NCBI GenBank assembly: GCA_022842285.1
Contig: JALHPV010000041.1
Span: forward strand, 1-35,077
Length of the DNA stretch: 35,077 bases
Source of the DNA: Kofleriaceae bacterium
Lineage (GTDB): Bacteria; Myxococcota_A; Polyangia; Haliangiales; Haliangiaceae
Direction: 5' to 3'
Under the pieces are notes generated by a model that had not been told where the DNA came from, ran no database searches, and saw only the letters and a program-made list of their open reading frames with translations. Within the stretch, counting starts at the first letter, position 1. Each line of letters begins with the position of its first letter. Below, in pieces: positions 1-35,077 of the stretch. The position numbers were made by a program, and so were the translations under genes.

Positions 1-535
1 GCGTCCCCTTCGTGGGGGCGATCGGAGCCGCCGCAGCAGCGACGACGGTCGGTGGGGCAACCACCGGTGGGGCGACCGCAGGCGCGGCGACCGCAGGCGC
101 GGGCACAGGGTCGATGCCAGCCGGCGGCGAGGACCGCTCCGGAGGCGCCGCCCCGGCAGAGACGGCGCGCAGGCGATCGATCAGGTCGCCGCCGGCGGGG
201 TCGCCCTCGCCCGCCCCGCTCTCGATCGAGCGCAGCGCACAGCGCGTGCGGTCGACCAGCTCGAGCAGGATGGTGATGTGCCCCGATGTGAACTCGAGGG
301 TTCCGTCGCGCAGCTTCGCCAGCAGCGTCTCGCCGGCGTGGGTCAGCTTCTCCAGCTGACCGAATCCCAGGAATCCGGCCGTCCCCTTGATGGTGTGGAT
401 CGTTCGAAACACGGACGCGATGCAGTCGCGCGCTGCTGGGTCCTTCTCGAGCGCGACCAGATCGCGGTCCAGCAGATCGAGGTTCTCGTACGACTCGATC
501 AAGAACTCGCGGGTCGTTTCATCAAGCACGGCCAT
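1..535 (-). CDS. CheA-like chemotaxis histidine kinase, N-terminal Hpt part (runs off the left edge)
   Basis: Only the first ~178 codons are present; the gene continues beyond base 1. Residues 1-110 form an Hpt four-helix domain with the phosphoacceptor motif HTIKGTAGFLGF, His47 in this numbering, followed by the usual helix LEKLTHAGETLLAKLRDG. Residues ~120-178 are an Ala/Pro/Val-rich linker with a short tandem repeat, as often seen between Hpt and the P2/kinase parts of CheA. In the family, CheA autophosphorylates on this His and passes phosphate to CheY/CheB. The kinase domain is not visible, so a CheA-like hybrid or stand-alone Hpt protein is possible. The start at 535 (MAVLDETTREF) fits the domain edge; an in-frame ATG at 559 would add eight residues. 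An out-of-frame 10-codon ORF starting at 567 ends in a TGA overlapping the 535 ATG. Confidence 0.85.
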   Translation of the reverse strand, partial: MAVLDETTREFLIESYENLDLLDRDLVALEKDPAARDCIASVFRTIHTIKGTAGFLGFGQLEKLTHAGETLLAKLRDGTLEFTSGHITILLELVDRTRCALRSIESGAGEGDPAGGDLIDRLRAVSAGAAPPERSSPPAGIDPVPAPAVAAPAVAPPVVAPPTVVAAAAAPIAPTKGT

Positions 536-713
536 CACCGCCGCAGGTGCAGCCCGCATGCCTCCATAAACCTCTGAGTTCGCTGCGATGCCCGGACGGG
601 GGCGTCAACCTTGACGCGGCCCCAGGGCGGACGAGCAACTACATGCAGCGCCGCCGAGCTCGATCGTCAGGCGCTCCGTGCGAGAGGGGGGTACCCAGTG
701 ACATAGTGGAGCC

Positions 714-1478
714 ATGCGATGGCTCCTTGCGATGAGCGTGATGTTCGGTGCGGGCGGGGCAGAGGCGAAGCAGGCGCCGACGCCCACGGTGGCGGTCAAG
801 GCCGCGCTCTCGGCTCCGATCGGCGAACAGGCTCCCGTGCTGAAGGTGGTCGTCACCAACACGATGACAAGTCCGGTGCGGCTCGCGGCGGTCAAGAACC
901 CGGTGTGCTGGATCGGCCTCTACTTCATGGGCAACTTGTTGAAGTCGGATCTCAGCGAGGTGGCCACGGTGAAGCCGTGCAAGGCCCCGGGCACGGAGAC
1001 GTTCGAGCTCGCGCCGAAGGATTCATTCACGGTCGAGGTCGCGGTCGACAAGCTGTTCCAGAAGGTCCCGAAGAACACCTACGAGCTCGCGCTGCAGTTC
1101 GACAGCACCGAGGCGTCGGCTCTCGATCGCCAGCTGACGGTGACAACCGACACCCCGCAGATCTTGGTGCTGCGCTTCACCATCGCCAAGCTCGTGAAGC
1201 GGATCACCGTCACCGCCGACACGCCCGCGAGCCTCGCCAAGGGCGTGACGCTGACGTTCACGGGCCACTCGCACAAGCACATGATGGAGGGGAGCGGCCC
1301 GTCGCCACTCATGATCTCCGGCAAGCTCACCGTGGGCAGCAAGACCAAGGAGGTCTACGCCTCCGTGTATGGCAAGGGTCCCTTCGCCCTCGGCTCCCAC
1401 ATCTTCTCGATCATCTCCTACTCGTACGACGAGTCGATGGAGCTCGATTACTGGGGCACGATCACGGTGCCGAACTAG
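714..1478 (+). CDS. Secreted hypothetical protein, tandem paralogue 1
   Basis: A 254-aa protein of no family I recognise. It begins with a short signal peptide (MRWLLAMSVMFGAGGAEA, likely cleavage after AEA), so it is probably exported. The mature part is rich in Thr, Val and Lys and looks beta-rich. Conserved with the next gene are a CW..LYF motif, a stretch LRFT(I/V)AKLVK, AKGVTL.(L/F)TGH.H, PFALG.H(I/V).S, and a C-terminal YWGTI. The next gene starts on the base after this stop (TAGATG), so the pair is almost certainly co-transcribed. A GTGGAG ribosome site lies upstream of ATG 714. Function cannot be assigned; an immunoglobulin-like extracytoplasmic domain is a guess. Confidence 0.75.
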   Translation: MRWLLAMSVMFGAGGAEAKQAPTPTVAVKAALSAPIGEQAPVLKVVVTNTMTSPVRLAAVKNPVCWIGLYFMGNLLKSDLSEVATVKPCKAPGTETFELAPKDSFTVEVAVDKLFQKVPKNTYELALQFDSTEASALDRQLTVTTDTPQILVLRFTIAKLVKRITVTADTPASLAKGVTLTFTGHSHKHMMEGSGPSPLMISGKLTVGSKTKEVYASVYGKGPFALGSHIFSIISYSYDESMELDYWGTITVPN

Positions 1479-2226
1479 ATGCGCTGGCTGCTCGTCATGG
1501 CGATGCTCGTGGGAACCCGGGTCGCCGAGGCCAAGCCGGTGGCGCCGGCGGTCGACGTCGCCGCGAGGCTGTCGGCGCAGATCGGCGCGAAGCCGCCGAC
1601 GCTGACGATCACGCTCACGAGCAACTGGACCGGCCCCATACCGCTCGCGAAGCCGGTGGATGCGGCCTGCTGGCTGCCGCTCTACTTCAGGGGCGCCGTC
1701 GAACGGCTGGACGGCTCCGCCGTCGCGAAGCTCGAGGCCTGCAAGAAGTCACGCGTCGAGATCATCGAGCTCCAGAAGGGCGAGTCGGTCAGCGTCGAGG
1801 TTCCTCTCGCCAAGGTCTTCAAGAAGATCCCGCGCGGCACCTTCCAGCTCGACCTGGCGTGGACGAGCGAGGGCGCGGTGGCCCGCGATCACAAGCTCGC
1901 CCTGCGGTCGGCGACGCCCCAGCAGGTGCTCCGCTTCACCGTCGCGAAGCTCGTGAAGACGGTCACCATCAAGCGCGACGCCACCGCTGCCCTCGCGAAG
2001 GGGGTCACGCTAGGTCTCACGGGCCACGGCCACGAGACGCCCGAGGGTCCCGGCGAGTCGGCGCTCATCGCCGCGTTCACGATCACGCAGGGCGGCACGA
2101 CCCAGGAGCACACCGTCACCGTGAATGGCGAGCACGTCCCGTTCGCCCTCGGCGAGCACGTGATCTCGATGGTGAGCTACCAGTACGATCGCGAGATGAC
2201 GCTGCGATACTGGGGAACGATCGCGC

Positions 2227-2237
<11 letters not shown>
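1479..2237 (+). CDS. Secreted hypothetical protein, tandem paralogue 2
   Basis: A 252-aa paralogue of the preceding protein, with near-identical start (MRWLLVMAMLVG...AEAK) and the same signal-peptide layout and C-terminal YWGTI box. Similarity extends along the full length, so the pair comes from a gene duplication rather than a shared signal peptide. The start codon abuts the upstream stop with no intergenic base, suggesting translational coupling. The last 11 bases overlap the 3' end of convergent gatB. One visible Cys pair region (AACWLPLYF, LEACKK) is shared with paralogue 1 and might form a disulfide after export. Function unknown. Confidence 0.75.
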
Positions 2238-3665
<1,428 letters not shown>

Positions 3666-3669
<4 letters not shown>

Positions 3670-5153
3670 GACGGCTGCGTCCCCTGATCGGGCTTGGGCT
3701 CGAGCGTCGCGACCCCCGGCGGCGTCTCGGTGATATCCGCCCACCGTTCGATGGCGGCACCGGTGCGCAGGAGCGTCGCCTCGTCGAGGGGCTTACCCAG
3801 GAGCTGCGCCCCGACGGGCAAGCCTGCCTTCGTGAAGCCGCATGGCACCGACAGGCCCGGCAGGCCCGCGAGGTTGCACGACAGCGTGAACACGTCCGCG
3901 AGGTACATGTCGACAGGGTTCGCCTTGGCGCCGAAGGCGAACGCGGGTGTCGGCGCGACGGGCGTGAAGATCACGTCGCATCGGGTGAAGGCCTCGTCGA
4001 AGTCGCGCTTGATGAGCGCGCGGACCTGCTGCGCTCGCTTGTAGTAGGCGTCGTAGTAGCCGGCGCGGAGGGCATACGTGCCGAGCATGATGCGGCGCTT
4101 CACCTCGGGGCCGAAGCCGGCGCCGCGCGACCGCTTGTACATGTCGAGGAGGTCGACACCCTCGACGCGCTTGCCGAAGCGCACGCCGTCATAACGCGCG
4201 AGGTTCGACGACGCCTCGGCCGGGGCGACGAGGTAGTAGGCCGGCAACGCGAGGTGCGTGTGCGGCAGCGAGATGTCGACGATGGTCGCGCCGTTGGCCC
4301 GGAGCGCCTCGATGGTCTCGTCGAGCGCGGCCCGCACGCCCGGGTCGATGCCCTCGCCGAAATACTCGCGCGGCAGGCCGATGCGCAGGCCGTCGACGCC
4401 CGCTTCCAGCGCCGCGGCGAAGTTCGGGACGGCCGTCGGTAGCGACGTCGCGTCGCGGGGATCGTGACCGGCGATGACTTGCAGGAGATGCGCCGCGTCG
4501 GCGACGGTCTTCGTGATCGGGCCGACCTGATCGAGCGACGACGCGTAGGCGATCACGCCCCAGCGCGAGACGCGGCCGTAGGTCGGCTTCAGTCCGACGA
4601 CGCCGCAGAACGATGCAGGCTGCCGGATCGAGCCACCGGTATCGGTGCCGAGCGAGGCCACGCACAGGTTCGCCGCGACGGCCGCCGCGCTTCCGCCCGA
4701 GCTGCCGCCCGGTACGAGCGAGAGGTCCCACGGATTCTTGGTCGGCTTGAAGGCGCTGCGCTCCGTCGAGGAACCCATGCCGAACTCGTCGAGGTTCGTC
4801 TTGCCGATGATGATCGCACCCGCCGCTCGCAGCTTCTCGACGACGTGCGCGTCGTACGGCGGCAGCCAGCCCTCGAGGATCCGCGATCCGGCGGTGGTCG
4901 CGAGATCCTTCGTGACGAGGTTGTCCTTGAGCGCGATCGGCACCCCGGCGAGCGGGCCCAGCGGTTCGTTCGCGGAGCGAGCCTTGTCGATCGCACGGGC
5001 CGTCTGCCGGGCCCCCCGCTCGTCGAGCGCGAGGAACGCCCCGAGGTGCGGATCGATCGTCCCGATGCGTGCGAACGCGTCGTCGACGAGCCCTTCGGCC
5101 GTCACCTCGCCCGCGGCGATTCGCCGCGTCACATCTGCGATCGTCGCGCTCAC
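3666..5153 (-). CDS. gatA: Aspartyl/glutamyl-tRNA amidotransferase subunit A
   Basis: A 495-aa amidase-signature protein, normal length for GatA. It releases ammonia from glutamine and channels it to GatB. The Lys-cisSer-Ser catalytic triad is visible as Lys76 (VPIALKDN), Ser151 (GGSSGGSAA) and Ser175 ([13 protein letters not shown]), with the same spacing as in known GatA proteins. The family stretch [18 protein letters not shown] follows. Its ATG overlaps the gatC stop and its stop overlaps the gatB start, each by four bases, so C-A-B are translationally coupled in stoichiometric order. Confidence 0.97.
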
Positions 5154-5452
5154 TCGGACTTACCGGTCACGATGGCGGGCACGAGGAACACGTCCCCCGC
5201 GCGCTTGGGCGCCCCGCGGAGCGCGTCGTCGACGGACAGCGAGGGCTCGACCTGATCACCGCGCAGCGCGAGATCGACAGGTACGGCGTGCGTCATCGGC
5301 GCGATGCCTTCGACGTTCGCCGCCGCGAGCGCGCCGAAGCTCTCGAGGATCGCGGCGAGCTCGGTCTCGAGTCGCGTGGTCTCGTCGGGCTCGAGATGCA
5401 GGCGCGCGAGTAACGCGATCTCCTCGACCTCCGTGCGCGAGAGCTGGGCCAT
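5150..5452 (-). CDS. gatC: Aspartyl/glutamyl-tRNA amidotransferase subunit C
   Basis: A 100-aa protein matching GatC, the small belt subunit that wraps around and stabilises GatA-GatB. The N-terminus [20 protein letters not shown] and the stretch [15 protein letters not shown] are typical, as is the C-terminal LRGD...[21 protein letters not shown]. It is the first gene of gatCAB and sits only three bases after the stop of the upstream GntR-type regulator gene on the same strand, so it may be transcribed with it. Confidence 0.95.
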
Positions 5453-5455
5453 GGC

Positions 5456-6217
5456 TCAGGCGAGCTGCGTGGTCGGCTGCGGACGTGGCGCCAGGTCCGG
5501 CGCGGCGCCCATGCGGGCCGCCATCTCGACGCCGCGGCGGAGATAGTCGTCGCTGATGCGCGCGGCGGTGACGGTATCGCCGGCCTCGAGTGCTGCGATC
5601 AGCTCGCGGTGATGACGCCGCACGGCCTCGCCCGACGGCGCGAGGTTGGCGAGGAGCGGCATGTACTGGCGCACGCCGTCGCGCACGGTGTTGATGAGCA
5701 GGAGCATGACCTGGTTGCCGGCGAGCTGAGACAGCGCGACGTAGAAGTCGAAGTCCAGCTCGAACAGCTCGACCGGGCCCGACGTCTGATCGGCGCGATC
5801 CGCGAGGGCGCGCAGCTTCGCGAGGTTCTCGCTGTCGGTACGTGCGCGAGCCGCGCCGAGGCGCGCCAGCTCCCGGCCGAAGATCTGCCGGAACTCGAGG
5901 AGGTCACGAACGAGCTCGGGCTTGGCCGCCGCCCCCGGACCTGCCGCCGACAGGAGGTGCTGCACCAGCTCGATGCCGCCGGTCTCCATGAAGTTCTGCA
6001 CGCGGGTGCCGTCACCCTGCCGGATCCGCACGAGCCCCAGGTGCTCGAGCTTCTTCAGGGCCTCACGCAGCGATGCCCGGTTCACCCGCAGCCGCTTGGA
6101 CAGCTCGCGCTCCGGGGGCAGCTTCGACCCGGGCGGGTACTGCCCGCCGAGGATGAGGGAACGCAGTTGCTCCGCGATCTCCTCCGCGACGCGCTGCTTC
6201 TCGACCGGCTTCAGCAT
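5456..6217 (-). CDS. GntR-family transcriptional regulator, FadR/FCD subfamily
   Basis: A 253-aa regulator. Residues ~5-75 are the GntR winged helix (LRSLILGGQYPPGSKLPPERELSKRL..NRASLREALKKLEHLGLVRIRQGDGT), and ~95-235 are a helical FCD ligand-binding domain. In metal-binding FCD proteins three His and an Asp line the pocket. Here the first and third His positions appear to be Tyr (LDFDFYVALS, DDYLRRG) while the middle region keeps HH (RRHHREL), so a metal-dependent carboxylate ligand is less likely; the acyl-CoA-binding FadR type also lacks the metal site. ATG 6217 gives a natural start just before the DNA-binding domain; upstream codons belong to no recognisable protein and run antisense to the next gene. 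The 66 bp to the divergent gene at 6284 probably hold both promoters. Target genes unknown. Confidence 0.88.
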   Translation of the reverse strand: MLKPVEKQRVAEEIAEQLRSLILGGQYPPGSKLPPERELSKRLRVNRASLREALKKLEHLGLVRIRQGDGTRVQNFMETGGIELVQHLLSAAGPGAAAKPELVRDLLEFRQIFGRELARLGAARARTDSENLAKLRALADRADQTSGPVELFELDFDFYVALSQLAGNQVMLLLINTVRDGVRQYMPLLANLAPSGEAVRRHHRELIAALEAGDTVTAARISDDYLRRGVEMAARMGAAPDLAPRPQPTTQLA

Positions 6218-6283
6218 GCCCGCCCACCGAGCGTACCGTAGAACGACTTTCCAGGGGTCCTCCGCGCGTGGTAACCGTGGGCG

Positions 6284-6553
6284 GTGTCCAACGCGGCCGC
6301 ACGGTCGGAGGCGTCTGCTCCGCGTGTCCTCGTCCGCGACGAGGGCGGGGACCACGATGTGTTCGAAGTCCTCGGCTTCACGGACAACATCATCCGCGTG
6401 CGGTCCCCGTACCTGTTCGAGCTGGGCGAGGAGCTGGCGGTGCGCGTCGATCGCGACGGCCAGAGCACCGACACCACCGTGAAGGTGCGAGCCCACGTCG
6501 GTCCGAGCGACAGCCGCATCACCGAGCTCGAGCTGCTCTCTCCGGAGCCGTAG
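6284..6553 (+). CDS. Small protein, possible PilZ-like beta-barrel
   Basis: An 89-aa cytosolic protein with a GTG start, divergent from the FadR-type regulator. The pattern VLGFTDNIIRVRSPYLFELGEELAVRVDRDG followed by a TVKVRAHVG strand resembles the short PilZ-like domains common in myxobacteria, which have alternating strands and an SP..F.LGEEL turn. The RxxxR and D/NxSxxG c-di-GMP-binding motifs are not clearly present, so binding of the nucleotide is doubtful. It is followed after one base by another small gene, so the two are probably co-transcribed. The PilZ link is an inference from pattern only. Confidence 0.6.
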   Translation: MSNAAARSEASAPRVLVRDEGGDHDVFEVLGFTDNIIRVRSPYLFELGEELAVRVDRDGQSTDTTVKVRAHVGPSDSRITELELLSPEP

Positions 6554-6554
6554 C

Positions 6555-6830
6555 GTGGTTGTCTCGAGCCTCGACGAGGTCACCTACGATCTCGTGGTCG
6601 ACGGCGAGGTCGTCCGCCGCACGCTACAGCGTCAGGTCCTCGAGACTCCCGGCTGGGCCACCGTGCTGATCGCCTACGAGGAGCGAGCCTCCGATGGCAC
6701 CTGGAAGGCGCCGCAGGTGGCCGTACTGCGGATGCATCAGGTGCGCGACACGTGGAAGCGCCATGCGGCGATGACCCTGTCGCAGTCCGATGCGCGCGCC
6801 CTCGCGACGGCGCTGGCATCCTGGACGTAG
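6555..6830 (+). CDS. Small hypothetical protein
   Basis: A 91-aa protein with a GTG start one base after the preceding stop. It looks like two antiparallel beta hairpins followed by an amphipathic helix (SQSDARALATALASW). A core WATVLIAYEERASDGTWKAP is suggestive of a small conserved fold, but I do not recognise the family and assign no function. Its TAG stop abuts the 5' arm of the inverted repeat described next. Confidence 0.55.
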   Translation: MVVSSLDEVTYDLVVDGEVVRRTLQRQVLETPGWATVLIAYEERASDGTWKAPQVAVLRMHQVRDTWKRHAAMTLSQSDARALATALASWT

Positions 6831-6939
6831 TCGGACGGGGTCAGACACAAGACGCACAAGTTACACAAGTTGCACAAGTTGCTTGTCCGGGCGGTGCAAG
6901 TGGTGCCACTTGTGCAACTTGTGTCTGACCCCGTCCGGA
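6831..6939. repeat. Long inverted repeat with nested hairpin and CACAAGTT direct repeats (REP/MITE-like)
   Basis: A perfect 20-bp inverted pair occupies 6832-6851 and 6918-6937, with core GGGGTCAGACACAAG and its complement. Between the arms lie three direct copies of a ten-base unit around CACAAGTT (about 6855-6882) and a nested hairpin CAAGTGG-TG-CCACTTG near 6898-6913. The core resembles the GGGGTCAGAC palindromes that, in many proteobacteria, belong to REP elements mobilised by REP-associated transposases; that link is from memory of the family, not shown here. The element fills the gap between a hypothetical gene and the dehydrogenase gene, whose start lies just past the right arm. It could act as a bidirectional terminator or mRNA stabiliser. 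Confidence 0.85.
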
Positions 6940-6944
6940 ATCAT

Positions 6945-7694
6945 GTGCTCATCACCGGCGCAGCGGGTGCGATCGGCGCCGCACTGGCGCGCGTGATGCG
7001 AGCGGCGTGGCCGTCCGCGCGGCTCGCGCTGCTGGATCGCGATGCCGTCGCCTTGCAGCCCCTCGTGACCGAGCTTGGCCAGGCCACCGCGCACGGCGTC
7101 GACCTGCGTGACCTGAGCGCGCTGCCCGCCCTCGTCGAGCAGCTCGGCGACCTCGATGGCCTCGTGAACTGCGCCGGTGTCATGTGGGTGCAGAGCGTGG
7201 CCACGGTGCCGTGGGAGTCCGCCTCGGACCTCCTGACGATCGATCTCCTCGCGCCGCTGCGGCTGCAGGAGCTCGTCGTCGCGGGCCTCGTGCGGCGTCA
7301 GCGCGGGGGCTTCGTCGTGAACGTCTCGAGCATGGCCGGCAAGGTGCCGCTGAAAGGCTGCGCGTACTACGGCGCCGCGAAAGCGGGCCTCGCGATGGCC
7401 TCGGAGGTCGCGCGCGCCGACCTCGCGCCCCACGGCATCCGCGTCGTCACCGTCTACCCCGGGCCCGTGAAGTCAGCGCTCGAGCAGGGCGCCCGCGAGG
7501 CCTACGGCCAAGCCGACTGGTTCGGTGGCTATGCGCCGACGGGCGATCCCGCGGACCTCGCCCGGCGCGTCCTCTCCGCCGTCCAGCGCGACGAGGCCCG
7601 CGTCATCTATCCGCTCCCGTACGCCTTCGGCTGGGTCGCCCCCAACGTCTCGCGCTGGATCGCCCTCGGCTTCGGTCCGACGCCGACGACCTGA
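6945..7694 (+). CDS. Short-chain dehydrogenase/reductase
   Basis: A 249-aa classical SDR with an N-terminal Rossmann motif (LITGAAGAIGAALA), the NAG-equivalent LVNCAGVMW, the catalytic Ser in NVSSMAGK and the YxxxK pair in AYYGAAKAG. The PGPVKSALEQG segment follows as usual. Substrate cannot be read from the sequence. I place the start at GTG 6945 because the codons upstream lie in the inverted repeat and encode nothing like an SDR; GTG 6921, inside the right arm, is the main alternative. If transcribed from upstream, the folded repeat would sit in its leader and might limit translation. Confidence 0.88.
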   Translation: MLITGAAGAIGAALARVMRAAWPSARLALLDRDAVALQPLVTELGQATAHGVDLRDLSALPALVEQLGDLDGLVNCAGVMWVQSVATVPWESASDLLTIDLLAPLRLQELVVAGLVRRQRGGFVVNVSSMAGKVPLKGCAYYGAAKAGLAMASEVARADLAPHGIRVVTVYPGPVKSALEQGAREAYGQADWFGGYAPTGDPADLARRVLSAVQRDEARVIYPLPYAFGWVAPNVSRWIALGFGPTPTT

Positions 7695-7737
7695 AGTTTT
7701 TCCGCAACCCGAGCCTCTGCCGGCCGAGCCACGCCGC

Positions 7738-7742
7738 GGAGG
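7738..7742 (+). promoter_or_regulatory. Strong ribosome-binding site for the micro-protein cluster
   Basis: GGAGG lies five bases before ATG 7748. It is the clearest Shine-Dalgarno in this part of the window, while the next three genes start at GTG codons overlapping the preceding stop. Ribosomes probably load here and reinitiate downstream. Confidence 0.7.
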
Positions 7743-7747
7743 TTCAC

Positions 7748-7918
7748 ATGGCACTGCTCGTTCTCGTCCTCGCGATCATCTTCGGCTTCATCGGTTCGGC
7801 GATGGCCACCAGCCGCCAGACCAGCGGCATCGGCGGCTTCGTCCTGGGCTTCTTCCTCGGCGCGATCGGCCTCGTCATCATCGCGATGACGCCCGTGCCC
7901 AAGGCGAGCGTGTCGTGA
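7748..7918 (+). CDS. Two-helix membrane micro-protein 1 of 5
   Basis: A 56-aa hydrophobic protein: helix 1 at residues ~3-19 (LLVLVLAIIFGFIGSAMA), a short polar turn (TSRQTSG), then helix 2 at ~28-47 with a glycine pattern (GGFVLGFFLGAIGLVII). The tail PVPKASVS is short. It is the first of five consecutive genes of the same design and has the best ribosome-binding site. The pattern G.GGF.LGFFLG.IG resembles small bacterial membrane proteins in which this helical hairpin precedes a C-terminal zinc ribbon; here the ribbon is absent. Function unknown. Confidence 0.75.
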   Translation: MALLVLVLAIIFGFIGSAMATSRQTSGIGGFVLGFFLGAIGLVIIAMTPVPKASVS

Positions 7919-8133
7919 TCCTCGCCGGGTTCGTCGCGCTCGCCTTCTGCGGTGTGATCGGCATTGCCATCGCACGCACGAAGTATCGCAGCCTGCTCGG
8001 GGGCTTCGTCGCTGGCTTCTCACTCGGGATCGGTGGCCTTGTCCTGTTCAGTCTCCTGCCTGACGGCGAACTGGCTCCCGAGCCCACGGGCGCCACACCC
8101 AAGGCGTGGTGGAAGGCGGAGGTGGCCTCGTGA
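7915..8133 (+). CDS. Two-helix membrane micro-protein 2 of 5
   Basis: A 72-aa protein starting at GTG in a GTGA overlap with the previous gene. It has the same hairpin design: helix 1 (LAGFVALAFCGVIGIAIA), basic turn RTKYRS, glycine-rich helix 2 (LGGFVAGFSLGIGGLVLFSLL), then a polar Pro-rich tail ending KAWWKAEVAS. The positive turn suggests both ends face outward under the positive-inside rule, but this is weak evidence. The four-base overlaps fix the start and argue that the gene is real despite its size. Confidence 0.75.
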   Translation: MILAGFVALAFCGVIGIAIARTKYRSLLGGFVAGFSLGIGGLVLFSLLPDGELAPEPTGATPKAWWKAEVAS

Positions 8134-8363
8134 CCGAGGACACCGTGCTCTTGCTCCAGCTGATGACGATGATCGTCTTCGGCGTCATCGGCAGCGCACG
8201 TATGAAGGCGATGGGCCGCAGCGGGCTCGCCGGCTTCGGACTCGGCGCGACCCTCGGGGCGATCGGCCTCTTCATCATCTGGCGCATCACGAAGGTCCCC
8301 GGTCCGGAGATTCGCGATCTCGCGCCGGGCTGGATGTCGCGCGGGACGGAGGACGCGTCGTGA
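8130..8363 (+). CDS. Two-helix membrane micro-protein 3 of 5
   Basis: A 77-aa protein starting at GTG in a second GTGA overlap. Helix 1 is LLLQLMTMIVFGVIGSA, the turn is RMKAMGRSG, and helix 2 is LAGFGLGATLGAIGLFIIW. The turn R.KAMGRSG..GF.LG closely matches the KGRSG..GFLLG turn of hairpin plus zinc-ribbon proteins known in many bacteria. The charged tail (RITKVPGPEIRDLAPG...) lacks cysteines. An in-frame upstream extension to 8106 is possible, but the overlap start is preferred. Confidence 0.75.
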   Translation: MTEDTVLLLQLMTMIVFGVIGSARMKAMGRSGLAGFGLGATLGAIGLFIIWRITKVPGPEIRDLAPGWMSRGTEDAS

Positions 8364-8554
8364 CCCTCGAGTGGCTCCTCGTCATCGTCAGCGTCCTCTG
8401 GGGCATCGCCTGCGCCAGCCTCGCGTCCGAGCGCCACCGCGGTCCCGCGTACTTCTTCCTCGGTGCGACGACCTGGCTCGTCGGCGTCCTGATCGTCTTC
8501 CACCTGCCGCACCGCCATGCGCCCCCATGCTCGGCGTGCGGAGCGGAGGTCTAG
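8360..8554 (+). CDS. Two-helix membrane micro-protein 4 of 5, with C-terminal CxxC
   Basis: A 64-aa protein starting at GTG in a third GTGA overlap. Helix 1 is LEWLLVIVSVLWGIACASL, the turn is ASERHRG, and helix 2 is PAYFFLGATTWLVGVLIVFHL. The tail HRHAPPCSACGAEV has a CxxC followed by GAE, which looks like the first half of a zinc ribbon. With a single knuckle per chain, metal binding would need a partner chain, or use of the nearby histidines. Confidence 0.72.
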   Translation: MTLEWLLVIVSVLWGIACASLASERHRGPAYFFLGATTWLVGVLIVFHLPHRHAPPCSACGAEV

Positions 8555-8556
8555 TC

Positions 8557-8757
8557 ATGCCCGCATCCTGGATCGTCGTGCTCGCTCTCACCGCCTGGGG
8601 CCTGATGGCCGCCCTCGTCGCCGCTCGCCAGCACCGCAACGCGGGCTTCGGCTTCATCCTCGGCTTCACGTTCGGAGTGCTCGGCCTCGTCGTGCAGGTC
8701 GTTCGCGGCCATGCCCCACGCCGGCTGTGCACTCACTGCCGGGCCACGGCGTCCTGA
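8557..8757 (+). CDS. Two-helix membrane micro-protein 5 of 5, with C-terminal CxxC
   Basis: A 66-aa protein starting at ATG two bases after the previous stop. Helix 1 is SWIVVLALTAWGLMAALVA, the turn is ARQHRNAG, and helix 2 is FGFILGFTFGVLGLVVQVV. The tail RGHAPRRLCTHCRATAS again carries one CxxC. It is closest to micro-protein 4, so the pair may be a recent duplication. It ends the cluster; the next gene is convergent. Confidence 0.72.
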   Translation: MPASWIVVLALTAWGLMAALVAARQHRNAGFGFILGFTFGVLGLVVQVVRGHAPRRLCTHCRATAS

Positions 8758-8767
8758 GCGGCGTCGC

Positions 8768-9334
8768 CTACGCCAGGATGTATCGGTACACCTCGTCGAC
8801 CGAGATCTCGCACGGTATCGAGGTCAACTTGATCGTTCCGGTCGTCGTCCGTTCGTGGGCCCATACGTTCGCGTCCGTGCGACGCCACACCGTGATGGCG
8901 CGCTCGTCATGGGCGACGATGATCACTTCACGCAGCGAGGCGATCTGCTGGTAGTGCTCGAGCTTGGCGGTGCGGTCGTACTCCGCCGTGCTCGGGCTTG
9001 CGACCTCGACGATCAGCACCGGGTTCGTGACCGTGACTCGACTCTCCGGATCGAGCTCGGCCTTGCCACACACGACGCTGAGGTCGGGGTACGTCACGAG
9101 CCCGGTTGCGAGGACCCGGATCCGCACGTCGGACGACTGGACCTGGCACGGGGTCTCGCGCAGCTGTGGCACCAGCGCACCCGCCATGTTCATCGCGATC
9201 GCGCCGTGCTCCGGTGAACCACCCGCGATGCCGAAAATGACGCCGTCGAGGAACTCGTGCTTCGTGTTCGCGCCGTCCTCGTACGCAAGATACTCCTCGT
9301 ACGTGTAGCGATGGCGATACGACGGCGCCGTCAT
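8768..9334 (-). CDS. Uma2-family (DUF820) putative restriction-endonuclease-fold protein
   Basis: A 188-aa protein of the Uma2 family, which has a PD-(D/E)XK nuclease-like fold and unknown biological role. Seen here are the N-terminal YTYEEYLAYE..., HEFLDGVIF, SPEHGAIAMNM, then VTYPDLSVVCG (the PD pair), NPVLIVEVASPST (the E) and YDRTAKLEHYQQI (the K). The active-site set appears complete. Such genes are scattered in multiple copies in cyanobacteria, myxobacteria and planctomycetes. It begins 16 bp after the stop of the double-GNAT gene on the same strand and may be the last gene of that operon. Confidence 0.9.
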   Translation of the reverse strand: MTAPSYRHRYTYEEYLAYEDGANTKHEFLDGVIFGIAGGSPEHGAIAMNMAGALVPQLRETPCQVQSSDVRIRVLATGLVTYPDLSVVCGKAELDPESRVTVTNPVLIVEVASPSTAEYDRTAKLEHYQQIASLREVIIVAHDERAITVWRRTDANVWAHERTTTGTIKLTSIPCEISVDEVYRYILA

Positions 9335-9350
9335 GGTTCCAGCGTAGCAG

Positions 9351-10283
9351 TCAGACGGGCTTCGACATCACGGCAAAGTATCGGTCGCGCGCGATGCCGG
9401 CCACCTTCTCGTAGAAGGGGCGCGGACCGATCCAGGCCACCTCGCACTGCATGTGCACCTCGCCGACGTCGACGAGGCAGGCCAGCAAGAGCGCCTCGCC
9501 GAGGCCCTGGCCGCGGTGCGCCGGCCACGTGCCCGTCGGTCCGAACCAGCCGAGGCCGCGGTTGTTGCCGTCGTGCGCGGCGAAGGCGCAGTAGGCGTTG
9601 TCCTTCAGCGCGACATGCACGCCGACCGGCGTGTGCTCGAGGGCGCGCGCCAGCTCGAAGGGCCACGCGCCCCCGAACTCGCGGGCCACGGCATCGAGGA
9701 GCGCGATCTCGTTCGCGCGCGCGCGACGCACGACGTAGCCGCGCTGCGCCGCTCGGTCGGCGAGCTCGGCAGTTCGCGCGGACGTGACGCGGGGATTGCC
9801 CTGGACGTCGATCAACACGTTCGTCCGCGGCTCGGGTACACGCGTGAAGCCACGCCGCTCGAGCCACGCGATGGTCTCGACATTGTCGACGTCGACGCCC
9901 GGAGCGAGGTAGTTGCCGGGCAGATCCAAGGCCCGCAGCTGGCTCGCGCCCGCGCCCCGCGCCGCCTGCTCGCATGTGGCCAGCAGCGCCGATCCGACGC
10001 CGCGCCCGCGCGCCTCCGGCGCCACGGCCAGCACCCGGATGTGCTTCACCGCGAACGCCGCCACGCCGACGAGGGTATCGCCCTCCCACGCGCCGACCGT
10101 CGTGGGCGCCATGGTGTTGGGGTCGAAGATCGCCTCGGCGATGGGCGGCGGTGGTGGGAGCACGGGGCCCGGGCCAAATAGCTTCTCCTCGGCGACCACA
10201 TCCGCCCGATCGAAGCGGCACGCGGCCGCGAGCACCCGCGTGGCCTCCAGCAGCGCGGTGCGCTCGAGTGGCGCGATCTTCAC
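9351..10283 (-). CDS. Tandem GNAT-domain acetyltransferase
   Basis: A 310-aa protein with two GNAT folds. The first (about residues 1-150) carries a good acetyl-CoA loop, VLAVAPEARGRGVGSALLATCE; the second (about 170-310) has a similar loop, GTWPAHRGQGLGEALLLACL, followed by the C-terminal FYEKVAGIARDRYFAV. Tandem GNAT enzymes include mycothiol synthase-like proteins, but I see no basis for a substrate. It starts at GTG in a GTGA overlap with the nucleotidyltransferase stop, so both are made together. A role in acetylating a sugar nucleotide from that enzyme is possible but unproven. Confidence 0.85.
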   Translation of the reverse strand: MKIAPLERTALLEATRVLAAACRFDRADVVAEEKLFGPGPVLPPPPPIAEAIFDPNTMAPTTVGAWEGDTLVGVAAFAVKHIRVLAVAPEARGRGVGSALLATCEQAARGAGASQLRALDLPGNYLAPGVDVDNVETIAWLERRGFTRVPEPRTNVLIDVQGNPRVTSARTAELADRAAQRGYVVRRARANEIALLDAVAREFGGAWPFELARALEHTPVGVHVALKDNAYCAFAAHDGNNRGLGWFGPTGTWPAHRGQGLGEALLLACLVDVGEVHMQCEVAWIGPRPFYEKVAGIARDRYFAVMSKPV

Positions 10284-11248
10284 GTGAAGAGCGTCGCGTC
10301 GCCGACAGGCGCGCCGGCCGAGTCATGCGCGACGGTCACGCCGGACCAGACGACCGCGCGAGAGAGTGATCTCTCGACGACCGCCCCGGCGCCGATGATG
10401 GCATCGGGGCCCAGGGTCACCCCGGAGCCGATGATCGCGCCCTCGCCTACGAGGACGGGCTCGACGAGCCTCGCCGACGGATCGACGCGGGCGGAGGACG
10501 CCACGCCTCCGTGCGGGCCGGGAGGGTGGCGCAGAGGCGCGCCGCGCAGGAGGGCGAAGTTGGAGGCGACGTAGCGCTCGGGAGTGGAGTGCTCGGCGAA
10601 GTAGCCGTCGGCGTGCTCGAAGGCGGCGACGCGTTCGCCGGCGTGCATCCAGGGGAGGTAACCCTGGCGAATCGAGTCGGACTCCCCGGCGGGGAGGCGC
10701 GCCATCACCGAGGGGCGCGTGACGTGGACGCCGCAGAACATGTGCTCACCGTCGCCGAGGACGTTCACGACGTGAGGGCCGCGATCATCGACGCGAACGT
10801 CGACGGCGCCCCACGACTTCGCGTCGGGGACGCGCTTCACGACCATCATGCCGAGCACGTCGCCGGCGGCGCGATACGCGGCCATCAGGGCGGTGATGTC
10901 GAGGTCGAAGATCAGCTTGCCGTTGCAGGAGAGGAACGGCTCGTCGGTGCCGTCGGGATCGAGCAGCGGGAGCGCGTTGCGGAGGCCGCCGCCAGTGCCG
11001 AGGATCTGCTCCTCGTGGACATAGGTGACGCGGGCGCCCCACCGGCTGCCGTCGCCGATCTCGCGGCGGATGACGTCGGCGCGGTGGTGCGTGTTGATCA
11101 CGAGGTCGCGGACGCCGTGGGCGACGAGGTTCGCGATGCCGTAGGCCAGGATCGGGACGTTGCAGACGGGGAGCATCGGCTTCGGGCGCTCGGCGCCGAT
11201 GGGGCCAAGGCGGGTCGACAGGCCGGCGCAGAGCAGGATGGCTCTCAT
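10280..11248 (-). CDS. NDP-sugar pyrophosphorylase-like nucleotidyltransferase with left-handed beta-helix
   Basis: A 322-aa two-domain enzyme. Residues 1-~235 are a sugar-1-phosphate nucleotidyltransferase: the loop LCAGLSTRLGPIGAERPKPMLPVCNVP holds the G-x-G-T/S-R and the KP lysine, and EEQILGTGGGLRNAL the second motif. Residues ~250-310 are hexapeptide repeats (ARVDPSARLVEPVLVGEGAIIGSGVTLGPDAIIGAGAVV), which form a left-handed beta-helix used for oligomerisation or regulation in GlmU- and GDP-mannose-pyrophosphorylase-like proteins. The sugar is unknown; mannose-1-P and MurNAc-1-P classes are both possible. The ATG overlaps the lipoprotein stop by four bases. Confidence 0.88.
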   Translation of the reverse strand: MRAILLCAGLSTRLGPIGAERPKPMLPVCNVPILAYGIANLVAHGVRDLVINTHHRADVIRREIGDGSRWGARVTYVHEEQILGTGGGLRNALPLLDPDGTDEPFLSCNGKLIFDLDITALMAAYRAAGDVLGMMVVKRVPDAKSWGAVDVRVDDRGPHVVNVLGDGEHMFCGVHVTRPSVMARLPAGESDSIRQGYLPWMHAGERVAAFEHADGYFAEHSTPERYVASNFALLRGAPLRHPPGPHGGVASSARVDPSARLVEPVLVGEGAIIGSGVTLGPDAIIGAGAVVERSLSRAVVWSGVTVAHDSAGAPVGDATLFT

Positions 11249-11601
11249 GGGCAGCCCGCGTCAGTCAGCTTGTTCGACTGCTCGATGCACTGCGCGACCG
11301 TCTTGCGCATCATGTCGCGCGCGTGCGCGATGTCGAGGCGCGTGGAGTCGGGGCTCATGCCGACTTCGCCGGCGACGCGGAGCGCCTCCGGGAGGGAGCG
11401 GGCGAGCTTGCACTGCTCCTGGACGGCCGGGACGGTCTTGGCGCAGTCACAGACCGCGGTGACGTAGGCCTTGCAAGCGTCCTCGTTACGCTTGATCTCG
11501 GCCTCGGGGATCGGAGGCCCGCGGTTCTCCTCGGGAGGAGGCCCGGCTTCCTTCTTCTTGCACGCGGTGACAACCGCGAGGCAGACGAGCAGGTACCTCA
11601 C
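11245..11601 (-). CDS. Cys-rich lipoprotein of unknown function
   Basis: A 118-aa protein. The N-terminus VRYLLVCLAVVTAC is a lipoprotein signal peptide whose lipobox VTAC makes Cys14 the lipid-anchored residue; KKKEAGPPPEE follows as a flexible linker. The remaining ~75 residues contain six Cys (DACKAY, VCDCAK, EQCKLA, AQCIE, AGC), suggesting three disulfides in a small helical periplasmic domain. The GTG start forms a GTGA overlap with the PP2C gene stop, which decides between this and a longer in-frame reading. Function unknown. Confidence 0.75.
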   Translation of the reverse strand: MRYLLVCLAVVTACKKKEAGPPPEENRGPPIPEAEIKRNEDACKAYVTAVCDCAKTVPAVQEQCKLARSLPEALRVAGEVGMSPDSTRLDIAHARDMMRKTVAQCIEQSNKLTDAGCP

Positions 11602-12404
11602 GACGGCGCGCGGGCCTCGGGCTCGACGCGCGCGAGGACGACGGAGATGTTGTCGACGCCGCCCTCTTCGTTGGCCGCATCGATGAGCTTCTCGACGGCG
11701 CGGTCGAGGTCCCGCTCGGCCATCAGGATGTGCTGCATCTGGTCGTCCTTCAGCATGCCGGTCAACCCGTCGCTGCACATGAGGATGGTGTCCCCGATGT
11801 GCGGCTTCTCCGTGATGATGTCGACCTGCACCGACTCCTTCATGCCAAGAGCGCGGACGATGACGTTCTTGTGGGGCCAGTTCTCGGCCTCCTCCGGCGT
11901 CACGCGCTTCATGCGGATGTAGTCGTTGATGAGGGAGTGATCCTCGGTGAGCTGGGTGATCTTGTTGTCCCGCGAGCGGTACACGCGCGAGTCACCGACG
12001 TGGCCGATGATGATCGCGTCGTCGAGGAAGTAGAGCGCGACGCAGGTCGTGCCCATGCCCTTGAAGCGCTGCTCGCGCTGCGAGCGCTCCCAGATCTCGA
12101 GGTTGGCGAGCATGATGCCGGTGGTCATCCGGTTCACGTGGGTCCGCAGGTCGCGGTCGACCTTGTAGGGCCACGTGAGGGTCTGCTGCTTGCCGGTCTC
12201 GGCGAAGTGGTCACTGATGAGCTCCACGGCGAGGCGGCTGGCGACCTCCCCGGACGCGTGACCACCCATCCCATCCGCCACGATGGCGAGGCGCTCGTTC
12301 TCGGGCAGGGAGAACGAATCCTCGTTGTGGTCGCGCTTGCGGCCGATATGCGTCGCCCCCGCGAAGCGGACCCGCATCCCGTCGAGCGGGAATGACGTGC
12401 TCAT
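11598..12404 (-). CDS. PP2C-family Ser/Thr protein phosphatase
   Basis: A 268-aa protein with all metal-binding motifs of bacterial PP2C (PppA/PstP type): RDHNEDSF near the N-terminus, VADGMGGHASGEVAS, MGTTCVAL, GHVGDSRVYR, LTEDHSL, LMCSDGLTGML and the C-terminal GGVDNISVVLA. It is a Mn/Mg-dependent phosphatase predicted to reverse Ser/Thr kinase action. No membrane segment is seen, so it is cytosolic. It is the first gene of a minus-strand run (phosphatase, lipoprotein, nucleotidyltransferase, GNAT), each overlapping the next by four bases. The only Ser/Thr kinase in the window is 7.5 kb away in another operon, so a partnership is only possible. Confidence 0.95.
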   Translation of the reverse strand: MSTSFPLDGMRVRFAGATHIGRKRDHNEDSFSLPENERLAIVADGMGGHASGEVASRLAVELISDHFAETGKQQTLTWPYKVDRDLRTHVNRMTTGIMLANLEIWERSQREQRFKGMGTTCVALYFLDDAIIIGHVGDSRVYRSRDNKITQLTEDHSLINDYIRMKRVTPEEAENWPHKNVIVRALGMKESVQVDIITEKPHIGDTILMCSDGLTGMLKDDQMQHILMAERDLDRAVEKLIDAANEEGGVDNISVVLARVEPEARAPS

Positions 12405-12464
12405 TCAGCATGGAGCATACGGCAGGTTGACTCGGCCCGGGAGAGCCTTCCATGCTGGATCGAG

Positions 12465-12575
12465 ATGTGGGGCTATGCCGAAGGAGACCCGGTCCTGATC
12501 GGGATCGTCGTCGTGGTCATCATGATCGCGGCCATCGTGTTCACCGCGATGCGAATCTGGAAACGCCGGGGCTAG
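12465..12575 (+). CDS. 36-aa single-helix membrane peptide
   Basis: A short reading frame encodes MWGYAEGDPVLIG followed by a hydrophobic helix (IVVVVIMIAAIVFTAMRIW, residues ~14-32) and a basic end KRRG. This is the typical build of a small bacterial membrane protein with its C-terminus inside. It ends three bases before the GTG of the DUF4388-DnaJ-TPR gene, so the two are probably co-transcribed. The ribosome site is weak (GGATCGAG), and nothing but the build and the spacing supports expression. Confidence 0.5.
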   Translation: MWGYAEGDPVLIGIVVVVIMIAAIVFTAMRIWKRRG

Positions 12576-12578
12576 CTC

Positions 12579-14273
12579 GTGGAGCTGGCGCGCGGGTCCG
12601 TGACCGATCGGCCGTGGGGACGTACCCTCGCGGCCCTCGCGCAGCGCGCGCTGACGGGGGAGCTCACCGTGATCACCGACGGGAAGCGCTACCAGATCGC
12701 GTTCTCCGAGGGGACCATCGTGGCCGCTGCCTCGCCGCTCGCCGGGGATGCCGCCGTGCGCATCGCCCTGACGGCGGGCCTCATCTCCTCGACGCAGGTC
12801 TCGGACATCGCACGCCGTCAGGCCGCGAACCCCGGGCGGGACGAGATCGACCTGCTCGCCGAGGCCGCCCGCCTCGGCCCCGACCACACCTACCGCCTGC
12901 GCCGGCGGACCATCGCCCAGCGTGCCGCACGGACGTTCTCGCTCGATCGCGGGGAGTTCGTCGTCGACGACGAGATCACGCTGCCCGTCGTCGACGGCAC
13001 GGCGCTCGACATCCGCACCGTCGTGTACCTGGGGGCGAAGGGCAACCTGTCGGAGGCCCGGCTCGGCCACGACCTCCCGAGGCTCGGCGCCTGGTTCCGG
13101 CTCCGCCCCGAGGCCGCCGACGATCTCCCGTTCTTCGGCTTTGGCGCCGACGATCAACCGGCGCTCCAGCTCCTCGAGCGCGGCGCAGGCCTCGCCGAGC
13201 TCGAGACCACCGTCATCGATCCGCGCTCGGTCCACGCCGTCCTCTACGCCCTCGTGTCATGCGGCGCCGTCGAGGCCGCGGCCGCGCCACCCTCGCCCTC
13301 GGGTCTCGACGCGCCGACGGCCCGCAAGCCGCACGAGCCCGACACGCTGCGGCACCAGCAGACGCAGCGCTTCCCGCGCGCGGAATCCGAAGCCACCACC
13401 CACCGCGGCGCCGTCGATGTCGGGCGACTGCGCGGCAGCGGCGGCGCCGACGGGCGACGTGGGGAGATCGACTCGCCGACGATCCAGCGCCCCCGCTCCG
13501 CGGCGCGGCCGCCGCCCCCGCTGAAGAATCGCGCGAACGATGCCCAGGCCAGCGACATCCTCGCGCTCATCGGCGAGCGGTTGAAGCTCCTCGAAGAGCG
13601 CGCCGATCACTTCCAGCTGCTCGGCGTCACGCCCGAGGTCGATGCCAATGGCTTGCGCAAGGCCTACTTCTCACTCGCCAAGCAGCTGCACCCGGATCGC
13701 CTCGCGTCTCTCGGCATCGTCGACGAGAACCGCAACGCGCAGCGCCTCTTTGCCGAGGTGAACGCCGCGTTCGCGGTCCTGAACGATCCCACGCGCCGCG
13801 CCGAGTACACGGCGATCCTGCGCCGGGGCGGAGCCGACGCGGTGCGGGCCGAGGATGCGCGCGCCGAGGCCCTCGCCCAGCGCGTGATCGACTCCGAGGA
13901 GGCCTTCCGGCGCGGCGAGCTCGCCCTGAAGCGCGACCAGCTAGGCACCGCCATCGCCGAGCTCACCCGCGCGATCGAGCTCAACCCCGACGAGGCGGAC
14001 TACCACTCCGCCCTCGCCTGGGCTCACTTCTGCGCCGCCCCCGACAAGATGGCCCTCGCCGCGAAGACCCGCACCGATCTGAACCGCGCCATCATGCGCT
14101 CGCCCCGCGCCGTCATGGGTCGCTTCTACCTCGGCCGCGTCGAACGCATGCTCGGCAAGGACACCGAGGCGCTCGCCCTCTTCCAGGAGGTCGTGCGGGC
14201 CGCACCGAACCACGCCGAGGCGAAAGCGGAGATCCGCGTCCTCGAGCAGCGCCTCGCGAAAAAACGCTCTTAG
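12579..14273 (+). CDS. DUF4388 (PATAN) - DnaJ - TPR multidomain protein
   Basis: A 564-aa protein of a type frequent in Myxococcota. Residues ~18-130 match a DUF4388/PATAN-like N-domain (LTGELTVITDGKRYQIAFSEGTIVAAAS). Residues ~240-320 are a Pro/Arg/Ala-rich, low-order linker. Residues ~344-414 are a J domain with the HPD triad at 371-373 (LAKQLHPDRLASLG), so it can in principle stimulate a DnaK ATPase. Residues ~440-560 are TPR-like helices (GTAIAELTRAIELNPDEADYHSALAWAHF). No signal peptide is seen. The GTG start is three bases after the small membrane peptide. Proteins of this kind are thought to couple signalling to chaperone or motility complexes; the exact role is unknown. Confidence 0.88.
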   Translation: MELARGSVTDRPWGRTLAALAQRALTGELTVITDGKRYQIAFSEGTIVAAASPLAGDAAVRIALTAGLISSTQVSDIARRQAANPGRDEIDLLAEAARLGPDHTYRLRRRTIAQRAARTFSLDRGEFVVDDEITLPVVDGTALDIRTVVYLGAKGNLSEARLGHDLPRLGAWFRLRPEAADDLPFFGFGADDQPALQLLERGAGLAELETTVIDPRSVHAVLYALVSCGAVEAAAAPPSPSGLDAPTARKPHEPDTLRHQQTQRFPRAESEATTHRGAVDVGRLRGSGGADGRRGEIDSPTIQRPRSAARPPPPLKNRANDAQASDILALIGERLKLLEERADHFQLLGVTPEVDANGLRKAYFSLAKQLHPDRLASLGIVDENRNAQRLFAEVNAAFAVLNDPTRRAEYTAILRRGGADAVRAEDARAEALAQRVIDSEEAFRRGELALKRDQLGTAIAELTRAIELNPDEADYHSALAWAHFCAAPDKMALAAKTRTDLNRAIMRSPRAVMGRFYLGRVERMLGKDTEALALFQEVVRAAPNHAEAKAEIRVLEQRLAKKRS

Positions 14274-14287
14274 ACGGCGTCCGACCA

Positions 14288-14373
14288 GGGGCTGTCCCTG
14301 AAGTCGATGGTCGGTGGAGGTCGACGGCGACGTTGAACGTTGACGATGACGTGGGCGGACAGCGTCGACGTGG
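14288..14373 (+). repeat. Left arm of an inverted repeat flanking an IS remnant
   Basis: The outer part (about 14291-14318, containing TGTCCCTGAA and TGGTCGGTGGA) and the inner part (14353-14373, GGGCGGACAGCGTCGACGTGG-type) both recur as reverse complements at 14783-14811 and 14664-14684. The inner match is 20 of 21 bases. The arm begins 15 bp after the upstream stop. Confidence 0.8.
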
Positions 14374-14412
14374 ATGCAACCGGAGTGTGAAGCGGCTGAT
14401 AGCCCGGGCACG

Positions 14413-14514
14413 ATGCTCAGCTTCCAGAAGCTCGACGGCCGGTGGCTCGTGTCGTTCATGACCGTCGATCTGGGTCGAATCGACCGCACCACTCGAACCT
14501 TTAAGCCGGCCTGA
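14413..14514 (+). pseudogene. C-terminal remnant of an IS481-like transposase
   Basis: This 33-codon stretch encodes MLSFQKLDGRWLVSFM followed by TVDLGRIDRTTRTFKPA and a stop. It resembles the end of IS481-type transposases, where a WLVSFM.YDLG..D...R.L pattern precedes the C-terminus. The catalytic DDE domain is missing and no longer frame extends upstream, so only a decayed 3' end remains. The similarity is recalled from the family and was not computed. Confidence 0.45.
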
Positions 14515-14522
14515 GCGCCGAA

Positions 14523-14637
14523 ACCGTCGCCCATGTTGCCGGTCCAAAACGTCGCCAATGTTCCCGGTTGCACCCCCAGGAAACCAGTGCCACCTATGTG
14601 CCCGGTCAGAAGTGCCAGCTATGTACCCGCTTGTACC
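14523..14637 (+). repeat. Four short direct repeats, likely the terminus of an insertion sequence
   Basis: Four imperfect copies of a ~22-base unit with consensus GTCGCCA.TGTNCCCGGT occur at about 14523-14545, 14549-14571, 14586-14609 and 14611-14637. Subterminal repeats of this kind, with ATGT-CCCGGT cores, lie downstream of IS481-type transposase genes, which fits the transposase remnant just upstream. They are spaced too closely for CRISPR repeats. Confidence 0.6.
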
Positions 14638-14663
14638 GACGAAGATGAGCGATCGCTGAGCGG

Positions 14664-14811
14664 CCACGTGGACGCTGTCCGCCCAGATCAACGTCTACGT
14701 TTCTCGTCGCCGTCGCCGTCGCCGCCCACGTCCACGTCTAGATTCGCAGCCAGAGCGCGCAACCGATCGAAACTCCTGGCGCCGTCCACCGACCAGTTCA
14801 GGGACAAGGCC
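14664..14811 (-). repeat. Right arm of the inverted repeat flanking the IS remnant
   Basis: Complementary to the left arm at 14288-14373 (inner match 14664-14684, outer match 14783-14811). Between the two matching blocks the right arm has an extra ~95 bp with a CGTCGC run (14704-14724) and two CCACGT units, so the arms are not equal in length. The outer block ends exactly at the stop codon of tlyA. Together with the remnant it fills the 538-bp gene-free stretch 14274-14811. Confidence 0.75.
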
Positions 14812-15549
14812 CTAGCTCGTCGTCAGCTTCAGCAGAAATTCGACGTTCCCGGCCGGCCCGGTGATCGGCGACTCCACGTGGTCGCCAGCCTCGAAGCCGT
14901 TCGCGGCGGCCCACGTCCGCACCTTCTCGATCGCCCCGAGGCGCGCCGCTTCATCGCGCACGACGCCGCCCTTCCCGACCGCCTCGCGCCCGACCTCGAA
15001 CTGGGGCTTCACGAGGGCCACGATCGGCTTCCCGACGGGCTCGCGCATCAGCTCGCGAATGCGCGGCAGCACCAGCGTCAGCGAGATGAACGACACGTCG
15101 ATCACCGCCAGTCCACACGGCTCCGGCACCTTGCCGAGCTCGAGGTTCCGCACGTTCTCGCGCTCCAGCACGACCACCCGCGGGTCCTGCCGGATGCTCC
15201 AGGCCAGCTGGCCGTACCCGACATCGATCGCGTACACGCGCTCCGCCCCGCGCTTCAGCAGCACGTCGGTGAACCCGCCCGTCGAGGCGCCCACGTCCAT
15301 CACCACCAGGCCTGCGGGGTCGATCCCGAACGTATCCAGCCCCTTCACCAGCTTGAGCGCCCCCCGCGACACGTAGGGGTGGTCCTCCTCCTTCAAGGCG
15401 ACCTCGGTCTCCGGCTGGAGCATGGTCCCGGGCTTCGTCTCCACCTGCCCCCGCACCAGGACGGCCCCGCTCATCACGAGCGCCCGCGCCCGCTCCCGGC
15501 TCCCGACGAGCCCACGGTCGACGAGAATCTTGTCCAGGCGCTCCTTCAC
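14812..15549 (-). CDS. tlyA: TlyA-family rRNA 2'-O-methyltransferase (S4 + FtsJ domains)
   Basis: A 245-aa protein, normal TlyA length. Residues 1-~65 are an S4 RNA-binding domain (RLDKILVDRGLVGSRERARALVMSGAVLVRG). The rest is an FtsJ-like Rossmann methyltransferase with the SAM motif MDVGASTGGFTDVLLKRGAERVYAIDVGYGQL, the IDVSFISL strand and VKPQFEVGR. TlyA methylates 2'-OH of cytidines in 16S and/or 23S rRNA, and its loss gives capreomycin resistance in mycobacteria; older records call it haemolysin A. It is transcribed away from the tRNA gene, with ~75 bp between them. Its 3' end touches an inverted-repeat arm. Confidence 0.93.
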   Translation of the reverse strand: MKERLDKILVDRGLVGSRERARALVMSGAVLVRGQVETKPGTMLQPETEVALKEEDHPYVSRGALKLVKGLDTFGIDPAGLVVMDVGASTGGFTDVLLKRGAERVYAIDVGYGQLAWSIRQDPRVVVLERENVRNLELGKVPEPCGLAVIDVSFISLTLVLPRIRELMREPVGKPIVALVKPQFEVGREAVGKGGVVRDEAARLGAIEKVRTWAAANGFEAGDHVESPITGPAGNVEFLLKLTTS

Positions 15550-15580
15550 GCCCCGCAGTTATGGCTCGCCCACGCCCGCC

Positions 15581-15610
15581 TTGACAGCCCCCGGCCTCGC
15601 TGATACCTAT
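15581..15610 (+). promoter_or_regulatory. Sigma-70-type promoter for tRNA-Ala
   Basis: A perfect TTGACA at 15581-15586 is followed at 17-18 bases by a weak -10 (TACCTAT, 15604-15610). The predicted start would lie about 8 bases before the mature tRNA end at 15624. The -35 is convincing; the -10 is poor, so its exact placement is uncertain. Confidence 0.6.
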
Positions 15611-15623
15611 GCGCCACTTTCTT

Positions 15624-15696
15624 GGGGTGTTAGCTCAGCTGGGAGAGCGCTAGAATCGCACTCTAGAGGTCAGGGGTTCGATCCCCCTACACTCCA
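15624..15696 (+). tRNA. tRNA-Ala (anticodon CGC)
   Basis: The 73 bases fold into a full cloverleaf. The acceptor is GGGGTGT/ACACTCC with the G3:U70 pair that identifies tRNA-Ala, discriminator A73, D-stem GCTC/GAGC, anticodon stem CTAGA/TCTAG with loop ATCGCAC (anticodon CGC at 15657-15659, reading GCG), and T-arm AGGGG-TTCGATC-CCCCT. CCA is not encoded. Position 32 is A and faces C38, a non-standard pair at the loop top. Confidence 0.95.
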
Positions 15697-15707
15697 CAAG
15701 AAGAACT

Positions 15708-15736
15708 GCCCGCCACCCAGCGGGCTGTTCGCTTTT
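15708..15736 (+). terminator. Intrinsic terminator after tRNA-Ala
   Basis: A six-pair stem, GCCCGC and GCGGGC, with a six-base loop (15708-15725) is followed by a T-rich tract TGTTCGCTTTT. It lies 11 bases after the tRNA and before the TerC start at 15754. The U-tract is imperfect. Confidence 0.6.
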
Positions 15737-15753
15737 CGGGCCATGCTCTGCCC

Positions 15754-16494
15754 GTGCTCGAGCTGTTGACCTCCGCCGATGCGTGGCTGTCCCTGGCGAC
15801 CCTGGCTGCGCTCGAGATCGTTCTCGGCGTCGATAACCTGATCTTCATCGCGATCCTGGCGGACCGGCTGCCCGAGCACCAGCGGGACAAGGCCCGGAAG
15901 ATCGGCCTCGGCGGCGCGTTCGCGACCCGCCTGGTCCTGCTGTCGATGATCTCGTGGATCGTGCACCTCACGACACCGCTGATCACGGTGTTCGACCGCG
16001 CCTTCACGGGCAAGGCGCTCATCCTCCTCGGCGGCGGCGTGTTCCTGCTGTTCAAGGCGACCAAGGAGATCCACCACAAGCTGGAGGCCGCCTCCGAGGC
16101 CGACGATCCGAAGAGCAAGGCGGCCACGTTCGGGGGCGTGATCGCCCAGATCATGTTGCTCGACATGGTGTTCTCGCTCGACAGCGTGATCACGGCCGTC
16201 GGCATGACGGACTACATCGCGGTGATGGTCGCCGCGAACGTCATCGCGCTGGCGACGATGCTGGCCATCGGCGGCCGGCTGAACGCGTTCGTGAGCAAGC
16301 ACCCGTCGATCAAGGTGCTGGCGCTGTCGTTCCTCATGATGATCGGGCTCGTGCTGGTGGCCGAGGGCATGGGCGTCCACATCCCGAAGGGCTACGTGTA
16401 CGCACCGATGGCATTCAGCATCTTCGTCGAGCTGATCAACATCCGGACCAACCGCAAGGTGAAGAAGGTCCAGCTCAACGAGCCCCAGGTTTGA
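15754..16494 (+). CDS. TerC-family integral membrane protein
   Basis: A 246-aa polytopic membrane protein with about seven hydrophobic helices. The family motif LEIVLGVDNLIFIAIL near residue 20 and its mirror LLDMVFSLDSVITAVGM near 130 each hold a membrane-embedded acidic residue, as in TerC/Alx proteins. Members are linked to tellurite resistance and, in Alx/MntP-like cases, to Mn2+ export; the ion here is not determined. A second conserved block IKVLALSFLMMIGLVLVAEGMG follows. The start is GTG 15754, 17 bases after the tRNA terminator, so the promoter must overlap that region or the gene depends on readthrough. Confidence 0.9.
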   Translation: MLELLTSADAWLSLATLAALEIVLGVDNLIFIAILADRLPEHQRDKARKIGLGGAFATRLVLLSMISWIVHLTTPLITVFDRAFTGKALILLGGGVFLLFKATKEIHHKLEAASEADDPKSKAATFGGVIAQIMLLDMVFSLDSVITAVGMTDYIAVMVAANVIALATMLAIGGRLNAFVSKHPSIKVLALSFLMMIGLVLVAEGMGVHIPKGYVYAPMAFSIFVELINIRTNRKVKKVQLNEPQV

Positions 16495-16530
16495 GCGTGT
16501 GGCCCTAGCGGGTCGGTGTAGACTCGGGGC

Positions 16531-17094
16531 GTGAGGGCGCTCGTTGCGATAGCCGTGCTGGTGATGGGATGCACCCCGGCGCCGGTCATGCGGCCCCCGG
16601 GCCCGAAGAGCGCACCGGGCCCCGGCGATCCCCCGGAGATCGAGCACGAGGTCACGGCGATCGACCAGGCCCCGACGGGCAGTGTGCAATCGAAGGATGG
16701 CAGCACGCTCGAGCTCGCGTCGCTGTGGGCGACCAACCGTGTCGTCCTCATCTTCTATCGCGGCCACTGGTGCCCGCACTGCCAGCATCAGCTCGGCGAG
16801 CTCAACAAGCGCTACGCCGACTTCAAGCAGAAGGGCGTCACGCTCGCGGCGATCAGCGTCGACTCGGTCCAGGACACGGCCGCCATGCACCAGCGGCTCG
16901 GCTTGCTGTTCGAGCTCTACAGCGATCCGGACCTCGCGGTGATCACGAAGTTCGGAGTGGACGACTACGGCAACGGTATCGCGCGCCCCGCGACGTTCGT
17001 GATCCAGGCGGGCGGTTCGATCTCGTTCAAGAAGGTCGGCGACAAGCCCGATGACCGTCCGAGCGTCGACGAGATCCTCGCGGCCCTGGAGTAG
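16531..17094 (+). CDS. Thioredoxin-fold (AhpC/TSA-type) lipoprotein
   Basis: A 187-aa protein. The first 14 residues (VRALVAIAVLVMGC) are a lipoprotein signal with Cys14 as the anchored residue, then a Pro-rich spacer to ~residue 38. The remaining domain is peroxiredoxin/TlpA-like: VVLIFYRGHWCPHCQHQLGELNKRY puts the Cys81-Pro-His-Cys84 pair in the redox site, followed by VTLAAISVDSVQDTAAM and the cis-Pro segment ARPATFVI. It probably acts as a membrane-tethered thiol peroxidase or reductase on the periplasmic side. GTG start 16531 gives the intact signal peptide. The methyltransferase gene starts three bases after its stop. Confidence 0.88.
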   Translation: MRALVAIAVLVMGCTPAPVMRPPGPKSAPGPGDPPEIEHEVTAIDQAPTGSVQSKDGSTLELASLWATNRVVLIFYRGHWCPHCQHQLGELNKRYADFKQKGVTLAAISVDSVQDTAAMHQRLGLLFELYSDPDLAVITKFGVDDYGNGIARPATFVIQAGGSISFKKVGDKPDDRPSVDEILAALE

Positions 17095-17097
17095 GTA

Positions 17098-18672
17098 GTG
17101 CCCGCCGCGCGCACGTCGGCGACGCCGCTCGGCGTGGTGTACACGCCGCGTGCAGTCACGGAGCCGATGGTGCGCCTGACGCTCGAGCCGTTGGTGCGTG
17201 GGAAGTCGGCGGACGCGATCCTCGCGCTGCGAGTGTGCGATCCGGCCGTGGGCGAAGGCGCCTTCGTCATCGAGGTCATCGACTACCTCGCGCGCGCGAT
17301 CGTCGCGAACCGCGGCGGCGAGCTCGCCGACGCCCGGCGGGAGGTCGCGCAGCGCTGCATCGTCGGCATCGATATCGATGCCCGAGCGATCGCGACGACC
17401 CGCCGCGCGACGGGGATCGCGACGTTGCTGGTCGGGGATGCCCTGGCGTTCGACTGGGCAGCGGTGGCGCCGGGCGGGTTCGACGCGATCATCGGCAACC
17501 CGCCCTACATCCGGCAGGAGCACCTGGCGGCGAAGGAGCACCTGCGTGGGTTCGCGAGCTACAGCGGTGGGGCGGACCTCTACGTGTATTTCCTCGAGCT
17601 CGCGCACCGGCTCGTACGGCCGGGCGGACGGTGGTGCTTCGTGGTGCCCAGCAAGTGGCTGACGGTGGCGTACGGGCGCGGGCTCCGCGCGTTTCTGTCC
17701 GAGCGGCGGACAGTTCAGGGCGTGGTGGACTTCGCCCGCTCGCGGCTGTTCGCGGCGGATGCCTACCCTTGCATCGTGTGGGGCGGCGCGGCCGCGGCCG
17801 CCGGACCGGTCGCCACGACGCGGGCGGCCCCCGATGAGGATGTCGGAGTCGCGCTCGCGCGGGCCGCGCCCGCCCGGACTCCGGCGGCGTGGACCGCCGA
17901 GCCGTGGCACATCGATACGCCGGCCGAGCGGGCGCTGCTGGAGCGGCTGGAGCACGAGTTTCCACCGCTGTCGGCGTACGTGACCGGGCGGCCGTCGCGG
18001 GGCGTCGTGACGGGATGCAATCGCGCGTTCGTGCTCGACCGGGCGCAGCGCGATGCCCTGATCGCGGCAGAGCCGGCGGCAGCGGCGATCGTGCGGCCGT
18101 TCGTGAAGGGGCGCGACCTGGCGGGGCTCGTCGGCGAGGCACGCCCTCCTGGCGGGGATCAGCGGTACATCCTGCTCGTCGATCGCGGCACCAAGCTCGA
18201 GCATCTGCCGCGGGTGCGGGCGCATCTCGAGCAGTTTCGCGAGGCGCTGGAGCCGCGACCGGCCGGGGCGACGGGGCCGTGGGCCGGTCGCAAGCCGGGC
18301 GCATACCGGTGGTACGAGCTCCAGGATCCGGTGGGACCGCTCGTGCATGCGAGGCGGGCACGAATCCTCTATCAGGACATCCAGACCGCGCCGCTCGCGG
18401 TGCTCGATCGCACGGGCGAGCTGGTGCCCGACACGACGGTATGGATGTTACCCACCGATGATGCCTTCGTACTCGCGGTGCTGAGCTCGCCGCTGTACGG
18501 CTGGTACGCGAAGCGCCGCTTTCCGCCCGCGCTCAACGGGGCGGTGCGGCCGAAGGCGGCGTATCTGCGGCGGTTGCCGTTGCCCACGCCGACGGAGGCG
18601 ATGCGGCGCGCCCCGGATGTCGCCGCGGCTTACCGGCTGACGGCAGCCGAAGTGAAGCTGATCGCGACCTGA
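17098..18672 (+). CDS. Orphan N6-adenine DNA methyltransferase (Eco57I/TaqI type)
   Basis: A 524-aa gamma-class enzyme. An N-terminal YTPRAVTEPMVRL segment precedes SAM motif I (CDPAVGEGAF, residues 48-56), motif II (VGIDIDARAI) and the catalytic motif IV NPPY at 134-137 followed by IRQEHL. The C-terminal half is a TaqI-like recognition part (RGVVTGCNRAFVLD...FVKGRDL...ILYQDIQ...VWMLPTDDAFVLAVLSSPLYGWY). No nuclease domain is fused and no endonuclease gene is adjacent, so it may be a solitary regulator-type methylase or half of a broken restriction system. The GTG start is three bases after the lipoprotein gene. Its last 43 bases overlap the convergent gene ending at 18630. Confidence 0.9.
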   Translation: MPAARTSATPLGVVYTPRAVTEPMVRLTLEPLVRGKSADAILALRVCDPAVGEGAFVIEVIDYLARAIVANRGGELADARREVAQRCIVGIDIDARAIATTRRATGIATLLVGDALAFDWAAVAPGGFDAIIGNPPYIRQEHLAAKEHLRGFASYSGGADLYVYFLELAHRLVRPGGRWCFVVPSKWLTVAYGRGLRAFLSERRTVQGVVDFARSRLFAADAYPCIVWGGAAAAAGPVATTRAAPDEDVGVALARAAPARTPAAWTAEPWHIDTPAERALLERLEHEFPPLSAYVTGRPSRGVVTGCNRAFVLDRAQRDALIAAEPAAAAIVRPFVKGRDLAGLVGEARPPGGDQRYILLVDRGTKLEHLPRVRAHLEQFREALEPRPAGATGPWAGRKPGAYRWYELQDPVGPLVHARRARILYQDIQTAPLAVLDRTGELVPDTTVWMLPTDDAFVLAVLSSPLYGWYAKRRFPPALNGAVRPKAAYLRRLPLPTPTEAMRRAPDVAAAYRLTAAEVKLIAT

Positions 18673-19190
18673 TCGCCTGTTCGCTCGAGACGGCCACCCG
18701 CGGCTTCGATCGCGGCCGTGGCGATGACGAGCTTGGTGCCGTCGGCGCTCACGCAGGGGATCATCACGCTGCTCGCGGCGAGCGTCACGGGCACGCTGCG
18801 CAGAGGATCGCCGGCGCTGGCGAGCTCGATCACCAGGGCGATCGCCTGGACCAGGATCTCCACCGGACCGTCGATCGCGTCCGCGGCGCCGTCGAGCGCG
18901 ATGCGCACGCCGGCCCGACGCGCCGCGCGGGTGACGAGGTCCGTCAGGGTGATGCGCTCGCGCTTCCCGCGAACCAGCGCCCGGTTCGCGGCAAGGAGCT
19001 CGACGGCGGATTCGGTGGATTCGCGAAGGGCGACGAGGATGGGGGTGAGATCGGGGTACGTCTCGGCCAGGAGCTCGAGCTCGTCGAGCGCCATGAGGAG
19101 AGACTGCAGCCGCGACCCCAGATCGTGGTTGGCAGCGCCGGCTGCAGACCCGATCAGCGCGAGGGCAAGGACATTGCGGTCATGGCTCAA
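18630..19190 (-). CDS. ChpT-like histidine phosphotransferase or degenerate histidine kinase
   Basis: A 186-aa protein. Residues ~10-75 look like a kinase dimerisation helix pair with a candidate phospho-His at His22 (ANHDLGSRLQSLLMALDELELLAE). Residues ~85-186 follow the order of a kinase ATP domain but lack the N, G1 and G2 boxes, ending in a GGRLERTGDQVAISF strand pair. This combination (DHp plus ATP-less CA fold) is what ChpT histidine phosphotransferases have. I place the start at TTG 19190 because it gives a TTGA overlap with the upstream response regulator, matching the rest of the operon; no ATG or GTG in frame is better placed. It is the last gene of the signalling operon. The ChpT reading is an inference. 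Confidence 0.6.
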   Translation of the reverse strand: MSHDRNVLALALIGSAAGAANHDLGSRLQSLLMALDELELLAETYPDLTPILVALRESTESAVELLAANRALVRGKRERITLTDLVTRAARRAGVRIALDGAADAIDGPVEILVQAIALVIELASAGDPLRSVPVTLAASSVMIPCVSADGTKLVIATAAIEAAGGRLERTGDQVAISFTSAAVSR

Positions 19191-19759
19191 GAGCCGCTCT
19201 CGAGATGCGGGCCGAGGCCCGAGAGACCGAGGGCGGCCGCTTCGGCCCATGGATCGTCGGTGACGACGTGGGGACCGTCGCCGCGGAGCTCGATCTTCGA
19301 GATGCCCGGGTACTCCTGCTCGAGCGCCCTCCGGAGCGCTTCGCGACGCTCGCGCTTCTGCCGATCGCCGCTGAGGGCGACAAGCTCGGCGTTCCGCGTG
19401 ACCGCCGCGGCGACCGTCTGTTTGAGGACATCGTTGTTGAAGGGCTTGTTGAGGAAGCGAAAGATCTCGCCCTGGTTGATGCCGTCGACCACCGTCTCGA
19501 AGGTGCGCTGCCCCGTGAGCAAGATGCGGACGGTCTCCGGACGCACCCGGCGCGCATGCCCCGCGAGCTGGGCGCCCGTCATCTCGGGCATGTCGTAGTC
19601 CGACACGAGCACGGCCACCTCGTCGGCCGCGATCCAGCCCAGCGCTTCGCTCGCCGAGAGCGTGGCCCGGACATCGTAGGGCTCGCGTTTGAGGCAGCGA
19701 TGGACGGTGGCGAGCATCTGCTCGTCATCATCGACACACACGACAAGAGGTCTGGTCAT
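19187..19759 (-). CDS. Response regulator with C-terminal tail
   Basis: A 190-aa protein. Residues 1-~125 form a receiver domain: VDDDEQML acidic pocket, phospho-Asp54 in SDYDMPEMTG, Thr82 (LLTGQ) and Lys105 (LNKPF), all present. The ~65-residue tail (RQKRERREALRRALEQEYPGISKIELRGDGPHVV...) has a basic helix but no DNA-binding, HD-GYP or GGDEF domain. It overlaps its neighbours by 4 nt at both ends, next to the putative phosphotransferase and the Ser/Thr kinase. It may be a target of the Ser/Thr kinase or of the phosphotransferase. Confidence 0.9.
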   Translation of the reverse strand: MTRPLVVCVDDDEQMLATVHRCLKREPYDVRATLSASEALGWIAADEVAVLVSDYDMPEMTGAQLAGHARRVRPETVRILLTGQRTFETVVDGINQGEIFRFLNKPFNNDVLKQTVAAAVTRNAELVALSGDRQKRERREALRRALEQEYPGISKIELRGDGPHVVTDDPWAEAAALGLSGLGPHLESGS

Positions 19760-21045
19760 GACGGCAACCACCGGCGCCAGCCGCGCCGCTCGGTGACCCG
19801 CTCGATCTCGTCCAGCGCGGCGATGAGCGCACGCATGCCGGGAAACCGTGCCTGCGGGATCTTTTGCAGGCACGTGGTCACGACATCGGCGAGCTTACCA
19901 GGCAGAGGGCCGTGGGGACTCTCCACCGGAGGCACGGGGGCCTGGATATGCATCATGCACAGCTTCCGGATATCGTCGTCCATGAAGGGGGGCTTGCCCG
20001 TGATGAGCTCGAATAGCACCGCGCCCAGGCCGTACTGATCGGAGCGATCGGTCGGCGCCAGACCGCGCAACTGCTCCGGTGAAATGTAGGCCGGCGTGCC
20101 GAGGACAAACTCGGGATTCTCGTCCCGCATGCCTTCGCCGGCGAGCGTGGCCAGCCCGAAGTCGACGAGCTTGCAGTGAAGCTCGGGGCCGTCGAGCACG
20201 AGGGCGTTCGACGGCGTCACGTCGGCGTGCACGACGCCGCGATCGTGGGCGGCCGCCAGCGCCTCGGCGAGCTGCCGCGCGATCACCACGACATCGCCCG
20301 GCGGGAGAGCCCCCGCGCGTTCGACACGAGCGGTGAGAGACTCACCCGCGAGTAGCTCCATCACGATGTACGGCCGCCCGTCGGGGAGGTGCCCGAAGTC
20401 GACGGTGTCCACGATGTTCGGATGGCGCACGCGGGCCGCGGTGCGCGCCTCCCGGAGGAACTGCTGCGCCGCGCCGGCCTCGCGCTCGATGACGCGGGAC
20501 AGCAATACTTTGAGCGCATAGCGTCGGCCGAGGGTGACGTGCTCGGCGCAGTACACCGTCCCCATGCCGCCTTCGCCGAGGAACTCCACGATCTTGTACT
20601 GCCCGACCGTGTCGCCCGGCTCGAGGTCGGTCGTCACCATCGCGCCGGCGCGGAGCGGCTTGCGCTTCTGCAGCACGAGCTCGGCCCGGAGCGAGCTGCC
20701 CGGGCGCACGGTGATTACCACCTCGGTCTCGCGCGAGCCCGACTTCACGGGCAGGACGGCGCTGCTGAGGTGCGCCGCGGCGAGGTCCAGATTCGCGAGA
20801 AAGGCCAGGCGCGCGATGACAGCGCAGGCCAGTCCCGACTCCATCAGCACCGACGCCAGCACGGCCGGGCCGCGCTCGACGGTGATGAGGTACTGGTCGG
20901 CGTCGGGCCCATGGGCTTGGGGCTTCGGCTCCAGGTAGACGGTGTCCGCGTGCGCGCGTACCGCGCTGGCGAGGACCAGATCTGCGAGTCGGGTCGGGTC
21001 GCCCTTCCCGGGATCGACGTTAGGCCGTGAAATGTTTGGAGCCAT
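19756..21045 (-). CDS. Ser/Thr protein kinase with GspE/PilT-like N-terminal domain
   Basis: A 429-aa protein. Residues ~150-425 are a Hanks-type kinase: glycine loop GEGGMGTVYCAEH, Lys179 (YALKVLL), Glu199 (FLREARTAAR), catalytic loop HADVTPSN (Asp275, Asn280), DFG at 295-297, and GTPAYISPEQ. The loop lacks the usual Arg and has Thr where most kinases have Lys, a common myxobacterial variant. Residues ~20-130 (ADLVLASAVRAHADTVYLEP...AVIARLAFLANLDLAAAHLSSAVLPV) follow the sequence pattern of the N-domain of secretion ATPases GspE/PilT, without Walker motifs. No membrane helix is seen. ATG 21045 is used; TTG 21051 has a better-spaced GAGG and is possible. It sits 12 bases after the EAL protein gene. 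Confidence 0.9.
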   Translation of the reverse strand: MAPNISRPNVDPGKGDPTRLADLVLASAVRAHADTVYLEPKPQAHGPDADQYLITVERGPAVLASVLMESGLACAVIARLAFLANLDLAAAHLSSAVLPVKSGSRETEVVITVRPGSSLRAELVLQKRKPLRAGAMVTTDLEPGDTVGQYKIVEFLGEGGMGTVYCAEHVTLGRRYALKVLLSRVIEREAGAAQQFLREARTAARVRHPNIVDTVDFGHLPDGRPYIVMELLAGESLTARVERAGALPPGDVVVIARQLAEALAAAHDRGVVHADVTPSNALVLDGPELHCKLVDFGLATLAGEGMRDENPEFVLGTPAYISPEQLRGLAPTDRSDQYGLGAVLFELITGKPPFMDDDIRKLCMMHIQAPVPPVESPHGPLPGKLADVVTTCLQKIPQARFPGMRALIAALDEIERVTERRGWRRWLPS

Positions 21046-21057
21046 CGACAAGGGGCA

Positions 21058-23718
21058 CTACCTCGTGGCGATTGAATCGACCACTTTGGCTCCGCGTGCA
21101 GCGGGGGTGGGGAGGTTCGGAGAGGGACGGCCGACCAAAAACCCTTGGAGAAGGTCACAGCCGAGCTCCACGAGGAGCTCCCGCTCGGCCGGGGTCTCGA
21201 CGCCCTCGCCGACGACCTTCGCGCCGACCTCGTGGCAGAGGTTGCAGAGGGCCGCGATCGTGCGCTGCTTCAGCGTCGACAGGTTCACGTCGCGGACGAG
21301 CGACATATCGATCTTGACGATCTCCGGCGTGAGGTCCGCGAAGCTCGTGAGGCCGGAGTACCCGGCTCCGATATCGTCGATCGCGATCCGGAATCCGAGG
21401 CCGCGCAAGCGCTCGATGCGCCCCGCCAGGTCCGACGATGGAGCCAGGGAGGCACGTTCCGTCACCTCGAGCACGACCCGCTTGGCGATGGTGGTGAGGG
21501 GGCTCCCCTCGGCGACGAGGTCGACGTCGAGCAGGTCGTCAGGGTGGAGATTCACGAACACGTTGCCGATGTACGGATGGCAGGCGAGCGCATCACCGAC
21601 CAGCGCGCGCACCCGACGGCCGAGGGTGGGCATGCGGCCGAGCTGGGTGGCGGCATCGAGAAGCGAGGGGGGCGTCGGGAACGTCGGCTCGCGCGTGCGC
21701 ACCAGCGCCTCGACGCCGAAGAGCTCGCCGGTGGCCGCACTCACGATCGGCTGGAACACCATGTACAGCTGGTCGAGGGCCTGCTCGAAGCGAACCTCGA
21801 GCCCCGCCCGATCGACCGCCCCCGACGCACTCCCCGCGACCGTGACCGCCTCGCGACGCAGCCTCGCCAGGGCGTGGGCGCGCACCGCGTGCCGCACGAG
21901 CTTGCCGACGGTCTCGAGCTCGAGGGGCTTCGTCAGGTAGCGGAAAGCGCCGTACTCGATCGCCTTGGAGGCGGTATCGACGTCGGGCATGCCCGAGATC
22001 AGGATCACCGGGACGTCGAGGTCGACGCGGCGCACGGCGCGCAGGAGATCGAGTCCGGATCCGTCGGGCATGTGCACGTCGGAGAGCACGACGTCGATCT
22101 TGCGGTGCTCGAGCGCGGCGATCGCCTTCGCCCCGGTGTCGACCTCGATCACGTCGTAGCTCTGCTTCGTCAGGTAGCGCACGAGTGTGCGCCGCAGCGA
22201 TGGATCGTCGTCCGCCACCAGCACCCGAGGCTGGAGCGCGGGATCGGACAGCCGCCGGGGAGCCGCCGTCACCGCCACCGCCGCGACCGCGGTGCGAAGC
22301 TGCTCCGGCGTGAACGGCTTCGCCAGCAGACCTGCCGGCACCGTGCCCGCCGGCCCGAGCGCGCCCGCCGGGTAGCCCGACATCAGCACCACCTCGAGGT
22401 CCGAGCGGAGCTCCCTGAGCTCCAGCGCGAGGAGATCGCCACGCGTGTCACCGAGCACCACGTCGACCACCGCCACGTGGATCGTCCCGTCGTAGCTGAC
22501 GCATAGCTTGCGCGCATCGCCGGCATTCGCGGCGAGGAGGACCGTACAGCCCGCCTGCTGGAGGATCTTCGATGCGACCCGACGGATGTCATCCTGGTCG
22601 TCGACAACGAGCACCGTCACCGCGGGCAGCTTCGCCGGAACGCGGGCCGGCGCGGGCACCGTTGCGACCTCCCCGCCGGTCACGGGCAGCAGCACGCGGA
22701 AGGTCGTCCCGCGGCCGACTTCGCTGTAGACGCTGATCGTCCCCCCCGCTTGCGCGAGGATGCCGTGCACGATCGCGAGACCGAGCCCCGTCCCCCGGCC
22801 CTCCTCCTTCGTGGTGAAGAATGGATCGAAGATGCGCCGCTGGGTCTCCCCGTCCATGCCCGAGCCTGTATCCGTGACGGCGAGCTCGGCATAGCGGCCT
22901 CCGGAGATGCCCAGCGAGGGAGCCTCGTCGTCATCGATCTCGCGCGTGGCCGTCTCGACGGTCAGGCGCCCCTCGCTGTCCATGGCATCGCGGGCGTTGA
23001 TCGCGAGGTTCATCAGCACCTGCTCGATCTGCACCGGGTCGGCGATCACCGTCGGCACGTCGCCCTTGTGGACATCGAGCGTGATGCGATTGCCGACGAG
23101 CTTCTTCAGCATCGGCACCGCGCCCGCCACCACCGCGTCGAGCTGGATCGAACGGGGCGTCGCCATGCTGTGCCGGGAGAGTGCGAGCAGCTGTCGCGTG
23201 ATGCCGGCCGCGCGTTCCGCAGCCTTGCGGATCTCACCCGCATCTTCGCGGCGCGGATCGGCTTGCTCGAGGCTCTCCTCGAGCATCCACGCGTAGCTCT
23301 CGACCACGGTGAGGACGTTGTTGAAGTCGTGCGCGACCCCGCCCGCGAGCCGCCCGATCGCGTCGAGCTTCTGCGACTGCAGGAGCTGAGCCTCCGTCTT
23401 GCGCAGACGTTCGCGGACACGCTCGCGCTCGGTGACCTCCATCGCCACGACGATCCGCGCCGACCGCCCCTCGATGGTGGCGTCGCGGCTCTGACACTCC
23501 ACGAGGATCGGAGTCCCGTCCTTGCACCGGTGATGCAGGATGGTCTCGTCGTCGTCGCGCGCGCGCAGATCCGCCGTCGTCATCGCGAGAAACTCGGCGA
23601 CGGAGTAGCCGTAGGCGCGCACGGCCGCGGCGTTCACGGCAAGGAAGCGGCCCGATTCGCGGTCGTGCGCCCACATCGGGAGGGGGCACAGCTCGAACAG
23701 CTCGCTGCTGCTGATCAT
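21058..23718 (-). CDS. PAS-histidine kinase-REC-REC-EAL protein
   Basis: An 886-aa soluble protein. Domains: PAS (1-~100, FAVNAAAVRAYGYS type); kinase with His130 (AGGVAHDFNN), N box NLAINARDAM, G1 DTGSGM, FFTTK and G2 GTGLGLAIV (~120-346); receiver 1 (~367-482, Asp419, Lys467); receiver 2 (~498-612, Asp547, Lys597); EAL (~655-870). The EAL domain retains Glu670 (EAL), Asn723 (FVNLHP), Glu751 (EVTER), Asp781-Asp782 (DDIGAG, Phe to Ile), Lys802, Glu838 and Gln858, so c-di-GMP hydrolysis looks intact. Phosphorylation by its own or a partner kinase would tune the phosphodiesterase. Its start overlaps the upstream hybrid kinase by 4 nt. Confidence 0.95.
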   Translation of the reverse strand: MISSSELFELCPLPMWAHDRESGRFLAVNAAAVRAYGYSVAEFLAMTTADLRARDDDETILHHRCKDGTPILVECQSRDATIEGRSARIVVAMEVTERERVRERLRKTEAQLLQSQKLDAIGRLAGGVAHDFNNVLTVVESYAWMLEESLEQADPRREDAGEIRKAAERAAGITRQLLALSRHSMATPRSIQLDAVVAGAVPMLKKLVGNRITLDVHKGDVPTVIADPVQIEQVLMNLAINARDAMDSEGRLTVETATREIDDDEAPSLGISGGRYAELAVTDTGSGMDGETQRRIFDPFFTTKEEGRGTGLGLAIVHGILAQAGGTISVYSEVGRGTTFRVLLPVTGGEVATVPAPARVPAKLPAVTVLVVDDQDDIRRVASKILQQAGCTVLLAANAGDARKLCVSYDGTIHVAVVDVVLGDTRGDLLALELRELRSDLEVVLMSGYPAGALGPAGTVPAGLLAKPFTPEQLRTAVAAVAVTAAPRRLSDPALQPRVLVADDDPSLRRTLVRYLTKQSYDVIEVDTGAKAIAALEHRKIDVVLSDVHMPDGSGLDLLRAVRRVDLDVPVILISGMPDVDTASKAIEYGAFRYLTKPLELETVGKLVRHAVRAHALARLRREAVTVAGSASGAVDRAGLEVRFEQALDQLYMVFQPIVSAATGELFGVEALVRTREPTFPTPPSLLDAATQLGRMPTLGRRVRALVGDALACHPYIGNVFVNLHPDDLLDVDLVAEGSPLTTIAKRVVLEVTERASLAPSSDLAGRIERLRGLGFRIAIDDIGAGYSGLTSFADLTPEIVKIDMSLVRDVNLSTLKQRTIAALCNLCHEVGAKVVGEGVETPAERELLVELGCDLLQGFLVGRPSPNLPTPAARGAKVVDSIATR

Positions 23719-26627
23719 CGAGAACGGAGGCGTTCGTTGATGAGGTCGCGGAGCTGCTGGATCTCGAACGGTTTATCCAGTCTCGCATTGGGGATCTTGT
23801 CGAGGAACGACCGGGCTTGCGACGTGAAGGCGCCGCCGGTGATGAAGATGATCCGCTGGGCCAGCGCGGGCGCGACCTTCGTGATGGCTTCGTAGAAGTC
23901 CATGCCGGTCACCGTCGGCATCATCAGGTCGCAGAGGATCACGTCGAACTGCTCGCCGTTCGCGATTCGCTCCGCCGCTTCGTGAGCATCGGAGAGTCCC
24001 ACCACCTCGTGCTCGGGGCCGAGGGCTCGCCGGATCGTCGAGGCGACGATGGTCTCGTCATCGATCACGAGGATGCGTCCGCGGTGCTTCGCGACCGGCG
24101 CGCCGCTCTCCGGACTGGGGAGGGACACGAGCCCCCCTCCGCTCGGGGGCAGGAGGAGCTGGAACTGGGTTCCCTTGCCGAGCTCCGACGTCACGAGGAT
24201 CTCGCCGCCGATCGCCGTCACGAGCTGGTGGCAGATCGCGAGTCCGAGGCCAGTGCCGACGCCGATGGGTTTGGTCGTGAAGAACGGCGTGAAGATGCGC
24301 TTCAGCGTCTCCGGCGACATGCCGTGGCCCGTATCCGAGATCTCGATCTTCACGCGGCCGTCGGGAGCCAGCAGTGTCGTGACCCGGATCTCGTTCTGGT
24401 TCGCGCGGCCCTCGGGGATCGCCTGCGCCGCATTGACGATCAGGTTCAGGAACACCTGCCCGAGCCGCGAATCATTCGCGTAGACGGCCGGGATCGGCTG
24501 GTAGTTGCGCACGAGCTGCGCGCGATGACGGATCTCGTTCCACACCATCCGGATCGACGACTCGAGCACGCGCTCCACGTCGACCTCGCCGCGAGCCTCG
24601 TCATCGCTGCGCGAGAACAGCTTCAGGTCGCGAACGATGTTGCGCACACGCTGGGCGGCCTCGTGGGCATCGCGCAGCTCGTCGGGGAGCTCGCCGAAAT
24701 CGATGCTGCCCTTGTGCTGGTCGACGAGCGCCTGGAGGTCTGCGCTCGCCATCTCGAGATTGCCGAGCACCGCCATGAGCGGGTTGTTGATCTCGTGGCC
24801 GACGCCCGCGGCGAGGGTGCCGAGCGAGGCCATGCGGTCGCTCACCAGTAGCTGCGCGCGGGCGTTCTTCTCCGCGGTGACGTCGCGGAACACGGCCACG
24901 CCGCCGCCGCCGCCGTCGAGCGGGCGCGCATTGACGGCGAGCCAGAGGCCGTCGCTCGCACCGGTGCGGCGCACGAAGATCTCGACGCCGTCGACGGACT
25001 CGCCGCGGATCGCGCGCGACAGCGGGAAGTCGCCCGGAACCAGCAGCGTGGTCTGGTCGGTCCGGTACGTGCCGATATCGAGCGACGGTTCGGTCTTGCC
25101 GGGCGCGTTGCCGAGGGCGTTCAGGGCCGCACGGTTGAAGTGCGTGATCTTGCCGTCCTTGTTACTGACGAGCACGCCCTCGCCCATGCTCTCGAGGATC
25201 GACCGCAGCACGGCGGCGTTCGAGCTCGCGGCGTGCTCGGACGCATCCTTCTCGGCGAACGCGCGCGCGAGCGCCAGCGCGAGGCTGATCTGGCCGGCGA
25301 CGGCCTGCGCGAAGCTCACGCGATCCGCGTTCTCGAGATCATTCGACCGCGACGCCACCACGAGCGCGCCGAGCGCCTGGCTCATGTGGCCCAGCGGCGC
25401 GATCACCATCGACTTCACCTTCGCGGCGGTCAACACGTGGTTGCTCGTGCCGCCGGTGTCGTCGGTAGGAGCCAGCGTCATCAGGAGTTGATTGGAGATC
25501 GCGGAGCGGAGGAGCTCGGGCCTCCCGAAGAACGACTCCACTTCGTGCTGCCCCCAGGCCTCCGCCGCGCCGTACCGGAACACCCGCAGGCGGTCCTTGT
25601 CACTGATGTACAGGATGCCGAGCGAGATGCCGCCGGCGTCGAAGCAGGTGGCGAGCACCTGATGCAAGGCGCTCTCGAGATCGCGATGCGTCGCCACGGC
25701 CGACGAGATGCCAGAGAGCACCGACAGCTCGGCCGAGAGCAAGGCACAGCGCTGGTTCACGCCCGCATTGATCGCGACCTGCCGCTCGAGCTGGGCCATC
25801 ACGCGCCGCACGCGCTCGCGCTCGACCTCGGGATCGACGGCCACGGCCACGGAGCGCGCCTGGACATGGGCGATCGTGTCGTCGAGGGCGACGAGGACTT
25901 CCTTCAGCTCGGGCGTCCGGAAGATGAGATCGGTGGCGCCGGCGCGCTTGGCGAGGGCGCGGTCCTCGGCATCGAGGTAGCTGTTCGTGACGAGCAGGAC
26001 CGGCGTCGCCGCGAGCTCCGGATCGTTACGCACTGCCATGCACAGGCCGAACCCGTCGAGGCGCGGCATGAGGACATCGGAGACGATCGCGTCGGGCTTG
26101 AGCAGCCGCGCTCGCTCGAGCGCCTCCTGACCGTCGGCGGCCATCGCCACCTTGAACCCGGCGCGCTGGAGTCGCAGAGCCACGAGCTTGCGCTGCACCG
26201 CATCGTCGTCGGCGATGAGGAGCTGCTTCGCCGGACGCTGCGCGACCGCGTCGCCGGGCTGCGGCGGCAGATGCGCGCGGATCACGTGGATCAGACGCGA
26301 TGGTTCGACGGGCTTCGTGACGACATCGTCGAAGCCGACCTGCGAGACGCGAGCCTCGTCGAGGGTCGTGAGCATGCCGGAGAACGCGAGGATCGGAACG
26401 TCACTGCCGTTGGGGAGCGCGCGGATCGTGGTCAGCAGCTCGAACCCATCCCCGTCGGGGAGGATCAGATCCATGAGCACGAGCGAGATCGGGTTGGCGC
26501 GGAACAGCGCTGTGGCCGACCCCGCATCGGGCGCGTCGATGACGACGAACTTCTGCGCCTCGAGCGCGACTCGTACGAGCTTGCGCGTGATGGGGTTGTC
26601 TTCGATGACCAGGATCGTCGTCGTCAT
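23715..26627 (-). CDS. Hybrid histidine kinase REC-REC-GAF-PAS-kinase-REC
   Basis: A 970-aa soluble sensor. Receiver 1 at 1-~120 (Asp53, Lys105); receiver 2 at ~134-250 (Asp184, but the conserved Lys is replaced in IFRTPE at ~237); a connecting coil; GAF at ~300-455; PAS at ~470-590; kinase with His611 (GVGHEINNPLMAV), N box NLIVNAAQAI, G1 DTGHGM, FFTTK, G2 GTGLGLAIC (~595-826); C-terminal receiver 3 at ~850-970 (Asp900, Lys952). The layout fits a phosphorelay hub receiving input at the N-terminus and passing phosphate via receiver 3 to a separate phosphotransferase. No membrane helices, so it senses a cytosolic signal. Both ends overlap neighbours by 4 nt. Confidence 0.95.
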   Translation of the reverse strand: MTTTILVIEDNPITRKLVRVALEAQKFVVIDAPDAGSATALFRANPISLVLMDLILPDGDGFELLTTIRALPNGSDVPILAFSGMLTTLDEARVSQVGFDDVVTKPVEPSRLIHVIRAHLPPQPGDAVAQRPAKQLLIADDDAVQRKLVALRLQRAGFKVAMAADGQEALERARLLKPDAIVSDVLMPRLDGFGLCMAVRNDPELAATPVLLVTNSYLDAEDRALAKRAGATDLIFRTPELKEVLVALDDTIAHVQARSVAVAVDPEVERERVRRVMAQLERQVAINAGVNQRCALLSAELSVLSGISSAVATHRDLESALHQVLATCFDAGGISLGILYISDKDRLRVFRYGAAEAWGQHEVESFFGRPELLRSAISNQLLMTLAPTDDTGGTSNHVLTAAKVKSMVIAPLGHMSQALGALVVASRSNDLENADRVSFAQAVAGQISLALALARAFAEKDASEHAASSNAAVLRSILESMGEGVLVSNKDGKITHFNRAALNALGNAPGKTEPSLDIGTYRTDQTTLLVPGDFPLSRAIRGESVDGVEIFVRRTGASDGLWLAVNARPLDGGGGGVAVFRDVTAEKNARAQLLVSDRMASLGTLAAGVGHEINNPLMAVLGNLEMASADLQALVDQHKGSIDFGELPDELRDAHEAAQRVRNIVRDLKLFSRSDDEARGEVDVERVLESSIRMVWNEIRHRAQLVRNYQPIPAVYANDSRLGQVFLNLIVNAAQAIPEGRANQNEIRVTTLLAPDGRVKIEISDTGHGMSPETLKRIFTPFFTTKPIGVGTGLGLAICHQLVTAIGGEILVTSELGKGTQFQLLLPPSGGGLVSLPSPESGAPVAKHRGRILVIDDETIVASTIRRALGPEHEVVGLSDAHEAAERIANGEQFDVILCDLMMPTVTGMDFYEAITKVAPALAQRIIFITGGAFTSQARSFLDKIPNARLDKPFEIQQLRDLINERLRSR

Positions 26628-27013
26628 GAAGTTGCTGCTCGCTTCCGCGCCATGAGACCGGCGATCACCCCAGGGAAGGCCCGCGTATCGACGGGCTTGG
26701 TCACGTACCCGTCGAAGCCGGCCGAGAGGGCTTTCTCGTCGTCTCCCTTCATCGCACTCGCGGTCACCGCGACGATGACGGTTCCGTCGTACTTGGGATT
26801 GGCGCGGAGCACCTTGCAGAGCTCGATCCCGCTCATGCCGGGCAGCCGCAGATCGAGAAGCATGAGCGCCGGGTCGTAGGTTTCGAGGATCCCGAGCGCG
26901 GACTCGGCGGTGATCGCCGACCTCACCGCGAAGCCCCGGGTCGTGAGCAGCAGCTCGAGCAGCTTCAAGTTGAGCGGCGTGTCGTCGACGATGAGGACTG
27001 ATTCGCCTGCCAT
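26624..27013 (-). CDS. Single-domain response regulator (DivK/CheY type)
   Basis: A 129-aa receiver domain alone: acidic pocket IVDDTPLNLKLLELLL, phospho-Asp54 (LLDLRLPGMSG), Thr84 (VAVTASAM) and Lys106 (YVTKPVD) are all present. The VDDTPLN..LLE start and TASAM.GD motif are typical of DivK-like regulators rather than CheY chemotaxis proteins. It is the first gene of the signalling operon; the 110 bp to the Nudix stop upstream hold the likely promoter, which I could not place. No output domain, so it works by protein contact or as a phosphate sink. Confidence 0.95.
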   Translation of the reverse strand: MAGESVLIVDDTPLNLKLLELLLTTRGFAVRSAITAESALGILETYDPALMLLDLRLPGMSGIELCKVLRANPKYDGTVIVAVTASAMKGDDEKALSAGFDGYVTKPVDTRAFPGVIAGLMARKRAATS

Positions 27014-27123
27014 TGAGCTACCAAGCCCATTGTTTCCGATGCCGCTCCGAGATCCAACTGCTCACCTGATGCGGATTGCATCGCTCCACCCCCTTGCCGA
27101 GCGGATCGGGGCTCCTCCTCACG

Positions 27124-27684
27124 CTAGGCGGAGGGTGCCAGGACGTCGCCGAGGATCCGCATGGTGAGTCCCCAGATGACATGTCCTTCGTAGTTCCAGC
27201 TCGGAAACTTCAGCTCCGAGGCCGGGTACGTGTACGTGCTATCGAAGGCTCCGGAGGCGGCCCGGCCGAGCGGGAACCAGAACGCGGCGAGGGCCTCGGG
27301 TCCACACACCGGAACGAGGGATTCCTCGACGAGAAACACGAAGGGCGTGACCTCGATGCCGCGGGGGCCCGACGTGTGGGGGTGCAGCGGGTCCAGGTTG
27401 CCGAGGACCCGCGCCCCGGCGAGGTCGATACCGAGCTCTTCGTGGGTCTCGCGGATGGCCGTGGCGAGGAGGTCGAGGTCCTCCGGGTGGTACCCCCCTC
27501 CCGGGAGTGAGATGTGGCCGGACCACGGGTCGCCCTCACGCTCGGCCCGCTTCATGAGCAATACGTGAGGCTCTGCTGCATTATGCAGCACTACCGCGAC
27601 CGCGGCCCGTCGCACCCCATCGGCAGGCGGCGCGACGGCGGTCAGCGACAGCCGCGTCACGAGCCGCTCCACGAGGCCAGGCAC
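27124..27684 (-). CDS. Nudix hydrolase, CoA-pyrophosphatase-like
   Basis: A 186-aa Nudix protein. LLMKRAEREGDPWSGHISLPGGGYHPEDLDLLATAIRETHEELGI contains the LPGG and RETHEELG parts of the Nudix box, and the PED..L..TA.RE spacing matches the CoA/acyl-CoA diphosphatase subfamily (NudL/NUDT7), which cleaves CoA to phosphopantetheine and ADP. The C-terminal LDPLHP..S, VTPFVF and Y..EGH.IWGLT segments also fit. GTG 27684 is used as start; a TATAAG box 7 bases upstream suggests a leaderless message. It is divergent from the reductase gene at 27725, 40 bp away. Confidence 0.85.
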   Translation of the reverse strand: MPGLVERLVTRLSLTAVAPPADGVRRAAVAVVLHNAAEPHVLLMKRAEREGDPWSGHISLPGGGYHPEDLDLLATAIRETHEELGIDLAGARVLGNLDPLHPHTSGPRGIEVTPFVFLVEESLVPVCGPEALAAFWFPLGRAASGAFDSTYTYPASELKFPSWNYEGHVIWGLTMRILGDVLAPSA

Positions 27685-27690
27685 GGGACC

Positions 27691-27696
27691 CTTATA
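27691..27696 (-). promoter_or_regulatory. Candidate -10 box of a leaderless Nudix transcript
   Basis: The minus strand reads TATAAG six bases before the GTG start codon of the Nudix gene, which would put transcription start at or next to the start codon. No good -35 is visible. Only the -10 supports this. Confidence 0.35.
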
Positions 27697-27724
27697 GCGG
27701 GTTTCTCGGCGTAGGCTGGCGGCC

Positions 27725-28924
27725 ATGGCGCGGCGCGACTTTGATCTCGTGGTGTTCGGGGCCACCGGATACACCGGCTCCCTCGTGGCGAAGTACCTCG
27801 CGAGCCACACCGACCGGCCGCGGTGGGCGATCGCGGGCCGCAATGCGGGCAAGCTCGAAACCCTCGGCCTCGGGGTACCGGTCCTGATCGCCGATGCCAC
27901 GGATCGCGCCTCACTCGACGCGGTCGCGGCGCGGACCCGCGTCGTGTGCACGACGGTGGGGCCATATGCGAAGCATGGTGATGCACTGGTCGCGGCCTGT
28001 GCCGAGGCCGGCACTCACTACTGCGATCTCACCGGTGAGCTGCAGTGGCACTACCGCATGATCCAGGCGAATCACGAGCGCGCGCAGGCGACGGGCGCGA
28101 AGCTCGTGCACTCGTGCGGCTACGATTCGATCCCGAGCGACCTCGGGACGTGGGCCGCCCAGCAGGCGTTCATCGCGAAGTACGGCCATCCCGCCGAGCG
28201 CGTGACGGCCTACTACGGGGAGGCGAGCGGCGGCCTTTCGGGCGGGACGGTGGCGAGTGGCATCGGCACGGCGCGCGAGGCGAGCGAGAGCAAGGAGGTC
28301 CGGCGCGTGCTCGGGAACCCGTACGCCCTCGATCCGGATCCGGAGGCCGTGCGACCCGCCGCGCCCGACGAGAGCTCGATCCGCTGGGACAAGGCGATGG
28401 GCATGTACACCGCGCCGTTCGTGATGGCGCAATACAACACCCGTATCGTGCGGCGCGGCCATGCGCTCGCCGGCTTCCCGTGGGGACCGGACTTCCGGTA
28501 CCGCGAGGTGATGTCGGCGCCGAAGGGTCCCGCCGGGCTCGTGCGGGCCGTCGCGTTCACCGCCGGGCTCGGCGCGATCGCCTTCGCCCTGAAGCGCCCG
28601 GCGCTGCGCGAGATGCTGGCCAAGCGCGTGCCCCAGCCGGGCTCCGGACCGTCGGAGCAGCAGCGCGAACGTGGACACTGGAAGGCCCGCTTCCTCGCCG
28701 AGCGCGGCGACGACAAGCTCCTGTTTGTCGTCGGTGATAAGGACGGAGACCCGGGCTACAAGTCGACCTCCAAGATGCTCGGCGAGTCAGCCTTGTGCCT
28801 CGCTCTCGACGAGTTGCCCGGGGGCGGGGGCTGTTTGACCCCTGCGACCGCCATGGATGGCAAGCTCCTCGACCGGCTGCGTCGGGCCGGTTTGACCTTC
28901 GAGGAAGGCACGCTGACGGCATAG
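27725..28924 (+). CDS. Saccharopine dehydrogenase-like NAD(P)-binding oxidoreductase (trans-acting enoyl reductase family)
   Basis: A 399-aa protein with an N-terminal Rossmann fold (VVFGATGYTGSLVAKYLASH), followed by WAIAGRNAGKLETLG, VCTTVGPYAKHGDALVAACAEAGTHYCDLTGE and HSCGYDSIPSDLG. These are the signature of the saccharopine-dehydrogenase-like family that includes the mycobacterial trans-acting enoyl reductase Rv2953. A hydrophobic segment near residue ~280 (VRAVAFTAGLGAIAFAL) may bind membranes. True saccharopine dehydrogenase is unlikely. It is followed after 9 bp by the PlsC acyltransferase gene, so a lipid role is favoured. Confidence 0.9.
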   Translation: MARRDFDLVVFGATGYTGSLVAKYLASHTDRPRWAIAGRNAGKLETLGLGVPVLIADATDRASLDAVAARTRVVCTTVGPYAKHGDALVAACAEAGTHYCDLTGELQWHYRMIQANHERAQATGAKLVHSCGYDSIPSDLGTWAAQQAFIAKYGHPAERVTAYYGEASGGLSGGTVASGIGTAREASESKEVRRVLGNPYALDPDPEAVRPAAPDESSIRWDKAMGMYTAPFVMAQYNTRIVRRGHALAGFPWGPDFRYREVMSAPKGPAGLVRAVAFTAGLGAIAFALKRPALREMLAKRVPQPGSGPSEQQRERGHWKARFLAERGDDKLLFVVGDKDGDPGYKSTSKMLGESALCLALDELPGGGGCLTPATAMDGKLLDRLRRAGLTFEEGTLTA

Positions 28925-28933
28925 AATGGGGAC

Positions 28934-30292
28934 GTGGCGTACCGGGTGCTCGCGTGGTTCTTGCGCGTCGTCACCCGTGTGTTCTTCCGCCAGATCGAGA
29001 TCGTTGGCATCGAGAACATCCCCGACGGCCCGGTGATCTTCGCGGGCAATCACCCGAACTCGCTGATCGATCCGATCCTCATCATCACCACCTGCGGGCG
29101 AAAGGTTCACTTCGCCGCGAAGGACTCGCTGTTCAAGGGCCGCCTCATGCGCGCGGTGCTCGGAGGCCTCGGGGCCGTGCCCGTCGCGCGCAAGACCGAC
29201 GCCGATGGCGGCGCGACCTCGACGGCGGTGCGCGACGGCGCCGACATGGCGAAGGTCAACGACGCGGCCTTCGATCGCATGTTCGACGTGCTCGTGCGGG
29301 GCGACGCGATCGGCATCTTCCCCGAAGGCATCTCGCACGATCTGTCGCAGCTATCGAAGCTGAAGACCGGCGCGGCGCGGATCGCCCTCGGCGGAGCGAA
29401 GAAGGCGGGGCAGCCGATCGCGATCGTGCCGTGCGGCCTCACGTTCATCCATCCGAAGCGATTTCGCAGCCGCGTGCTCGTGCAGTACGGCACGCCGATC
29501 TGGGTGATCGAAGGGGAGCCGGTCGCCCTGACCGCCGAGATCGAGGTCGCCATGCGCCGGCTGACCATCAACTCGCCCGACTGGGACACCGTGCGTGCGC
29601 TCGATACGGTGCGTCGCCTGTATCAGCCGCCGGGGATCGCGATCGAAGAGCGCGTGGAGCTGTCCCGCCGCTTCAACCAGCACTACGGCGCGCTCGCCGA
29701 CGACGCCCGCGTGATCGCGATCGTCGGTCGCGCCAAGGCGTATGCGAAGAAGCTCGACGAGCTTGGCGTCAGTGATCGCGAGCTCGCGCAGGATCTGTCG
29801 AAGACCGCCGTCAGCGCGCGCATGCTGCGGCACCTGGTCCTCGTCGCATTCTGGCTGCCGCTGTGCGTGCCGGGCGCGCCGCTGCATCTGCCCACGGTGG
29901 CCTTCGCGAAGATCGCGGGCCCGCGCCTCACGCCACGCAAGGACGTGATCGCGACGACGAAGATGCTCGTCGGCCTGCTGCTGTGCCTGCTGTCATACGC
30001 AGCCGCGGTGGTGGTCCTCGGGGTGAAGTTCGGCATGGGGGCGGCCCTCGCCTCGGCGATCATCTTGCCGCTGTCAGGCTGGGCGACGCTGCGCGTACTC
30101 GACCGCCTGAATCACGTGCAGCGAGCCTTCGGGGTCCTCGCACGCCGCCTCCGCTTTCGCCGCGAGGTCCGGTCCCTGCGCGCCGAGCGAGCGCAGCTCG
30201 CCCTGGATGTGGTCGCCGCCGTCACCGCGATCATGCCCGCCGGCCTCGAGCCGTTGTTCCCCCCCGACCACCCCGACCGGATCGCGACGTGA
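28934..30292 (+). CDS. 1-acylglycerol-3-phosphate acyltransferase-like (PlsC/GPAT)
   Basis: A 452-aa membrane-bound acyltransferase, longer than plain PlsC (~240 aa). The HX4D catalytic motif is at 40-46 (NHPNSLID), and FPEGISHD at 128-135 is the glycerophosphate-binding motif. Two hydrophobic helices near residues ~300-390 (LVLVAFWLPLCVPGAPL, MLVGLLLCLLSYAAAVVVLGV) give the layout of the Gat/SCT1-like glycerol-3-phosphate or DHAP acyltransferases. Start at GTG 28934. The last four bases overlap the hydrolase start (GTGA), so these two are coupled. Substrate chain and acceptor unknown. Confidence 0.9.
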   Translation: MAYRVLAWFLRVVTRVFFRQIEIVGIENIPDGPVIFAGNHPNSLIDPILIITTCGRKVHFAAKDSLFKGRLMRAVLGGLGAVPVARKTDADGGATSTAVRDGADMAKVNDAAFDRMFDVLVRGDAIGIFPEGISHDLSQLSKLKTGAARIALGGAKKAGQPIAIVPCGLTFIHPKRFRSRVLVQYGTPIWVIEGEPVALTAEIEVAMRRLTINSPDWDTVRALDTVRRLYQPPGIAIEERVELSRRFNQHYGALADDARVIAIVGRAKAYAKKLDELGVSDRELAQDLSKTAVSARMLRHLVLVAFWLPLCVPGAPLHLPTVAFAKIAGPRLTPRKDVIATTKMLVGLLLCLLSYAAAVVVLGVKFGMGAALASAIILPLSGWATLRVLDRLNHVQRAFGVLARRLRFRREVRSLRAERAQLALDVVAAVTAIMPAGLEPLFPPDHPDRIAT

Positions 30293-30924
30293 AGCCCCTC
30301 GTCGTGCTTCTGCACGGGCTCGCGCGTGGACCAGGATCGATGGCGGGTCTCGCGTCTCACCTGTCGATGCACGGCTTCGACGTGGCCGCCCGGGCGTATC
30401 CATCGCGGCGGCATTCGATCTCGTATCTGGCAGGGGCCGTGGGCGACTGGATCCGCGAGCGGGCGGCCGGGCGCCCCGTCAGTGCGGTGACCCACTCGCT
30501 CGGCGGCGTGGTCCTGCGGCACGTACGCGATCCGGACATCCGGTGGGAGCGGGTCGTCATGCTCGCACCGCCCAACCAGGGCAGCCGGCTCGCCGCCTCC
30601 CTCGCTCACCGCACCCTGTTCCGATGGTTCTATGGACCGGCTGGGATCGAGCTGGCTGATGGCTCGCGGTGGCCGGCCCCGCTCGCGCCGTTCGCCGTGA
30701 TCGCCGGCACGCGGACCCTCGCCCTCGTGAACCCGACGAGCTGGACCATGGCGCGGAGATTCCCCCGCGGGATGGCCCATGACGGCACGGTCGCGGTCGA
30801 GGAGACCCGGCTGGCCGGGATGACGGACCACGCCGAGGTCGACGCGACCCACACGTGGATCATGAATGACCCACGGACCCGGGAGCTGGTGGTGAGCTAC
30901 CTCCGCACCGGGCGATTTCCATGA
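30289..30924 (+). CDS. Alpha/beta hydrolase (lipase/esterase-like)
   Basis: A 211-aa protein starting at GTG in a GTGA overlap with the acyltransferase. The oxyanion segment VVLLHGLARGPGSM is followed by the nucleophile elbow THSLGG (Ser70), a substrate-loop LAPPNQGSRLA, the acid in HDGTVAVEET and a candidate His in DHAEVDATHTWI. The set is typical of small PGAP1-like or lipase-class hydrolases. No signal peptide is seen, so it is cytosolic. With the upstream acyltransferase it suggests lipid turnover. An in-frame upstream reading to 29863 is an artefact of the overlapping gene. Confidence 0.88.
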   Translation: MKPLVVLLHGLARGPGSMAGLASHLSMHGFDVAARAYPSRRHSISYLAGAVGDWIRERAAGRPVSAVTHSLGGVVLRHVRDPDIRWERVVMLAPPNQGSRLAASLAHRTLFRWFYGPAGIELADGSRWPAPLAPFAVIAGTRTLALVNPTSWTMARRFPRGMAHDGTVAVEETRLAGMTDHAEVDATHTWIMNDPRTRELVVSYLRTGRFP

Positions 30925-30979
30925 GTTAGATGTTCGCGCGTGTGTGACGCGTTGATCGCGCGCATGTTACGCATCGGCC

Positions 30980-31606
30980 ATGTTCGGCCGGTTCCTGCCT
31001 CGCGAGACCAGCTTCTTCGACTTCTTCGAGCAGCACGCGGCGCTGACCATCGAGGGGGCGAAAGAGTTCCTGTCGCTGGTCACGACCGGCGCCAACATCC
31101 CCGCGAAGTGCCGCCGCATCTCGGACATCGAGCACGAGACGGACACCATCACCCACCGGTGCGTCGAGGCGCTGCACAAGACGTTCATCACGCCGATCGA
31201 CCGCGATTCGATCCACCGGCTCATCACGCGGATGGACGACATCATGGATTTCGTCGAGGCCGCCGCCGAGCGCATCGAGCTCTACGAGCTGACGGTGATG
31301 ACCGCCGACGTGCGCGACATGGCCGACTGCCTCCACCGCGCGACGGTGCAGGTCGAGGCGGCGATGCGTGGGCTCCGTCAGCTCAAGAACACGCAGGCGA
31401 CGCTCAAGCTCTGCATCGACATCAACCGCCTCGAGAACGAGGCCGATGCCATCCTCCGCCGGGCCGTCGCGAAGCTCTTCAAGGAAGAGAAGGACCCCAT
31501 CACCGTCATCAAGTGGAAGGAGATCTACGAGAACCTCGAGAACGCCTCCGACCGCTGCGAGGACGTGGCGAACATCATCGAGGGCGTGATCCTCGAGCAC
31601 GGCTAG
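30980..31606 (+). CDS. PhoU-like DUF47 family protein
   Basis: A 208-aa all-helical protein of the DUF47/TIGR00153 family, which regulates the neighbouring Pit phosphate transporter. FGRFLPRETSFFDFFEQHAALTIEGAKEFLSL at the start, the ISDIEHETDTITHRCVEALHKTFITPIDRDSIHRLITRMDDIMDFVEA block and the C-terminal VIKWKEIYENLENASDRCEDVANIIEGVILEHG are diagnostic. Conserved Glu/Asp clusters (EHETD, DRCED) likely bind metal, as in PhoU. The pit gene starts three bases after its stop. The 55 bp upstream hold the likely promoter, but no Pho box is evident. Confidence 0.95.
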   Translation: MFGRFLPRETSFFDFFEQHAALTIEGAKEFLSLVTTGANIPAKCRRISDIEHETDTITHRCVEALHKTFITPIDRDSIHRLITRMDDIMDFVEAAAERIELYELTVMTADVRDMADCLHRATVQVEAAMRGLRQLKNTQATLKLCIDINRLENEADAILRRAVAKLFKEEKDPITVIKWKEIYENLENASDRCEDVANIIEGVILEHG

Positions 31607-31609
31607 GCG

Positions 31610-32620
31610 ATGAGCGTCCAGGGCATTGTCATCGCCACGATCGTCGCGGCGATCCTGTTCGACATCATCAACGGCTTCCACGACGCCGCGAATTCGATCG
31701 CGACCGTCGTCTCGACGCGCGTGCTCTCGCCGCGCGCGGCCGTGCTGTGGGCGGCGCTGTCGAACTTCATCGCCCTCTTCATCTTCCACGAGGGGGTCGC
31801 GAACACGATCGCGAAGACGGTGAACATCCAGCAGGGCGATCCGGCCTTCGTGTGGATCGTGCTGTGCGGTCTCGTCGGTGCGATCGTGTGGAACCTGTTC
31901 ACGTGGATGCTCGGCTTGCCGTCGTCGAGCTCGCATGCGCTGATCGGTGGCCTCTCGGGCGCCGGGCTCGCCTACGGCGGGTCGGGGACGCTCAACTGGT
32001 GGGCGATCGAGAAGACGCTCGCGTTCATCCTCGTCGCGCCGCTGCTCGGCTTCCTGCTGGGCAGCGTGATCATCTTCCTCATCTACGTCACGTTCCGGCG
32101 CGTGCGGCCGCGGAAGATCGATCGTGTCTTCCGCGTCGGCCAGCTGATCTCGGCCGGCCTCTACTCCGTCGGCCACGGCGGCAACGATGCGCAGAAGACG
32201 ATCGGCGTGATCTGGGCCGTCATGATCGCTGGGCAGATGCTCCCCATGGATGCCCAGGCGGCTCCCTACTGGGTGGTCGTCGCGTCGTACAGCGCGATGG
32301 CCTTCGGCACCGCGATCGGTGGCTGGCGCATCGTGAAGACGATGGGCATGGGCCTGACGCACCTGAAGCCCGTCGGGGGCTTCGCGGCGGAGGTCGCCGG
32401 CGCGATCACGCTGTTCATGGCGACGTTCCTGAAGATCCCGGTCTCCACGACTCACACGATCACCGGCGCCATCGTCGGCGTGGGCTCGGTCGCGAATGCG
32501 CGCGGCATCCGCTGGGGGGTGGCGACGCGAATCGTCTATGCGTGGATCTTCACGATCCCGGCCGCGGGGACGGTCGCCGCGCTGCTGCTGCTACTCGCTC
32601 AGGCCCTCGGCGCCTGGTAG
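31610..32620 (+). CDS. pit: Inorganic phosphate transporter, Pit/PHO4 family
   Basis: A 336-aa membrane protein with about nine or ten helices. The N-terminal repeat signature GFHDAANSIATVVSTRVLSPR and the C-terminal one GHGGNDAQKTIGV are both present, as are LSNFIALFIF and SSSHALIGGLSG, and the second-half KIPVSTTHTITGAIVGVG. It imports phosphate (or metal-phosphate) with H+ or Na+. The gene symbol is a family-level choice. The convergent gene ends one base after its TAG. Confidence 0.95.
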   Translation: MSVQGIVIATIVAAILFDIINGFHDAANSIATVVSTRVLSPRAAVLWAALSNFIALFIFHEGVANTIAKTVNIQQGDPAFVWIVLCGLVGAIVWNLFTWMLGLPSSSSHALIGGLSGAGLAYGGSGTLNWWAIEKTLAFILVAPLLGFLLGSVIIFLIYVTFRRVRPRKIDRVFRVGQLISAGLYSVGHGGNDAQKTIGVIWAVMIAGQMLPMDAQAAPYWVVVASYSAMAFGTAIGGWRIVKTMGMGLTHLKPVGGFAAEVAGAITLFMATFLKIPVSTTHTITGAIVGVGSVANARGIRWGVATRIVYAWIFTIPAAGTVAALLLLLAQALGAW

Positions 32621-32621
32621 C

Positions 32622-33218
32622 TCAGAACGTCCCGACGATGCCGACCTGCGCTCCGCCATGTGCAGGAGCCATCGTCGGGGACCACATCGGCACCGATGGC
32701 GAGCGGAGCCTGCGCTTGGCCAGCGTGGTGCCGTGGCTCAGCGCGGCCCAGTCGATGACACTCGCCACCACCATGCCACCCACGAAGTAGGCGCCGAAGT
32801 CGTCGAGCTCGCAGAGCACGCCGTCGCAACCATCGTTGGCGGAGATGCTCATGAGGCCCAGCGTCATCGGAATCAGCGCGCGCAGGGTGAAGCTCAGGGC
32901 GGCGCGCCGCCCCTGGCCATGCATGGCATGAATGATGGGGCCGCCGGCCAGGTGCGCGGAGACGCCGCCCAGGAAGAGGGGCGCCGTGGCGGGGCCGTCC
33001 TCGCCATTCGGGCCTTCGCTCCGGGCGCCGGCGAAGATGAGAGCGAGCGAGACCGCATCGGCCCCCACGAGCTCCATGGTGTAGGCCGGCGGGGCCTCGA
33101 CCACGTAGGCGGATTCGGTCGCGGACGGGACCCACGACCGCTGGTAGCGACCGGCTGGCTGCGCTCGCACGGCTTGCGTGGTCATGACGAGGACGGCGGC
33201 GGCGACGACGATATGCAC
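32622..33218 (-). CDS. Membrane/exported hypothetical, paralogue A
   Basis: A 198-aa protein. Signal peptide or first helix (MHIVVAAAVLVMTTQAVRA), then hydrophobic segments separated by motifs shared with the next gene upstream on the same strand: PIIHAMHGQGRRAALSFTLR, CDG.LC, a glycine-rich helix (YFVGGMVVASVIDWAAL) and a C-terminal VGIVGTF. The GHG/HG..RAA segment suggests a short basic loop at the membrane face. It is of the kind often seen in several copies in Myxococcota genomes. I do not recognise the family and assign no role. Confidence 0.75.
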   Translation of the reverse strand: MHIVVAAAVLVMTTQAVRAQPAGRYQRSWVPSATESAYVVEAPPAYTMELVGADAVSLALIFAGARSEGPNGEDGPATAPLFLGGVSAHLAGGPIIHAMHGQGRRAALSFTLRALIPMTLGLMSISANDGCDGVLCELDDFGAYFVGGMVVASVIDWAALSHGTTLAKRRLRSPSVPMWSPTMAPAHGGAQVGIVGTF

Positions 33219-33317
33219 GGACGCCCACTCAGCACGGCGCGTGCCGGCACCGGTCCAACCAGATCTCGGGTGGTTGCGCAGACGGTCGCGTCGGGTTCCG
33301 GACGCCGATGTCAGTGG

Positions 33318-33833
33318 TCACCAGGTTCCGACGAAGCCGAGCCCGGCGCTCGTCGGCGTGATCATCGGCGTCACCACGACCGGGGGTGCCTTGCGGGCGA
33401 GCAGCTCGCCGCGCGTGAAGTACGCCGCGTCGGCGATGGCCCCGACGCCGCCCCCCACGATCATCCCGACGACGCCCCAGTACAACCCGCACAGCTCGCC
33501 GCCGCAATCGCGGACCACGAGCAGGCTCGTCGTCGCGCCGGCGAGGACCCCGCCGACTCGCAGCCCGAAGCTCGCGGCGGCGCGCTTGGGATGCCCGTGC
33601 CCGAGGTGAATGATCGGGGCGACCACGAGAGCCCCGACCGCCCCGAGCGGCACGATGCCATTCGGGATGATCGCGTCGTCGGTCAGCAGCCAGGTGCCGA
33701 GAATCCCGAACGCGATCAGATCGGAGACCACCACGGGCACCGTGTACGCCGGGGTCTCGACCGCGGCCGTCGGCGGCGTCGCCCCGGGAGCCGTCGCGGC
33801 ACCGACGGAGGCCATCACGACAAGACCGAGCAT
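33318..33833 (-). CDS. Membrane/exported hypothetical, paralogue B
   Basis: A 171-aa protein paralogous to the gene ending at 32622. Shared points in order: APIIHLGHGHPKRAAASFGLR, a Cys pair in CGGELC, a glycine-rich helix (GVVGMIVGGGVGAIADAAYF) and the C-terminal LGFVGTW. The N-terminus is hydrophobic (MLGLVVMASVGAATA), probably a signal peptide without the usual basic residues, so the true start may differ. It is divergent from the oxidoreductase gene at 33887 and ~100 bp from paralogue A. Function unknown. Confidence 0.72.
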   Translation of the reverse strand: MLGLVVMASVGAATAPGATPPTAAVETPAYTVPVVVSDLIAFGILGTWLLTDDAIIPNGIVPLGAVGALVVAPIIHLGHGHPKRAAASFGLRVGGVLAGATTSLLVVRDCGGELCGLYWGVVGMIVGGGVGAIADAAYFTRGELLARKAPPVVVTPMITPTSAGLGFVGTW

Positions 33834-33886
33834 GAGTGTCAGCAGATTACAGCGGGGGCCGGGGCGGTGCGCTGGTAAGAACAGGC

Positions 33887-35063
33887 ATGGCCGGGTTTCA
33901 CAGAGCGGACGTCGTCGTCATCGGCGGGGGGCACAACGGCCTCGTCACGGCGGGCCTGCTCGCGAAGCAGGGGCTCAGCGTCACGGTGCTCGAGAAGCGC
34001 AGCGTCACGGGCGGGGCCGCCATCACCGAGCAGCCCTGGGGCCCCGACTACAAGATGACGGCGCTGTCGTACGTCGTGTCGCTCTTGCCGCCCGCGGTGA
34101 CGCAGGAGCTCGAGCTCGCGAAGTTCGGCTACAAGGTCTACCCCCAGCATCCCTACTTCGTGGCGTACCCCGACGGGCGCTACCTGATGATGTGCGACGA
34201 CCGCGCGCGCCGGCGCGAGCAGATCGCGAAGTTCTCCGTGCGCGACGCCGAGGAGATCGACCGCTGGGATGACTGGCTGGCGCGCCTCGGCGCGGTGCTC
34301 GGTCCGATGCTCACCCAGGTCCCGCCGAAGCTCGGCAGCAAGAAGCCCACGGATCTGCTCGCAGCCCTCGGCCTCGCCTGGAAGCTGCGCAAGCTCGACG
34401 AGCGCGGCGTGGCAGACGTGACGCGCCTGATGACGATGAGCGTCGCCGACCTCCTCGAGGAGCGCTTCGAGTCGGACGCGGTGAAGGGCGTCCTTGCGGT
34501 GAGTGGCGTGATCGGGACGTGGGCCGGTCCGCGCTCGCCCGGCACGGCGTACGTGATGGCGCATCACAAGCTGGGTGATCTCGGCATCGGTGATGGCTCG
34601 CCGATGGGTGCGTGGGGCTTCCCCGAGGGCGGCATGGGCGGCGTGACGACGGCGATGCGAGACGCCGCGCTCGCGTTCGGAGCGCGCATCGTGACCGACG
34701 CCGAGGTCGCGAAGATCATGGTCAAGGACAACCGCGTCACCGGCGTGGTTCTCGCCAACGGCGACGAGCACGTGGCCCCGACGGTGGTCACGACGACGCA
34801 TCCGCAGATCACGTTCCTGAAGCTGCTCGATCGCGGCGAGCTGCCCGCGGACTTCGTCGACACGATCAGTCGCTGGAAGACGCGCAGCGGCACGGTGAAG
34901 GTGAACCTCGCGATCGATCGGCTGCCCGAGTTCACGGCGAAGCCGGGCTTCAACCCGGAGGTGCACGGCGCGACGATCGTACTGGCGAATTCGCTCGATG
35001 ACATCGAGGGCGCCTTCCAGGACGCCGTCAGCGGACGGGGCGCGCGCCTGCCCTTCGCCGACA
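33887..35063 (+). CDS. FAD-dependent oxidoreductase, phytoene desaturase/PYROXD2-like (truncated at the right edge)
   Basis: About 392 residues of an amine-oxidase/CrtI-type flavoprotein. The N-terminal dinucleotide motif VVVIGGGHNGLVTAGLLAKQGLSVTVLEKRSVTGGAA is full; the GHNG variant and ITEQPWGPDYKMTALSYVVSLLPP match the PYROXD2-like subgroup more than carotenoid desaturases. A second FAD segment (GWGFPEGGMGGVTTAMRDAALAFGARI) and VVTTTHPQITFLKLL follow. ATG 33887 gives the family start MAGFHRADVVVIGGG. The gene is cut off at the contig edge, and the last four codons read into adapter sequence (see next entry), so residues after ADK are not real. Confidence 0.9.
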
Positions 35064-35077
35064 AGATCGGAAGAGCG
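35064..35077. other. Illumina adapter remnant at the contig end
   Basis: The last 14 bases read AGATCGGAAGAGCG, identical to the beginning of the Illumina TruSeq read-2 adapter. They follow the oxidoreductase codons without a natural break and should be trimmed. Confidence 0.9.

Follow-up and report, generated by a model that had tools for sequence, protein, structure and literature searches.

The window analysed here is a stretch of 35,077 nucleotides that spans contig C41 completely; the contig belongs to a metagenome-assembled genome (MAG; 7.9 Mb in 550 contigs, 96.65% complete, 4% contamination). It carries six open reading frames, named g1 to g6, between a methyltransferase gene on one side and the genes for a NUDIX protein and a saccharopine-dehydrogenase-like (SDH) protein on the other (Table 1). 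A preliminary description of this DNA had given the positions of the six frames (18630–27013, all on the minus strand), their close spacing and their domain content, and each of these was borne out. The frames were checked on the sequence, the junctions were recomputed as 4-nt overlaps at g1/g2, g2/g3, g4/g5 and g5/g6 with a 12-nt gap between g3 and g4, and the domains agreed with a Pfam search of g1 to g5, while g6 had no Pfam match. The overlap between g5 and g6 requires a TTG start for g6, and an in-frame ATG at 19250 falls within g5. The GC content is even across the window (65–73%; genome about 69%). In the window genome the six genes stand together as a single, tightly packed unit.

Table 1. 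Features of the locus, with positions in the window.
Feature	Position	Strand	Description
Methyltransferase gene	17098..18672	+	Eco57I-type; conserved flank, convergent with g6
g6	18630..19190	-	DHp + degenerate CA-like protein, 186 aa from TTG; no Pfam match
g5	19187..19759	-	REC + conserved tail of about 70 aa, 190 aa; Pfam REC
g4	19756..21045	-	Hanks-type Ser/Thr kinase (predicted), 429 aa from ATG; Pfam Pkinase 2.1e-42
g4 N2-like domain region	20620..21045	-	PilB/GspE profile matches
g3-g4 junction	21046..21057	-	12 nt; without TGnTAnTAT element
g3	21058..23718	-	PAS-HisKA-HATPase-REC-REC-EAL, 886 aa; Pfam
g2	23715..26627	-	Hybrid kinase REC-REC-GAF-PAS-HisKA-HATPase-REC, 970 aa; Pfam
g1	26624..27013	-	Single REC, 129 aa; Pfam Response_reg 1.9e-25; two-gene module with g2 in congeners
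Gap upstream of g1, after NUDIX gene	27014..27126	-	Presumed promoter region of the putative operon; no consensus site found
NUDIX gene	27127..27660	-	Conserved flank
SDH gene	27725..28924	+	Saccharopine-dehydrogenase-like; conserved flank

The kinase-REC core of g2 scored best against EspC (463 bits) and EspA (432 bits), below the respective NCBIfam cut-offs of 1200 and 1400 bits. The kinase half of g3 was nearest to CckA (361 bits against a cut-off of 1000), with its best stretch at residues 84–479 and an HDFNN H-box, and the C-terminal half scored 117 bits against the PvrR type, for which the cut-off is 580. The catalytic and metal-binding residues of the g3 EAL domain (EAL, N, E, DD, K, E and Q) are all intact, as they are in the divergent EAL copies of the congeners described below, and with these residues in place the domain is a predicted c-di-GMP phosphodiesterase.

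Conserved site and replaced modules

Thirty family genomes were compared, the window genome included. Twenty loci were annotated by means of domain profiles derived from the proteins of the window, and the site was followed in 11 congeners (G001–G005, G007, G008, G010, G012, G014 and G015), which are Kofleriaceae/Myxococcales MAGs. The preliminary description had proposed a search for the same six-gene order in relatives as a test of its operon. A g3-type gene next to a g4-type kinase was found in none of the 29 other family genomes; relatives lack the gene order, and the assembly of the six genes into a single operon is specific to the window genome.

The site of the congeners reads as the methyltransferase gene (usually plus strand), g6, g5 and g4 (minus), a cassette (plus), and the NUDIX (minus) and SDH (plus) genes. 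This cassette is transcribed divergently from g4, whereas g1-g2-g3 of the window lie between the same flanks and are co-directional with g4-g5-g6. The cassette consists of REC-HK, REC and REC-EAL genes in five genomes (G010, G004, G012, G007 and G001), of REC-HK and REC-EAL in two (G014 and G015), of REC and REC-EAL in G003 alone, and of a lone REC-EAL in two others (G005 and G002); it is absent from G008, the EAL gene included. Pfam confirmed the REC-HK of the cassette in three congeners. A REC-EAL gene adjoins the core in 10 of the 11 congeners, and the NUDIX/SDH and methyltransferase flanks are the same wherever the contig reaches them. The methyltransferase gene of G003 stands directly behind g5, with g6 missing. 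Since G008 lacks the EAL cassette and G003 lacks g6, neither part is obligatory. More distant relatives have a REC-HK at the site without an EAL gene, with a sigma-54-type regulator in one checked case, and the missing EAL in these deeper relatives indicates that c-di-GMP is not a universal output.

The association of a Ser/Thr kinase, a response regulator, a phosphotransferase candidate and a REC-EAL protein at this site is conserved in the genus. The chance that an EAL gene lies no more than 10 kb from a given locus was estimated from match counts at roughly 1–2%, and because the site of the congeners also holds an EAL gene, the association goes beyond chance. The claim that all three signalling currencies are jointly placed in one coupled unit stood in part: their co-location at the site is conserved in the genus, and the form of a single operon is derived.

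Sequence comparison shows that three separately conserved modules, g4-g5-g6, g1-g2 and g3, are joined in the window, and that g4-g5-g6 is the old core and the only old set among the six genes. The g4-g5 pairing is kept across orders and g6 is present in 9 of the 11 congeners. In about 10 congeners the g1-g2 pair lies at a different locus, and in the cases checked it adjoins PAS-HK-REC-REC or SpoIIE-type genes there. The g2 of the window is 39–47% identical to the congener copies, which are mutually mostly 55–71% identical with the G002 copy also an outlier, both ranges leaving out the G010 and G012 rows. Full-length orthologs of g3 (59–61% identity) are free-standing in G005, G007 and G014, with a partial ortholog in G006; neither g1-g2 nor g4 lies alongside them, and their neighbours are mostly unrelated genes. 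As G005, G007 and G014 have both a g3 ortholog and a divergent cassette, the two EAL genes are distinct.

In a maximum-likelihood tree, g3 of the window grouped with its free-standing orthologs (100/99) and apart from the EAL proteins of the divergent cassettes. A simple inversion of the divergent-cassette EAL gene was ruled out as the origin of g3 by this separate clade and by an identity of 41–46%, compared with 59–78% within the cassette group. A move of the cassette EAL gene to another contig was ruled out as well, there being no ortholog elsewhere in the 96.65% complete genome. We conclude from these comparisons that g1-g2 and g3, relocated from elsewhere in the genome, replaced the usual divergent neighbour in place, in the lineage of the window genome. 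A cassette of other ancestry but like output took its place, and the divergent units were converted into one putative operon.

A crude consensus scan of positions 18400–27800 found no sigma-70-like promoter, which is weak evidence at 69% GC. In 8 of 10 congeners the conserved kinase start region is preceded, at a distance of no more than about 50 nt, by an extended −10-like element, TGnTAnTAT, against 0.015 expected from base-composition shuffles, and the congeners without it (G003 and G005) are also without the REC-HK. The element does not occur anywhere in the window. Its absence suggests that g4 has likely lost its own promoter, and the kinase gene probably depends on transcription of g1-g3.

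Proposed circuit and its phosphotransferase candidate

With a probability of about 0.5, we read the locus as modular, with a coupled g4-g5-g6 core and the swapped-in g1-g2 and g3 working as one circuit of phosphorelay, c-di-GMP and Ser/Thr phosphorylation. The core trio would be translationally coupled. By analogy with known relays, g2 and g3 would sense through their PAS and GAF domains, autophosphorylate on histidine and pass the phosphate to their own REC domains. From there, phosphate would travel by way of His22 of g6 to the second REC of g3, which would gate the c-di-GMP hydrolysis of the EAL domain; His22 may also hand it to g5 (and g1). Phospho-g5 would switch or dock g4, and one input could alter both c-di-GMP and Ser/Thr phosphorylation. 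The best evidence for c-di-GMP in this circuit is the occurrence of two non-orthologous REC-EAL genes at one site; the window genome has only six EAL-domain matches, and the swapping in of a non-orthologous REC-EAL argues for functional linkage. Several points count against the circuit. The genome has more than 150 Ser/Thr kinases, so that histidine and Ser/Thr kinases as neighbours are not rare; the CA-like half of g6 has low identity to its orthologs, and the predicted fold of g6 gives no function; and, as described above, neither the EAL cassette nor g6 is obligatory and c-di-GMP is not a universal output.

The g1-g3 genes could instead have been inserted by rearrangement beside an unrelated kinase operon, merely sharing a promoter and having no circuit in common. 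The genome holds at least 156 Pkinase matches and more than 200 HK-like candidates, the orthologs of g3 elsewhere keep mostly unrelated company, as noted above, and the six-gene order is unique among the 30 family genomes, all of which would suit such an insertion. However, EAL genes are rare, and yet two non-orthologous REC-EAL genes are found at the same site in different species; the 4-nt overlaps and the 12-nt junction also speak for tight coupling. We hold such an unconnected insertion to be possible but unlikely.

The protein g6 had been described as ChpT-like, and its anatomy agrees with this. His22-Asp23 is invariant in nine aligned orthologs, with a DHp-like helix at residues 18–41 in the model; the AF2 model (pLDDT 81) has a histidine-kinase-core fold, and no ATP-binding motifs (N/D/G boxes) were seen in the sequence. 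Foldseek matched the model with histidine-kinase cores and with ChpT (4fpp, E 2e-5), and RetS and DivL were also matched. VIA-align with EnvZ gave a Z of 13.3 and an rmsd of 4.0 over 159 aligned residues, and ChpT was not among the 50 matches listed, a result that carries no weight against a likeness to ChpT. The assignment did not extend to the Pfam family, as no g6 ortholog matched HPTransfase (PF10090) at E ≤ 1, and a PDB profile search with g6 returned nothing convincing. We treat g6, with its anatomy of a pseudo-kinase phosphotransferase, as a candidate of the ChpT/Spo0B type and do not claim membership of the ChpT family.

The CA-like half of g6 is 21–29% identical to that of its orthologs. 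Overall, g6 of the window shares 27–33% identity with orthologs that have a mutual mean of 39%, and g4 and g5 show no such extra divergence, which weakly fits a change of partner. Most g6 orthologs have, ahead of the shared part, an N-terminal segment HLDE.G.PC.RH that is lacking from g6 of the window. A role as a catalytically dead histidine-kinase scaffold, binding g5 or modulating the dimerisation of a partner kinase in the manner of RetS or DivL, would accord with the Foldseek matches to these two proteins, with the retention of a CA-like half despite the lack of ATP motifs and with the fast divergence. This role seems doubtful to us, because His22 and Asp23 remain invariant in nine orthologs that are about 39% identical on average, as expected of a phospho-acceptor.

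The kinase with an N2-like domain and its receiver

No association at the locus is more conserved than that of g4 and g5. Nearly all genomes with the kinase have g5 directly behind g4 on the same strand, other families and orders included, often with ATGA or GTGA overlaps, and g6 likewise abuts g5. Orthologs of g4 are present in most congeners at 63–70% identity. The g5 protein is a canonical REC followed by a conserved tail of about 70 aa (LE.E.PGI..V), and no DNA-binding domain was found in it, which leaves it dependent on a protein partner for any output of its own. Among named records, the g5 family was matched in Kofleriaceae, Myxococcales and Deltaproteobacteria MAGs, which fits Myxococcota.

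The direction of signalling might also be the reverse, with Ser/Thr phosphorylation of g5, or of the relay proteins, by g4, in which case g4 would be the input and the relay the output. For other bacteria it is established that Ser/Thr kinases act on two-component systems by crosstalk (review PMC6213207), and the PilB N2-like domain of g4 could serve as a sensor or oligomerisation part. The canonical REC site of g5, its lack of a DNA-binding output and the position of g4 as its nearest protein partner speak against this direction, which we regard as unlikely.

At residues ~14–116, g4 has a match to the PilB/GspE N2 domain. The best four PDB profile matches were all PilB (E 0.0017–0.003; the next, unrelated, at 0.27), and hhalign of the N-terminal domain with the PilB/GspE N2 of relatives gave 95.2% (E 2.6e-8, 96 columns), compared with at most 1.2% for five column-shuffled control profiles. 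Single sequences of the g4 family gave weak matches to Pfam T2SSE in 2 of 19 cases, and Foldseek with the whole g4 model gave only kinases among the 50 matches listed, which does not count as a negative result for the N2-like domain. The N-terminal part of the AF2 model (pLDDT 85) is ordered as helix-3 strands-helix-3 strands, and the core has drifted from the DIHIEP type to TVYLEP. The Walker A/B ATPase core of T2SSE is not in g4, where the N2-like domain is followed by Pkinase (Pfam). The MshEN/N1 domain is a c-di-GMP-binding domain; as the match of g4 is to N2, binding of c-di-GMP by g4 is not claimed. Neither the N2-like domain nor the non-RD loop of g4 (HADVT) had appeared in the preliminary description.

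The glycine loop, K179, the catalytic D275, N280 and the DFG D295 are invariant in 19 aligned orthologs of g4, and with these residues and its Pkinase domain g4 is, as judged from sequence, a Hanks-type Ser/Thr kinase. G422, W423 and W426 near the C-terminus (GW..W motif) are also invariant in 19 of 19. The catalytic loop reads HADVT and not HRDxK; HAD is present in most of the family, and HRD in the distant G022, G016 and G026. The change of the HRD Arg to Ala and of the catalytic-loop Lys to Thr or Ser, seen in all sampled family members save distant outgroups, could mark g4 as a pseudokinase-like scaffold. However, non-RD kinases with Ala in place of the HRD Arg are known, and this state can go with kinase activity; with the invariant residues listed above, an inactive g4 is improbable. 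An assembly chimera is highly improbable, for although the arrangement was seen once, in a MAG of 550 contigs with 4% contamination, both flanks of the replacement (NUDIX/SDH; STK-RR-g6-methyltransferase) match the congeners, the g1-g2-g3-g4 junctions are tight from gene to gene and the GC is uniform at 65–73%.

Implications and relation to known systems

The notable points of this locus are the replacement of modules and the N2-kinase-receiver core, rather than the six-gene operon itself. A fixed kinase-receiver-phosphotransferase core with an exchanged sensor/output cassette is a natural experiment in signalling evolution. Two further leads from the locus are a family of Ser/Thr kinases that carry a secretion-ATPase-like domain, with no described case found in the literature searched, and, in Myxococcota, a candidate phosphotransferase resembling ChpT. 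The same literature, with most subscription papers outside it, gave no precedent for a kinase/PilB or kinase/relay/EAL operon. A wider and quite unlikely idea is that receiver-controlled Ser/Thr kinases of Myxococcota with a PilB/GspE N2-like domain dock on or mimic T4P or T2S ATPases, being consistently paired with a receiver (in one genus also with a ChpT-like phosphotransferase), while whole output cassettes, for c-di-GMP or for transcription, are swapped from species to species. If true, such a plug-in architecture would tie surface machines to histidine phosphorelay, Ser/Thr phosphorylation and c-di-GMP.

ChpT is a published phosphotransferase with a DHp and a degenerate CA domain, acting in the CckA-ChpT-CtrA/CpdR relay of Caulobacter (PMC9981736). 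The likeness to this relay lies in the PAS-HK-REC N-terminal half of g3 with its HDFNN H-box, in g6 and in the stand-alone receivers g1 and g5. The window differs in that g3 ends in REC-EAL and shows no membrane segment, that a hybrid kinase, a candidate phosphotransferase and a Ser/Thr kinase are placed in one putative operon without CtrA, and that it is set in Myxococcota, with scores below the CckA cut-off and outside the ChpT Pfam family. In Myxococcus xanthus, the hybrid histidine kinases EspA/EspC were proposed to act with Ser/Thr kinases, in signalling with PktA5/EspB (PMC4320627). A joint action of hybrid and Ser/Thr kinases is likewise proposed for the window, and the g2 core scores best against EspC/EspA, but the N-terminal sensors of g2 differ, and the EAL domain, the phosphotransferase and the PilB-like domain are not in the Esp system as described. 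The PvrR-type regulators share with the C-terminal half of g3 a REC directly before an EAL domain with its catalytic residues, whereas in g3 a kinase and a further REC precede this REC-EAL in the same protein. The likeness of g4 to the PilB/GspE traffic ATPases lies in the profile and the secondary-structure order of the N2 domain; g4 differs from them in lacking the ATPase domain and in having a Hanks-type kinase attached to the N2-like domain.

Divergent neighbours of the kinase-receiver pair

In the loci of deeper relatives L042, L046, L152 and L153, the neighbour divergent from the kinase-receiver pair is a REC-HK gene. This is followed in L042 by an NtrC-type REC-sigma54 regulator, and in L046, L152 and L153 by a REC protein of similar size in its place, which suggests that the output has been swapped repeatedly. 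A distant REC-EAL was also noticed in L042, on the opposite side of the pair.

The genome of the window contains a second N2-like kinase and receiver pair (L047, G000:C1:117422-118666), from which a REC-HK is divergent. This layout, having no EAL, is presumed to be the ancestral arrangement. L039 (G008) has NUDIX directly ahead of the kinase with no cassette between and an apparently broken receiver reading frame, and a frame break lies within the kinase at L044 (G015).

Ends of the ChpT-like gene g6

The segment HLDE.G.PC.RH is conserved at the start of most of the g6 orthologs in L044, L036, L034, L041, L035, L040, L037 and L032 and might form a metal site. It is absent from g6 of the window (region upstream of 19190). 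Over 43 nt at its 3' end (18630-18672), g6 runs into the 3' end of the Eco57I-type methyltransferase gene, which is convergent with it.

Other genes in the window

The PP2C-type phosphatase is a possible candidate antagonist.

Further genes and their window coordinates
Gene	Position	Strand	Remark
PP2C-type Ser/Thr phosphatase	11601-12404	minus	~7 kb from kinase operon
DUF4388-DnaJ-TPR protein	12576-14270		
tRNA-Ala (CGC)	15624-15697
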